From Nitrospira sp. (GTDB lineage Bacteria; Nitrospirota; Nitrospiria; Nitrospirales; Nitrospiraceae), in NCBI GenBank assembly GCA_005116895.1, contig SWDO01000021.1, forward strand, positions 76,386 through 140,385: 64,000 nucleotides of DNA, read 5' to 3'. Below, piece after piece: positions 1-64,000 of this stretch. Every line of letters starts with the position of its first letter. Position 1 is the first letter of the stretch. The translations under genes and the position numbers were made by a program. Below the pieces are notes generated by a model. The model saw only the letters and a program-made list of their open reading frames with translations, did not search any database and had not been told where the DNA came from.

Positions 1-149
1 CCCTGGCGGACTCAAGGGCAAGTGCCCTGCGACGGAACATGTCTGGTGGTTGAGCAAACTGCCGGGCTAGCAGCTTTGTGAACTTCAAATCGGAGAGAGG
101 ATAACTTAGAGATCGCGAGTCGCAGTTGATCAGGAAGAACTACTCCGCT

Positions 150-902
150 TTAGACCCCAATGGCCATGCGGACAGGATGAACGGTTTCCTGAATCCCGTA
201 GGGCCCAGCCGACTCCACCTGCTCGGGATCCGCATAGGTACCGAACATCCGATCCCATACCGTAAATAAGACCCCGAAATTTGCCCCCGCCTGCCCGACC
301 TCTTTTAGATGATGCACCCGATGATAGCGAGGCGTGACGACGAGCCACTCCAGTTTTCTCGATTGCCAGGTCACGTTCATGTGCATCCAGTTATTGGTCA
401 GGATCATCAGATAAGAATAAAGCGGAAAGAATAATGATGGCACTGGTTTAAGGAGCGGAAACGCCAGCAGATACGGGACACTGGCCAGGACGACTTGCGG
501 AAAACTCGCCCGAATACCGGCCAGCCAGTACAGCTCCGTTGGGGCATGGTGCCAGCGATGGATCGGCCAGACCCACGGCGTATGCCAGAGACGATGCATC
601 CAGTAGGCCAATCCGTCGAGGACAAGCAAGAAGACCACCAGCTTAAAGGCAAATGGCAGCGCCTGCCAACGCCAGTAGGAATAATGGGGAAACGGGATTC
701 GACTCGTCACCTGTGCGGCAAAGATAAAGAAGACTTGGTAGGTCAGGAAAGCCGCCACATCCTGCAGGAACACCTGACGATACAGAACTTGACGGGTGGG
801 CCACCAATACTCCAGTGCAAAAAAGACCAGCCCGATTCCCCAATACATGGCCAGCCACTCAAGCGAGATGTAATTGGCCAGCCAGTCGAACATTATTACC
901 AC
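150..902 (-). CDS. sterol desaturase / fatty acid hydroxylase superfamily membrane protein
   Basis: 250 aa ORF with several hydrophobic segments and histidine clusters HRLWH, HRWHH, HRVHH typical of the di-iron hydroxylase family. Confidence 0.85.
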   Translation of the reverse strand: MVIMFDWLANYISLEWLAMYWGIGLVFFALEYWWPTRQVLYRQVFLQDVAAFLTYQVFFIFAAQVTSRIPFPHYSYWRWQALPFAFKLVVFLLVLDGLAYWMHRLWHTPWVWPIHRWHHAPTELYWLAGIRASFPQVVLASVPYLLAFPLLKPVPSLFFPLYSYLMILTNNWMHMNVTWQSRKLEWLVVTPRYHRVHHLKEVGQAGANFGVLFTVWDRMFGTYADPEQVESAGPYGIQETVHPVRMAIGV

Positions 903-1076
903 TTACGAAATATGGCTTAGTGTGACAGCGAGATGTACCGTAGGCAGGAGGATCGCCCATCTTGAAGCGCTGGTCAAGTCGGCATAGGACTCCCTCCACC
1001 CTTCCTATGGGGGGGCAACTGCTATTTATCAAAATACTACCTGTGGAGGAGATGGGCACCAGCTCAGCGCACACTC

Positions 1077-2585
1077 TTGGCGGGGGGAGATAGGGACGAC
1101 TACACGCGATTCCGCACAGGCCTTGCCTCGGTTGGAGGGAAACTATTTTCCATTGGCGGAGGACAGAACACCGTTCCTGTCACGACCGTCGAAGAGTATG
1201 ATCCTGAGACTCAGAATTGGGCCTTACGAGCGCCTGTGGCTTCATCACGCGTCTCAGTTGCGGTCGGAGAAGCGCTGGGCAAGCTTTATGTGCTTGGTGG
1301 GTCATCCAATGTCGGCGAAACCTTTCCATCTCCCCTCACTACCGTAGAAGAAGGCACGCTCCCTCCCACTGGGTCTGTCCTTCAGATTCCTACCGGAGAT
1401 GCGGTCACAGCCGGCAATGGTCAAGTAACTATCCGCTGGAACCTTGTGGCTGGAGCAACATCCTATAACCTCTACATGGCCTCAGACATCAACTTTGATC
1501 GGAGCAACTATGCCAGCTTATCCGATGGGGCAAAGCTTGTTAGTGTAACGTCTCCCCATACAGTCGCAGGGTTGACCAACGGCAAAACCTACTACTTTTT
1601 CGTGACTGCGGCCGATACTGGCCGAGAGAGCGAAGAGTCTTTCGGATCTTCCGCTACTCCAACAGCCCCGCCTGGTCTCCTCTGGCGCACAAAGGCGTCG
1701 ATGCCGACACCTCGCCTTGAAGCCGGGGCTGCGGTCGTGGATGGCAAAGTCTATGTCGTCGGAGGATTTTCAGGAAGCGCACTGCCAGCAACTGAAGAAT
1801 ACGATCCGGTTACGGACGCGTGGACGACCAAAGCCGATATGCTCACTGCACGCCGCTCTCCGGTTGTGACAGCGGTAAACAACAAAATCTATGCAATCGG
1901 AGGAATGGATTACATTGATGTCAACCAAGTGACATACTCCTACGCAACTGAGGAGTTTGACCCGTTAACCAACACCTGGAACTCTAAGGCTTCAATGCCA
2001 GTCGGGAATTCTGTGAACCCCATTCTCGGCAATCGCTTTATCGCAGGCACGGCTGTTAACGGCAAGATCTATATCACTGTGTTCAACAATGGCGGCGCTC
2101 CACCAATTTCCTCAATGTTTGAGTACGATCCAACGTCGAACACCTGGGATACCAACAAATCCCCTGTCCCGTTCGGAAATGCTCAGTATACTGTGGCATC
2201 CGTGGGCGGAAAACTTTATGCACTCACCTCCGGTTCATTCGCAGAATATACGCCCGCGACCGATACATGGATCATTCGCCCTTCTCCTCCACAAACTCTT
2301 TCCCAAATGAGGCTCGTTGCGGCATCCGGAAAGAACACGCTATACGCGATTGGGGGCTATAGTACCTCGGACATCCATGACATCGTACAAGAATACGACC
2401 CCGTTTCCAATATTTGGACGACCCAGGTCTCTGTTCCTGTTCCAAGACATTCGACAACGATGGCTGAAGTAGGAGGAAAGGTCTACGTTTTCGGAGGCTC
2501 GCTTTTCCCCGATTTCGTCAATGTAGGAGGAGCCCCGACATTTGTTAGGCCACTTCCCCTTTCGGATGTAGAAGAAAGCCAGTGA
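1077..2585 (+). CDS. kelch-repeat beta-propeller protein with an internal fibronectin type III-like segment; possibly 5'-truncated
   Basis: Repeated GGKLY..GG / EEYDP.T..W kelch motifs; internal VTIRWNLVAGATSYNLYMA...TYYFFVTAAD resembles FN3. TTG start and no signal peptide. Confidence 0.8.
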   Translation: MAGGDRDDYTRFRTGLASVGGKLFSIGGGQNTVPVTTVEEYDPETQNWALRAPVASSRVSVAVGEALGKLYVLGGSSNVGETFPSPLTTVEEGTLPPTGSVLQIPTGDAVTAGNGQVTIRWNLVAGATSYNLYMASDINFDRSNYASLSDGAKLVSVTSPHTVAGLTNGKTYYFFVTAADTGRESEESFGSSATPTAPPGLLWRTKASMPTPRLEAGAAVVDGKVYVVGGFSGSALPATEEYDPVTDAWTTKADMLTARRSPVVTAVNNKIYAIGGMDYIDVNQVTYSYATEEFDPLTNTWNSKASMPVGNSVNPILGNRFIAGTAVNGKIYITVFNNGGAPPISSMFEYDPTSNTWDTNKSPVPFGNAQYTVASVGGKLYALTSGSFAEYTPATDTWIIRPSPPQTLSQMRLVAASGKNTLYAIGGYSTSDIHDIVQEYDPVSNIWTTQVSVPVPRHSTTMAEVGGKVYVFGGSLFPDFVNVGGAPTFVRPLPLSDVEESQ

Positions 2586-2620
2586 GGGTGTGCGCTGGCC
2601 AATATGATCTTGGAGGTGGG

Positions 2621-3712
2621 CTAGACGTTGAACCTAAAATATACGATATCCGCTTCTTTGATGACGTAATCCTTACCTTCCAGCCGGAACAACCCCTTCT
2701 CCTTCACCTTTGCCTCCGACCCACAGGCCAGGAGATCGTCATAGTGATAGACCTCGGCACGAATGAAGCCGCGTTCCATATCGGAGTGAATCTTGCCGGC
2801 CGCTTGCGGCGCTTTCATGCCTTTTGGGATGGGCCAGGCGCGAGATTCGATTTCGCCGGCGGTGAAGAAGGTAATCAGGTCCAGTAATGTATAGGCTTCG
2901 CGTGTCAGTCGGACCAGCCCCGATTCGGTCAGTCCGAGTTCTTTCAGGAAGTCCGCCCGCTCGCTGTCCGGCAGCGAGGAAAGTTCCGCTTCGAGTTGTC
3001 CGCAGATTGTCACAACGCGAGCCCCACGCTTCTCGGCAAAGTCGCGCACCGTCTTGACCATCGCGTCATCCGCGTTCTTCCCTTCGGATACGTTCGCAAG
3101 AAAGAGGACCGGCTTGGCGGACAGCAGCTGACATTCGGTGAGGATGACCCGTTCCTCAGTCGTGTATGGCAGGTTGCCCAGCCACTCGCCTTTGTCGAGC
3201 TGACCGATGAGTTTGGTGAGAAACTCCACTTCAAAGGCAGCTTTTTTGTCTCCAGCCCTAACTTTTTTCTCGGTTTTCTGCTTCCTCCGATCGAGCGTCT
3301 CTAGATCGGACAACATCAGTTCGGTTTCGATCACGCCAATATCCCGGAGCGGATCGACGCCCCCGCTGACATGGACGACATCGGTTCCCTGGAAACAGCG
3401 AACGACATGCAGCAACGCATCGACTTCGCGGATATGGCCGAGGAATTGATTCCCCAGTCCTTCGCCTTTGCTGGCTCCTTCCACGAGCCCGGCGATGTCG
3501 CGCACTTCCAGCGTGCTGTAGGTGGTTTTCTTCGAAACGAAGATTTCGGTTAGCTTAATGAGGCGAGGGTCGGGGACCAGGGCAATGCCGGTGTTCGGAT
3601 CGACGGTTGCGAACGGATAATTAGCCGCCAAGGCGCCGCTGCCGGTCAATGCATTGAAAACTGTTGTCTTGCCGACGTTTGGCAAACCAATCATCCCGCA
3701 ACAGAGACCCAT
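2621..3712 (-). CDS. ychF: redox-regulated ATPase YchF (Obg-family GTPase-like)
   Basis: MGLCCGMIGLPNVGKTTVFNALTG P-loop, 363 aa, C-terminal TGS-like region ending DIVYFRFNV. Confidence 0.95.
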   Translation of the reverse strand: MGLCCGMIGLPNVGKTTVFNALTGSGALAANYPFATVDPNTGIALVPDPRLIKLTEIFVSKKTTYSTLEVRDIAGLVEGASKGEGLGNQFLGHIREVDALLHVVRCFQGTDVVHVSGGVDPLRDIGVIETELMLSDLETLDRRKQKTEKKVRAGDKKAAFEVEFLTKLIGQLDKGEWLGNLPYTTEERVILTECQLLSAKPVLFLANVSEGKNADDAMVKTVRDFAEKRGARVVTICGQLEAELSSLPDSERADFLKELGLTESGLVRLTREAYTLLDLITFFTAGEIESRAWPIPKGMKAPQAAGKIHSDMERGFIRAEVYHYDDLLACGSEAKVKEKGLFRLEGKDYVIKEADIVYFRFNV

Positions 3713-4306
3713 TTATGTCGTCCCCTCCCCTTCGTCCACGACCTTCTCTCTGATATTAAACTGATTCATCGCGACATCCGGTCCACGATGGATAAGACAT
3801 TCCAATGCATCGACAGCCCGTGCCAGACAAGGCTCAATAATGGCCATCTCATCCTGAGTCACCCGCTCCAATACATAATCGGCAGAATTCTGACCAGGCG
3901 CGGGTCGACCGATTCCAATTTTCAATCGGATGAATTCTGGAGTCCCGAGTGCCTCTATGATGGACTTGATCCCGTTGTGTCCCCCATGGCCACCAGATAG
4001 CTTAATCCTGAGCCGCCCTGGCTCCAAATCCAGATCATCGTGTATGACAATGAGTTTATTGGGGGTGAGCTCGAATTCGCGGAAGAGGCCTTTCAAGGGA
4101 GGACCGGTCACATTCATCCAGTCGAGCAAGCCAGCCAGCTCGATCAATTCCCCTCCAAGTCGCCCAGATCCCCGCTGTGCGGTCCCACGCGGCGAAAGTC
4201 GGATCGACCATCGAGCGGCGGCCCGCTCGATGGTCCACATGCCGACATTGTGACGAGTCTGGGCATAGGCTTTCCCAGGATTGCCCAGTCCAACGAGCAG
4301 ATGCAA
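3713..4306 (-). CDS. pth: peptidyl-tRNA hydrolase
   Basis: LLVGLGNPGKAYAQTRHNVGMW, HDDLDLEPGRLRIKLSGGHGGHNGIKSI motifs. Confidence 0.95.
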   Translation of the reverse strand: MHLLVGLGNPGKAYAQTRHNVGMWTIERAAARWSIRLSPRGTAQRGSGRLGGELIELAGLLDWMNVTGPPLKGLFREFELTPNKLIVIHDDLDLEPGRLRIKLSGGHGGHNGIKSIIEALGTPEFIRLKIGIGRPAPGQNSADYVLERVTQDEMAIIEPCLARAVDALECLIHRGPDVAMNQFNIREKVVDEGEGTT

Positions 4307-4308
4307 CG

Positions 4309-5124
4309 TTACTTCTTCTTTTCAGCTTCTTTCTTGTCACCCTTCGGAGCCGCTGCAGCTTCTTTCTTTTCGCCACCCTTGGCATCACCGGCAGGCGCGA
4401 CCGCTCCAGCCTTGGCCGGTTCAGCACCCCCAGCGCCGTCAGCTCCTGCTTCCTTGCCTTTCGCCACGACTTCCGGTTCGCCCGCTGCTCCCACACCACT
4501 GGTGAGCAAGGCTTCGAGTTTGGCATCTGACATCGGTGCCGCGACACTGACCACCATTTGATCGGCATCATCCAGAAAACGGACACCTTCACGCACCACG
4601 AGTTCCTTCACATGAATGCCGCTAGCGATAGTCAAAGGGGAGGCATCGACCTCGATGTAATCGGGCAGTGCGGCTGGAAGACATTCGATGTGCACATCGC
4701 GCATGTTGTGGTGCAGCACACCACCTTCCTTCACCCCGGCTGGAATACTACCAATGACCTTAACCGGAACCTTCACTCTGATCGGTTTGCTCATAGAAAT
4801 CTCAAAGAGATCCGCGTGGAGGACAGCACCCGTCACCGGATCCACTTGATAATCACGCAAGAGCGCGGTGCGGTTCGGTTTGGACTTGGCTCCGTCCACC
4901 GTGAGCGAGATCAACGCGGTACTGCCGGCTTGAGACTTCAAAATTTTAATCAATCCCTCGGGATTGACAGTCAATAACAGGCATTCCCCTTGTCCGTAAA
5001 GCACGGCCGGAATTTTCCCTGCCCGCCGCATCGACCGTGCAGCTCCCTTGCCCGCTTGTTCTCTCACGGCCACTGTTAAATCGAATTTCATGATCTTCCT
5101 CCGTCTCCTCGACTGCTCACGCAA
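4309..5124 (-). CDS. rplY: 50S ribosomal protein L25/CTC with Ala/Lys/Glu-rich C-terminal tail
   Basis: L25 domain plus CTC domain; located between prs and pth; low-complexity tail AEPAKAG...KKEAEKKK. Confidence 0.9.
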   Translation of the reverse strand: MREQSRRRRKIMKFDLTVAVREQAGKGAARSMRRAGKIPAVLYGQGECLLLTVNPEGLIKILKSQAGSTALISLTVDGAKSKPNRTALLRDYQVDPVTGAVLHADLFEISMSKPIRVKVPVKVIGSIPAGVKEGGVLHHNMRDVHIECLPAALPDYIEVDASPLTIASGIHVKELVVREGVRFLDDADQMVVSVAAPMSDAKLEALLTSGVGAAGEPEVVAKGKEAGADGAGGAEPAKAGAVAPAGDAKGGEKKEAAAAPKGDKKEAEKKK

Positions 5125-5142
5125 GACCCAGTCCCGGCTGGG

Positions 5143-6078
5143 CTACGCAAATAATGAACTCACCGACTCATCTTCATGGATCCGTCTGATGGCTTCGCCT
5201 AAAAGCGGCGCCACCGACAACTGATGCAACTTCGGACAGGCCAACTCTTTTCCTCGCAGCGGAATCGTGTTGGTCACTACCACTTGGGACAGACAGGACA
5301 TCTGTAACCGTTCCAGTGCCGGCCCGGACAGCACCGCGTGCGTGCAGGCCGTGATCACCTCTCGAGCACCATGATCAAGACAAGCCTGAGCCCCTTGAAC
5401 AATGGTGCCTGCCGTATCGATCATGTCATCGAGGAGCAAGACGCTCTTCCCTTGCACATCTCCGATGATGTTCATGATTTGCGCTTGATTCGGACCTTCA
5501 CGTCGCTTGTCGATGATCGCCAGATTCGCCTGAAGGCGTTTGGCAAACGCCCTGGCCCGCTCCACGCCCCCAGCATCGGGCGAGACGACGACCAGATCCG
5601 CGATTTTCTTCTTCACAATGTAGTCCAGCAACACCGGAAGGGCGTACAAGTGATCGACTGGCACGTTAAAAAATCCCTGGATCTGCCCAGCATGAAGATC
5701 CATTGAGAGCACACGATCCGCGCCGGCAGTCGTAATCAAATCGGCAACGAGCTTCGCCGTGATCGGAACTCGTGGTTGGTCCTTGCGGTCCTGACGAGCA
5801 TATCCAAAATAAGGCACAACGGCAGTAATACGATTGGCCGACGAACGTTTCAACGCGTCGATGATGATCAACAACTCCATCAAGGAGTCGTTGACCGGTT
5901 GACAACAGGACTGCACAACGAACACGTCGGCGCCACGCACATTTTCGTCGATCTTGACCCGAATCTCTCCATCACTGAACGACGAAACTGTCGCTTCACC
6001 GAGCAGCCATGAACAAATGCCCAATGCAATTCTGAAAATGGCTCTATTCATGGGCCTTTCAAGAACTGGAACACGCAC
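5143..6078 (-). CDS. prs: ribose-phosphate pyrophosphokinase; N-terminus atypical
   Basis: [82 protein letters not shown]; but residues before [13 protein letters not shown] lack the usual KIFSGN-type start. Confidence 0.88.
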
Positions 6079-6093
6079 TATTTGAGGCTCTGC

Positions 6094-6318
6094 TCAGTAG
6101 GAGAGATTGCCATCTGACGTTTCCACTACCAGATGAAAGTGGTTATCCATCAGGCGATAGGCATGGAGCAGGCGATCAAACCGGGAAACGACGCGTGACA
6201 GCACCGCGGGAAACTGCTGTCGGTCCTCGTCATCCAGTAAAATGTTCTGCCGAGCCTTGCCCCTGGCCGTGACGTGATAGAACTCCTCAGGGAATTCAAT
6301 GCGAAGCGGTCAAGCCAA
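6094..6318 (-). pseudogene. 5' fragment of a REP-associated tyrosine transposase (RAYT / IS200-like Y1 family)
   Basis: Manual minus-strand translation from TTG at 6318: (M)A*PLRIEFPEEFYHVTARGKARQNILLDDEDRQQFPAVLSRVVSRFDRLLHAYRLMDNHFHLVVETSDGNLSY*. TGA at codon 3; the reading frame ends just after the HFH motif. Confidence 0.88.
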
Positions 6319-6368
6319 GTAGGACAATCCATCTCACCATTGATGCACCGAACACAATATAACCCTCA

Positions 6369-7346
6369 TTGCGTTCATGTGTGTCACTTTTTTATTTTAA
6401 GGTGGGCAGGCGGCTAAACAGGAGCTATCATGAGAAGTCGCGCACTGGATTTCGGCTTCGAATTCGAGGAAGGTCACGTTGGGTGATACGGACAATACCA
6501 AGAACTCTGGCCTTGCTCAGTGTCATCCTCCCCGCATCGGCATGGCTGTTATTCGGCCACGTACGGGTGGAAGCTGCCAACCTAGAAACCGGGCTCCTGT
6601 GCAGCCAGTGCGAAGAGACCGATCGCTTCGTCCGATTGCAAGGTGCAGCGGTAGAGCCACGCATGGGAACCGCTCGACCGTTCACGCATCCGTTCGTCCT
6701 AAGTCCTGAAGAGTGGGTGTCCCTTCTCAGAGAGCTGCATGTCCAACGTCAAAGCCAAGGACTCCTGTTACGGGACCCACCCGGACCGATTATCCCGGCC
6801 TTCACGGCAGAAGAAATCGGTTATCTCAGCGCAACATTAAGCAAAGCCTTTGCCCAAGCAAAGCCCAATGAATGGGTGGTATTTGGTCTCAGTGGCCCGA
6901 CCACGCATGGGATGGCTAAAATTACGACAGGGGGATGGTTCGTGGAAGGATCTTCGCTCCACCTCATCTTGGCCAACTATCGGAAGGCTGTGACGATGCG
7001 GAGCACCCGTGAATCACTCTGGGAGCATCCGCTCCGCCCAGACGAGGGGGCTGACTACGATCTGGTTGCAGGGACTCATCATACAATCGTGCGCGACCCC
7101 ACTGTCAGTTCGAGTCTGTTCTCGTCCCCACCCGCCGAACTGGCTATTTCCTATCAGGCAGCCCTGTTGGGACAGACGATTGATGTTTCGACACTCAAAG
7201 CACCGGCCACACTCTCACCGAGGGTAGCCCCTGCCTCCATGTCGATCGAAGACCGACTCCGCGCACTGAAGCAGTTGCATGCCCAAGGGTTGATCACGGA
7301 AGAAGAATACCGCGCCAAAAAGCAGCAGATACTGGATCGGTTCTAA
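6369..7346 (+). CDS. uncharacterised exported protein with C-terminal SHOCT-like domain
   Basis: Hydrophobic segment TLALLSVILPASAWLLF near N-terminus; C-terminus SIEDRLRALKQLHAQGLITEEEYRAKKQQILDRF is SHOCT-like; start codon uncertain. Confidence 0.7.
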   Translation: MRSCVSLFYFKVGRRLNRSYHEKSRTGFRLRIRGRSRWVIRTIPRTLALLSVILPASAWLLFGHVRVEAANLETGLLCSQCEETDRFVRLQGAAVEPRMGTARPFTHPFVLSPEEWVSLLRELHVQRQSQGLLLRDPPGPIIPAFTAEEIGYLSATLSKAFAQAKPNEWVVFGLSGPTTHGMAKITTGGWFVEGSSLHLILANYRKAVTMRSTRESLWEHPLRPDEGADYDLVAGTHHTIVRDPTVSSSLFSSPPAELAISYQAALLGQTIDVSTLKAPATLSPRVAPASMSIEDRLRALKQLHAQGLITEEEYRAKKQQILDRF

Positions 7347-7478
7347 GCCATCGTAGACGTCCCGGCAAAGAGATCTAGAAACACACAACCCCTTTCAGTA
7401 AATTTAATGAGTTGGGGGCAGATCTTGTTCCGTGCGTCAACTTCCCTCTTCGACCCGATGGGCTACCTTGGTGGGTGC

Positions 7479-7597
7479 CTAGCCCGTCGCCATGGCCGTT
7501 TTCAACGATCGGACAAACTCGGCGACCTTCCCCACCATCCCGGGATCCTGTTGTTTCCACACAGACCTTGTCCCGATCTGCACAGCTCCAGCATTTA
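7479..7597 (-). pseudogene. diverged 3'-end fragment of trpA
   Basis: Minus-strand reading [24 protein letters not shown] is nearly identical to the C-terminus of trpA at 8686 ([24 protein letters not shown]); ungapped nucleotide match including the stop codon; upstream part (GAVQIGTRSVWK) more diverged. Confidence 0.85.
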
Positions 7598-8011
7598 GAT
7601 CAGCCCAGCCATGGCGGAACGGAACGCCCGTAAATCTTCGAGTCGAGTCGTGATGACGTCATACACCTGTCCATAGTCGATCTTCCAATACACGTGAACG
7701 AGCAAATTTCTGAAGCGCGCCATCTGCTGCAGGCGGCTGGAAAGATCCGTGGGGATGAGTCCTGCCTGTTCCAACGTGGCGAAGCAACCTGCATATTCTT
7801 CAGGCACTTGATGCAGTCGTTTCGCCGACACATGAAAGCACAAGGCCAACGCGGCCTCAATCGCGATCAGTAGTCGATAACAGGCCACATCACGGGTGTC
7901 TTGATTAGAAAGGAATGTCTCGCGAGACAGACGACCGATCTCTTCGAGCCGTCTCAACGATGTATCGATTTCAACGCAACGTGCCCGGATGAGGTCCGGA
8001 TTCAGGCTCAT
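7595..8011 (-). CDS. HepT-like HEPN-domain toxin (DUF86)
   Basis: 138 aa; FRNLLVHVYWKID matches the RX4HXY HEPN motif; directly follows a nucleotidyltransferase gene with overlapping ends. Confidence 0.88.
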   Translation of the reverse strand: MSLNPDLIRARCVEIDTSLRRLEEIGRLSRETFLSNQDTRDVACYRLLIAIEAALALCFHVSAKRLHQVPEEYAGCFATLEQAGLIPTDLSSRLQQMARFRNLLVHVYWKIDYGQVYDVITTRLEDLRAFRSAMAGLI

Positions 8012-8427
8012 GCGGCGAAGGCGTCCTTCGTGCCGTTGCAGAGGAATGGGGCAAGGTCAAGGTAGCGGCGGGCAACATCTTCCAGCATATCGGTCAAAAA
8101 TGTTTCGTCTCGACACAGTAACAGCCTCCCTCGCAGCACATGGTAGAGGAACGGCAGCGGCGCCTCATTGAGCACCCGAATATCAACCGGAAATCCCACA
8201 GCGGCTGAGAGCGTTACTAAAAGAGCATCCATCATGTTCATCTGCTGTGCAACCATCGGAACATCAAGATAAACCCCAACATCCACGTCATGAACCCTAT
8301 CGGACTCAAGCACCGACCCATACACATACGCAAAGCGCAGCCCCGATACCTTCGCCAATTCAACACGGAGCTTCGCCAGCACATCTTCTCGCTGCTCTGG
8401 ACGAATGGTATAGAGGGCTGTCTTCAT
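8008..8427 (-). CDS. MntA-like nucleotidyltransferase antitoxin
   Basis: YGSVLESDRVHDVDVGVYLD matches the GS-X10-DXD minimal nucleotidyltransferase signature; overlaps the HEPN gene by 4 bp. Confidence 0.88.
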   Translation of the reverse strand: MKTALYTIRPEQREDVLAKLRVELAKVSGLRFAYVYGSVLESDRVHDVDVGVYLDVPMVAQQMNMMDALLVTLSAAVGFPVDIRVLNEAPLPFLYHVLRGRLLLCRDETFLTDMLEDVARRYLDLAPFLCNGTKDAFAA

Positions 8428-8685
8428 GATGTCCCTGACTCCACCCAGTGCGCACCCTTCATTGGCGCTATCTTACACCGTCACTATCATGAGGACAAGA
8501 AACCCTGATCAGCATGGAGGAAACCAGCATGTCAGGGAAGGACTCGCCTCCGGTCGCGGTTCTGTCAGAGCTATGACTTATAGTGGGGTTGAATGAAGAC
8601 AAGCATCGGTCGCTAAATAAACGCGCATACGCATGCGACGAGATATCACGACCTTCAGCCAATCATGCAGTGTGTAGCCACACCA

Positions 8686-9489
8686 CTAGCCTGTGGCCAT
8701 GGCTGATTTCAGTGATCGGACAAACTCGGCGACGTTCCCGATCATCTTGGGATCTTGCTGGTGGGACGCAATACGTTTCACGATAGCGCTACCGACAATC
8801 ACCCCATCCGCCACCTTCGACACCCGCGCCGCATCCTCCGGCGTCGCCACTCCGAACCCGACGGCGACTGGAGCGGTGGAGACTTTCCGGAGTTTTTTGA
8901 CATTGTCTTGGACGTCGCCCACGTTGCTCAACTTCGACCCGGTAATGCCAGTCAGCGAAACGTAGTAGACAAATCCATGCGACTCTCTCGCCACAAGTTT
9001 TCGCCGGCTGGGTGTGCTGGTCGGCGCCAACAGGAAAATGAGCGGCAGTCCGGCTGCATCCGCCGGGCCTTTGAGCGGCCCCGCTTCATCCGGCGGCATA
9101 TCGGGGACAATCAACCCATCCACTCCCGCGGTTGATGCAGCCTTGCAAAACTGATCACAGCCCATGGCGTGGATGGAGTTGTAGTACAACATCAACACGA
9201 TGGGAATGTTCGTCCGCTTCCTGAGCGAGGTCACTGAAGCCAGGATTTTCCGCAGTGTTGTGCCGCTCTTCAAAGCCCGCTCAGCGGCCTGCTGAATGAC
9301 CGGCCCATCGGCAATCGGATCGGAGAAGGGCACGCCCAATTCGATGACGTCAGCGCCTGCCTGCTCTAGGGCCACGACCAACTGTTCTGTTTCAGCCAAT
9401 CCAGGATCCCCGGCCATAAGGTAGGCAATGAGCGCTTTCTCCTTCTTATCACGCAATCTCTGAAACGTGGTTTCCAGCCGTCGGCTCAT
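8686..9489 (-). CDS. trpA: tryptophan synthase alpha subunit
   Basis: [31 protein letters not shown], TrpA-specific motifs. Confidence 0.96.
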
Positions 9490-10679
9490 AACTCCACCCC
9501 TCGCATCCTCGCCACTTGTTGCACATCCTTATCCCCACGACCGGATAAGTTGGCGATGATGACTTGTGACTTTTTCAGCTTCGGGGCCAGTTTGATGACA
9601 TGCGCGATGGCATGCGCACTTTCCAACGCCGGAATGATCCCTTCTTCACACGCCAGCAGATCAAAGGCGGTCATCGCCTCGGTATCTGTCGCATAGGTGT
9701 ACTCGATCCGACCTTGGTCATGATAGAGGCTGTGTTCAGGCCCAACCGCCGCATAATCCAGACCGGCCGAGACGGAATGGGTCAGATTAATTTGACCATT
9801 CTCGTCCTGAAGCAGGTACGTCATGGTGCCTTGCAACACTCCCGGCTTGCCGCCTGAAAACCGCGCGGCATGTTTGCCGCTCACAATCCCACTCCCTCCA
9901 GCTTCCACACCGACCATCTTGACCTTGGGGTCGCGGAGGAATGCATAAAACAGCCCGATGGAATTACTCCCACCCCCAACACATGCCACGAGATAATTCG
10001 GCAACTTCCCTTCCGCAGCTAGGATTTGCTTCCGTGCCTCTTTGCCGATGATGGCCTGGAAATCACGGATCATCATGGGATAGGGATGCGCCCCGAGAAC
10101 TGAGCCCAGAATGTAATGGGTGGTGCGCACGTTGGTCGTCCAATCCCGCATCGCTTCGCTAATGGCGTCTTTCAACGTCCGGCTGCCGGCGTCGACACCT
10201 GTCACCTTCGCACCAAGTAACCGCATGCGGAAAACATTCAATGCCTGGCGTTGCATATCCTCCGTGCCCATGTAGACTTCACATTCCAACCCGAACATCG
10301 CAGCCGCTGTCGCGGTGGCGACCCCGTGTTGACCGGCGCCTGTTTCAGCAATGATTCGCCGCTTTTTCATGCGCAGGGCCAGCAACACTTGGCCGATGGC
10401 ATTGTTGATCTTATGTGCACCGGTATGGCACAGGTCTTCCCGTTTCAGATAAATCTTGGCGCCGCCCAACTTCTTGGTCAGCCGATCCGCACGATAGAGA
10501 CTGGTTGGGCGCCCGACATACTGCTTGAGGTAGTAGGCAAGGTTTACTTGAAATCGACGGTCCTTCTTCGCCTTGAGATACTCCGCTTCCAATTCGAGGA
10601 GCGCAGGCATAAGAGTTTCCGGCACATAGCGACCCCCATAGGGTCCGAATCGACCATGGCTATCTGGGAGCATCGACAT
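9486..10679 (-). CDS. trpB: tryptophan synthase beta subunit
   Basis: [48 protein letters not shown]. Confidence 0.97.
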
Positions 10680-10723
10680 GTGAACGTATCCTCCTGAATA
10701 AATCGGTAGCAGTATAATCGTGC

Positions 10724-11353
10724 TTATTCGACTGGAACAAGCCTGGCCGCTTGAATAAACGCCTTCACTTTGTCCGGGTCTTTCTTGCCGAGACTCTGCT
10801 CCACCCCACTGCTCACATCCACTCCGTAGGGACGCACCTGAGCAATTGCCTCAGCCACATTAGTCGGCGTGAGTCCTCCCGCCAAGATGATGGGTGTCGA
10901 GCGAGCGGCATCCTGCGCTAAGGTCCAGTCAACCGTCTTCCCGGTCCCCCCATAGGCCTGGTCCGAAAATGCATCGATAAGAAACCCTCGCACATTGGCC
11001 CGCCCTTGGAATTCTGCCAGGGCGAGAAAGGTACCCCGATCCTTCAATCGAAGGGCTTTCAGCGCTGGACGGCCAAGATTTTGGCAATAGAGGGATGATT
11101 CATCTCCGTGAAGTTGAGCCAAGGCAAAACCACATTCATCCATGAGCGCGCGAACCCTCTCGGCCTCTTCGTTGACGAAGACCCCCACCGGAAGTACAAA
11201 AGGCGGAAGACCGGCTATGATGGATCTCGCTACTGTCGGCTCCACCCAACGTGGGCTTTTGCGGTACATGACGAACCCCAAGGCATCCGCACCGGCCTTG
11301 ACTGCACCGGCCGCGTCTTCGACATTGGTAATCCCGCAGATTTTGATCTTCAT
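10724..11353 (-). CDS. trpF: phosphoribosylanthranilate isomerase
   Basis: [49 protein letters not shown]. Confidence 0.95.
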
Positions 11354-11363
11354 ACTGAATGAT

Positions 11364-12191
11364 TTAGGCGGCCCCTTCACCGCGAGGAGCCAGGCCAAGT
11401 AACTCTCGTACTTTTTCCCCTGTGTGCTCGGCACGAATGAGCGACTCTCCGATCAACATGGCGTGTACACCAGCGTCGTTCAGTTTTGTCACGTCCTCTC
11501 GCTTATGAATTCCGCTTTCGCTGATGATCAACTTATCGGACGGGATCCGTTTTGCCAGACGAAACGTTACATCGAGATCCGTCGTGAATGTTTTGAGGTC
11601 TCGATTGTTGATCCCGATCATCCGCGCAGTGGGAATCCACTCCAGAACCGTATCCAATTCCCTCTCGTGATGGGTTTCGAAGAGGCTATCCATCCCGAGT
11701 TCGGTGGCCAAGGCGTGGAAGTCCATCAGTTGCCGCCGTTCTAATGCTGCCACAATCAGCAAAACCGCATCAGCCCCGTGAGCCCGCGCTTCATAGAACT
11801 GCACGTCGCCGACCATGAATTCCTTATTGAGCGCCGGGATCGGGAGTGCGCGCTTGATCTCTGCAAGATACCGAAGGTCGCCTTGAAAAAAATCCTTGTC
11901 GGTCAAGACGGACAGGGCCGCCGCCCCATGCTCCTGGTAGGTGCGCGCAAGCCCGAGATAATCGAACCTGTTAGAAAACTCTTCTCGTAACAGCCCTAGG
12001 CTCGGCGACGCTTTCTTGATTTCCGCGATCAAGGCCGGGGTGGTGGGAGACCGTGTGGCATCCAGGGTGACGGCAAACCCAAGGACCGGCGGGACATCCC
12101 GAATCGCCGCCTTGAGGTCGGCCAGATAGGAACGGTTCTGTTTGTGCCTGAGTTCCGCTCGCTTGTGCTCAAGAATACGATCGAGAATCAT
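11364..12191 (-). CDS. trpC: indole-3-glycerol phosphate synthase
   Basis: IAEIKKASPSLGLLREEF, IGINNRDLKTFTTDL, SESGIHKREDV. Confidence 0.96.
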   Translation of the reverse strand: MILDRILEHKRAELRHKQNRSYLADLKAAIRDVPPVLGFAVTLDATRSPTTPALIAEIKKASPSLGLLREEFSNRFDYLGLARTYQEHGAAALSVLTDKDFFQGDLRYLAEIKRALPIPALNKEFMVGDVQFYEARAHGADAVLLIVAALERRQLMDFHALATELGMDSLFETHHERELDTVLEWIPTARMIGINNRDLKTFTTDLDVTFRLAKRIPSDKLIISESGIHKREDVTKLNDAGVHAMLIGESLIRAEHTGEKVRELLGLAPRGEGAA

Positions 12192-12198
12192 GAGTCAC

Positions 12199-13218
12199 TC
12201 ACGCTTTCTTGGTGAATGCAATGAGCCGATCCAGCTTCTCGAAGGCGGCTCCAGCGTCAATCGTCTGTTGTGCAAGACGGAATCCGTCCTTGAGCGTTCT
12301 GGCTTTTTGACCTACGACCATCGCAGGTGCGGCGTTCAGACACACGATGTCCCGTCTCGGCCCTTTCTGCCCTTGTAGAATCTCTTTCGTGACCCGTGCA
12401 TTTTCCTCCGGCGAGCCACCGACGAATTCTTTTCGCGCTGCACGCCGAACCTCGAACTCCTCCGGCGCGATAAAATAACTCGACACGACACCACCCTTCC
12501 CCTCAGCGACTCTCGTCCGGTCCGACAAGGTGATCTCGTCCAAGCCATCCAGACCATGCATGACGAAACAATGTTGCGATCCTAGCTCCAGGAGGACACG
12601 CCCGAGGATATCTGTCCACTTTGCATCATAGACCCCCAACACTTGGTGCGTGGCACCGGCCGGATTGGCTAATGGGCCAAGCACGTTCAGGATGGTCCGG
12701 ATTCCCATTTCCTGTCGGACCCCGGCACACTGCTTCATCGCGCCGTGGTAGAGCGGCGCAAACAAGAACCCGATGCCGACTTCGTCGATACAGTCGGCCA
12801 CACGGCTCGGCTCGAGGTCAATTTTCACACCGAGCATGCCCAGCACATCCGCGCTGCCGGACCTGGAGGATACCGAGCGATTCCCATGCTTTGCCACGGT
12901 AATGCCGGCCCCAGCGACTACGAATGCTGCGGTCGTGGAAATATTAAATGTATCGGCCCCATCCCCACCCGTTCCGCAGGTATCAACAACAATCGGCGAC
13001 CCGACTCTGATTCGGGTTGCTCGTTCCCGCATGGCACGTACCGAACCAACAACTTCCTCGACCGTTTCACCTTTTTGCCTGAGTCCCATGAGATAGGCAG
13101 CCATCTGAGCCAAAGTCGCAGCCCCATCCATGATCTCCAGCATGACCATTTCGGCCTCTTGCGCGGATAGATCAGTTCGGTCGGCTAATTTGGCGAGCGC
13201 ATCTTTGATCATGGCCAC
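12199..13218 (-). CDS. trpD: anthranilate phosphoribosyltransferase
   Basis: VDTCGTGGDGADTFNISTTAAFVVAGAGITVAKHGNRSVSSRSGSADVL. Confidence 0.97.
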   Translation of the reverse strand: MAMIKDALAKLADRTDLSAQEAEMVMLEIMDGAATLAQMAAYLMGLRQKGETVEEVVGSVRAMRERATRIRVGSPIVVDTCGTGGDGADTFNISTTAAFVVAGAGITVAKHGNRSVSSRSGSADVLGMLGVKIDLEPSRVADCIDEVGIGFLFAPLYHGAMKQCAGVRQEMGIRTILNVLGPLANPAGATHQVLGVYDAKWTDILGRVLLELGSQHCFVMHGLDGLDEITLSDRTRVAEGKGGVVSSYFIAPEEFEVRRAARKEFVGGSPEENARVTKEILQGQKGPRRDIVCLNAAPAMVVGQKARTLKDGFRLAQQTIDAGAAFEKLDRLIAFTKKA

Positions 13219-13233
13219 ACAGATCAGGGAAGA

Positions 13234-13797
13234 TTAGAGTTTCAAGAAGTTGCGGAGCAAATCTTTCCCGACGGTCGTCAGAATCGATTCCGGGTGGAAT
13301 TGGACCCCTTCGACACCCAGTGTCTTATGGCGGATTCCCATAATCTCGCCTTCAGCAGTCTCAGCGGAAATTTCGCAACAGTCCGGAAGATTGTCTCGAT
13401 TGACGATAAGAGAATGATAGCGCGTTGCTTCAAACGGATTGGGTAACGATTGAAAGATGGTCCTGCCGTCGTGCTTGATCTGCGATGTCTTCCCATGCAT
13501 CAAGCGGGGAGCACGAATTACCTCACCTCCATATGCGACGGCCATCGACTGATGCCCCAAACAGACGCCGAGAATGGGCAGCTTCCCTCCAAACCGACGG
13601 ATCGCGTCGACTGAAATACCGGCCTCCCGTGGTGTGCACGGTCCCGGTGAAATCACAAGACGGCGCGGATGCAATTCCTCAATCTGGTCGAGCGTGATCT
13701 GGTCGTTTCGAAATACGAGTATGTCCTCACCCAATTCTCCGAGATACTGAACGAGGTTGTACGTGAAGGAGTCGTAGTTATCGATGACCAATAGCAT
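13234..13797 (-). CDS. trpG: anthranilate synthase component II / aminodeoxychorismate synthase glutaminase
   Basis: [54 protein letters not shown]. Confidence 0.95.
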
Positions 13798-13870
13798 AAG
13801 CGTTACTCGTCGTTCGTGAAGCGTATCTCGTCAGAGAATCCGGCGCACTTCACCCTTCACGAAGCACCAC

Positions 13871-15367
13871 TCATTCCAGCCCCTGTTCCGCCAGTTCGAT
13901 CGCCTTCATCATGGCGCGGGATTTGTTGCAGGTTTCTTCATACTCGTGTTCCGGGTTCGAGTCAGCGACGATGCCTGCCCCGGCCTGGATGAAGGCTCGA
14001 CGGCGCGAGACCACAACCGTCCGGATATTGATGCACATGTCCATATTCCCTGAAAAACTGATGTAGCCGACGGCGCCGGCATAGGGGCCGCGTCTGGTCG
14101 GCTCAAGTTCCTCGATAATTTCCATTGCCCGGATTTTCGGCGCGCCGGACACGGTACCGGCAGGAAAGCATGCCTTCAGCACATCATACACCGTCTTGTC
14201 CTGGCACAGCGTGCCTGTGACATTGGAGACCATATGCATAACGTGCGAGTACCGTTCAACATTCATCAACGACTCGACGTGGACGGATCCCCGTTCAGCC
14301 ACACGACCGACATCATTGCGTCCGAGATCCACCAGCATAATGTGCTCGGCCCGTTCCTTCGCATCAGCAAGAAGACGGCGTTCCAATTCCACGTCCTCAT
14401 CCATCGTTGCGCCACGCCGTCTGGTGCCGGCAATCGGGCGCACCGAGACCAACCCGTCCTCACACCGTACAAGAATTTCGGGAGACGAGCCGACCAGTTC
14501 AACCCCCGCAATTCTGATGTAATACATGTAGGGCGACGGATTCACGAGGCGTAAGGCCCGATAGAGCTGAAACGGAGGAGCCTGGAGATTTGTTTCCCAT
14601 CGTTGCGACAAGACACACTGAAAGATATCGCCAGCTCTAATGTAGTCCTGCGCACGAGACACGATCTTCTCAAACTTCGCCTTGCTCATGTTGACTGTGA
14701 AACGAATCGGAGTTCGCCGACGCCTCGGCTTGACGGGTCGAAGCGGTCGACGGATTCTGGCAATCATCGCTTCGATCCTGCCTGTCGCCTCACGATAGGC
14801 CGAACGAATGTCTCGTTCCGACTGAGACTTTACCTGTGCATTGGCGACAACCTTGATCTTCTGCGAGACGTTGTCGAAGATAAGCAGTGTCTCGGTCAAT
14901 AAAAATGCAAAGTCCGGAACATCGAGGTGTTCCTTCTTGCGGGAGGGAAGATCCTCGAACGTCTGCACCATGTCATAGCCAAGGTACCCGACGGCTCCAC
15001 CAACAAAAGGAGGCAGATCCGGAACCGTGACGGGACGGTACGTCTCCATGATTTCCCGCAGACGGTCCAGTGGCTCGCCGCGGCTAGGGATTCGCCGGCA
15101 ATCCGAACCTTTCTTCACACACAGATCGCCACGATCCTCGTAGATGACGAGCGGAGACCCGCTTCCAAGAAAGGAATATCTGGCCCACTTTTCTCCCCCT
15201 TGAATACTCTCCAGTAAATAGGCCGAGGGCCCATGATCGATCTTGGCAAAGGCCGAGACCGGCGTATCATGGTCCGCCAAGATTTCACGAAATAACGGAA
15301 TGAGATTGCCCTGCTTTGCGTAGGAGCGAAACTCATCCAGCGTGAGTGAATAGGTCGCTGCCCGCAT
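13871..15367 (-). CDS. trpE: anthranilate synthase component I
   Basis: Chorismate-binding domain; RPIAGTRRRG, CFPAGTVSGAPKIRAMEIIEELEPTRRGPYAGAVGY. Confidence 0.96.
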   Translation of the reverse strand: MRAATYSLTLDEFRSYAKQGNLIPLFREILADHDTPVSAFAKIDHGPSAYLLESIQGGEKWARYSFLGSGSPLVIYEDRGDLCVKKGSDCRRIPSRGEPLDRLREIMETYRPVTVPDLPPFVGGAVGYLGYDMVQTFEDLPSRKKEHLDVPDFAFLLTETLLIFDNVSQKIKVVANAQVKSQSERDIRSAYREATGRIEAMIARIRRPLRPVKPRRRRTPIRFTVNMSKAKFEKIVSRAQDYIRAGDIFQCVLSQRWETNLQAPPFQLYRALRLVNPSPYMYYIRIAGVELVGSSPEILVRCEDGLVSVRPIAGTRRRGATMDEDVELERRLLADAKERAEHIMLVDLGRNDVGRVAERGSVHVESLMNVERYSHVMHMVSNVTGTLCQDKTVYDVLKACFPAGTVSGAPKIRAMEIIEELEPTRRGPYAGAVGYISFSGNMDMCINIRTVVVSRRRAFIQAGAGIVADSNPEHEYEETCNKSRAMMKAIELAEQGLE

Positions 15368-15376
15368 GTCGTCCGC

Positions 15377-16021
15377 TTACTCTACCCCCACCAGAAGCTT
15401 CTGTCCGATCTCGACGATGTCATCCGGCAGTTTATTCGACTTCTTCAACTTATCGACCTCAACACCATACCGCCGGCTAATGCTATAGAGCGTTTCCCCC
15501 GCTTTGACCACATGGACCATCCCCGGTGTGACCTTCATCGGAGAGGCCGGCTCAGTCATTGCCGCCATGCCTTTGTCTGAAAGATGACTACCACTGTGAC
15601 CGCCGGAAACAGCTTTCGGCAATTCGGCTTTTTTCGGTTTGACTAGAGGGGGCTGGCCCTTTCTCTGCATATCCTCCAGGGCTTTTCGTTCCAGCACCGT
15701 CGCTTCCCTGATTGCTTCTGCCTCCTCTTGAAGACGCCCCATCTGCTCACGTGCCACCTGCACCTGTGCAGACAGCTCACGATTCCTCGCCTCAAATTCA
15801 GCTAATTCAGTCTTTGTGTGCCTGACCTCACTATCGAGCTCAGCCGTCCGTTTCTCTTCCTGTGCCAGGAGGCGCTGAAAATTCAGGCTTCGCGCTTTTT
15901 CCGCGTTGTATTTTTCCTCTAATACAACACACCCACTTACCAACCACCCACCACAGAGCAGTATTCCTAATGAAATGATCTTCCGGATTCGCTCACAGAC
16001 CTGCTGCGCTCCCTTCTGCAT
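15377..16021 (-). CDS. LysM-domain lipoprotein with coiled coil
   Basis: Lipobox LVSGC; coiled-coil EEKRTAELDSEVRHTKTEL; C-terminal LysM HVVKAGETLYSISRRYGVEVDKLKKSNKL. Confidence 0.85.
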   Translation of the reverse strand: MQKGAQQVCERIRKIISLGILLCGGWLVSGCVVLEEKYNAEKARSLNFQRLLAQEEKRTAELDSEVRHTKTELAEFEARNRELSAQVQVAREQMGRLQEEAEAIREATVLERKALEDMQRKGQPPLVKPKKAELPKAVSGGHSGSHLSDKGMAAMTEPASPMKVTPGMVHVVKAGETLYSISRRYGVEVDKLKKSNKLPDDIVEIGQKLLVGVE

Positions 16022-16075
16022 ATATCCTCCTTACCCAGGCTCTCTGCCAACTTCAGACCTGCTGAAGCGACGCTT

Positions 16076-16104
16076 AGAATAGTGGCCACTGATGCGAAAG
16101 TCAA
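16076..16104 (-). promoter_or_regulatory. candidate sigma70 promoter for the lysM-trp gene run
   Basis: Minus strand TTGACT-N17-TATTCT (-35 at 16099-16104, -10 at 16076-16081). Confidence 0.5.
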
Positions 16105-16207
16105 AGCGGACCAGGCCCATCGGGTTTGACCGTTTCCGCACCCTTATGCTACGGTCAGCACGGTTCAGGCCTCTCTCTCCTCCCATGCCAAACGTCGTCT
16201 TTCATGA

Positions 16208-18313
<2,106 letters not shown>

Positions 18314-19579
18314 TCACACCGAGGCTTCGACTGGAACAGGCACTTTCTCGTCCTTAAGAATTTGCACGCTTCGTATCGATCGAGGATCCGCTTCATGGAC
18401 CACCAGGCGACAATTCTCGATGCGGAGTTCTTCTCCTGCCTGCGGGATGCGACCAAGATTTTCCTGGATCAACCCTCCGATCGTCAGGGCTTCATCTCCA
18501 AGCTCAACTTTTAGGAAATCGTTTACCTTTCGGACTTCCGTCCGTCCATGGACTAGAATTTGGTTCTTTCCAATGCGTTTGATGAGCTCTTCAGTGATAT
18601 CCGTTTCATCGACGATCTCACCCACGACTTCCTCGAGAAGATCTTCAAGCGTCACCAGTCCCATAACACCGCCGAATTCGTTGACGACGACTCCCATATG
18701 CCGCTTCTCCTGCTGGAACTGTTTCATCAAGTCGTCCGCCGTCTTGCCGGCCGGGACAAAGAGCGGAGGATGGGCGATATCCCGGAGGCGCAAATCGGTT
18801 CTCCCTTTAGCCAACTCGGTCAGCGCCTTCGTCTTGTAAAGAATCCCGGTAATGTTATCGAGCATGCCGTCATAGAGGGGAATTCTGGAGTACTTGGAAT
18901 TATAGAGTAGCTCTTGTGCTTCCTTCAGTCGAAGGTTCCCGTCGAGCGAAAACACGTAGATGCGCGGCGTCATCGCATCTTCCGCGGTAATATCTTTCAG
19001 TTGAAATACGTTTTTGATCATTTTGACTTCTTCTGATTCTAACTCGCCGGCCTTTCCTCCCTGGTCGAGCATAATTTTCAGCTCTTCCTCGGTTACCAAG
19101 GGAAGCGTCAACCCCTTCCCTCCCGTCAAACTGTAGATCAGCGGAACGATCAGAAAAAGAAGCGGTCGCAACATGACCTGAACCCCATAGATGGGGTAAG
19201 CCATGTTCAGCGTCACGGGTACGGAAAACTTTGCCGCCAAAGTCTTTGGGATAACATCCACTGAGACGAGAAGCACAAAGGTCAGGATACCAATCATGAC
19301 TGCAATCGCTTCTTCAAGTGCACTCTTGCCCCCATAGGCATTCAATGTGATGAAGGTGGCAAACATGGGGGTCGCAGTACTGACGAGACGGTCACCGACG
19401 AGAATGGTCGAGAGGAGCTTTTGGGGGTCGCTCCTCAATTGAAGCGCTTTGGCTGCCCGTTTACTTCCGTTCTGCGCCAATGCTTTCAGTCGTGTTTCGT
19501 TGACCGAAAAGAAGCCGATCTCGGCTGTAGAAATAACGGCGGATAACCCTATCAATCCTAGTAGGATGAGGATGTCCAT
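18314..19579 (-). CDS. hemolysin/CorC-type (CNNM + CBS pair) membrane transporter
   Basis: DUF21 membrane region, CBS motifs DAMTPRIYVFSL and GVVVNEFGGVMGLVTLEDLLEEVVGEI, CorC_HlyC C-terminus. Confidence 0.9.
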   Translation of the reverse strand: MDILILLGLIGLSAVISTAEIGFFSVNETRLKALAQNGSKRAAKALQLRSDPQKLLSTILVGDRLVSTATPMFATFITLNAYGGKSALEEAIAVMIGILTFVLLVSVDVIPKTLAAKFSVPVTLNMAYPIYGVQVMLRPLLFLIVPLIYSLTGGKGLTLPLVTEEELKIMLDQGGKAGELESEEVKMIKNVFQLKDITAEDAMTPRIYVFSLDGNLRLKEAQELLYNSKYSRIPLYDGMLDNITGILYKTKALTELAKGRTDLRLRDIAHPPLFVPAGKTADDLMKQFQQEKRHMGVVVNEFGGVMGLVTLEDLLEEVVGEIVDETDITEELIKRIGKNQILVHGRTEVRKVNDFLKVELGDEALTIGGLIQENLGRIPQAGEELRIENCRLVVHEADPRSIRSVQILKDEKVPVPVEASV

Positions 19580-19832
19580 CGCAGTCGTCTATTCGGAACG
19601 TTGGACCAGTAAGGCTGGCCTGATGAGAAGCCGGGCGTCCCCCAGAGGATACCTCTTGGTCCACCCTTCAGAGGATCGTACGATTAAGATAACCGGACCG
19701 CTTAGAATAGAGTTCACAGCTAATACATCTATCACAGGGATCACATGCAGGCAAGTAATCCAAGAAATGTCGCTTGAAAATCAACTGGTTCCAAAGAGAA
19801 CCCTCAGAATGATGCTACCGTCCTTCTCGTGT

Positions 19833-20513
19833 TTAGCTATCATCTCGCACAACAAGCGATTGCAGGTTCAATGTACGATCGAGGCGACTCGCGGCCATCT
19901 GAGCCTCCGGCTCGGTCATGAATCGACCAATTTGAACTCGGTAACGACGCCCTTCATGGAGATCGATCTGAATGATACGCCCATCAGCAAAATCTCGTTG
20001 AACTTGCGCTAACAGCGCCCGAGCATTCTGAAGGTCCACGAAAGCACCGATTTGAACCCGTAACACCCCCATCCCTTCAGGTCGAGAGTTATAGTCCACA
20101 ACTCGAAGTTCGACCTGGTCGGTTCCGTTGCCGACCATCCCAAGTGCTTGGGCACCGGCCAACGAAAGGTCCAAAACCCGTCCTCTCGCGAACGGCCCTC
20201 GATCATTAATCCTGACAGTAGTCTGGCGACCTGAAGTTAACGAATGCACAACTGCGACGGACCCGAGTGGCAGTGTCCGATGAGCAGCCGTCAGTTTGTA
20301 CATGTCGTACCGCTCCCCATTGGCTGTCTTGTTCCCATGAAATCCAGGGCCATACCACGAGGCCATTCCTCTTTCTACAAATCCAAGGGGATACCCGGGG
20401 AAACGATCAATAGGACGAGGAGCGGTGGAGCAACCTTGAGAGAGGACGGCGCCCAGTCCAATCACCACGATAGGCAGAGAAATACGTTTTGTGAGCGGCA
20501 CCGGCCGCATCAA
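19833..20513 (-). CDS. rlpA: RlpA-family septal lipoprotein with SPOR domain
   Basis: Lipobox LSQGC; GMASWYGPGFHGNKTANGERYDM; INDRGPFARGRVLDLS; C-terminal SPOR-like LRVQIGAFVDLQNARALL. Confidence 0.92.
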   Translation of the reverse strand: MMRPVPLTKRISLPIVVIGLGAVLSQGCSTAPRPIDRFPGYPLGFVERGMASWYGPGFHGNKTANGERYDMYKLTAAHRTLPLGSVAVVHSLTSGRQTTVRINDRGPFARGRVLDLSLAGAQALGMVGNGTDQVELRVVDYNSRPEGMGVLRVQIGAFVDLQNARALLAQVQRDFADGRIIQIDLHEGRRYRVQIGRFMTEPEAQMAASRLDRTLNLQSLVVRDDS

Positions 20514-20924
20514 TCAAAACTCGTCGAGCGACTGATCGCGTAGAATGGCCAAGGCCTTGTCGGTATTGGAAACGGTCAGAACGACGATCGCCCGTTTCCC
20601 TTCCCGTGAAGGAGTACAATAGCCGCACTTGATGTTGATCCGGCTCTTCATCAAAGTATCTGCCACTTTCCTTAACGCGCCAGGCTTGTTTTCGAGACTT
20701 AGTAGAAGCGCAATTTCTTCGCCGAACTTAATCTTCGCCGCCTTAAGGGCCGCGCGCGCACTGTCTAGGTCAGCAACAAGCAGCCGCAACTTGCCTGTTC
20801 CCATCACCTCCGGAGCGGAGAACGCCTTAATATTGACGCCGGCTTCACCGAGGACCGCCGTCACTCTGGCAAGGGCACCCAGTTTACTCTGACCACTGAT
20901 AACAAGTTGCGTTGTTGTCGGCAT
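20514..20924 (-). CDS. tandem ACT-domain protein
   Basis: Two ACT-like repeats: LGALARVTAVLGEAGVNIKAF and PGALRKVADTLMKSRINIKCGY. Confidence 0.8.
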   Translation of the reverse strand: MPTTTQLVISGQSKLGALARVTAVLGEAGVNIKAFSAPEVMGTGKLRLLVADLDSARAALKAAKIKFGEEIALLLSLENKPGALRKVADTLMKSRINIKCGYCTPSREGKRAIVVLTVSNTDKALAILRDQSLDEF

Positions 20925-21012
20925 AGTGAGACTCCTAGTTAACCTCCGGCATCAGGACTTTTTCCGCCTCGCCGAGCGAGTGGCTCGCAATGGAGACCAC
21001 GACCCATAGTGA

Positions 21013-21033
21013 TACGAGAGGATACGAGAGGAC
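21013..21033 (+). repeat. short tandem repeat (10 bp x 2)
   Basis: gatacgagag gatacgagag g, in the non-coding gap between nrdJ and the ACT gene; coordinates approximate to a few bp. Confidence 0.6.
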
Positions 21034-21172
21034 GCCGGGCTCGCGCAAAGTTTTCGAGCCCGTAACCGTACCACAAAGAAGATGTCAGCGCTCGAGCGAA
21101 TTCGGAGGACCCGCCGCTTCCTACACCAGAGACACAATGACGGCCGCCTGCTCCGCATTCTTACACTCCTCT

Positions 21173-24100
21173 TTATGAACATCCGCTCGTTGCGCCGCAC
21201 GTCACACACTTCAGACAGGTGCCGTTTCGGACCATGGTGAACTGCTTGCACTCAGGACAGGGATCGCCTTCGTAGCCCTTGACCTTAGCATCTTTGGCAT
21301 TTTTGATCTCTGTCAGAGTAAGCGTTTCCCTCGTGATCTCCACTTGTCGAGCAACACTATGGCCATGTCCATTTCCATGACCATTTCCTTTTCCACTGTT
21401 CCGACGGATCGGAAGATGTTCCGTAAGAACGGAAGACTTGGCCAGTGCCTCGAGGTCCGCCTCTTCTTCTGAACATTCGGGATCCATGTCGTCTTTCTTC
21501 ATCGAATCCATGCGCAGATCTTCCTCTTTCACCTGCGCCAGGTCATACCGGTCGAGATACGTCACGGCCAATTCACGGAAGATATAATCGATGATCGAGG
21601 TTGACATTTTGATTCGATCGTTCAATTTCACGGGACCGTTCGGCTCAAACCGGGTAAAGACAAACGCCTCAACGAATTCTTCCAGCGGCACGCCGTGCTG
21701 AAGTCCAAGAGAGATGGCGATCGCAAAACAATTCATGAGGCTTCTGAACGCCGCCCCTTCCTTGTGCATATCCAAAAAGATTTCTCCGACCGTCCCATCC
21801 TCATATTCGCCCGTGCGCAGGTACAGCTTATGTCCCCCGACAATCGCCTTTTGAGTGTATCCACTTCGCCGACTCGGGAGCGGGCGGCGCTTGGCGAGAT
21901 ACCGAACGAGTACCCGTTCGGTGATTTTCTCCGCCATCCCCATCACGCTAGTAGTCGCCTCCACGGCCTTCCCACTGTCAGTCGAAGCGCTCAACGGCTG
22001 ACTCAGTTTGGACCCGTCACGATAGAGCGCAACGGCTTTGACCATGCTCTTCCAGGCAAGTAAATAGGCCGCCTTGACGTCTTCAAGCGTGGCATCGGCC
22101 GGCATGTTGATGGTCTTGCTAATCGCGCCGCTGATGAAGGGCTGTGCCGCAGCCATCATGCGGATATGCGCATCGACGGCAATGGAGCGTTGCCCGATTC
22201 GACCACATCGATTGGCACAGTCGAACACGGCAAGGTGTTCGGCCTTCAAATACGGGGCGCCTTCCACCGTCATCGTCCCGCAACAGAAATCGTTCGCTGC
22301 GGCGATCTCTTCTTGCGTAAAGCCAAGCGTCTTCAGCATGTTGACGCTTATTTCATTCAGCTGGGCTTCGGTCAGGCCAAGCTTTTCGACGCAGAACGCC
22401 TCTCCGAGCGTAAACTTATTGAAGGCGAACTGAATTTCAAACGCTTGCCCCAAACTGCTCTCCAAACGATCGAGAGCCGCATCGTCGAATCCCTTTTGAC
22501 GCAGCGTGTCATGATTGATGAACGGGGCGCCCTTGAGCGTCTGAGCCCCGACACAGTACCGAACGACATCCTGCGCTTGCTGATCCGTATAGCCAAGGTT
22601 GGCCAGCGCCAGCGGCAAGCTTTGATTGATGATCTTGAAGTACCCGCCACCGGCCAGTTTCTTAAATTTCACCAGAGCAAAGTCTGGTTCAATCCCCGTG
22701 GTATCGCAGTCCATGACCAACCCAATCGTGCCGGTTGGCGCAATGACGGTCACTTGAGCGTTGCGATATCCATAGGCCGTCCCTAATTCAAGCGCATGGT
22801 CCCAGGCGCGTCTGGCAGCGAGAAGCATGTCAGGCGGACAATGCTCGGGACGGATTCCCATCGGCGCAATCGTGAGGTGTTCGTATTCTGCCTGCGACGC
22901 CTGGTACGCAGCTCGACGGTGATTGCGGATGACCCGCAGCATATGCTCTCGATTGTTTGCGTACCCCGGAAAAGGCGACAATTCGGCAGCCATTTCAGCC
23001 GATGCACTGTACGCTTCACCCGTCATAATGGACGTGATGGCTCCACACATCGCCAAGGCCTTGGGGGAATCGTACGGAATGCCTTGACGCATGAGCACCG
23101 TACCCAAATTCGCATACCCCAACCCCAGCGTCCGGAACTGATAACTTTTTTCGGCGATGGATCGGCTCGGAAAAGACGCCATCAACACACTGATCTCCAA
23201 AGCAATCGTCCACAGCCGAACGGCATGGCGAAAATGTTCCAGCTCGAATTGCCCATCAGCGGCATAGAACTTCGTGAGGTTCAGGGAAGCGAGATTACAG
23301 GCCGTATCGTCCAAGAACATGTACTCAGAACAGGGATTTGATGCGTTGATACGACCGTCCTCCGGACAGGTATGCCACTCGTTGATGGTGGTATCGTACT
23401 GCGTCCCTGGATCAGCACAAATCCAGGCCGCCCACGCGATCCGGTCCCACAGCTCCCGTGCCTTGACGGTCTTCCAAACCTTGCCGCTCGTTCGACGTTT
23501 GAGTTGCCAGTCACCGTCGGTTTCGAGCGCGGCAAAAAACTCATTAGGAATCCTGACGCTATTGTTGGAGTTTTGCCCGGAGACGGTCTGGTAGGCCTTC
23601 CCATCCCAATTCGTGTCATATTCATGGAAGACAAAATGCGTGAAGCCTTGCTGCGCATAAGAAAACATTCGTTGGATATACGCCTCGGACACCAGATCCC
23701 GACGGGCTGATGCCAGAGCCTCACGCAAGACCGGATTGGTCTTCTGGTCGAGATCCAGTCTGAAAGCGCCTTCACCATCGACCGTATGACAAGCTTTCAG
23801 CACCGCATTGAGGCGCTGCGCACAAATCCTTGACCCCGTCACCATCGCCGCGACTTTTTGCTCTTCGATGACTTTCCAATCGATAAATTCTTCGATATCC
23901 GGATGGTCGAGGTCCAAACAAACCATCTTGGCGGCACGGCGCGTCGTCCCTCCAGACTTGATCGCCCCGGCAGCTCGATCCCCGATCTTCAGAAATGACA
24001 TAAGGCCTGAAGACTTCCCGCCGCCGGAAAGTCCTTCGCCATCCCCGCGCAGTTTTGAAAAATTGGTCCCGGTCCCGGACCCATACTTAAACAACCGTGC

Positions 24101-24715
24101 TTCCCGAACCCAGAGATCCATGATGCCGTTTTCATTCACGAGATCGTCCTCGATTGATTGAATGAAACAGGCATGCGGTTGAGGATGTTCGAACGCGTTG
24201 GTGGCTTTCACCACTTCGTGAGTCTTGGGATCAACGTAATAATGCCCTTGTGCCGGTCCCGATAACCCATAGGCATAATGAAGGCCGGTATTGAACCACT
24301 GGGGAGAATTGGGCGCTGCCATTTGATGCGCCAGCATGTAGCACATTTCATCGTGGAACGACTCAGCATCGTCCGGCGTCTTGAAATACCCATAAGACTT
24401 GCCCCAATGGGTCCAGCATCCAGCCATGCGTTCGAAGACTTGACGGGCATCTCGCTCACCACCCAACACCGACTTGCCATCTGGACCGATGGCAGGCTGC
24501 CCATTCTGATCGCGCTGCGGAACTCCGGCCTTCCGAAAGTACTTCTGGGCCAATATATCGATGGCCAACTGCGACCATGTCTCAGGAACGTCGATATTTT
24601 CGAGCTTGAAGACAGTGGATCCGTCGGGATTGCGAATCTCCGACGAACGCTTCACAAACGTGATCCCCTCGTAGGGATTCTGCCTGCGACTGGTAAATCT
24701 TCGATCAATTTTCAC
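21173..24715 (-). CDS. nrdJ: vitamin B12-dependent (class II) ribonucleotide reductase
   Basis: 1180 aa; [44 protein letters not shown]-terminal [12 protein letters not shown] Zn-binding tail. Confidence 0.95.
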
Positions 24716-24807
24716 GGTAGACCTCCTGCCGAGGGGAAAAGGATATAACCCATGCCTCTGAGTAGACCATATTTAAGGTGCGTGGAGCTCATGTAGTTTC
24801 AATGGAC

Positions 24808-24854
24808 AGCTACATATAGCTATCATGTTTTTTTGTCAACACCAAGTATTGTGG
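24808..24854 (-). promoter_or_regulatory. candidate NrdR box pair around a sigma70-like promoter for nrdJ
   Basis: Minus strand CCACAATACTTGGTG (24840-24854) and TAGCTATATGTAGCT (24808-24822), 32 bp start to start; TTGACA at 24834-24839 and TATGTA at 24811-24816 (17-bp spacer). Confidence 0.5.
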
Positions 24855-24934
24855 ATCTTTGGGAAATGAGGGGAAAGGCTGTGAATAGTCGAAATGCGAA
24901 TATCCTAGCCAGTTCTAGTCGCTTATCAGCGGGG

Positions 24935-24943
24935 TTATCCACA
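24935..24943 (+). promoter_or_regulatory. DnaA box (TTATCCACA)
   Basis: Exact TTATCCACA upstream of nrdJ; CTATTCACA (24880-24888, minus) and AGATCCACA (24850-24858, minus) are weaker relatives nearby. Confidence 0.45.
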
Positions 24944-24996
24944 GAAATAACCGGTAGAATACGGCCCCGTCAGATTACCCTGGCCATTTTTTCTTT

Positions 24997-25368
24997 TTAG
25001 AAGGCCATTCGCCCGATCTTCAGCGTTGCTTCTTCGACGCCCTGAATGGGAATGAGCCAACCGCCGAGACCCAAGACAATGACTTTTGTATCGGCCACCT
25101 GTGTTTCATACCGGCTCACAATCCCCCAGTTCTGTCGCGCTGTATTCGGCCTCACGAGTGATTCGAGAAGCTTCCTACTTTGCGACTGAAACACCTGCCG
25201 AATAAATTGTTGCTCTCGAGTCGGTGCTCCCTGGTCCATTCGGTCTATCGCTTTGCTCAATTCCTGTTCAACGAAGCGTAAATAGTCGTCCATAGTCGGG
25301 TTTGACCATACCAGAGCGACTGCTCCGGCAAGTGCGACTACGATCACGCTCAAACGAAAGAGACTCAT
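24997..25368 (-). CDS. uncharacterised small protein with N-terminal membrane anchor
   Basis: 123 aa; MSLFRLSVIVVALAGAVALVWSN hydrophobic N-terminus. Confidence 0.65.
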   Translation of the reverse strand: MSLFRLSVIVVALAGAVALVWSNPTMDDYLRFVEQELSKAIDRMDQGAPTREQQFIRQVFQSQSRKLLESLVRPNTARQNWGIVSRYETQVADTKVIVLGLGGWLIPIQGVEEATLKIGRMAF

Positions 25369-25500
25369 GGTGTTTTGATAGGATCGTCTACCCTCGAAAT
25401 TGTTCGATGACTATCGAATCGCCTCATTTGACAAACAACCGTCCGCCAATTAGCTTAGCCAGAATTTTCTTCACAAGGTCTATCAAGTCTGGAGGAGACC

Positions 25501-25794
25501 ATGTTCGTCTGGAGTAAAAAACTCGTCGCCGTCCTACTCAGTGTATTTGTCCTGTTGTTAGGAATCTTTCTTCTTCAGGACTCTTCCGAGAGTGTGAGCA
25601 GCCTCAAGATTCATACGACCCAGTGGATCACCCTCAACTATATCGGTCTTTTAGTCTGGCTCTTCGTCTGGATGATCGACCAAGCGCGCGTACGCGGCAA
25701 GAATGTCTGGCTCTGGCTGGTGCCGTTTCTATTGGCTCCGCTGCCCACCCTGATGCTCTTTGTTCTCTTCCTCCAACGACGATTGTCCTCATAG
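25501..25794 (+). CDS. small multi-pass membrane protein
   Basis: 97 aa, about three hydrophobic segments. Confidence 0.6.
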   Translation: MFVWSKKLVAVLLSVFVLLLGIFLLQDSSESVSSLKIHTTQWITLNYIGLLVWLFVWMIDQARVRGKNVWLWLVPFLLAPLPTLMLFVLFLQRRLSS

Positions 25795-27168
25795 TCACTT
25801 GAAGATCGACGAAACTCCAGGTTCCGTAACCGAAATATGCTCGGCGGCTTTCTGCTCCGGCTCGATGGAACGTCGGATCCGCCAAACGGCCCACAGACCC
25901 GGCAGAGCGACAACCACAGTCAAGACAAAAAACTGAGTCCATCCAACCAGGCTGACAAGATCCGCCGATGGGCGGCCGGCAAATACCCTCCCCAATGCCT
26001 CTAATGAAGACAGCAGGGCGAACTGAGTCGCGGTATACCGGGGATCGCAGAGCGACATCACCAACGCGACGAACGCAGCAGTGCCCATTCCGCCCGTCAC
26101 ATTTTCGATCACGACTGCCGCCGTTAGGACCATCGAATTCTTGCCTGCCAATGCCAATGCGACGAATCCCAGATTGGAGACCGCCTGCAAGACTCCGAAG
26201 ATCAACAGTGACCGTACAAGTCCCGACTTGGTCATCATGAGTCCGCCGGCGAAAGCGCCCAACAATGTCGCAAAGACCCCTAATCCCTTCACTGCGCCGA
26301 CGTCCGTCGCAGAAAAACCAAGCCCTCCGATCAGAAAAGCGGTCTGAAGCGCAGAGGCAAAGGCATCTCCAAGCTTGTAGAGAATAATCACGGCCAAGAA
26401 CCCCAACGCGTGAGACCGTCCAAAGAACTCCGCCAGCGGTGCGCCGACTGCTTCCCTCATACTCCTCGGAGCCTCGGCGACAAACCTGGGGTTGGGGCTG
26501 ATCAAGACGATGCCTACTCCGGCTACCATGACGGCTGCCATCGCCAGATACGTCATTTGCCACCCGACATAATCGGCAAGCACGAGCGCGCCGGCCCCAG
26601 AAGCTAATAGGGCGATTCGATAGCCGTTCACCCATACCGCCGCACCTAAACCGCGCTCATGCGATTGGAGCGTGTCTGTGCGATAGGCGTCGAAGACAAT
26701 ATCCAAAGAAGCGGCCAAAAATGCGACCAGCACAGCATAAGCCGCCATCCATCCTGGGTGAATCTTTGGATTGGTGAGGGCCATCAGCCCAAGTCCGATT
26801 GCCACACACAGTTGCGTCAGCACCATCCAGCCGCGACGCCGCCCGAACCAGGGAGGGATCACACGATCCATCACGGGAGCCCACAAGAACTTGAGTGTAT
26901 ACGGCAAGCCGACCATCGTGAAAATGCCGATGGTCTTGAGGTCAACTCCCTCCACTGTAAGCCAGGCTTGTAAGGTCCCGGATGTGAGTGCAAGGGGAAG
27001 ACCGGACGCATAACCCAGTGGCAGCATCACGAGGATACGGCGATTCATGAGACTTGATACATCGAAGGATCCTTGTTTCATGGGAACTGACTCGCACAAA
27101 CGTGAGCTGAATCGGATGGACCTACCATCAGCAGGGCAACTCGTTTCGGTTGCCCTGCAGAATACCAC
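25795..27168 (-). CDS. ampG: AmpG-like MFS transporter
   Basis: MLPLGYASGLPLALTSGTLQAWLTVEGVDLKTIGIFTMVGLPYTLKFLWAPVMDR is the AmpG signature region; about 12 TM. Confidence 0.88.
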   Translation of the reverse strand: MVFCRATETSCPADGRSIRFSSRLCESVPMKQGSFDVSSLMNRRILVMLPLGYASGLPLALTSGTLQAWLTVEGVDLKTIGIFTMVGLPYTLKFLWAPVMDRVIPPWFGRRRGWMVLTQLCVAIGLGLMALTNPKIHPGWMAAYAVLVAFLAASLDIVFDAYRTDTLQSHERGLGAAVWVNGYRIALLASGAGALVLADYVGWQMTYLAMAAVMVAGVGIVLISPNPRFVAEAPRSMREAVGAPLAEFFGRSHALGFLAVIILYKLGDAFASALQTAFLIGGLGFSATDVGAVKGLGVFATLLGAFAGGLMMTKSGLVRSLLIFGVLQAVSNLGFVALALAGKNSMVLTAAVVIENVTGGMGTAAFVALVMSLCDPRYTATQFALLSSLEALGRVFAGRPSADLVSLVGWTQFFVLTVVVALPGLWAVWRIRRSIEPEQKAAEHISVTEPGVSSIFK

Positions 27169-27235
27169 CGCCTCGTGCCGCCTCTCAGCAGAATCACAAA
27201 ACAGGCGAGGACCATCTCACTGGCTGGCACTGAGG

Positions 27236-27649
27236 CTAACAGGGTTGTCCGTTGAACAAACAGGGCTTGTATCGCGAGATATCGAAGTCGGTATTTTCCT
27301 GGTAGACTTTTTCGTTGCCGTTGACCCCGTCTTGCTCAGGGTCATTCCACATGGTGTGGTTCCACCAATAGAAGAGTGGCTGGGCCTCGGTCTGATAGAT
27401 AGGATTACCGTAGGTACTACGCGAATACTCTTGCACCAGCCGGGCCGTGACATAGTCGATGTGGCCATTTCCGCGAAGCGAATACAACATGATGAAGAGA
27501 CGAGCCTCATGGTCATACAGCTCATCGACACGAGTGGCGAGATCAGGCTCGGTGGGAAGTGAATCCGTGCTCCATCCCGTCACAGGATGGCTCCAGAACA
27601 ATCCTGTCAAAACAAAAACAATGAGCGGACGCAGATGCACGATCCTCAC
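27236..27649 (-). CDS. uncharacterised exported protein
   Basis: Signal-like N-terminus IVFVLTGLFWSHPVTGWS; 137 aa. Confidence 0.6.
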   Translation of the reverse strand: MRIVHLRPLIVFVLTGLFWSHPVTGWSTDSLPTEPDLATRVDELYDHEARLFIMLYSLRGNGHIDYVTARLVQEYSRSTYGNPIYQTEAQPLFYWWNHTMWNDPEQDGVNGNEKVYQENTDFDISRYKPCLFNGQPC

Positions 27650-27740
27650 GCTCCCCCCGGCGACTCGGATGCAACCCGATCATGGGTTGTTCCGACAATT
27701 GGCTCACAATCCTTTGGATCCTCCGTCGCAAGAAGCAACC

Positions 27741-27770
27741 TTGCTGGAACGGGCCTGATCTCCCTATAAT
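27741..27770 (+). promoter_or_regulatory. candidate sigma70 promoter of mtaB-miaB, positioned for a leaderless transcript
   Basis: TTGCTG (27741-27746)-N18-TATAAT (27765-27770), with ATG at 27779. Confidence 0.5.
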
Positions 27771-27778
27771 GCCACCCT

Positions 27779-29116
27779 ATGGTGACAACCCGTGCATCTC
27801 TTCATACGCTCGGCTGCCGACTGAATCAAGCCGAAACCTCGATCCTTGGGGATGGACTCAGGCGGAAGGGATTTGAGCTCGTCGAGTTCGGCCAGCCGAC
27901 CGATGTCCTGGTGCTCAATACCTGTGCCGTGACGGAAGATGCTGAGCGAACGGCACGCTATCTTATTCGTAAAACCCTCAAACATTCTCCCCATGCCTTC
28001 ATCGCCGTGACCGGCTGTTACGCCCAAACGGGAATAGAACAGCTCAAGCAGCAAGCCGGCATCGACCTGATCGTGGGGCATCAATTCAAGCTGGATCTAC
28101 CGGCCTATCTCCCAGCCATTCACGAGCTGAAGAAGCGATTGGTTCCGGACATTCACCACACGAAAACGATGGCGCGCGGAGACTTTGATCTCCCGCATTT
28201 TGCGGAACCTGATTCCACCCGCGCCTTACTCAAGATCCAGGACGGCTGCAGCGCGATGTGCAGCTTCTGCATTATTCCGTTTGCACGAGGCCATGAGCGA
28301 AGCCGAATGTTCGACGATATCCTGCGCGAAGCCAACAGCTTGGTGGCACAAGGCTATCGAGAGATTGTGCTGACGGGGGTAAACATCGGTCAATATGCTC
28401 ACGGTGACAAAGACTTTTATGCGTTGCTTCGCCGACTCGATCAGATCGCAGGCCTCGAACGCCTCCGCATTTCATCGATTGAGCCGACTACCGTCAGCGA
28501 CGAATTAATTGATCTCCTCGCCACCTCAAAGAAACTCTGTCCCTATCTCCACATCCCGCTACAAAGTGGAGATGACCAGATCTTACAGGCCATGAACCGA
28601 CGCTATACGATCAAGGCCTATACCAAGCTAATCGAAACGGCGCTCACGAAGATTCCCAACCTTGGCCTTGGAACTGATCTTCTGGTTGGATTCCCCGGCG
28701 AAACTGACACGGCGTTTCGGAATACAGTCGCGGTTGCAACAGATCTTCCATTTTCTTATCTCCACGTGTTTCCCTACTCTTCCCGACCGGGAACGGCCGC
28801 GCTGCGCATCAAACAACTTGTGCCATCCGCATCGGTAAAGAAACGGACTGATCTGCTGCTCGATCTGGATCGCGCCAAACGACTGACATTTCACAACAAG
28901 CAGATCGGTAAAACCATCTCAGTCCTGTTCGAAACTGGAACTCGAGATTCCTATCGCTTCGGCACAACTCCGAACTTCACCAGAGTGGCAGTCACAGAAA
29001 CAGGCGACCTTCAGAATCAGATTTTACCGGTCACAATTACCGCCGCCGCAGACCGTTTTACGTTTGGCCATCTTACGGCTTCTCAACACACACACTCTGC
29101 CATGGCAGTGCTATGA
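27779..29116 (+). CDS. mtaB: tRNA t6A37 methylthiotransferase
   Basis: TLGCRLNQAET N-terminus, CSAMCSFCIIPFARG radical-SAM motif, TRAM-like C-terminus. Confidence 0.9.
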   Translation: MVTTRASLHTLGCRLNQAETSILGDGLRRKGFELVEFGQPTDVLVLNTCAVTEDAERTARYLIRKTLKHSPHAFIAVTGCYAQTGIEQLKQQAGIDLIVGHQFKLDLPAYLPAIHELKKRLVPDIHHTKTMARGDFDLPHFAEPDSTRALLKIQDGCSAMCSFCIIPFARGHERSRMFDDILREANSLVAQGYREIVLTGVNIGQYAHGDKDFYALLRRLDQIAGLERLRISSIEPTTVSDELIDLLATSKKLCPYLHIPLQSGDDQILQAMNRRYTIKAYTKLIETALTKIPNLGLGTDLLVGFPGETDTAFRNTVAVATDLPFSYLHVFPYSSRPGTAALRIKQLVPSASVKKRTDLLLDLDRAKRLTFHNKQIGKTISVLFETGTRDSYRFGTTPNFTRVAVTETGDLQNQILPVTITAAADRFTFGHLTASQHTHSAMAVL

Positions 29117-30444
29117 CGCTGAAGACTGCCCCCCACGTGCATATCGAAACCTTCGGCTGTCAGATGAACGAGTCTGACAGTGAGCTGGTCCGGTCGATGC
29201 TGAAGCAGGAAGGCTTTGCCTTTACAGAAGACCGCGAACAAGCCGACGTGGTGCTGGTCAATACCTGCGCCATCAGGGAGAATGCCCACAAGAAGATCTA
29301 TGCCCATCTTTCCGAACTCAGAGCGATCAAGAAGCAACGCTCACTCGTCGTCGGCGTCCTGGGTTGCATGGCTCAGAATTTAAAGAGTGAGCTGGCTGAA
29401 AAAGAACCCCTCATTGATGTCTTGGCTGGCCCAGACTCGTACCGACAATTGCCTCTGTTGCTGGCCAACGCGCTGGACGCCCAAGAACAGGGGCTCCGGA
29501 AGAAAGCCTTCGCCCTCGATCTGTCGGAGTATGAAACCTACGAAAGCATCATGCCGGACCGAAACGACGGCGTGAACGCCTGGATCACGGTGATGCGCGG
29601 CTGCGACAACTTCTGTTCTTTCTGTGTCGTCCCCTACACCAGAGGACGTGAGCGGTCACGTGATCCCGAATCGATTCTGCTCGAAGCGCGTGACGCCGCC
29701 GTGCGTGGATTCAAGCAGATCACGTTGCTTGGCCAAAACGTGAATTCCTATCGCCACGACGAATGGGACTTTGCCAAGCTCATCAGCGCCGTGGCGGACA
29801 CCGATGGTATCGAGCGCGTGCGATTTACCTCTCCACACCCCAAAGACTTTCCTCCGGCACTGATCGATACGATCGCGGCTCATCCCAAAATTTGCAAGCA
29901 TATCCATCTGCCTCTGCAGGCCGGAAGCGATCGCATTCTTGAGCTGATGGGGCGGAACTATACTGGAGCCGAGTATCTTGCGTTGGTTGATCGCATTCGA
30001 GCCATCATCCCCGATGTCGTCCTGACCACGGACATCATTTGCGGATTCTGCTCAGAAACCGACGCGGAGTTTCGCGATACCTGCAGGATCGTGGAACAAG
30101 CTCAGCTCGACTCAGCCTATACCTTCAAATATTCGGAGCGGAAACATACGATCGCGGCTCGGAAATACGCCGACGATGTACCGGACCAGGTGAAGGGCCT
30201 GCGGGTGTTGAAACTGGTCGAGATTCAACGGGCAATCACAGCAGCGCGCAATCGTCGATACATCGGCAAGGATGTGGAAATTTTAGTCGAAGGTGATGCC
30301 ACCCGTTCCCCGACACAAAGCATGGGGAAAACCGATGGCAACATCACGGTTGTATGGGAGAAAGGCACCGGTGATTTTTGGCCAGGCACTCTGATTACGA
30401 AACAGATCTTTGATGCCTCGGCTGCGACTCTCTATGGGGAGTGA
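29113..30444 (+). CDS. miaB: tRNA i6A37 methylthiotransferase
   Basis: VHIETFGCQMNESDSE, CDNFCSFCVVPYTRGRERSR; overlaps mtaB by 4 bp (ATGA). Confidence 0.95.
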   Translation: MTLKTAPHVHIETFGCQMNESDSELVRSMLKQEGFAFTEDREQADVVLVNTCAIRENAHKKIYAHLSELRAIKKQRSLVVGVLGCMAQNLKSELAEKEPLIDVLAGPDSYRQLPLLLANALDAQEQGLRKKAFALDLSEYETYESIMPDRNDGVNAWITVMRGCDNFCSFCVVPYTRGRERSRDPESILLEARDAAVRGFKQITLLGQNVNSYRHDEWDFAKLISAVADTDGIERVRFTSPHPKDFPPALIDTIAAHPKICKHIHLPLQAGSDRILELMGRNYTGAEYLALVDRIRAIIPDVVLTTDIICGFCSETDAEFRDTCRIVEQAQLDSAYTFKYSERKHTIAARKYADDVPDQVKGLRVLKLVEIQRAITAARNRRYIGKDVEILVEGDATRSPTQSMGKTDGNITVVWEKGTGDFWPGTLITKQIFDASAATLYGE

Positions 30445-30785
30445 GATCCCAGCCTTGTAGGCAGTTCGTATTGGAGGCATTGACAATCGCACCCGTTGGA
30501 ACAATTCTGCACACCTCATGGTAGAAAGGAACATTTTTTTGACCGGCTCGCTCGGCCACATCCAGACTATTTCGTCGATCATTCTTTCCCTGTATTCGCT
30601 CCCATGTAACCTCGTTGATGACCAAGCCCACCCCCAATCGTCCGAAGCTTCTTCCTCCACGTGATCAATCCTTCGCCGCTAACCTCATGATTATAAAGGA
30701 ACCGTCTTAAGTCTCTCTTCTAGAGTGCGCTCACCATTCTTGATCTTCGGATGCTGATCTCTAGTAAGAATCTCTCCACCTTCCC

Positions 30786-31025
30786 TTGACCAACGATACA
30801 ACCTGTCACTTCAAAAATGAGAAGGCATGGACCTTGCTCAAATTTCGGCGTCCACCTGTTCAGCAACCAGAGCCTTTGCCTCTCGCTATGAAGTCCGCCG
30901 ACTCCGATTCAACACCTAATCCCAACCCATCTGATTCCCGTGTCACACTCGAAACAATCATTTCGGTTGGGGTAGTCGGCTGGCTGGTAATCGGCATAGT
31001 ACTCATGGGTCTAGGTGTATGGTAG
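30786..31025 (+). CDS. possible small membrane protein
   Basis: 79 aa with C-terminal hydrophobic segment TIISVGVVGWLVIGIVLMGLGVW; start uncertain. Confidence 0.4.
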   Translation: MTNDTTCHFKNEKAWTLLKFRRPPVQQPEPLPLAMKSADSDSTPNPNPSDSRVTLETIISVGVVGWLVIGIVLMGLGVW

Positions 31026-31117
31026 TTCGGTATAAGAACCATGGTCAAATTCCGAACTTTCGCGATAGCGGCCACCCGGCCTCCTCGGCCACAAGACCAC
31101 AGATGAGGAGATCCCCT

Positions 31118-32131
31118 ATGCATATCCCTTTCAATGTCGGCAGTTCTCACTATGTCGGCGTCTTGATGTCCGTCAGCCTGATCGTAACCGGGTGCTCCAT
31201 GTTTTCCGGAGAGGCAAAGCTTCACAAAAATGCCAAAGGATCCGTCTATCTCAAGGAAATCGCCGATTGGTCATTTTCAGCCGACCATCCTGCCACCATC
31301 GACCAAATGACCATGCTAAAAGTAGTCAAAGGCGTTGTGACCGACGACGTTCTGAAAATGTCAGGCAACATGCCCGCCAGTGGCAGCAAGCCGATGAGAG
31401 TATTCAGCGATGAAGACGCCGAGTTTCTTGCTCCCCTGCTAGCCCAAGGCTTATCGCAAGCGAAACCTGAGCAGATTGTCGGTTTCAAGGTGTCTCCATC
31501 GGCAGGGTCAGGCACTGAACCCACAGCGGGCACCCTCTATGTCCACAAAGAATCAATCCATTTGACAATCGCTTCTACGCAAAACCGAAAGGCCTCGGGA
31601 TTCACTCCTCGTTCTACTGCGCATCTTGAAAAAGCTCCTTCCTTTGTCGCTCTGGGAAGTGACGCTATGACGATGGTCATCGACTACCAGACCCTCGCCA
31701 AAGCAGCGATGCCTGGTTCGATTCAGGCAGCAGGGTCACCGAAACCTATCCCTGCTTCTACAGCAAAGGCTGCGCCGATGGTACCAGCCGCTGCGCCGAC
31801 ACTCGACCCATTGGTCACGGAAGCAGCATCGCCACAGGAGGCTTCCGCCTTGCTAGACCCTCAAGAGTTTCCGGCTCATAGCCGGACAGACTCAGGAATT
31901 CCTCAATTGAGTACCGATGAACTATTCAACAAGAAGCTGGATGAGCTCCGTGAAGTGCGAGAAGCTAACAAACGCAAAGATTCAGAAATCGCAATGCTGA
32001 AGAAGGAAACAATGTGGATGAAACAAGAACTCCGTCAACGGACGGAAGAAGTGAAAGCTATGAAAACCAGCAAATCAGCGGCTCGCTCAGTCCCGAAAAA
32101 GAAATCGGCGGAAGCGTATCAGACTCGGTAA
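31118..32131 (+). CDS. uncharacterised lipoprotein, paralogous to the 6369-7346 product, with C-terminal coiled coil
   Basis: Signal/lipobox LMSVSLIVTGC; C-terminal LDELREVREANKRKDSEIAMLKKE coiled coil; upstream ORF extension to 31019 unlikely. Confidence 0.72.
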   Translation: MHIPFNVGSSHYVGVLMSVSLIVTGCSMFSGEAKLHKNAKGSVYLKEIADWSFSADHPATIDQMTMLKVVKGVVTDDVLKMSGNMPASGSKPMRVFSDEDAEFLAPLLAQGLSQAKPEQIVGFKVSPSAGSGTEPTAGTLYVHKESIHLTIASTQNRKASGFTPRSTAHLEKAPSFVALGSDAMTMVIDYQTLAKAAMPGSIQAAGSPKPIPASTAKAAPMVPAAAPTLDPLVTEAASPQEASALLDPQEFPAHSRTDSGIPQLSTDELFNKKLDELREVREANKRKDSEIAMLKKETMWMKQELRQRTEEVKAMKTSKSAARSVPKKKSAEAYQTR

Positions 32132-32144
32132 TCAACTGATCGAT

Positions 32145-32861
32145 CTAATCAACGTCGCAGAGCTCAGGCTGCAGCAGAACAACCTCACTGGACAGAGGCT
32201 GACGAAAGTTCATGCGGCAGTAGCAGGCATACGTCACATAGGTATCTTGCAGACAGTACTGCGCAAGCTCACGACCCTGCCTTTTCTCCCACATTTCAGC
32301 GACTTGTTCCCCACTACCCGACTTCGTTTCGACCTGTAATGCTCTAGCCAGGACGTCGAGCTTGACCCACCCCCTCGTATCCCAATTACTCCAGATGGCC
32401 ATCGTGTCATAGACCGGTTCGGTACGGAACTTCGCAAGGTTGATATCGAGGCTGGGTTTCACTTGATTGATGATCGACCGCTTTTTGATGAAGGGCAGAT
32501 CAAAGCCAAGTCCGTTGTGTGTGATGAATAAGGCAGGGCGGTCTTGGGCTAATCTTGCCCAGAATTGGCGGAGCAGCTCGCGTTCGTCCCCCCCGAACCA
32601 AGCGATGGCGCTGCGAGCTTCCATCTGGTCGGAAAACTCCAGCAGGCCGATACAGACGATGCGGCTGAACGTCCCATCGAACGCCGACTTGGCGTACAGC
32701 TCATCCTCTGCGTGCCGGCGATCTTCTGCCGCACCTGCGGCAAAGAGGTCATACCCCTTATCCGCTTGGGGGGATTCACTGCTCATCGGCGTCTTCCCCG
32801 CCAAACGTGCCCATTCTTCACGAGGAGCTTGGACGGTTTCGATATCAAGCACCACCCTCAT
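32145..32861 (-). CDS. predicted 3'-5' exonuclease related to the PolB exonuclease domain (RNase H-like)
   Basis: MRVVLDIETVQ (DIE), FITHNGLGFDLPFIKKRS, YCLQDTYVTYACYCR DEDD-like motifs. Confidence 0.85.
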   Translation of the reverse strand: MRVVLDIETVQAPREEWARLAGKTPMSSESPQADKGYDLFAAGAAEDRRHAEDELYAKSAFDGTFSRIVCIGLLEFSDQMEARSAIAWFGGDERELLRQFWARLAQDRPALFITHNGLGFDLPFIKKRSIINQVKPSLDINLAKFRTEPVYDTMAIWSNWDTRGWVKLDVLARALQVETKSGSGEQVAEMWEKRQGRELAQYCLQDTYVTYACYCRMNFRQPLSSEVVLLQPELCDVD

Positions 32862-33262
32862 CGTGAAACTCCGAACGCATCACGCCGCAAGGCTTCGATC
32901 ACCGCGTAGTCTGCCGGCGGAAACGTAAACTGCGTGAGATCTTCAGGATAGACCCAGCGGATTTCTTCACAACCGATAGGCAGGGGTTTCCCCTGTTCAA
33001 TAGCACATCGAAAAAAATGCAACTCGATAATTTGATCCAGATAGTCGTGCCGAATGACCCGATACGGAATAGGTTGGTCAATGCGAACACTCAGCTCTTC
33101 AAACAGCTCTCGTTGCAAACACTCCGTGAGCGATTCGCCCATTTCCCGTTTGCCTCCAGGGAACTCCCAGAAACCCGCCAAGTGGGCACCAGGCTTTCGA
33201 CGGGCGATTAAATAGCGACCGTCACGGCGGATGAGCCCTGCCGCCACTTCAATGACTTGCAT
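32858..33262 (-). CDS. MutT-type NUDIX hydrolase
   Basis: NUDIX box GGKREMGESLTECLQRELFEELSV; 4-bp overlap with the exonuclease gene. Confidence 0.9.
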   Translation of the reverse strand: MQVIEVAAGLIRRDGRYLIARRKPGAHLAGFWEFPGGKREMGESLTECLQRELFEELSVRIDQPIPYRVIRHDYLDQIIELHFFRCAIEQGKPLPIGCEEIRWVYPEDLTQFTFPPADYAVIEALRRDAFGVSR

Positions 33263-33275
33263 GATCACTCCTAAA

Positions 33276-33989
33276 TTACCGTTCACGCGTCGCCGGGCGG
33301 AACGGATATGTCTTACAGAACGACTTCATCGGACACAGGAGACAATAGGGATCACGAGCCGTGCATACCATCGCTCCGAAGTCCATAATCGCCTGATTAA
33401 AGTCATACCCTTTCCCACGCGGGATCAAGGTTTCGGACAATTCCCATAGCATCGTCTTCTGTACCTTAGGATCACCTTCAGCGACAAACACCCTGTGCAA
33501 GACACGGATCACGTTCGTGTCTAGAATGGGCGCATCTTCATTGAACGCGAAGGAGCGAATTGCCCCCGCAGTATACCGCCCGATCCCTTTGAATGAGAGC
33601 AACTCCTCAGCATCGTTGGGGAGTTTTCCCCCATACCGTTCCACCGTTTCACAGGCGATCCCGTGCAGTCGTTCCGGGCGAATGTTGTACCCAAGGGGAT
33701 ACCAGGTCTTCCTGACATCGGCGACCGGAGCCTCTGCCAAGTCTTCGAAGCTCGGATAACGTTTCAAAAACTCGTGGTACTTAGGGATCACCCGATCAAC
33801 TTGGGTCTGCTGAAGCATCACCTCTGAGACGAGGATATGATACGGGTCTGAGGTTTTCCGCCAGGGTAAATCCCGGCCATGTTCCCTATACCACTTCAGA
33901 AGCCTCAGTTGAAATCGACGCTTAGTAGAACGCTCGGGGAGAACGGACTTGCCAGGTTGTTTCTTGTTGGAGGGACGTCTCGTAGGCAT
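33276..33989 (-). CDS. mutY: MutY-like A/G-specific adenine glycosylase without the C-terminal NUDIX-like domain
   Basis: LPWRKTSDPYHILVSEVMLQQTQV, GIGRYTAGAIRSFAF, ILDTNVIRVL, FeS cluster CTARDPYCLLCPMKSFC; ends shortly after the cluster. Confidence 0.82.
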   Translation of the reverse strand: MPTRRPSNKKQPGKSVLPERSTKRRFQLRLLKWYREHGRDLPWRKTSDPYHILVSEVMLQQTQVDRVIPKYHEFLKRYPSFEDLAEAPVADVRKTWYPLGYNIRPERLHGIACETVERYGGKLPNDAEELLSFKGIGRYTAGAIRSFAFNEDAPILDTNVIRVLHRVFVAEGDPKVQKTMLWELSETLIPRGKGYDFNQAIMDFGAMVCTARDPYCLLCPMKSFCKTYPFRPATRER

Positions 33990-34105
33990 ATATGAAGTCC
34001 TATAGCCGCAGTCTCTCGACCGCGCCATTGTAGGAGTCCACTTCCTCCAAAATCAAATGCGCCGATCACCTACTGAAGTGAAAGAACGTTTAGAAAATGG
34101 CGTCG

Positions 34106-35020
34106 TTACTGCTGGAGGTCGGAGGGGGTTGAAACAGCATAGACCTTGAGATGGGGTTCAGTCTGAAAACTTGCCTGGGCCTGCCGAGCTGCCGTCTCGT
34201 CACGAAACACACCAAAGACCGTGGCCCCACTCCCCGACAATAACGCAGCCTCGGCCCCTTCAGCGAACAGTTTCCGCTTGATTCTGTGAAGTGCTGGATG
34301 GGTCTTGAACACTGCGGTTTCAAAATCGTTTTCAGCCACCTGAAGCACACTCTCCCATGAGAGCGCAGAAGTTTTCCCCAGCGCCGCGTGGGCCTCCGAA
34401 AGCGGCCGCACCTCCGTTCGGCTTATGGAAAGCTGCTGATACGCCCACTTTGTTTCGACCGGAAACCCTGGATTCACCAGGACCACCCATCGGCTCCCCT
34501 TGAGTTGCACGGGGTCCACCTTCTCACCCCTCCCTTCCACAATTGCGGAAGGAGCGAAAAAGAAGAATGGGACGTCGCTTCCAAGTGCTTGGCCAACGTG
34601 AGCCATCTTCTCCATCGACCACCCTAAATTCAACAGCTGGTTCAGCCCGATAATCGTCGCAGCCGCATCACTACTCCCGCCTCCCAACCCGGCTCCCATC
34701 GGAATTCGCTTTGCGAGCACCAGATCCAATCCAATGACTCGTCCACTATGCTCAAGTACCGCCGCTGCGGCACGATAGACCAGGTTGGAAGAGTCTGTCT
34801 TCAACGAAGAGTCATCGCATTGCAAGGCGATGGACGAATGTTTGTCGCTGAGGGAGATCGAAAGCTCGTCCTCCAACTGCACACTCTGCATCAGCGACCA
34901 GAGATTATGATACCCATCTGGCCGACGGTCGAGAATGCGGAGCACGAGATTGATTTTTGCGGGGGCGAAAACGGTAAGAGACGTGGATAAGACGGTCGAT
35001 CGGGAAGATGGATTAGTCAC
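34106..35020 (-). CDS. ispE: 4-diphosphocytidyl-2-C-methyl-D-erythritol kinase
   Basis: FAPAKINLVLRILDRRPDGYHNLWSLMQSV, KRIPMGAGLGGGSSDAAATI GHMP motif. Confidence 0.95.
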   Translation of the reverse strand: MTNPSSRSTVLSTSLTVFAPAKINLVLRILDRRPDGYHNLWSLMQSVQLEDELSISLSDKHSSIALQCDDSSLKTDSSNLVYRAAAAVLEHSGRVIGLDLVLAKRIPMGAGLGGGSSDAAATIIGLNQLLNLGWSMEKMAHVGQALGSDVPFFFFAPSAIVEGRGEKVDPVQLKGSRWVVLVNPGFPVETKWAYQQLSISRTEVRPLSEAHAALGKTSALSWESVLQVAENDFETAVFKTHPALHRIKRKLFAEGAEAALLSGSGATVFGVFRDETAARQAQASFQTEPHLKVYAVSTPSDLQQ

Positions 35021-36398
35021 GACCTCCTTTTATAGCATACTTCTCCAGGCGATACCGAAATGATCTGGTGTTCAGACGGAGCATGCGCGCGGCTTTCTTT
35101 TTGACCCATTTTGATCGCTCAAGTGCCTTCAGCAACAAATCCTTTTCGATGCCGTTGATGAGCCCCTCAAGATCCAGCCCCTCGTCAGTCAGATCCATCG
35201 GCATCGCCGTGTGCTGCGACTGCGTCGCAGGTCGATGAAGCCATCCATGCACCTCAGCGTCGGTCACAAGCTCTGCTGTTGCAAATGCAACGACCCGTTC
35301 GATCAGATTCTCCAACTCACGAACGTTGCCACGCCATTCATGACTCAGCAATACATGCATGGCTTCCTGGCTAATCACAGGCTTGGGCTTGCCGCTTTCT
35401 TTTGAAAACCGTTCCAGAAAGTGATTGACCAGTAACGGAATATCACCGGTACGCATGCGCAAGGGTGGAAGCCGTATAGGGATCACGTCCAACCGATAGT
35501 AGAGGTCTTCTCGGAACGAACCATCCGCAACCGCTTTCTCAAGATCTTTGTTAGTGGCGGCTACCACACGCACATCGACCTTGACGTCGTGATTGCCACC
35601 GACCCGTCTAAATTCTCGCTCCTGAATCACGCGCAGAAGCTTGACCTGAATGGTAGGAGTCGTATCACCGATCTCATCGAGAAAGATGGTCCCTCCATCA
35701 GCCACCTCGAATAATCCGGCTTTGTTGGCAATAGCCCCTGTAAACGAACCCTTCATGTGGCCGAACAGTTCACTCTCCAACAGCGTCTCAGGTACGGCAC
35801 TGCAGTTAACCGCCACAAACGGCATGACGCTTCTGGCGCTGTTGTAGTGAATCGCACGCGCGACCAACTCTTTTCCTGTTCCACTTTCGCCGCAGATCAA
35901 GACATTGCTTTTCGAGTCAGCAACTTTCCGCACGACATCGAACACCTTCTGCATCGCCTCGCTCTGGCCGATGAGCTGCGCGAATGACGACTGACTGGCC
36001 ATCTCCCGCTTGAGGAGCATGTTCTCGGTTGTGAGACGCCGTTTTTCCAGCGCATTCCGGATGATCAGCTGAACTTCATCGACCTGGAATGGCTTGGTCA
36101 GATAATCGTACGCGCCTTGCTTCATAGCCTCGACGGCGGAATCCGCGCTGGCAAAGGCCGTGATGATCAGCACGACTGTTTCCGGTGAGGCAGACTTGAC
36201 GGCCTTCAGAACCTCCATGCCGTCGATCTTCGGCATCCTCAAATCGGTGATGACCAGATCAAAGATTTCTTTATTCAGAAGCTCAATGGCTTCTTCTCCG
36301 TCCATGGCGCTGGTCACGGCATACCCAGCCCGTTTGAGCATGATGCTCAATACGTCGCGCAAGCTTTGTTCGTCATCGACGACTAGGATCTTTTCCAC
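35013..36398 (-). CDS. pilR: sigma54-dependent response regulator (NtrC family, PilR-like)
   Basis: Receiver domain, [33 protein letters not shown] (GAFTGA variant), HTH C-terminus. Confidence 0.85.
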
Positions 36399-38086
36399 GG
36401 CTCTCTACCTTCGTGCCAGAGTCGTACTCCTGAATCCGCCGTACAAGGCAAGCAAACGCCAAATCGTGTTCCGTGCCCTTCCTGGCTTTCCACTTTGATC
36501 CACCCTCCGTGAAGATCGACGATGCGATGGACTGCTGCCAACCCCAACCCAGAGCCTCGCTTTTTGGTAGTGAAAAACGGAAGGAATATTTTGCCGAGAT
36601 TGTTCTTCGGGATGCCTTCTCCGGTATCATGAAATGAGATCTCTACCACCTCAGCCTTTCGCCCGCCGACATCAACCTTTCTACCCCCCGTCGCGATCGT
36701 CAGTTGCCCACCTTTCGGCATGGCATCGAAAGCATTCACCGCCAGGTTCCAGAACACTTGTTTCATTTGATCCTGATCCACTTGCGCGGGCAATGCCCCG
36801 GTGCACGGTGTCGCCGCGATGGTGATATTCGTTCTGCTTCGTGCTTCATGTTGTACCAGATCAAGAGTCTCAGCAAGGACTTTGTTTAAATCGTACTCTG
36901 CTAAATTTAGCGCTGGCGGCCTGGCATACTGAAGAAACTCTGTGATGATCGTATCTAGCCGTGTCGCTTCCCGAACTGCAATTTCCATCAAGCGCTGGCT
37001 GGTTTCATCGGCCAGGAGATCCTTTCGTAGCATTTGCATCGCTCCAGCCAGTGCACCCAAGGGATTCCTAATTTCGTGGGCCATTCCCGCCGACATCTCC
37101 CCGAGGCTGGCCAACCACTCCTTCCGCTGCATTTCTTCTTCGAGATCACGGATCTGAGTGAGATCTTTGAACACGCCAACCAGTCCCGTTTGCTCTCCAC
37201 GCTCATGCAAAGGCGCGAGTGTCATGCCGAGAATCAACCGATTGCCATCGGATCGTTTACACTCCACTTCGAACCGCATGTTGGAGAACACATCTTGCGC
37301 GAGATCGTCATCGTGCTGACTGGGATGCCAGTTAAACACTTCCCGCCAGGGACGCCCCTGTACTTGCGCAAAGCTATAACCCGTGGCTTCCTGCGCCGCG
37401 GGGTTGAAGGAAGTAATCCGACCCTTCTCTTCGGTCGTAAAGACGCCGCTGCTGATACTGTGAACGATATTCTCATGGAATGCTTGAAGGCGGCTCAGGC
37501 CCTGTTCTTTTTCACGAAGCGATTGATCTACCAGCCGAAGCTGATCCGCAAGGGCGCCGCTTAAGAAGCCGACGACGAGGAACGCCAGACCGTAGACACC
37601 GAACGCATGGAGTGTTTCAGCGGCACTGAGGTCAGCATGAGGCAACCATCCCCAGACTTCAGCAAGGCCGTAGAGCTGCACATTCGTGAGAATCCCAAAC
37701 AGGATGATGCAGAGGCTGGCCGTCAAAAGGCCCACCCGGCGACGCGGGACCAAACTTGCGACCGTCACACTGATCACATAGAGCACTGCGAACGGACTTT
37801 CGATTCCGCCCGTCCTGGCAATCAAGACCGTCTCCAGTAAAAAGTCGACGGCAATCTGAGCCCAGGCAAACTGCACAAGCACTTGAGGAGTAGTCAGTAG
37901 CCGGAAAATGAACGCGTAAAGAATCGTGACCGCATAGGTGAAGATGATCAGGGCATAGAACGTTTCAACCCGTTCGCCCTTGGTGACCTGAAAGGCGAGG
38001 GAAAGCCCTAACAGGACGGTGACGATAACGACTCGCCACCCCATTAACCGGTAGATTCTTGTTTTGATATCGCCCATGGGCCCCAC
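36383..38086 (-). CDS. pilS: PAS-containing sensor histidine kinase (PilS-like)
   Basis: Six-TM-like N-terminus, PAS, MAHEIRNPLGALAGAMQML H-box, GSGLGLAAVHRIV; overlaps pilR. Confidence 0.85.
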   Translation of the reverse strand: MGPMGDIKTRIYRLMGWRVVIVTVLLGLSLAFQVTKGERVETFYALIIFTYAVTILYAFIFRLLTTPQVLVQFAWAQIAVDFLLETVLIARTGGIESPFAVLYVISVTVASLVPRRRVGLLTASLCIILFGILTNVQLYGLAEVWGWLPHADLSAAETLHAFGVYGLAFLVVGFLSGALADQLRLVDQSLREKEQGLSRLQAFHENIVHSISSGVFTTEEKGRITSFNPAAQEATGYSFAQVQGRPWREVFNWHPSQHDDDLAQDVFSNMRFEVECKRSDGNRLILGMTLAPLHERGEQTGLVGVFKDLTQIRDLEEEMQRKEWLASLGEMSAGMAHEIRNPLGALAGAMQMLRKDLLADETSQRLMEIAVREATRLDTIITEFLQYARPPALNLAEYDLNKVLAETLDLVQHEARSRTNITIAATPCTGALPAQVDQDQMKQVFWNLAVNAFDAMPKGGQLTIATGGRKVDVGGRKAEVVEISFHDTGEGIPKNNLGKIFLPFFTTKKRGSGLGLAAVHRIVDLHGGWIKVESQEGHGTRFGVCLPCTADSGVRLWHEGREPWKRS

Positions 38087-38104
38087 CCGCCGTCATGACG
38101 TGAT

Positions 38105-38165
38105 TAGACCCATACTCATGTTCATCGAGAAATGTGGTGCCGAGATGACATCGAGGTAGGGTCTA
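38105..38165. other. long imperfect inverted repeat between pilC and pilS
   Basis: TAGACCC(A)TAC (38105-38115) pairs with GTAGGGTCTA (38156-38165); inner arms TGTTCATC / GATGACA also pair. Confidence 0.65.
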
Positions 38166-38234
38166 TTCAGCTCCTAACGATCAGAGTCAGCCTTCTCCAA
38201 TGAATATATTCCTGCGAAACAAGCGCATCCGTGT

Positions 38235-39452
38235 TCATGAGCTGATTGCATTGGCCATTGTGAAGATAGGCAGATACATGGCCACCACGATGAATCCGAT
38301 GAGGACTCCGAGAAAAACCATCATCATCGGTTCCAGCAATGCAGTCAGTGAGGCAACCGCCTGATCCACCTCGTCCTCGTAAAAATCTGCGATTTTCCCT
38401 AGCATGGCGTCGAGCGCACCCGTTGATTCGCCAACTGCAATCATGTGTGTCACCATCTTCGGGAATACCTGACTTTTCGCGAGAGGCTCGGAAATCGTCT
38501 TGCCTCCGCTGATACTCACCCTCGCGTTGATTAGAGCTTCTTCAATGATTTTGTTACCCGACGTCTTCGCGCAAATCGTCAAGGCGTCCAATAACGGCAC
38601 GCCGCTGGTTATGAGCGTCCCCAACGTTCTCGTGAACTTCGCTACCGACGCCTTTCGCACTAAATCTCCAAAAACAGGCAGCTTGAGGAGCAACTTATCC
38701 ATCTGGTACTTTCCCTTGGCCGTTGCATAGTATTTCTTGAACGCGACGACTGCGAGAATGCCCCCACCAAGAATGATGTACCAGCTCGACTGAGCAAAAT
38801 TACTCATATCAATCACGAGCTGAGTGGGACCAGGAAGCGCCACCTTTCCACCGGACATATCTTTGAACATCTTCTCAAACACCGGAATCACGAAGATCAT
38901 TAATACGGCAATCACGATAAAGGCGATTCCCAAAATCGACGCCGGGTACACCATGGCGCTCTTGATTTGCCCCTTCAATTTCATCGCTTTTTCAATATAC
39001 TTGGAAAGTCGACCAAGAATGGTATCGAGCAACCCCCCCACTTCGCCCGCATGCACCATGTTGACATACAGATCATCAAAAACTTTGGGGTGCCTGCGGA
39101 GGGCATCTGAAAACGTCGAGCCTCCCTCGACTTGAACTTTGATCGCACCCACAGACTTCCTCAGCGCTGCATTCTCTGATTGGTTCGATAGGATTTCTAG
39201 ACACTGAATCAAGGGCAACCCAGCATTAATCATGGTCCCAAACTGCCTGGTAAAAACGACCAAGTCCTTTTCGCTCACTCCGCCACCAAGCTTAAAACTG
39301 AATCCCTCTTGGGCCGCCTTCTCCTCAAGGCTCGTCACCACCACGCTTTGTTTGCGTAGTTGCTCCACCGCTTCATCGCGCGACTTCGCGACGAGTTCAC
39401 CCTTTTTCACCGCTCCGGACTTGCTCCGCCCGACATATGCAAACGTGGCCAT
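38235..39452 (-). CDS. pilC: type IV pilus / type II secretion inner membrane platform protein
   Basis: GSF domain pair; FTRQFGTMINAGLPLIQCLEIL, FTRTLGTLITSGVPLLDALTI, LLEPMMMVFLGVLIGFIVVAMYLPIF. Confidence 0.92.
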   Translation of the reverse strand: MATFAYVGRSKSGAVKKGELVAKSRDEAVEQLRKQSVVVTSLEEKAAQEGFSFKLGGGVSEKDLVVFTRQFGTMINAGLPLIQCLEILSNQSENAALRKSVGAIKVQVEGGSTFSDALRRHPKVFDDLYVNMVHAGEVGGLLDTILGRLSKYIEKAMKLKGQIKSAMVYPASILGIAFIVIAVLMIFVIPVFEKMFKDMSGGKVALPGPTQLVIDMSNFAQSSWYIILGGGILAVVAFKKYYATAKGKYQMDKLLLKLPVFGDLVRKASVAKFTRTLGTLITSGVPLLDALTICAKTSGNKIIEEALINARVSISGGKTISEPLAKSQVFPKMVTHMIAVGESTGALDAMLGKIADFYEDEVDQAVASLTALLEPMMMVFLGVLIGFIVVAMYLPIFTMANAISS

Positions 39453-39515
39453 AGATTCTCGTCCTGTTATGGCTCCCTGAGCCGGTTATACGGGAAGACT
39501 GAGGCTACGAAGCGT

Positions 39516-39544
39516 AGTCTACTGGGGGGTCGGAAACCTGTCAA
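39516..39544 (-). promoter_or_regulatory. candidate sigma70 promoter upstream of pilC
   Basis: Minus strand TTGACA-N17-TAGACT, followed by a CTACG-CTT-CGTAG mini-hairpin. Confidence 0.45.
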
Positions 39545-39600
39545 AAACAATTGAAATATTTACCCGACGCTCGAAGAGGTCGTATTTGCAGCCGAGATCA

Positions 39601-40143
39601 TTAGGCAAGCGGAGGCGCCACATTCGTGTCACGATACCCTCGATACAGGTAATGTAACCCTGAGGCCAGTGTGAATCCAACCATGAGGACGATGAGTGGA
39701 GTAAGCATGGAACGGTCGAGTCCTCGCCATGTCAAAAGGACAATCAACAGGACATAGCTCAACTGAAACAACGTCGTTCCTTTTCCCAAAATCGTCGGTG
39801 TCACATTAATCGGTGTATTGGTGACGTGAGCCACCACGGTCCCCAATAGGAGAATAATGTCCCGGCTCACGACCAGAATGACCAGCCAGGACGGCACCAA
39901 ATGCAGCATCGCCAGCGAGATGAAACTCGACGTCAGCAGCAGCTTGTCTGCCAGAGGGTCAAGTACGGTCCCTAATCGTGTGCGCTGATTCAGTTTGCGT
40001 GCAAGATAACCGTCAATGGCATCCGTCAGTCCGGCGATGAGTAGTGTCGAGAGTGCGAACCCATATGAGCCGTAGGTCATGAACCCTATGTAGACGGGGA
40101 TCAGGAGGATGCGAAGGATCGTGAGGCTATTGGGGATATTCAT
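39601..40143 (-). CDS. pgsA: CDP-diacylglycerol-glycerol-3-phosphate 3-phosphatidyltransferase
   Basis: LTDAIDGYLARKLNQRTRLGTVLDPLADKLLL CDP-alcohol phosphotransferase motif. Confidence 0.92.
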   Translation of the reverse strand: MNIPNSLTILRILLIPVYIGFMTYGSYGFALSTLLIAGLTDAIDGYLARKLNQRTRLGTVLDPLADKLLLTSSFISLAMLHLVPSWLVILVVSRDIILLLGTVVAHVTNTPINVTPTILGKGTTLFQLSYVLLIVLLTWRGLDRSMLTPLIVLMVGFTLASGLHYLYRGYRDTNVAPPLA

Positions 40144-40298
40144 GGGATGGAATTAGCCGCGCCTCTGACTGGATGAGGGGTGGCATCATAGTAATCGACG
40201 CGACGCTTGTCAACGAGTTGCAGCCTGTATTGATGACCTTCTATAATTAAGGGATAGAGACTTGTCGTCAATTGTTATTTCTGGGGGATTAAGAAAGC

Positions 40299-40616
40299 AT
40301 GAGCACATTGCCACTGATGTTTAAGAAAGAAGGATTGGTCGAGAAACATCAGCTTGAAGGAGTTGATCCGAGTGATCGATATTTCAACCGCACCATTCTG
40401 GTCAATCGGACCCCATCGGGATACTCGGGGAAGATTATGTATGAAGCCTTCGTTGTTGAGAGTCGCTCACACTCGACCATTGCCGCAACAGTGAAAGAAT
40501 TAGTGGATAAACTTCAAGGGTTCGGGTTCACTCGCATGAGAACGCGGGCCAATTTTAAAGGAACTCGCTATCTCGCCGAAAAAGAAACGTGGCTTGACTA
40601 CCCAGATCCGGCTTAA
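40299..40616 (+). CDS. uncharacterised conserved-looking small protein
   Basis: 105 aa ORF; TTGCAG-N18-TATAAT lies upstream in the intergenic gap. Confidence 0.6.
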   Translation: MSTLPLMFKKEGLVEKHQLEGVDPSDRYFNRTILVNRTPSGYSGKIMYEAFVVESRSHSTIAATVKELVDKLQGFGFTRMRTRANFKGTRYLAEKETWLDYPDPA

Positions 40617-41749
40617 ATCGAGCCGATGAATTCCTGATACACCAGATCATGGATCGCCGGACGGAACTCCCGAATCGCTTCATTCTTGTTCGATGGATGC
40701 ACGCGATTTGAGAGCAGAACGACCTCCAGCTCTCGCACGGGATCAATCCAGAGGGAAGTCCCCGTGTAGCCGAGATGGCCAAATGATTGAGCTGCGAAAT
40801 GGCATCCTGCAGATGAAGGGACTGACGGTGTATCCCACCCAAGCGCCCAACTGGAAGATCTTTCCAATTTCTGTCTTCGCGTAAATTCATGGACCATGCC
40901 CCGATCGAGGATTGTCACTCGGCCAAGATACGCTCCCAACCACTCGCCTGAGATCGCCAACACTGCGTCTACAGTCCCAAACAGCCCGGCATGACCAGCC
41001 TCACCACCCAACGCAGCTGCATTCTGATCGTGGACTTCTCCACATAAGAGATGTCCTCGCCATTGATCAATTTCCGTCGGCGCTACACCACCTATATCGG
41101 CATCTAGGCTATTAGAAAATGCACGGTGCTGTCCGGGCAGGATAAATCCGATTTGGGGCTCCCCCAATGGGTACACAATGTGGTCAAGAAAATATTCGCT
41201 CATTGATTGTCCGCTGATTCGCTCAATAATAAAGCCGAGCAACATGAAGCCGAGATCACTGTACAGGCTGCGCGTGCCCCGTTCATATACCGGCGTCTCA
41301 GACTGAATGAGGCGAAGCATAGCCCGTTTGGCCTGCTCTCGCTCTCCAGCCGACGAAGGGATTGCTCCATCCGGTCTGAGCTGTTCATAGAATCCCCGCC
41401 AGCCAGGCAAACCGGAAGAATGCGTCAGTATGTGGCGGATCGTCGCAGAGCCGATGAACGTATCGACACATTCTGGAAGATGGTCGGCCACAGAGTCATC
41501 AAGCTGGCAACGGCCTTTCTGCATCAACAAAACGAGGGCCGTAACGGTGGCCAACGGTTTTGTCAACGAAGCCAGGTCATAAATTGTGGAGGGACTGACG
41601 GGAGATCCTGGAGAGACGGTTGAAAGATGACCGGCATGAACGCGAGAAACCGGCCTATTGCCACACCGCACCGCCAATACGGCCCCCGGAAAGACCCCGG
41701 CGGTCACGGCTCGATCGAGTGCTGCTTGGATCACACTAAGATTGGGCAT
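40613..41749 (-). CDS. beta-lactamase-family serine hydrolase
   Basis: YDLASLTKPLATVTALVLL (SxxK), YSDLGFMLLG, HLGYTGTSLWIDP. Confidence 0.9.
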   Translation of the reverse strand: MPNLSVIQAALDRAVTAGVFPGAVLAVRCGNRPVSRVHAGHLSTVSPGSPVSPSTIYDLASLTKPLATVTALVLLMQKGRCQLDDSVADHLPECVDTFIGSATIRHILTHSSGLPGWRGFYEQLRPDGAIPSSAGEREQAKRAMLRLIQSETPVYERGTRSLYSDLGFMLLGFIIERISGQSMSEYFLDHIVYPLGEPQIGFILPGQHRAFSNSLDADIGGVAPTEIDQWRGHLLCGEVHDQNAAALGGEAGHAGLFGTVDAVLAISGEWLGAYLGRVTILDRGMVHEFTRRQKLERSSSWALGWDTPSVPSSAGCHFAAQSFGHLGYTGTSLWIDPVRELEVVLLSNRVHPSNKNEAIREFRPAIHDLVYQEFIGSI

Positions 41750-41826
41750 CGGGATGAGGATGACGAGACATGCTCAGGGGTAATGATCACGCATGACGCA
41801 TGCGGTAGCACTCTCACCCCGAACGG

Positions 41827-42363
41827 TCAACGGGTAGGGCTTGATTCCCCTTCCAGCTTTTCTTCCTGCATGACGCCATGATCCTGGTACGCTTCACTGG
41901 CTTCCACGTCCAACATCCGCTCGAAGGTATGAAGCGTCGCCCGCATCCGCTCAACCATGAGCAGCCGCTGCTTTTGCAGCAGAGACAAGTCTCGCTGTGT
42001 GTTTCCTAGCTCCACTCGCGCTTGTCGGAATAACTCGCTGGCTTTCAGTTCCGCCTCTTTGACGATCAATTCGGCATCGCGTTGCGCGCTTCGCTTGACA
42101 TCCTCGGCCAAGGACTGCGCCGAGATCAATGTGGTAGACAAAGTCGCCTCGGTCCGTTTGAGATCCGAGACCTGCTGCTCAAGCGTCAGAATTCGATCGC
42201 GCAACGCGGCATTGTCACGATTCAGGTATTCCACGGTTTGTGCAATCTCTTCAAGAAAGCGGTTGACCTCTTCACGGTCATAGCCACGAAGCTTGACTTG
42301 AAAGACCATTTGTTGAATGTCGAGCGGTGTGATCTTCATGGCATCTCCCATTCGTTGAATCAA
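41827..42363 (-). CDS. divIVA: DivIVA-domain protein
   Basis: MKITPLDIQQMVFQVKLRGYDREEVNRFLEEIAQ followed by coiled coil. Confidence 0.9.
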   Translation of the reverse strand: MIQRMGDAMKITPLDIQQMVFQVKLRGYDREEVNRFLEEIAQTVEYLNRDNAALRDRILTLEQQVSDLKRTEATLSTTLISAQSLAEDVKRSAQRDAELIVKEAELKASELFRQARVELGNTQRDLSLLQKQRLLMVERMRATLHTFERMLDVEASEAYQDHGVMQEEKLEGESSPTR

Positions 42364-42656
42364 TTCATCCGTACCGCGAGGTCCTTAATCGACTGTACGA
42401 CCGCAATCTGCAAAAACCAGATGGTCACGATGACGATCAATGGCGACCAATCCATGCCCATCCCCGAGCCCAATCGCCGTCGGATCGGGACCAAAATCGG
42501 TTCAGTGACTCGGGTAAGGAATTGAACGATTGGATTCCACGGATCCGGATTCACCCAAGAAATCAACGCTCGGGCAATGACGATCCAGCTATAGAACGTC
42601 AGCGCATAATCAAGTACCGTGGCCACCCCTAATAGCGTATTTCCCACAACAAACAT
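42360..42656 (-). CDS. yggT: YggT family membrane protein
   Basis: WIVIARALISWVNPDPWNPIVQFLTRVTEPILVPIRR. Confidence 0.9.
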   Translation of the reverse strand: MFVVGNTLLGVATVLDYALTFYSWIVIARALISWVNPDPWNPIVQFLTRVTEPILVPIRRRLGSGMGMDWSPLIVIVTIWFLQIAVVQSIKDLAVRMN

Positions 42657-43474
42657 CAGCCTCCAAGCTCCTGAGAACGTTGCGTTGCGGCCTCAACGGC
42701 GTCGATCAACAGACCCCGGAGGCCTCCCTGTTCCAACCGATGCAAACCCGCAATGGTCGTTCCGCCAGGAGATACCACCTGATCCTTGAGCTGCGCCGGA
42801 TGCTGCCTGGTTTCCAGGACCATCCGTGCCGCGCCCAAAACGGTCTGCGCGGCAAGGAGACTGGCTGTTTCTCGCGACAACCCCATCTTGACGCCGCCAT
42901 CCGCCATTGCTTCGATCATGAGAAAAACGTACGCCGGTCCGCTTCCGCTCAAGCCGGTCACAGCATCCATGAAGCGCTCATCGACCGACACTACCTGACC
43001 AACCGACTCAAAGAGCTGTCGCGCACATGCCACTTCGCTCTCCCCTACCCCGGGACCGATTGCCAAGGCAGTCATCCCTTCACCGACCATCGCCGGCGTA
43101 TTCGGCATCGCGCGAATGACTCGAGCCTGCGGCCCACAAGCCTCAATAATTCGCATGAGTGGCATTCCCGCAACTACCGAGATCACAAGCCGTTTCGCCA
43201 ACCCATCTCCGATCTCTTTGAGGACTACGGCCGTTACCTGAGGCTTTACGGCCAGCACAATGACATCTCCCGAGACTACTGCCTCATGATTCGTGGCACC
43301 AATCTGAATGCCGTACTGCTGCTTGAGATGATCCAGGCGGGCCGTATCTGGGTCAGCAACATAGATTTGCTCGGCCTTGTAGCCCCCAGAGGACAGTACC
43401 CCACTGATCAATGCCTCCGCCATCCGGCCACCGCCCACAAAGGAGATCTTAGGCATGACTGTTGGACTAGACAT
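42656..43474 (-). CDS. proC: pyrroline-5-carboxylate reductase
   Basis: ISFVGGGRMAEALISGVL, MPNTPAMVGEGMTAL, LSGSGPAYVFLMIEAMADGGVKMGL. Confidence 0.95.
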   Translation of the reverse strand: MSSPTVMPKISFVGGGRMAEALISGVLSSGGYKAEQIYVADPDTARLDHLKQQYGIQIGATNHEAVVSGDVIVLAVKPQVTAVVLKEIGDGLAKRLVISVVAGMPLMRIIEACGPQARVIRAMPNTPAMVGEGMTALAIGPGVGESEVACARQLFESVGQVVSVDERFMDAVTGLSGSGPAYVFLMIEAMADGGVKMGLSRETASLLAAQTVLGAARMVLETRQHPAQLKDQVVSPGGTTIAGLHRLEQGGLRGLLIDAVEAATQRSQELGG

Positions 43475-44177
43475 GCCGCGCTCCAAAGATGGCGGTGCCA
43501 ACCCGGACCAATGTCGCCCCTTCCTCAATGGCGATGTCAAAATCGTTTGACATTCCCATTGACAGCTCATCCATCCCTACGGATGGTAAGTCTAACGCCT
43601 CGATCTGTCGAGCCAGTTCATGGAGTGTGCGGAAATACGGCCTGGCCGAATCCTGGCCAGCGCTCGGCGGAGGAATCGTCATGAGGCCTTTGATACAAAC
43701 ATGAGAGAGTTGCGCCATCATGGGTACCGATCGTACCACGTCATCGGGATGAAACCCTGCCTTTGTTGGTTCTCCCCCGACATTCACTTCCAGCAAGATA
43801 TTCTGCCGACAACCGGCTTCCTCTGCACGGCGATTGATTTCTTGCGCGAGGTCTACCGTATCCACCGAATGAATGAGGTCAAATCGACCGATCACGGACC
43901 GTACCTTCCTCCGTTGCAGCTGTCCGATAAAATGCCAGTGAACCGGTGCCTGGGTGAACATGGCTATTTTAGGGAGCGCTTCCTGTACCCGATTTTCACC
44001 CAAAATGGACAGACCGGCGCGCACGCCTTCTGCAATATGTTCAACCGTCACGGTCTTCGTCGCGGCCACAAGTCGCACCGTACCGGCAGGACGTCCGGCT
44101 TTTTCCTCCGCCGACCGAATCTTCGTCAGAATCGATCGAACACGTTTTGCGATCGTTTCAGGGGTGAGCGGTTCCAT
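43467..44177 (-). CDS. yggS: YggS/PROSC family PLP-binding protein
   Basis: VRLVAATKTV, ILGENRVQEALPK, HFIGQLQRRKV, LSMGMSNDFDIAIEEGATLVRVGTAIFG. Confidence 0.95.
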   Translation of the reverse strand: MEPLTPETIAKRVRSILTKIRSAEEKAGRPAGTVRLVAATKTVTVEHIAEGVRAGLSILGENRVQEALPKIAMFTQAPVHWHFIGQLQRRKVRSVIGRFDLIHSVDTVDLAQEINRRAEEAGCRQNILLEVNVGGEPTKAGFHPDDVVRSVPMMAQLSHVCIKGLMTIPPPSAGQDSARPYFRTLHELARQIEALDLPSVGMDELSMGMSNDFDIAIEEGATLVRVGTAIFGARHV

Positions 44178-44261
44178 GGTCCTCTCGCACGAGTCGCGGC
44201 CGCCCATTCAGCGAACCGGCCTCATTCTAAAGGAAGCGTTTCAGAATTGGCAGAGTCTCTC

Positions 44262-45005
44262 TTATACTTGCTTCACCGGCAACCCAATGGCACTGACCAT
44301 GGTCCCGTTGACCTTCCCCTCCCGCCGGTAGGAAAAAAAGAGGTCTTTGTGGCAAATCGTACAGACGTTGACTGTGGTGATGGACTTCGGAGGCATCCCG
44401 ATGGCCTGCGCTTGTTCTTTGACGAGCGCTTTCAAATCAAGATGCGCTCTTCCTTCTCTCTTCGTTCGAACCACCTTCTTCCAATCTGGAAATCCCTGAC
44501 ATAGGCGGTCAAGAACCGGCTCATCCACTTCATAGCAGCAAACCCCGGCAGATGGACCGATACTGATCCCCACACGCTCCACCCGCGAGCCACAGCGCGA
44601 CTCCAACAGGGCCAAGGTTTTGGGAACAATGCCGGCAACCGCTCCTCGCCAGCCAGCATGGACTGCGGCCACAACCCGGCGCTTAGGATCATGCATGAGA
44701 ATCGGGACACAATCTGCCGTCCGTACCGCCACCATAATACCAGGTTGATCGGTAACCAAGGCATCCCAACATCCCACAAATCGGTCCGTTGGGGTGAGGA
44801 CACGATCCACCACCAACGCCTCCGTCCCATGAACTTGCTTCACTGAGAGCGTCCATGACGACGATGCCGACCCTGCTATCCCCCTCCGCGGGATCCCTGC
44901 TTCAAGGCCAAGACCCATGGCATGCCGTCGGGTCCCGAAAAAATGTCGAACCAGAGTCCCGGCATCCGCAAACGCCGGCACGGTAATAACCGATGAGCTT
45001 GCCAT
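44262..45005 (-). CDS. pgeF: purine nucleoside phosphorylase / laccase-domain protein (YfiH family)
   Basis: VRTADCVPILMHDPKRRVVAAVHAGWRGAVAGIVPKTL. Confidence 0.93.
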   Translation of the reverse strand: MASSSVITVPAFADAGTLVRHFFGTRRHAMGLGLEAGIPRRGIAGSASSSWTLSVKQVHGTEALVVDRVLTPTDRFVGCWDALVTDQPGIMVAVRTADCVPILMHDPKRRVVAAVHAGWRGAVAGIVPKTLALLESRCGSRVERVGISIGPSAGVCCYEVDEPVLDRLCQGFPDWKKVVRTKREGRAHLDLKALVKEQAQAIGMPPKSITTVNVCTICHKDLFFSYRREGKVNGTMVSAIGLPVKQV

Positions 45006-45046
45006 AATCACATTCCCTGCCTCATCACGTGAAGATCGGCACGCGA

Positions 45047-46243
45047 TCAGTCTGTTTGTTTGCGAAGAAAGGTCGGCACATCCCATTCATCTTCGGCGGT
45101 CATCACCGTTCGGTCCATGGACTCTCGCGCATCGTTCATTCTTCTCAAAAAGGTGGGGCGATCGAGATCTTTTATCGGTCGATCTGCCGCTAGTGAGGCA
45201 CCCATACTGGCTAACGCCGAGGGGACAGGTTTGGCCGGTCGACTTGCTCCCCTATCAGCTCCAATTGCGACAGCCGCTGTGTCCTCTTCTCGTTCAAACC
45301 CAGTTGCGATCACCGTAATGATAAGTTCCTCGCCCATGTCCGGGTTGATGACCTGGCCGACAATGATGTTGGCTTCGGGATCCGCTGTCTGTTGGATGAT
45401 CGAGGCAGCTTCTTCGATCTCGTGCAGCGACATGCTGGGGCCTCCCGTAATGTTCAGAAGGACACCGCAGGCCCCCTCGACACTGCCTTCTTCCAGGAGA
45501 GGACTGCACATAGCCTTTTGCGCCGCTTCGATCGCCCGATTCGGCCCATAGGACACGCCCATACCCATGACGGCTCGTCCGGTGTGTGACATCACGGTCC
45601 GAACATCGGCAAAATCGACGTTCACATGTCCTGTGGTCGTAATGACGTCGGCGATACCCTGGATCGCTTGGCGCAGCACATCATCCGCGACTTTGAATGC
45701 TTCGAGAAGCGGGGTTGATTTATCGACAATCCCCAGCAGCCGCTGGTTCGGAATCACGAGCAAGGTACCGACATGCCGACGCAAATCCCGGATGCCTTCT
45801 TCCGCGTGCTTGTGCCGCCGTTGGCCTTCATACTGAAATGGTTTCGTGACGACGCCTACCGTAAGGATGCCCATTTCGCGGGCAATGCTGGCCACGATGG
45901 GAGCGGCCCCGGTGCCAGTTCCTCCCCCCATTCCGGCCGTGACAAAGACCATATCTGCCCCTTCGAGACATTCTCGGATATGTTCTTTACTCTCAAGCGC
46001 GGCATCTCGACCGATCTCCGGCTTTGCTCCCGCGCCCAACCCCCGGGTACGTTCCGGCCCAAGCTGGATTTTATACGGGGCCAACGACCGATCAAGCGCC
46101 TGAAGATCGGTGTTCCCAGCGATAAAATCGACGCGTGCGAGTCCGGAGGTGATCATCGTGTTGATCGCGTTGCACCCGGCACCACCAATTCCGATCACCT
46201 TGATACGGACCGGTGACAGCATATCTTCCTGAAATGAGAACAT
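45047..46243 (-). CDS. ftsZ: cell division protein FtsZ
   Basis: [26 protein letters not shown] tubulin signature, C-terminal [12 protein letters not shown]. Confidence 0.97.
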
Positions 46244-46306
46244 TGGGGCACCTCCTCACAGCGCCTCGCACGACGACCTGCCTGCCGCCCGCAAGGGTTC
46301 TAACGG

Positions 46307-47548
46307 TTAAAAGACCTCCGACACCCACTTCGTCCACCCACGCATTTTTGCCCAGGGCCCTCCATTGCGCAGCCCGGCTGTTTCTAATTCACCGACATGT
46401 CGCCGGGCGTGTAACAATAGCCCGACCCCGGTCGAATGGCTGGGATGGCCGACAGTTTCTCGTAACCCTCCGACACTGGAAGGTATGCCTCGGCGTGCCG
46501 GCAAGTTCAAGACCTTCTCAGCGGCGTCGGGCATGCCCTCTAATAACGATGTGCCTCCGGTGATCACGACACCGGCGCCCAATATCCCTTCATAGCCGGC
46601 ACGTGCAATTTCTCTCCGAACGAGCTCAAACATCTCCTCAACGCGCGGCTCCAAAATCTCGGCAATAGCCCGTCTGGAAAATGTTCGAGCCGGCCGATCT
46701 CCGACAGACGGCACTTCGATAATCTGATGCCCTGTCAGCAACTCAGTCCGCGCAACACCGTACTGCGTCTTGATCTTCTCAGCCTCAGTCTGTGACGTGT
46801 GGAGAACGAAGGCCAAATCCTTCGTCAAGTTTTGGCCGCCGATGGGAAGGACCGCTGAGTGACGAATGCTGCCATCCAGGAAAATAGCCAGGTCCGTTGT
46901 CCCGCCTCCTAAATCCACCATTACCACACCCAAGTCACGCTCTTCTTGGCCCAATACGGCTTCACTGGAGGCGAGTGGCTGCAGAATAATGTCCACGACA
47001 TCGAGTCCGGCTCGATTCACGCACTTCACAATATTCTGCGCAGATGTCACGGCACCGGTAATGACATGCACATTCACTTCCAAGCGATTGCCTGAAAGGC
47101 CCAATGGTTCGCGCACTCCTTCCTGCCCATCTACCATGAACTCTCGCGGTAGCACGTGAAGAATCCTGCGTTCGTGGGGAATGACAGCGAGTGTACGAGC
47201 GCTTTCAATGGCCCGCTGGATATCCTCGCGAGTCACCTCGGCTCGTTTCAGTGCCACGACACCCTTGCAGTTTTCAGCAGAAATGTGGCTACCCGCGATG
47301 CCGGTGTAGAACGAGTTGATCTGGACGGCCGCCATCAACTCCGCTTCTTCGACTGCTTTCTTGATGGATTCGACGGTGCTTTCGATATTAACGACCACTC
47401 CCTTACGTAGGCCAAGGGAAGGACTCGATCCGACGCCGATAATGCTGATCCCTCCGGCATCGGTCATCTCCGCCACGATCGCACAGATCTTCGTGGTTCC
47501 GATGTCGAGGCCAACCAAAATTTGATCCCGTTTCGGCACCGCGATCAC
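46307..47548 (-). CDS. ftsA: cell division protein FtsA
   Basis: LVGLDIGTTKICAIVAEM, VDLGGGTTDLAIF, GVVITGGTSLLEGM, C-terminal amphipathic WTKWVSEVF. Confidence 0.96.
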   Translation of the reverse strand: MIAVPKRDQILVGLDIGTTKICAIVAEMTDAGGISIIGVGSSPSLGLRKGVVVNIESTVESIKKAVEEAELMAAVQINSFYTGIAGSHISAENCKGVVALKRAEVTREDIQRAIESARTLAVIPHERRILHVLPREFMVDGQEGVREPLGLSGNRLEVNVHVITGAVTSAQNIVKCVNRAGLDVVDIILQPLASSEAVLGQEERDLGVVMVDLGGGTTDLAIFLDGSIRHSAVLPIGGQNLTKDLAFVLHTSQTEAEKIKTQYGVARTELLTGHQIIEVPSVGDRPARTFSRRAIAEILEPRVEEMFELVRREIARAGYEGILGAGVVITGGTSLLEGMPDAAEKVLNLPARRGIPSSVGGLRETVGHPSHSTGVGLLLHARRHVGELETAGLRNGGPWAKMRGWTKWVSEVF

Positions 47549-48411
47549 CCTCCTTCCCGTACGACAATCCGATTTTCGTACCGGAGATCCACTTCATTCC
47601 CTCCACGTCCGCGACCGTCAAAGTTCAGGGTCTTGAGTGTCGGTTTGACGCGTTGGAACCGTTCCCACTGCTCTCCAACCGTTGCCTCCCCGAACTGAAA
47701 TCGCACTCCCTGTACAAGCGCGATGAGGTTTGACGGGTTTTCGGCGTTTACTTGTAGCCGACCTTCGAAAGTTTGCCCGACCAAACGTGCAAGCTCGATG
47801 CCCGACGCGATGACCTGTTTTACCGATTCAGCCTCTTCCAGCAAACCTTTGGAATTGATGCCCGTCACAAGAGGCAACGCATCATCATCGGTCTGACCGA
47901 GCCTGGTCAGCACATGCCCCTCCGCATCAGTCAGAAAGTTCTGAGAGTCGGCACGGATGACCGCGGCTGGTTTTCGCTCAACCAGGGATATACGTAGCTC
48001 ATGAAACAGAACGCGGGTCACTTCGGCTTCTTTGACCCACGGATGAGATTCCACCTGCTCCTTAATAACGCTCGTGACAATATGGTGGAGGCCAGTGCCA
48101 GATTTCACCTTCGCAAGATCGAGCACTTTCTGCCTATCGATGTGGTGGCCTCCTTCGATTGTAATGGTCTTGATTTCTAGCAATGCTTGAAGCGCAGGGT
48201 CAGCGTATTTCACACTCATCATGATGACCCCTGCTACGAGCACCGTACCGAGTACCACGCCAATCCATCGAGTCAGGGTCTTTCGTCTGGCTGTTGCCCC
48301 CAGGTGGGCTTCCCTCCCCGCTCTCTCTCCTTGCGGATCCTTCCACTGATTTTTTCGTGGCTCCACGGGAGAAGGTCGCCGCTTTCTTCTCAAGAATCGC
48401 ATCACACTCAC
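47545..48411 (-). CDS. ftsQ: cell division protein FtsQ (POTRA)
   Basis: Single TM, IKTITIEGGHHIDRQKVLDLAKVKSGTGLHHI POTRA. Confidence 0.93.
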   Translation of the reverse strand: MSVMRFLRRKRRPSPVEPRKNQWKDPQGERAGREAHLGATARRKTLTRWIGVVLGTVLVAGVIMMSVKYADPALQALLEIKTITIEGGHHIDRQKVLDLAKVKSGTGLHHIVTSVIKEQVESHPWVKEAEVTRVLFHELRISLVERKPAAVIRADSQNFLTDAEGHVLTRLGQTDDDALPLVTGINSKGLLEEAESVKQVIASGIELARLVGQTFEGRLQVNAENPSNLIALVQGVRFQFGEATVGEQWERFQRVKPTLKTLNFDGRGRGGNEVDLRYENRIVVREGG

Positions 48412-49385
48412 TCCTTCGGCACTACCTGCGCAAAGCGATTCGCACGATCGAGGGCCGACTGCAGAATCCGTTCGACTAAAGCATCGTACGCAATCCCAAC
48501 TTGAGCTGCGGCCATGGGCAAAAGACTAGTCTCCGTCATGCCGGGAACCGTATTGATCTCCAAGACATAGGGTCGACCTCTCGGAGTGATCCGAAAATCC
48601 ACGCGAGCAGCCCCTTCGCACTCCAACGCCTCGTAGGTTCGCCTCGCCAATTCACTGATGTGGCGCATCACCTTGAGAGGGAACGGAGCGGGACAGAGAT
48701 ACTGAGTTTTGCCCTTCTGATACTTTGCCGAAAAGTCGTAAAATCCATCAGGCGCCACGATTTCAATGGCAGGGAGCACGGTGGGTGCTTCCGCCGTTGT
48801 TCCCAGAATGGAAACAGCAGCTTCATGTCCGGGAATATAGCTCTCCACCATCGCCTCTGGATCATAACGATGCGCCAGAGCGAGCGCCTCCTTCCATTGG
48901 GTGCGGCGACGCACAATCGTCACCCCGATCGTGGAACCCTGCGAAACCGGCTTGACGACAATCGGCAATTTCAGTTTGGTCTGCCTCAGAACCTTCGCCA
49001 ATGACGCCCCATCACATTCGCGCACAACAGTTCCGGTAGGCAGTGGGACACCATGTGCGGCCAGTAGCATTTTCGTGGCCGCCTTATGCATGCCTACGGC
49101 ACTCGCACGCACACCGGACCCGGTATAGGGAATTCCCAACGTCTCGAGAAATCCCTGGATGGTTCCGTCTTCGCCGCCGGGTCCGTGCAACGAGAGAAAC
49201 GCAATGGCGACTTTCTGATCCTCCAAATCTCGATGCAGACGATCGGTGACGTCGATGGTCACCGCATCGTATCCTCGACGGATCAGGGCCTGATGAACAG
49301 CATGACCAGTCTTGAGTGAAATATTCCGCTCTGAAGATCGTCCTCCCATGAGCACGCCGATCCGAGCATTTGTTAGACAACCCAT
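48408..49385 (-). CDS. ddl: D-alanine-D-alanine ligase
   Basis: VLMGGRSSERNISLKTG, FLSLHGPGGEDGTIQGFLE, LEINTVPGMTETSLLPMAA. Confidence 0.95.
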   Translation of the reverse strand: MGCLTNARIGVLMGGRSSERNISLKTGHAVHQALIRRGYDAVTIDVTDRLHRDLEDQKVAIAFLSLHGPGGEDGTIQGFLETLGIPYTGSGVRASAVGMHKAATKMLLAAHGVPLPTGTVVRECDGASLAKVLRQTKLKLPIVVKPVSQGSTIGVTIVRRRTQWKEALALAHRYDPEAMVESYIPGHEAAVSILGTTAEAPTVLPAIEIVAPDGFYDFSAKYQKGKTQYLCPAPFPLKVMRHISELARRTYEALECEGAARVDFRITPRGRPYVLEINTVPGMTETSLLPMAAAQVGIAYDALVERILQSALDRANRFAQVVPKE

Positions 49386-49405
49386 CGTTACAACGACTCC
49401 CTTCG

Positions 49406-50359
49406 CTACACTTCACCCACGACCTTCAATTCCAACTCCAATTTGATCCCGGTCTTTCGCATAATTCCCGTGCGTATCTTCTTGATCAGCGAGAGGACGT
49501 CAGAGGCACTGGCCTGTCCTTGATTCACAATAAAATTGGCATGCTTTGTCGAAACCTGCGCATCACCGACGGATGTGCCCTTGAACCCTGTCGCTTCAAC
49601 GACTCGCCCTGCCGAATCGTTCAGCGGATTCTTGAACACACAGCCGGCGCTCGGTAGCGTGAGCGGCTGCGTATCACGGCGGTAGTGGAGATAGTCTTTC
49701 ACGACCTTTTCGATATCTGCTCGCACTCCTGACCTCAGTTGCAGCCATACTCCGACCACCACACCCAGCGGCAATGTCGCCCGACGATACCCAAATTCGA
49801 TCGTCTCTGCGGGACAGTCCATCAGTGCGCCTTTCGGCGACACAATCCGAACGGCTTTCACTGAGTCTTTCATCTCACCGAGTCGTGTCCCTGCGTTCAT
49901 GACGACACAGCCTGCGACAGTGCCAGGGATACCGGCCGCCCACTCCAATCCCGCCAGAGACCGGCGGATGGCATGGCCAATCAGGGTCGGCATGCCGACA
50001 CCGCCTTCGGCATACAACACGGATCCTGGTTCTTCTTTGATCGCGCGTAATTTCCTCAAACTCACCACCACACCCCGAATGCCTTTGTCCCGAACCAGGA
50101 GGTTGGTGCCACCCAACACAAAGATCGGAAGTTTCTGCTCATGCGTCTGCCTGACGAGCTGGACGACATCCTCCACGTCTGCCGGCTCCACCAACACATC
50201 AGCTGGGCCACCGATGTGGAATGACGTATACTCTCTAAGCGGCGCATTGAAGCGAACCACCCCTCGAACGTCGGCCACGGCAGACTCCAATCTGCGCTGC
50301 GTCCGCATTGGTCGTCCCTTCGTTCCAACTGTGTGCATCAATGCACCATGGGCCATCAA
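49406..50359 (-). CDS. murB: UDP-N-acetylenolpyruvoylglucosamine reductase
   Basis: [45 protein letters not shown]. Confidence 0.96.
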
Positions 50360-51846
50360 GCAGACTCGAGCCGTGCAAGAATCCCGGTTCCAGCCTTCCA
50401 GATATCGCCCGCCCCCAACGTAAGAACGAGATCACCCGGTCTGAGATGAGGCAATACCTGATCCGGTAACGTTTCTTTGCGCTCGAGGAAGGTCACAGAT
50501 GGATGTCCTGCCGACTTGATCGTTTCGGCGAGGGCCGCTCCAGAAACTCCCGGTATCGGTGATTCACCGGCCGGATAAATTTCTGTCATGAACAGCATGT
50601 CAGCGTGCGCAAAGGCATCCGCAAACTCTCCAATGCAATCCCGCGTCCGGCTATATCGATGCGGCTGGAACAGAACCACCAATCGACGGTCCCAGCCCTG
50701 CTTGGCAGCCGCAAGAGTTGCTTTCACCTCAGTGGGATGATGGCCATAATCGTCGACAACCATGATGCCACCGGCTTCGCCTCGCAAATGAAACCGCCGT
50801 TCGACTCCCGTAAAGGCCGCCAACCCTTTGCGAATGAGGTCTACAGGAATCTCTAGCTCGATGCCGATCGCAATGGCCACCAGCGCATTGGACACGTTGT
50901 GGATCCCCGGCACAGCCAAGCGAAAGGGACCAAGATTCTTCCCGCGAAAATGCGCCCGGAACTCGGCACTCCATTGCTTCAGACTGACGTCGGTTGCCTT
51001 GAAATCAGGTGCCACCCCATCCCGATCCCGAAGCCCGTAGGTGTGATACCGCTTGACCAAGCGAGGGAACAGTGCGGCCAGGCGATCATCATCGGCACAC
51101 AGGACCGCCACGCCGTAAAACGGTATTTTATTGATGAATTCCAGAAAGCTGTCGTTGATGCGTTCCATCGACCCATAATGATCAAGGTGCTCACGGTCCA
51201 GATTGGTCACCGCAACGATCGTCGGAGAGAGGCGAAGAAACGATCCATCACTTTCATCCGCCTCCGCTACGAGCAAGTCACCTCGTCCAAGCCGTGCATG
51301 GCTGCCCAAGGCATTGACCTTGCCTCCAATCACCATTGTGGGGTCGAGGCCACCTTGCGCCAACACGTTTGCGACCATTGATGTCGTCGTGGTCTTTCCA
51401 TGGGCACCGGCGATGGCGACTCCAAACTTCAGACGCATCAGCTCCGCCAACATCTCCGCCCGCGGAATCACAGGAATCTGTTTGCTCTTCGCCACCACAA
51501 CTTCCGGGTTACTCGCCGCCACGGCGGAGGAGATGACCACGACTTGCGCCTCTCCCACATTGGACTCCTGATGCCCAATGAACACTTTCCCACCGAGTTC
51601 TTCCAGTCGCCTCGTCGTCTCCGAAACGTTCAGATCTGAACCGGTCACCTTGTATCCCATCGTGAGCAGCACTTCTGCGATGCCACTCATGCCGGCCCCG
51701 CCGATTCCGACGAGATGAATCTGCTGTATTTTTCGAAAAAGTGTCATGCGAGCCTGCCTTTGTCGTGCCGCTGAAGGCTGTGATCGAATCCCCTGTTCAC
51801 CAACAACACTAACCTCCGGTCGCTCGAGTAGATTGGTTGATGTCAT
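50356..51846 (-). CDS. murC: UDP-N-acetylmuramate-L-alanine ligase
   Basis: [46 protein letters not shown]; translation may start at the internal [14 protein letters not shown]. Confidence 0.96.
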
Positions 51847-52930
51847 GTGTCACTCCCATGAGCGTGTAACATTCACCGACGATCACTTCGCCGGCATCAA
51901 TTCGTCTCATCTCCACACTCTTCCGTTGCATTGTCCTCAGCCGTTGCGGATCCGACAAGACAGCGTGGATCATCTCACTCAGTTTTACTCCGGTGAGATC
52001 GGCCTGCGGAAACACAATGGCTCCTCCCGCTGCCTCCATCGCCCGTGCATTCTTCATCTGATGATCATAGATCGCCGTCGGCAACGGAATCAGAATCGCA
52101 GCTTTTCCGCAGGCCGTCAGTTCGGCGATGGTCATCGCGCCAGCACGCGCCACCACCAGATCGGCTGCCCGAAGAACAGCCGGCATATCGTAGAGAAACG
52201 GGACAATCTTGGCGTGGATACCCAATGTCCGATACGTTTCACTGACTCGCTCGTAATCTCCCTCGCCCGTCTGATGCGTGATGGTCAGGCCTGGAAACCG
52301 TTGGCTCAGCAGGGGCAATCCTTCCAATACCGCGCTGTTGATGGCCCTAGCCCCCTGGCTCCCACCAAAAATCAGCAGGTGCTGGCCACCCTGCTTGGTT
52401 GGCGCGCTGTTGTCTGGTTGCACCAAAAACTCCTGTCGAATCGGTGTCCCGACGACGCGCACCTTCCGCCGATCAAAGGAAGTCCCTGCCGACTCAAATG
52501 CCAAAAAAATCCGCTGCGCAAAAGGAGCGACGACTTTGTTGGCCAATCCGGGATAGGCATTTGGCTCCAGAATCACCCGGGCAATTCCTTTCAAGGCAGC
52601 AGCAGCTAACATGGTCGGACTCGTGTAGCCCCCCACCCCGATCACGAGATCAGCCTGCCGCCGCTGCAGAAGTTCCAGTGATTGCCAAATCCCAACAGGC
52701 ACGGAAAAGACTCCCCGCATGACATCCAGTAGCCCCTTTCCCATCACCGGCTTGGCGGTAATCATAGCCAGTTCAAACCCTTCATGCGCGAGGACCTTCG
52801 ATTCGACCCCTCGTGTCGTCCCAACAAACAGAATCTTCGTAGAAGGGTCACGACGCTGAAATTCACGAGCCAATGCCACCGCTGGATACAGATGCCCACC
52901 GGTCCCTCCGGCGGCGATCACAATGGTCAT
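51809..52930 (-). CDS. murG: undecaprenyldiphospho-muramoylpentapeptide beta-N-acetylglucosaminyltransferase
   Basis: [21 protein letters not shown] at 52930; [13 protein letters not shown]; upstream part of the 780-aa ORF is out-of-frame ftsW. Confidence 0.96.
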
Positions 52931-54138
52931 CGTCGCCGCACCAAACCGCGCCCACTCCTTTGTCCCATCTCCTCCTGCCCTGCCTGTCGATCCCGCGAGA
53001 TATTTAGCAAGATCCCCACTCCTACCAGACTCATGACCAAGGAGGATCCCCCGTAACTGACGAACGGCAATGTCAGTCCTTTGGTCGGCAAGAGTCCCGT
53101 GACCACAGAGGCGTTGATTAACGCTTGAACGGTAATGAGCAACGTGATCCCCATGCCGAGATACCGGCCAAACGGCATTTGTGCGCGCGCCGCGATCTGA
53201 AAGCCGCGGATGGCGAACACAGCAAAGAGTAGAATAATGATTCCTGCACCTACCAATCCAAGCTCCTCGCCCATCAACGCCAAGACAAAATCGGTGTGGG
53301 CTTCTGGGAGGAAAAAGAGCTTTTGTTTGCCCTCGCCCAACCCAACTCCGAACAATCCCCCGCTGCCAAACGCAAGCAACGATTGATTGATCTGAAAACC
53401 CGATCCAGTCGGATCTTGCTCCGGATTGAGAAACGCAAGAAGCCGCTTCCAGCGATAGGGCGACAGCCAAATCAATACCGCCATCGCCACCAGCGCCACT
53501 GGTACGAGCCTGAAGAGATGGGATATTCGCGCCCCGCCAAGAAATAACATCCCCGCTGTAACCAATCCGATCACCACGATGGTTCCAAGATCTGGTTCCC
53601 GTAGAACCAACGCGCTGAGGAGACCGACCACCGCAACCGCCGGCATGACCCCATCGCGAAAACTCTGGAGCCGATCCTCCTTTTTGGCCAGATACGCCGC
53701 GAGATAAATCACGGTGACCAGCTTGACCATTTCGACCGGCTGAATTGAAATCGGTCCAAGGCGCAGCCATCGTCTGGCCCCCTTGATCTCCACCCCGACC
53801 GACGGAATCAACACCAGGACCAACAACACGGTGATAAGACCAAGAAGCGGAAGTGCCAATCGCTTCCACCACACATAGTCGATCCGAGACACCACATGGA
53901 GAAGTGCTAGCCCGAATGCTAGCCACGCTAGTTGTCGCTTCAGAAAGTACCACGAGTCGTGAAAGCGCTTGTTTTCTCCAGCCACCACGGCGCTTGCGCT
54001 GAACACCATCACTAGACCCACGAGCGCCAGGGTCACGGTGACGATCAACAAGAGATGATCGAACGTCACCTGCTTCGTGGCCTTCGGGCTGAGAGTGGAC
54101 CATGGCAGCGTCAGGGTCCCTGCAGATCTCTGCGCCAT
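52927..54138 (-). CDS. ftsW: peptidoglycan polymerase FtsW (SEDS)
   Basis: VFSASAV, FLNPEQDPTGSGFQINQSLLAFGSGGLFGVGLGEGKQKLFFLPEAHTDFVLALMGEELG. Confidence 0.96.
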   Translation of the reverse strand: MAQRSAGTLTLPWSTLSPKATKQVTFDHLLLIVTVTLALVGLVMVFSASAVVAGENKRFHDSWYFLKRQLAWLAFGLALLHVVSRIDYVWWKRLALPLLGLITVLLVLVLIPSVGVEIKGARRWLRLGPISIQPVEMVKLVTVIYLAAYLAKKEDRLQSFRDGVMPAVAVVGLLSALVLREPDLGTIVVIGLVTAGMLFLGGARISHLFRLVPVALVAMAVLIWLSPYRWKRLLAFLNPEQDPTGSGFQINQSLLAFGSGGLFGVGLGEGKQKLFFLPEAHTDFVLALMGEELGLVGAGIIILLFAVFAIRGFQIAARAQMPFGRYLGMGITLLITVQALINASVVTGLLPTKGLTLPFVSYGGSSLVMSLVGVGILLNISRDRQAGQEEMGQRSGRGLVRRR

Positions 54139-54173
54139 TGGTAAGTATCAATTCTCCTCTGCCTCGCCGTCAG

Positions 54174-55589
54174 CTACGCGGGCAACAATTGCACGAGTGC
54201 TTTAAACTGACGGCCTCGATCCTGGTAATCCACAAACATATCGAAACTGGCACAGGCCGGCGACAGCAACACCACCTCGCCGACACCGGCTCCCGCTGCC
54301 GCAAACTCAATGGCCTGCTTCAAGGTCTCAGCTCGTTCGACCGCCTGATAGCCTTCCATCGCCTTCGCAATCAGCGGCGCCGCTTCACCGATCAGAAGGA
54401 GTCGCTTCACTCTCTGTCGAATGGCGGGAGCTAACCGAGAAAAATCTCCGCCCTTGTCTCGCCCCCCGGCGATCAGCCAAATCGGCTGCTCGATACTTTC
54501 CAACGCTTTGAGAGTCGCGTCCACATTGGTCCCTTTCGAGTCGTTGATAAAGCAGGTGCCTCGGCGCTCACGAACCACCTCCAACGCATGTTCCAAGCCA
54601 GGAAACTCTCTAAGAACCTGACGAACAACACTGAGAGGGCACCCGCCCAGCAGTGCGTAAGTAGCAGCCACCATGGCATTCTCGATGTTGTGATTGCCGA
54701 TGATCTTGATCTCGCTCCGAGCACAGATCTCCTGAGTCTGGCCTCCAATGGTGGTCATAAGGCGATCTCGATCGAGATAAGTCCCTCCGCCCAAATCGGA
54801 CGGTAACCTCTGAGTTCTTGTGAAACCCAGTACACGGGCCCTCGCACTTCGCCGCAACGGAGCCACTCTTGAATCATCCAGATTGAAGAGGGCATAGTCG
54901 GACGGAGTTTGATTCTCAAAAATTCTGTTTTTCGCCGCGATGTATTCGTCGATCGACTCATAGCGATCCTGATGGTCCACCGTCACGTTGAGAATCGCGG
55001 CAATCCATGGATGAAACTGCTCCACGGTTTCCAGTTGGAAGCTGGACACTTCCGCCACCAACGCGTCATACGGGCATGGGCGGCCCGCCTTCATGGCTTG
55101 CAGCGAGTGTAGGGAGGCCTCACTGATCGCTGTGCCCAAATTCCCGCCGACAAATACCCTTTTTCCACTCTCTTGCAACATCTTCCCAGTCAGCGTGACC
55201 GTCGTGCTCTTTCCATTCGTACCGGTCAGAGCCAGAATTGGAGCGGAAAGAAACCTCGATGCCAGATCGAGTTCACTGATGACCTTCACACCTCGGTGGC
55301 GAACGCGCTCAAGGGCCTCCAACCGATAGGGGACTCCCGGACTAATGACGACGAGTTCGGCTGTATCGAGAGCCGATTCATAATCCCCGCCTAGAACGAT
55401 ACGCGTCGTCGCCTGATCCAGCGACTCAAGCACACCGAGTAACTCTCCTCGATCCTTTCGATCGGCCAGCGTCACCACCGCGCCGACTTCCTGGAGTAGG
55501 CGGGCGGCGGCCACGCCACTCCGTGCCAATCCGACAACTGTGACGCGAGCTCCTGCCAACTGCATGGTGTCCACTCCCACCATCTCCAT
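54174..55589 (-). CDS. murD: UDP-N-acetylmuramoylalanine-D-glutamate ligase
   Basis: [44 protein letters not shown]. Confidence 0.96.
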
Positions 55590-56665
55590 TACCTCAACTT
55601 GAGCGTGCTCAAACTCAATAGCGCCAACAAAATGGCAATGATCCAGAGACGCACCACGACTTTCGGCTCCTCCCAGCCTTTCATCTCAAAGTGGTGGTGG
55701 ATTGGGGCCATGAGGAATATTCGCTTCCCTCGGGATTTGAATGAGGCAACTTGGAAAATGACCGAGACGGCCTCGATCACGAAAACACCGCCGACCATGA
55801 GCAACAACAGCTCATGCTTGCTGATGACCGCTACCGTCCCAAGGGCCGCCCCGAGCGGGAGCGAACCGACATCGCCCATAAAGACCGAGGCCGGATAGGT
55901 GTTGAACCAAAGGAACCCAAGACTCGAACCCAGGATGGCCGCCGTAAAGACCGCCAACTCTCCGGCTCCGTCGATGTGTGGGATCAGAAGGTATTCCGAC
56001 ATCAATCGGTGACCAGTTACGTAAGCAACCACGGTGTACGCCAATGCCGCAATCATCACAGGACCGATCGCCAGCCCATCAAGACCATCAGTGAGGTTCA
56101 CGGCGTTGGAACAACCGACGATCACCAACACGGCAAAGACAACATAAAACCATCCCAAATCAGGGGTGAAACTCTTAAAAAATGGCACACTCAGTTTCGT
56201 GCTGTAGCCAGGCATTGAGTACAAAATCAGCGCGACGATGAGCGCGACGACTATTTGAGCTGTGAATTTTTGCGATGCGGAAAGCCCCTTCGATCGGGCC
56301 TTGATGAATTTCAGATAGTCATCCGCAAACCCTATGGCACAAAACCCCAGTGTCGCAACAAGAACCAGCCAGATGTGGGAACGCGAGATATCAGCCCAGA
56401 GCAGCGTGGACAACGTGACTGCGAAAATGATGAGGATGCCGCCCATCGTGGGCGTCCCACTTTTAGCGAGATGTCGCTTCGGTCCGTCATCACGTATCTG
56501 CTGCCCTAACTTAATTTCTTGAAGCTTGCGAATCACCCACGGCGCGAGTACGAAGGCGATCAGAAACGCTGTGACCGCGGCATAAATGATGCGAAAGCTC
56601 TGATACCGAAAGACATTCAGAAACGAAAATTCTTTATGGAATGGATAGAGCCAGATATACAGCAT
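55589..56665 (-). CDS. mraY: phospho-N-acetylmuramoyl-pentapeptide-transferase
   Basis: [46 protein letters not shown]. Confidence 0.97.
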
Positions 56666-56679
56666 AGCCTGAATGACCG

Positions 56680-58146
56680 TTAGGACGCCTTTCTTGTCGT
56701 ATGTGTTGCTCCTTGAAGCGCATCAGCGACAAGCTCTAATTTCATCCCGCGCGATGCTTTGATCAGCACGGTATCACCCGGCTTCACAAAGGTTTTTATG
56801 GCGGCGCATGCCGCGCGCGCATCCGGGACTTCGAGAATATGGGCTTGATCCAGTCCTGCCTGCTTCGCCCCTTTGGCGAGGCTCCGCCCCAATAGTCCAC
56901 AGGCTACGAGCTGATCAATGCCGTGGCGTGCCACGAATCCGCCGACTTCCTCATGCATCTGAGCGGCATTCGGGCCAAGTTCCAGCATATCGCCAAGCAC
57001 GGCGATTCTCTTTCGTTTTGCCCCTGTTTGCGCGAGCAACTGCACGGCTGCTTTCATGGAGGCCGGGTTGGCATTGTAACAGTCGATGATCAACTTCACG
57101 CCCTGACTCACTCGCACCTGCGACCGCATGGCAGCAGGCCGGAAACGGGACAGTCCCTGAGCGATCACCCCTCCAGCCAAGCCCAAAATCGAACCGACCG
57201 CTCCTGCGGCCAAGGCATTGGTGACGTTGTGGTCTCCTTGCACTCGAATATGAACCGCAGCATGACGCACCGCTCCAGGAAGCAGAAGACGAAAGATCGT
57301 CCCATTGCGCCCGTCAGACTTCAGATCCACGGCACGGACGTCAGCCTTTGATGAAAAACCAAACGACACCACACGACAGCGAGCTCGCGCAGCAAGGTAG
57401 TCGTAATACGAATCATCCGCGTTCAGGATTGCAACTCCATCAGAAGGAAGCAGATCGAGCATCTCCGCCTTTGCCTGAGCTGACACGTCCATCGTGCCGA
57501 AAAACTCTAAATGGTCGGGGCCGATGTTCGTAATGATCCCGATCGTGGGGCGAACTATTTCACACAGCCTAGTGGTCTGACCGAGATTGTCGACTCCCAT
57601 CTCGATAACCGCTCCCTTGTGTCGCTCATTAAGGCGAAGCAGCGTCTGCGGGACGCCCACACGGTTATTCAAATTCCCTTCCGTCTTGAGAATCTTCCAG
57701 CGATGGGCCATGACACTGGCGACCATTTCTTTCGTCGTCGTCTTACCGTTGCTTCCCGTCACGGCAACGACAGGAATGTGAAATCGGCTTCGGTGATGTG
57801 CAGCCAGCTGTTGATAGACATGGAGTGGATCGCGGACCCCGAGGATAAATGGCTGGGCCCGCTTCGAACCACGCTTCAAGGAAATCCCCGACACATCGTA
57901 GGAATCGAGCACGATCGCTCCAACCGCCCCGCGTGAGAATGCCGTCGCCACAAAGTCATGGCCGTCGAATCGATCTCCCTGGAGCGCAAGAAAGAGATCA
58001 CCAGGCTGAAGAGAGCGAGTATCGAGGCTGATTCCACGGATACGCTGTTTCGCCCAACTCACCCCATCGCTAGCCAAGACTTTAGCGCTGATCACTTCCC
58101 GCAATTCTTCGACAGTAAACAGTGTCATCTGGATACTTCCACGCAC
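56680..58146 (-). CDS. murF: UDP-N-acetylmuramoyl-tripeptide-D-alanyl-D-alanine ligase
   Basis: VTGSNGKTTTKEMVASVM, IDCYNANPASMKAAVQLL, LGDMLELG. Confidence 0.95.
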   Translation of the reverse strand: MRGSIQMTLFTVEELREVISAKVLASDGVSWAKQRIRGISLDTRSLQPGDLFLALQGDRFDGHDFVATAFSRGAVGAIVLDSYDVSGISLKRGSKRAQPFILGVRDPLHVYQQLAAHHRSRFHIPVVAVTGSNGKTTTKEMVASVMAHRWKILKTEGNLNNRVGVPQTLLRLNERHKGAVIEMGVDNLGQTTRLCEIVRPTIGIITNIGPDHLEFFGTMDVSAQAKAEMLDLLPSDGVAILNADDSYYDYLAARARCRVVSFGFSSKADVRAVDLKSDGRNGTIFRLLLPGAVRHAAVHIRVQGDHNVTNALAAGAVGSILGLAGGVIAQGLSRFRPAAMRSQVRVSQGVKLIIDCYNANPASMKAAVQLLAQTGAKRKRIAVLGDMLELGPNAAQMHEEVGGFVARHGIDQLVACGLLGRSLAKGAKQAGLDQAHILEVPDARAACAAIKTFVKPGDTVLIKASRGMKLELVADALQGATHTTRKAS

Positions 58147-58169
58147 CGACCACCCTCTGCATCCATAGA

Positions 58170-59678
58170 CTAGATGCGGGCTCCGAGTCGTTCGATAGCG
58201 TCGCGTGCCACCTCGCGATCGTCGAAATGAACCTTCTTCGTGCCGATGATCTGGTAGTCTTCGTGTCCCTTACCGGCAATCAACACCATATCCCCACTCT
58301 GGGCCTCCCGCACCGCCTCTTCGATGGCATCTCGCCGATCAGACACTTTTCGGTACTGGACGTGTGGCCGTAAGCGCAGTGCCTCGTTCACTCCGACTTC
58401 AACTTGTTCCAGGATTGAGAGGGGGTCCTCGGTTCTGGGATTGTCCGACGTCAATATCACAACGTCGCTGTAGCGCACGGCCGCTTCTCCCATCTTCGGC
58501 CTCTTTCCTCGGTCACGGTCTCCACCACACCCAAAGACCGTGATGATGCGTCTGGTTTTCAGTACTTGTGCCGCTGTCAGCAATCGGACTAACGCGTCTT
58601 CAGTGTGTGCGTAGTCTACGGCCACCGTAAATGGCTGACCCGCGATCACACGTTCAAACCGTCCCGGCACATTCGTGACTCTCGCCACGGCCTCACAAAT
58701 TTGCGAGGGGGTGCCCCCTTCATGAAGCGCAACGCCTATGGCAGCAAGTAGGTTGTAGACATTGTGCTCACCGACAAGATGACTTTCGATGGGGAAGCTC
58801 CCGACCGGAGTCGCCGCAGTGAAGGTTGTCCCCTGAAGAGACAACCGCACCGCTTCCGCACGCAGGTCCGCCTTGGCCTTTAATGCATAGGTCCAAACTG
58901 GGACCGGACAATGCTCGACAATGCGAGATCCATAGGGGTCATCGATGTTGACGATCGCCCGTTTATTCGCCTTGAACCCTCCCCTCAATTCTGTAAATAG
59001 TCTCAATTTCGCCTGAAAGTACTCCTCCATAGTCTTGTGAAAATCGAGATGATCCTGAGTTAGATTCGAAAAGACCGCCACATCATATTCACATCCGCTC
59101 GTGCGATCTTGCGCCAGGGCATGAGAAGACACTTCCATCACTGCAGTGATGCACCCGCCGGTGACCATCTTGGCAAGCAGCTGTTGCAGCTCAAGAGAAC
59201 CAGGTGTCGTGTGCGTGGCTGGCATCGTGCGCTCACCGATCTGATAGGCAACGGTTCCGATTAACCCTACTGGGTGGCCCATGGCTTCCAGCAGCGCTTT
59301 GCAGATATACGTCGTGGTGGTTTTCCCATTCGTTCCAGTCACACCAATCATCCGAATCTTCGACGAGGGGTCTCCATAAAAGCGGCCTCCCAGCAGACCG
59401 AGCGCCTTTCTGGAGTCGTCAACGCGGACGAATGGAAGTGACACCTCACTCACCGGCTGCTGCGACACCAATGCGACCATTCCGCCATTCCTGGCCGCCG
59501 GAATAAATTCATGTCCATCGACCCGCTCGCCTTTCACGGCAACAAAGAGACTGTGGGGCAAGACAGCCCGAGAATCATCAGTAATAGCGTTGACAGACAC
59601 ATCCAAATTCCCACGGCGATCGAGAATCTTCACCCATCCCTCTAGCGACTGAAGCAGGGTTGCCAAGGTCATCGACAC
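58170..59678 (-). CDS. murE: UDP-N-acetylmuramoyl-tripeptide synthetase (DAP-type)
   Basis: GVTGTNGKTTTTYICKALLE, DYAHTEDALVRLL, SDNPRTEDP. Confidence 0.96.
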   Translation of the reverse strand: MSMTLATLLQSLEGWVKILDRRGNLDVSVNAITDDSRAVLPHSLFVAVKGERVDGHEFIPAARNGGMVALVSQQPVSEVSLPFVRVDDSRKALGLLGGRFYGDPSSKIRMIGVTGTNGKTTTTYICKALLEAMGHPVGLIGTVAYQIGERTMPATHTTPGSLELQQLLAKMVTGGCITAVMEVSSHALAQDRTSGCEYDVAVFSNLTQDHLDFHKTMEEYFQAKLRLFTELRGGFKANKRAIVNIDDPYGSRIVEHCPVPVWTYALKAKADLRAEAVRLSLQGTTFTAATPVGSFPIESHLVGEHNVYNLLAAIGVALHEGGTPSQICEAVARVTNVPGRFERVIAGQPFTVAVDYAHTEDALVRLLTAAQVLKTRRIITVFGCGGDRDRGKRPKMGEAAVRYSDVVILTSDNPRTEDPLSILEQVEVGVNEALRLRPHVQYRKVSDRRDAIEEAVREAQSGDMVLIAGKGHEDYQIIGTKKVHFDDREVARDAIERLGARI

Positions 59679-59693
59679 TCCCCAGTACGATTA

Positions 59694-61412
59694 CTATCGT
59701 CGCGAAGCCATCGCCAGCGTGATGGGCGCATCCGATGGCACGCCTAAGTAGCTTAACACCTGCTCCCCGACGCGACTAAACACCGGGGCGGCCACGCTCC
59801 CGCCTGAGGCCTTCTTATCTTGAGGTTCATCGATGATCACAATCATGGCAAGCCGGGGTATATCTGAGGGAACATAGCCGGCAAAGGACGCAACAAATCG
59901 TGAGGTAGAATAGGTCTTCGTGTCGCCATCGATCTGTTGAGCGGTGCCCGTCTTTCCAGCCACCCGGAACCCCGGGATCGCTGCCTTCCCCCCAGTACCG
60001 TCCGTGACGACACCCTCAAGGATCTTGGTCACGCTGCGGGCTGTCTCTGGGGATACGATCCGTCGTCTGGTTTGAGGAGGTATCTGCTTAAGGATCTGGC
60101 CCTCAGCATCTCGTATTTCTGACACCACGTAGGGTTTCATCAACACCCCACCGTTCGCGAGGGCTGCGACAGCAGATACCATTTGAAGTGGTGTCACGCC
60201 GATCTCTTGTCCTATAGAAATCGAGGCTATCGAACGACGCCCCCAGTCTCTTGGATTGCTCACCAATCCTGCCCCCTCCCCAGGCAAGTCGATCTCCGTA
60301 CGCTGACCGAAGCCGAATGCCTGAAGATATCGATAGAGCCGCTGCTCCCCCAACGCCATCCCAGTCTTCACCGCCCCAATGTTGCTGGACTTCTGAATCA
60401 CCTGCGCAAAGGAGACCCATCCCAGTCGCTCATGATCATGAATGACGGTGTTCGCGACCATCATATGCCCATTCTCCCCAAACACCATCGTATTGGGCCT
60501 CACCACTCGCTCCTCAATGGCTGCCGCAGCCATCATCGCCTTCATGGTTGACCCTGGCTCATAGGTGTCCGTTAACGCCCTGTTTCGCCAGCGATCACGA
60601 CTGAGTGCCGACACGGCGTTGGGATCAAATCGTGGGCTCACCGCCATAGCCAACACCGCTCCGGTCTTTGGATCAAGCACAATCATTGTTCCTGACTTGG
60701 CCTGCGCTCGACCAACCGCGTCCTCAAGCTCTCTCTCAACGATATACTGAATCACCTCATCAATCGTAAGCGTGAGGCTATGGCCGGGCGTCGGACTCCG
60801 TTCCATCATTCCCTTAGGAAACACCGTATGCCCGTGGGCATCGCGTTGCAGCACCATCATCCGCTTCTCACCATGCAAGTACGGTTCATAGCGATGCTCG
60901 ACGCCTTCCAAGCCCTCACCGTCCATTCCCGAAAAACCCAACACATGGGCTAGAAGCGGCCCTTTGGGATAGAACCGCCGCCCTTCCATCACAACCCCGA
61001 TCCCATCAAGAGGCAAACGATCCAGGCGACGCCCCTGCTCAGGATCTAATTTTCGAGCTAACCATACAAATCTCCGGTCCTGTCGAAGTTTTCGTTCCAA
61101 CTCGTCGGTCTTCACATGCAGAACCGGCGACAACTGCTGAGCAGTCTTACGAGGATTATCTACTGTGTTTGGAACTCCGAATACGGACTGCACCTCCACA
61201 TTCATGGCTAAAATCTTGCCATGTCGATCGACGATCGTGCCGCGAGCCCCTTCAAGGGATACTGTCTTTTGGTGCTGTCGATCCGCTTGGGCGGAGAGTA
61301 CAGCGGCTTGCAACACTTGCAGCGTGACCAGCCGGAACAGAACCACTCCAAACCCACACAGCAACAGCAGCAATAGGACATACCGACGACCGCGAGAAAG
61401 GGAACCGGCCAC
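59694..61412 (-). CDS. ftsI: peptidoglycan transpeptidase FtsI (PBP3 type)
   Basis: YEPGSTMKAMMAAAAIEE (SxxK), KSSNIGAVK (SxN), VAGKTGTAQQID (KTG). Confidence 0.95.
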   Translation of the reverse strand: MAGSLSRGRRYVLLLLLLCGFGVVLFRLVTLQVLQAAVLSAQADRQHQKTVSLEGARGTIVDRHGKILAMNVEVQSVFGVPNTVDNPRKTAQQLSPVLHVKTDELERKLRQDRRFVWLARKLDPEQGRRLDRLPLDGIGVVMEGRRFYPKGPLLAHVLGFSGMDGEGLEGVEHRYEPYLHGEKRMMVLQRDAHGHTVFPKGMMERSPTPGHSLTLTIDEVIQYIVERELEDAVGRAQAKSGTMIVLDPKTGAVLAMAVSPRFDPNAVSALSRDRWRNRALTDTYEPGSTMKAMMAAAAIEERVVRPNTMVFGENGHMMVANTVIHDHERLGWVSFAQVIQKSSNIGAVKTGMALGEQRLYRYLQAFGFGQRTEIDLPGEGAGLVSNPRDWGRRSIASISIGQEIGVTPLQMVSAVAALANGGVLMKPYVVSEIRDAEGQILKQIPPQTRRRIVSPETARSVTKILEGVVTDGTGGKAAIPGFRVAGKTGTAQQIDGDTKTYSTSRFVASFAGYVPSDIPRLAMIVIIDEPQDKKASGGSVAAPVFSRVGEQVLSYLGVPSDAPITLAMASRR

Positions 61413-61750
61413 TAGAACCTCCCGCTGGGAAGATCATTCCTGGCGACTTTCAGCTCAACCAGCGCAATACCTGAGGGATGGACACCACTTGGTCTTGGCC
61501 TGGACTGAACCACGATGATTTGCCCTTGCTGAGGCAGACTCATGCCGAGTTTTTCCGTCGCCAACTTTGCGATCCTGTCGGAGGCACTCAATGTGGAAAA
61601 TTTGACGCGAAGCTCATCTCGTTGACGTTCCAGCACCGCCTTGTCACGCTTCAATCGTTCAATCTGATAGCCGATCCGAACCACGTCTACGCGCTCCCAC
61701 ACAAACACAAATACGAGACAGAGTCCTAGAAAAACGGTGACGGTCTTCAT
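61412..61750 (-). CDS. ftsL: cell division protein FtsL
   Basis: 112 aa, N-terminal TM plus coiled coil, positioned between rsmH and ftsI. Confidence 0.8.
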   Translation of the reverse strand: MKTVTVFLGLCLVFVFVWERVDVVRIGYQIERLKRDKAVLERQRDELRVKFSTLSASDRIAKLATEKLGMSLPQQGQIIVVQSRPRPSGVHPSGIALVELKVARNDLPSGRF

Positions 61751-62679
61751 GAAGGTCCCATCCTCGGTTGATATTCAGCGACTCGTAATTTAGCGCTTCG
61801 TGATCGTGGATTTGCTTCGCACTCGGCCCCCGAAGGAAGGACCGGTTTCTTTGTGAGTATCGACAGGGTGGCGTCTGGCCCTTGAGCAAGAGACCGGAAC
61901 GTATGCTTCACAATACGATCTTCGAGAGAATGAAAAGAAATCGCGCACACCCTCCCTCCCACAGCCAACACATCGATTGCATCTCGAAGCGAGGGCTCCA
62001 AGAAATCCAGTTCATGATTCACCGCAATGCGAAGCGCCTGAAAGGTCCGCGTGGCACAATGAATCCGTCCGTGGCGATAAGACGCCGGCACGGACCGAGC
62101 GATAATAGAGGCAAGTACTCCGGTGGTCATGACTGGCTGTCGTTGCCTTTCCTGCACGATGGCCCGAGCAATTCGCCTGGCATACCTCTCTTCCCCATTC
62201 TGAAATATGATGTCCGCAAGCTCATGTTCGGAACTACTGTTCACCAAATCGGCGGCAGTTGTCCCGATCGTTTGGTCCATGCGCATATCAAGCGGACCTT
62301 CTCGCTGAAAACTGAACCCTCGGGAAGGATCGTCCAACTGCGGGGATGAAACCCCAAAATCGAACAGCACACAATCGACCTTCGCGATACCCGCTTCAGC
62401 AAGGTGTGACTTTAAGTCACGATAATTTCCTTGCCGCAACACAATACGGTCTCCGAATCGATTCAAGCGCCGCTGACTGAACTCAATGGCCTGAGAATCT
62501 TGGTCCAGCCCTACAACTCTTGTTCCAACAGGGCTAGCAATTAAGAGCATTTCAGCATGCCCACCATATCCCACTGTACAATCGACAACCGTGGTAGGTT
62601 GTTGAGAAATAAGCCAAGAGCACACTTCTTGGCCGAGTACTGGGATGTGCAAATTTTCACCAACGATACTTTCACCCAC
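61747..62679 (-). CDS. rsmH: 16S rRNA (cytosine1402-N4)-methyltransferase
   Basis: HIPVLGQEVCSWL, VDCTVGYGGHAEMLL, FDFGVSSPQLDDPSRGFSFQREGPLDMRM; GTG start. Confidence 0.95.
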   Translation of the reverse strand: MGESIVGENLHIPVLGQEVCSWLISQQPTTVVDCTVGYGGHAEMLLIASPVGTRVVGLDQDSQAIEFSQRRLNRFGDRIVLRQGNYRDLKSHLAEAGIAKVDCVLFDFGVSSPQLDDPSRGFSFQREGPLDMRMDQTIGTTAADLVNSSSEHELADIIFQNGEERYARRIARAIVQERQRQPVMTTGVLASIIARSVPASYRHGRIHCATRTFQALRIAVNHELDFLEPSLRDAIDVLAVGGRVCAISFHSLEDRIVKHTFRSLAQGPDATLSILTKKPVLPSGAECEANPRSRSAKLRVAEYQPRMGPS

Positions 62680-62735
62680 ACGCCTCCACTTTCCCCCACC
62701 CTGACGAAGTATACTCTGGCATTTTTGCTTGTCAA
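62675..62735 (-). promoter_or_regulatory. dcw promoter with MraZ-operator-like triple repeat
   Basis: Minus strand TTGACA (62730-62735)-N16-TATACT (62708-62713), then GTGGG (62695-62699)-N5-GTGGA (62685-62689)-N5-GTGGG (62675-62679). Confidence 0.7.
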
Positions 62736-62939
62736 CAGTCTTTCGGTTGCTTAGCGAGGCCTATATTTAGGTGCAGAAGTTTTGAACAGCATCATCTGGC
62801 AGTCGGCATTCCATTGAATTATTATTTATTTACAATAAGCTACGAAACTTACCCCTCTGAAAGGTTTCAATGCTTTCCTTACCCGTCGAACTGGTCAAGT
62901 TTGGTTGACTTCAAGGGATTTCAATTAGAGAATGTTGTC

Positions 62940-63944
62940 ATGCTTCGAAACTATTCGTCTTTCTCATATATAAGACCGTTTCTGTTCCTCACCCTTCCGT
63001 TCCTCTGCCTGGAACAAGCCGATGCAAAGGACTTCAATCCGGATAATCCTCTCAACCAACCGGCACCGGTCTATTGGTGCTCGAGCAAGACGCCAGACCA
63101 ACAGATTTCAACGAAAAAAGGTATCGGATGCGAGCCGCTCTACGACACACAGTCCGTAGAAGCGTTCAAGGAAAAGGCACGTCGACAGGGCTTCGATCTT
63201 CCCGACCGTGACCGCATAAAAATCGTGGAGCTACAGAATGCAGCGTCGAGATTTTCGGATCGCTACCGGACGTTTGTCTCGTGCTGCCTGACCGATGGGG
63301 ATGCCCCTGATAAAGTCGTGGACCTCATTGATGAGGCAAACCACATTCTCAAAGCCGTCCAACAAAAAGGCATCTACAATTCAGGCACGTTTGCCCGCCA
63401 ATATACTCTCAGCGAAACTGTTGGGACGGTCGCACGTGCACGTGAGGACCTCTTTCGACTACGGGAACGGCTAGACAAGCTCACGGAGGCTCAGAATAAT
63501 CTCGGCGAAGTCGACTACGAGCGCAGCGGCTTAGTGAGGACGCAGATCCAAGAGGAAGAAGAAGCGATTAGGAAACAGTTCAAGGCCAAGAAGGTGCCCT
63601 CAGCGGCCCCAACGGGAATGGATATACAAGATACGACACTGCGCTCACGAATCGGAGGAGGCATCGAAGATACCAAGCTGAATGCCAACTTCGGTGCAGA
63701 TATCGGAGCCTCAGCTTCCCCTTACAGCAATGTGAATGAATCGCTCCGCCCACGCAGAGGAGAGGCGGTCCACGACAGTCACCTCCCGCATCGACCGGGA
63801 ACGGATATCCAGGATACCTCGATGCCCAGTAGTCCAGGCTTTGAAGTTGACAACGCCCAAAATCGTGACGGGACTTCGTCTGTTCAACGCCGAGGGGTCG
63901 GCGCCGCTATCGGTGATTCCGACTTGAATAGCAAGAGGCGATAG
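62940..63944 (+). CDS. uncharacterised exported protein with degenerate C-terminal repeats
   Basis: Signal-peptide-like MLRNYSSFSYIRPFLFLTLPFLCLEQADA; repeated G-x-x-I-x-D-[TS]-x-[LM] units at the C-terminus. Confidence 0.7.
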   Translation: MLRNYSSFSYIRPFLFLTLPFLCLEQADAKDFNPDNPLNQPAPVYWCSSKTPDQQISTKKGIGCEPLYDTQSVEAFKEKARRQGFDLPDRDRIKIVELQNAASRFSDRYRTFVSCCLTDGDAPDKVVDLIDEANHILKAVQQKGIYNSGTFARQYTLSETVGTVARAREDLFRLRERLDKLTEAQNNLGEVDYERSGLVRTQIQEEEEAIRKQFKAKKVPSAAPTGMDIQDTTLRSRIGGGIEDTKLNANFGADIGASASPYSNVNESLRPRRGEAVHDSHLPHRPGTDIQDTSMPSSPGFEVDNAQNRDGTSSVQRRGVGAAIGDSDLNSKRR

Positions 63945-64000
63945 CACTCACCTCAAGGTTTTCCTCCCACCACAGGCATCGGCTCCCAGTTCTCCCCCGC

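Follow-up and report, generated by a model that had tools for sequence, protein, structure and literature searches.

In a Nitrospira genome, a toxin-antitoxin (TA) pair lies directly behind trpA, between the working 3′ end of the gene and a short relic, which its flanking sequence marks as the displaced resident 3′ end. The window analysed was 64,000 nt long (C14:76386-140385 of a 35-contig bin; genomes, contigs and loci are given as G, C and L numbers). The working 3′ end is partly foreign, and the two ends diverged as alleles. The same layout recurs at several genes and with several TA families, with a bias toward 3′ ends and direct orientation. As the cause we lean toward a recurrent process in which the 3′ part of a donor gene recombines in with the TA genes behind it, pushing the resident end downstream. 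This would be homology-facilitated illegitimate recombination (HFIR), proposed for the effector-immunity arrays of Vibrio cholerae (PMC5361080), or a close variant.

The trpA gene is the last of the trp operon (Table 1). The nearest genome, Nitrospira sp. CG24B (the sister genome), has a 97% identical trpA. The best direct repeat of the region (7479-7577 and 8686-8784, 99 nt, 76%) stood far above the others. True homology covers 7479-7553, where 75 nt, stop codon included, are 82.7% identical to the trpA end (blastn E=4e-17; nhmmer with a trpA 3′-end model of the genus, E=8e-13). The first-pass annotation had run this direct repeat from 7479 to 7560. It holds up to 7553, and the two terminal peptides match the letters it quoted, but 7554-7560 read as the tail of the TA cassette. 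At the junction this tail is cut at the relic, with ~2 bp shared (by eye); a similar stretch continues to motif M in L060 and L034 (by eye). The proximal 77 nt of the cassette leader are kept at 78-80% in L035, L060 and L088. Only the mntA-like and hepT genes lie between the trpA end and the relic; profile searches showed no other gene and thus no integrase, as first annotated. A match to the trpA 3′ end on the opposite strand was found at none of the loci searched (nhmmer).

Table 1 Features at the trpA locus, in window coordinates.
Feature	Position	Strand	Basis or remark
trpA, main working copy	8686..9489	-	PF00290 E=7e-91; segment identities; max-chi2
Repeated 3′ end, main copy (last 24 codons + stop)	8686..8760	-	
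Cassette leader, upstream of mntA	8428..8657	-	~230 nt, 78% to G055 (L037)
mntA-like antitoxin gene (nucleotidyltransferase, GSX8DVD)	8008..8427	-	PF18765, NF047752
hepT toxin gene (HEPN RNase, RNLLVHVY = RX4HXY)	7595..8011	-	PF01934, NF047751, motif
TA cassette tail, shortened at relic	7554..7594	-	read by eye
Relic: resident trpA 3′ end, displaced, stop codon included	7479..7553	-	
Native post-trpA tail with motif M	7416..7478	-	motif M, TTGACGCACGGAACAAGATCTGCCC, at 7416-7440
SHOCT-domain ORF; the array's second cargo unit	6369..7346	+	PF09851
REP-associated (Y1) transposase (RAYT) gene fragment, residues 1-73	6100..6318	-	tblastn

The toxin was recognized as HepT by PF01934 (E=1e-29, 103 bits) and NF047751 (109 bits, cutoff 60), and its motif has the RX4HXY form defined for HepT (PMC7641770). 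Its partner matched PF18765 (E=8e-11, 42.4 bits, cutoff 26.9). As in the type VII HepT/MntA system (PMC7641770), a hepT gene with RX4HXY adjoins a nucleotidyltransferase gene and the reading frames overlap. The antitoxin motif differs, however, being GSX8DXD (GSVLESDRVHDVD) instead of GSX10DXD, and the NF047752 score (47.7 bits) is below the cutoff of 60. On these two grounds the partner is called MntA-like only, and the pair is filed, by its sequence, as HepT with an MntA-like partner. Most likely the pair is a conventional one, with an RNase toxin that nucleotidylation silences.

The native tail was found on the relic. Motif M lies 38-39 nt after the relic stop, and the same tail follows the only trpA end at a similar distance in L036, L037, L038, L040, L053 and L058; in L058, another short trpA fragment lies 1.4 kb beyond. 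Relic and tail together gave their best matches with L040, L037 and L036. The sequence behind the working end differs from this tail. Relatives that have no relic share this post-trpA sequence and motif M, so the relic is, as judged from these comparisons, the resident trpA end. The main trpA changes parentage toward its 3′ end (max-chi2 p=0.0022, permutation, 63 informative sites): the gene body resembles G017, G005 and G055, and the last 104 nt resemble G010/G001. The breakpoint fitted best at gene nt 453-516, possibly as late as nt 726, from where foreign sites are densest. This points to a working end that is partly foreign, and the earlier proposal that a replacement end came in and displaced the original is borne out.

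Motif M (TTGACGCACARAACAAGATCTGACC) was considered as a general recombination site and rejected. It belongs to the native trpA tail, and at ≤5 substitutions it was absent from 400 kb samples of G024, G053 and G087. Basal relatives have a convergent lipoprotein gene (C0) ~20-100 nt after the trpA stop, followed by fadL-like, lolD, lolC and lysS genes (names by inspection). G055 had two full trpA copies (L037 C1 and L038 C3), ~91% identical to that of the window. One was followed by mntA and a truncated hepT, the other by a RAYT and cydAB-like genes, in native synteny.

Direct orientation and adjacency would also fit a local duplication (long target-site or tandem), the resident gene end being copied on insertion or in some unrelated event. 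A local copy would decay mostly by nonsynonymous changes. In 29 relic/main alignments, not all of them independent, we counted 201 synonymous versus 158 nonsynonymous codon differences, where 26% synonymous were expected (pooled p=6e-33). Single pairs were decisive by themselves, with 13:1 in L056 (2e-7), 26:12 in L034 (2e-7), 31:18 in L052 (2e-7) and 5:1 in L059 (0.002). For the window, the ratio was ~6:4 over the homologous 24 codons (by hand), and 7:10 when computed with eight flanking non-homologous codons. The synonymous excess indicates that relic and main ends diverged as functional alleles in different lineages and are not local copies. With the tails also differing, the native one being on the relic, we consider a local duplication very improbable.

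TA cassettes were more alike between species than the adjacent trpA (79-81% versus 69% for L072), and the BrnTA cassettes of L052 and L064 shared 90% identity versus ~76% for trpA. Some genomes have a close HepT relative at trpA, and in other species close relatives (78-88%) stand at different loci. For RSF15_CG24_B, the sister genome used here, an r/m of ~28 and near panmixia were reported, with most neighbours below 2 (PMC8751384). A phage or plasmid vehicle was rejected: HepT had no match in phages and one match, of 32%, in plasmids.

Copies of the trpA 3′ end alone were found in many genomes of the genus (99 relatives searched), all downstream and direct. Their cargo was mostly TA genes other than HepT/MntA, of the BrnT, TacA/GNAT and HigA-like types. 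We detected BrnT in G041 (PF04365), a weak CopG/BrnA-like match in G042, an XRE antitoxin in G012, TacA + GNAT in G003, an IS5-like transposase in G031 (by eye), and decayed genes in G016 and G051. The scanned end-relic intervals, a non-exhaustive set, held TA genes, RAYT, an IS5-like transposase and varied ORFs; an integrase was found in none. Relic starts differed by cassette type, lying about -383, -280, -230, -132, -115, -102, -75 and -60 nt from the trpA end. A single integrase would give one crossover point, so the integrase reading is unsupported, and the att-type site suggested in the first-pass annotation does not fit these starts. Nor is a minimal or decayed element made of this pair supported, judged by the refuting conditions that the first-pass annotation had set. 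The pair stands behind trpA without a relic in genomes G005, G018 and G023 (directly so at loci L035, L060 and L088), relics with other cargo occur at L034, L046, L051, L052, L062 and L066, and other genes show the same layout.

One such gene carries a second MntA/HepT site. There the pair is found between the 3′ end of a convergent methyltransferase (MT) gene and its relic (69 nt, 93%, in L212). A radical-SAM assignment of this gene was discarded, Pfam giving a methyltransferase domain. Of 59 genomes, 27 had C-terminal-only copies of MT, 42 in total by manual count of the search table; no genome had an N-terminal-only copy, contig-edge truncations aside. For trpB, the mid-operon control, 0 partial copies were found. 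Among 866 ORFs of the fetched loci, 42 copies of 3′ ends lay downstream and direct, versus 6 copies of 5′ ends upstream; 2 were on the opposite strand. As this set was partly chosen for trpA and HepT, the 42:6 ratio is illustrative, and the comparison of MT with trpB is cleaner.

Between MT relics we found nucleotidyltransferase pairs, XRE/Gp49 (RelE-like), HigA and a PIN toxin. Relics of C0 bracket a PIN toxin with a small partner in L056, and a nucleotidyltransferase-like pair without a Pfam match in L059. Two further cases came from the complete genome G024, in 400 kb sampled without selection. There, a 58-nt 3′ relic of zwf lies behind two small ORFs, HEPN-like by eye and without a Pfam or NCBIfam match, and two relics of a 171-aa gene (orf171) separate a nucleotidyltransferase cassette and a MazE-like/PIN cassette. 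The unbiased sample comprised 400 kb from each of three genomes; gene-end relics were absent from the 400 kb of G053 and from the 400 kb of a genome from another genus. Sequential arrays were found in G004, G011, G052 and G006, at orf171 of G024, and in the sister genome.

The MT relic starts clustered near -68, -115/-120 and -131 nt, and the start at -68 recurred after several different cassettes. Tyrosine-integrase islands in the 3′ ends of protein genes supply a replacement 3′ end and displace the original. If an integrase that is missing from the locus, or acts in trans, inserted DNA site-specifically into gene 3′ ends and left attL/attR-like ends, this would explain the replacement-end layout and why different cassettes share favoured MT junctions at -68 and ~-115. 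Here, however, no integrase was seen in the scanned intervals, the trpA junctions range from -60 to -383 without a fixed crossover, at least four unrelated genes are targeted, and the units are ~1 kb long. The repeats in the window share 83% identity, and nowhere do more than 20 nt in a row match. Such integration is therefore improbable.

The MT arrays varied in order by single cassettes: nucleotidyltransferase-XRE/RelE-HigA in G004, nucleotidyltransferase-HigA in G057 and XRE/RelE-HigA in G006. Deletion or movement of units by recombination between relics would produce such differences. The same cassette was followed by the same relic boundary, HigA by -131 in four genomes and XRE/RelE by -115 to -120 in three. 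These arrays, and the usual single TA per interval, would suit an integrase-free cassette array, with TA genes plus the following gene-end copy as the unit and the gene end acting like attC or a homology site. Homologous recombination between adjacent copies would release a unit as a circle, which in another cell would enter the end of the same gene. However, simple deletion between repeats explains the order variation equally well, circles were not seen, 60-130 nt of homology at 75-95% identity is a poor RecA substrate, and the same cassette family is also found behind different genes. We consider this unlikely, but less so than site-specific integration.

The sister genome had the same trpA-pair-relic structure, at 97-99% identity. 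Its hepT (L101:7480-7893) is out of frame through a one-base insertion, which may reflect either loss of the toxin or an error in sequencing. A second, decayed trpA relic was found there (L101:9490-9563, E=3e-4), after the SHOCT ORF and the RAYT fragment, and the two relics start at an almost identical point. Because this second relic lies beyond the SHOCT ORF, the locus is an array with a more decayed relic further out. A near-identical N-terminal sequence of the SHOCT ORF is found between RAYT copies in L040. The RAYT fragment of the window was 73% identical to a RAYT of L062 (tblastn, E=3e-29), the L062 protein matching PF01797.

On the window contig, prs (5143-6078) is without its native first ~28 codons and is joined to trpA-array sequence at 6003/6004. 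Another contig of the same genome, C3, ends in the second trpA relic of the array and holds the lipoprotein gene C0. Given the missing prs start, and the continuation of the array into the second relic in the sister genome and at the end of C3, C14 is doubtful at 6003/6004, where it may be rearranged or chimeric. Most genomes compared are metagenome bins, which together with this suspect join would speak for an assembly artefact. The same structure is present in the independent assembly of the sister genome, though, and relics occur also in the one-contig G024 and the two-contig G058, so that an artefact is scarcely credible.

In the donor-end process toward which we lean, a fragment of a relative's DNA would carry the 3′ part of a gene with a TA module behind it, and would recombine homologously inside the recipient's copy of that gene. 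The other end of the fragment would join non-homologously, in or near the recipient's 3′ end. The gene would stay whole with a donor 3′ end and the TA module behind it, its own 3′ end and tail being displaced downstream as a relic. Repeated events would build arrays of the form gene - TA - relic - TA - relic, presumably with the newest unit nearest the gene, and TA addiction may aid retention. We found a homologous anchor with foreign sequence on the cargo side, a resident remnant downstream, and sequential arrays. Such an anchor, with foreign sequence beyond it and a resident remnant, is the product expected of HFIR. Against HFIR, the MT relic starts and the two trpA relic starts of the sister genome cluster, where free illegitimate joining would scatter more. 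The units are compact, usually with one TA, whereas random donor fragments would vary more, and HFIR was rare where measured (PMC5361080). Neither an intermediate nor an excision product was observed, and the breakpoint in the window is loosely placed (nt 453-726 of trpA). GC-rich microhomology, cassette-plus-relic exchange or an unseen recombinase could each cause the clustering, and the recurrence of MT junctions may reflect a site-specific or cassette-like process.

The T6SS arrays of V. cholerae and the orphan 3′ ends of Rhs/CDI systems are alike in that a toxin module anchors by homology and displaces the resident 3′ part or partner, leaving arrays of remnants (PMC5361080). There the anchored gene is the weapon itself, whereas here the anchors are housekeeping genes (trpA, methyltransferase, lipoprotein, zwf), the cargo is intracellular TA, and the gene remains whole, its end being the donor's. 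Chromosomal integrons likewise line up small units in order, with TA modules abundant among them. Here, in contrast, the repeats are the neighbouring gene's own 3′ end, arrays stand at several genes per genome, and no integron integrase was noticed near them. A precedent for TA modules bracketed by host-gene ends was not found in the literature searched. Tentatively, the loci may form a so far unrecognised mobile gene array, in which copies of the host gene's 3′ end serve as the "recombination sites" of TA cassettes. At several housekeeping genes in each genome, units would then be gained, shuffled and lost through the cell's general recombination, with no recombinase dedicated to them.

It is an old question by what route small TA modules that lack a transposase come to occupy new places in the chromosome, and these observations bear on it. 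The scar apparently left by each arrival comprises donor end, resident end and junction; at several loci and in many species, its sequence can tell of donors, order, age and junction chemistry. TA spread in these nitrifiers would also be tied to ordinary recombination at the ends of housekeeping genes, and duplicated gene ends around small inserts need not imply an integrase.

Other repeats were also observed. RAYT 3′ ends were duplicated in L034 (5827-9551), L038 (1476-5190) and L040 (10176-12553), bracketing cydAB-like genes or the SHOCT ORF of the window. L075, L076, L078 and L083, from four related genomes, share at ~8.8-11.1 kb a gene whose terminal ~106 nt recur 8 nt past the stop codon. 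In G024, L240 (C1 ~263189-267500) contained a direct repeat of at least 1.7 kb with 100% identity, a recent duplication, and L233 (C1 137554-139484) had ~73-nt repeats in tandem around the start of a 567-nt ORF.
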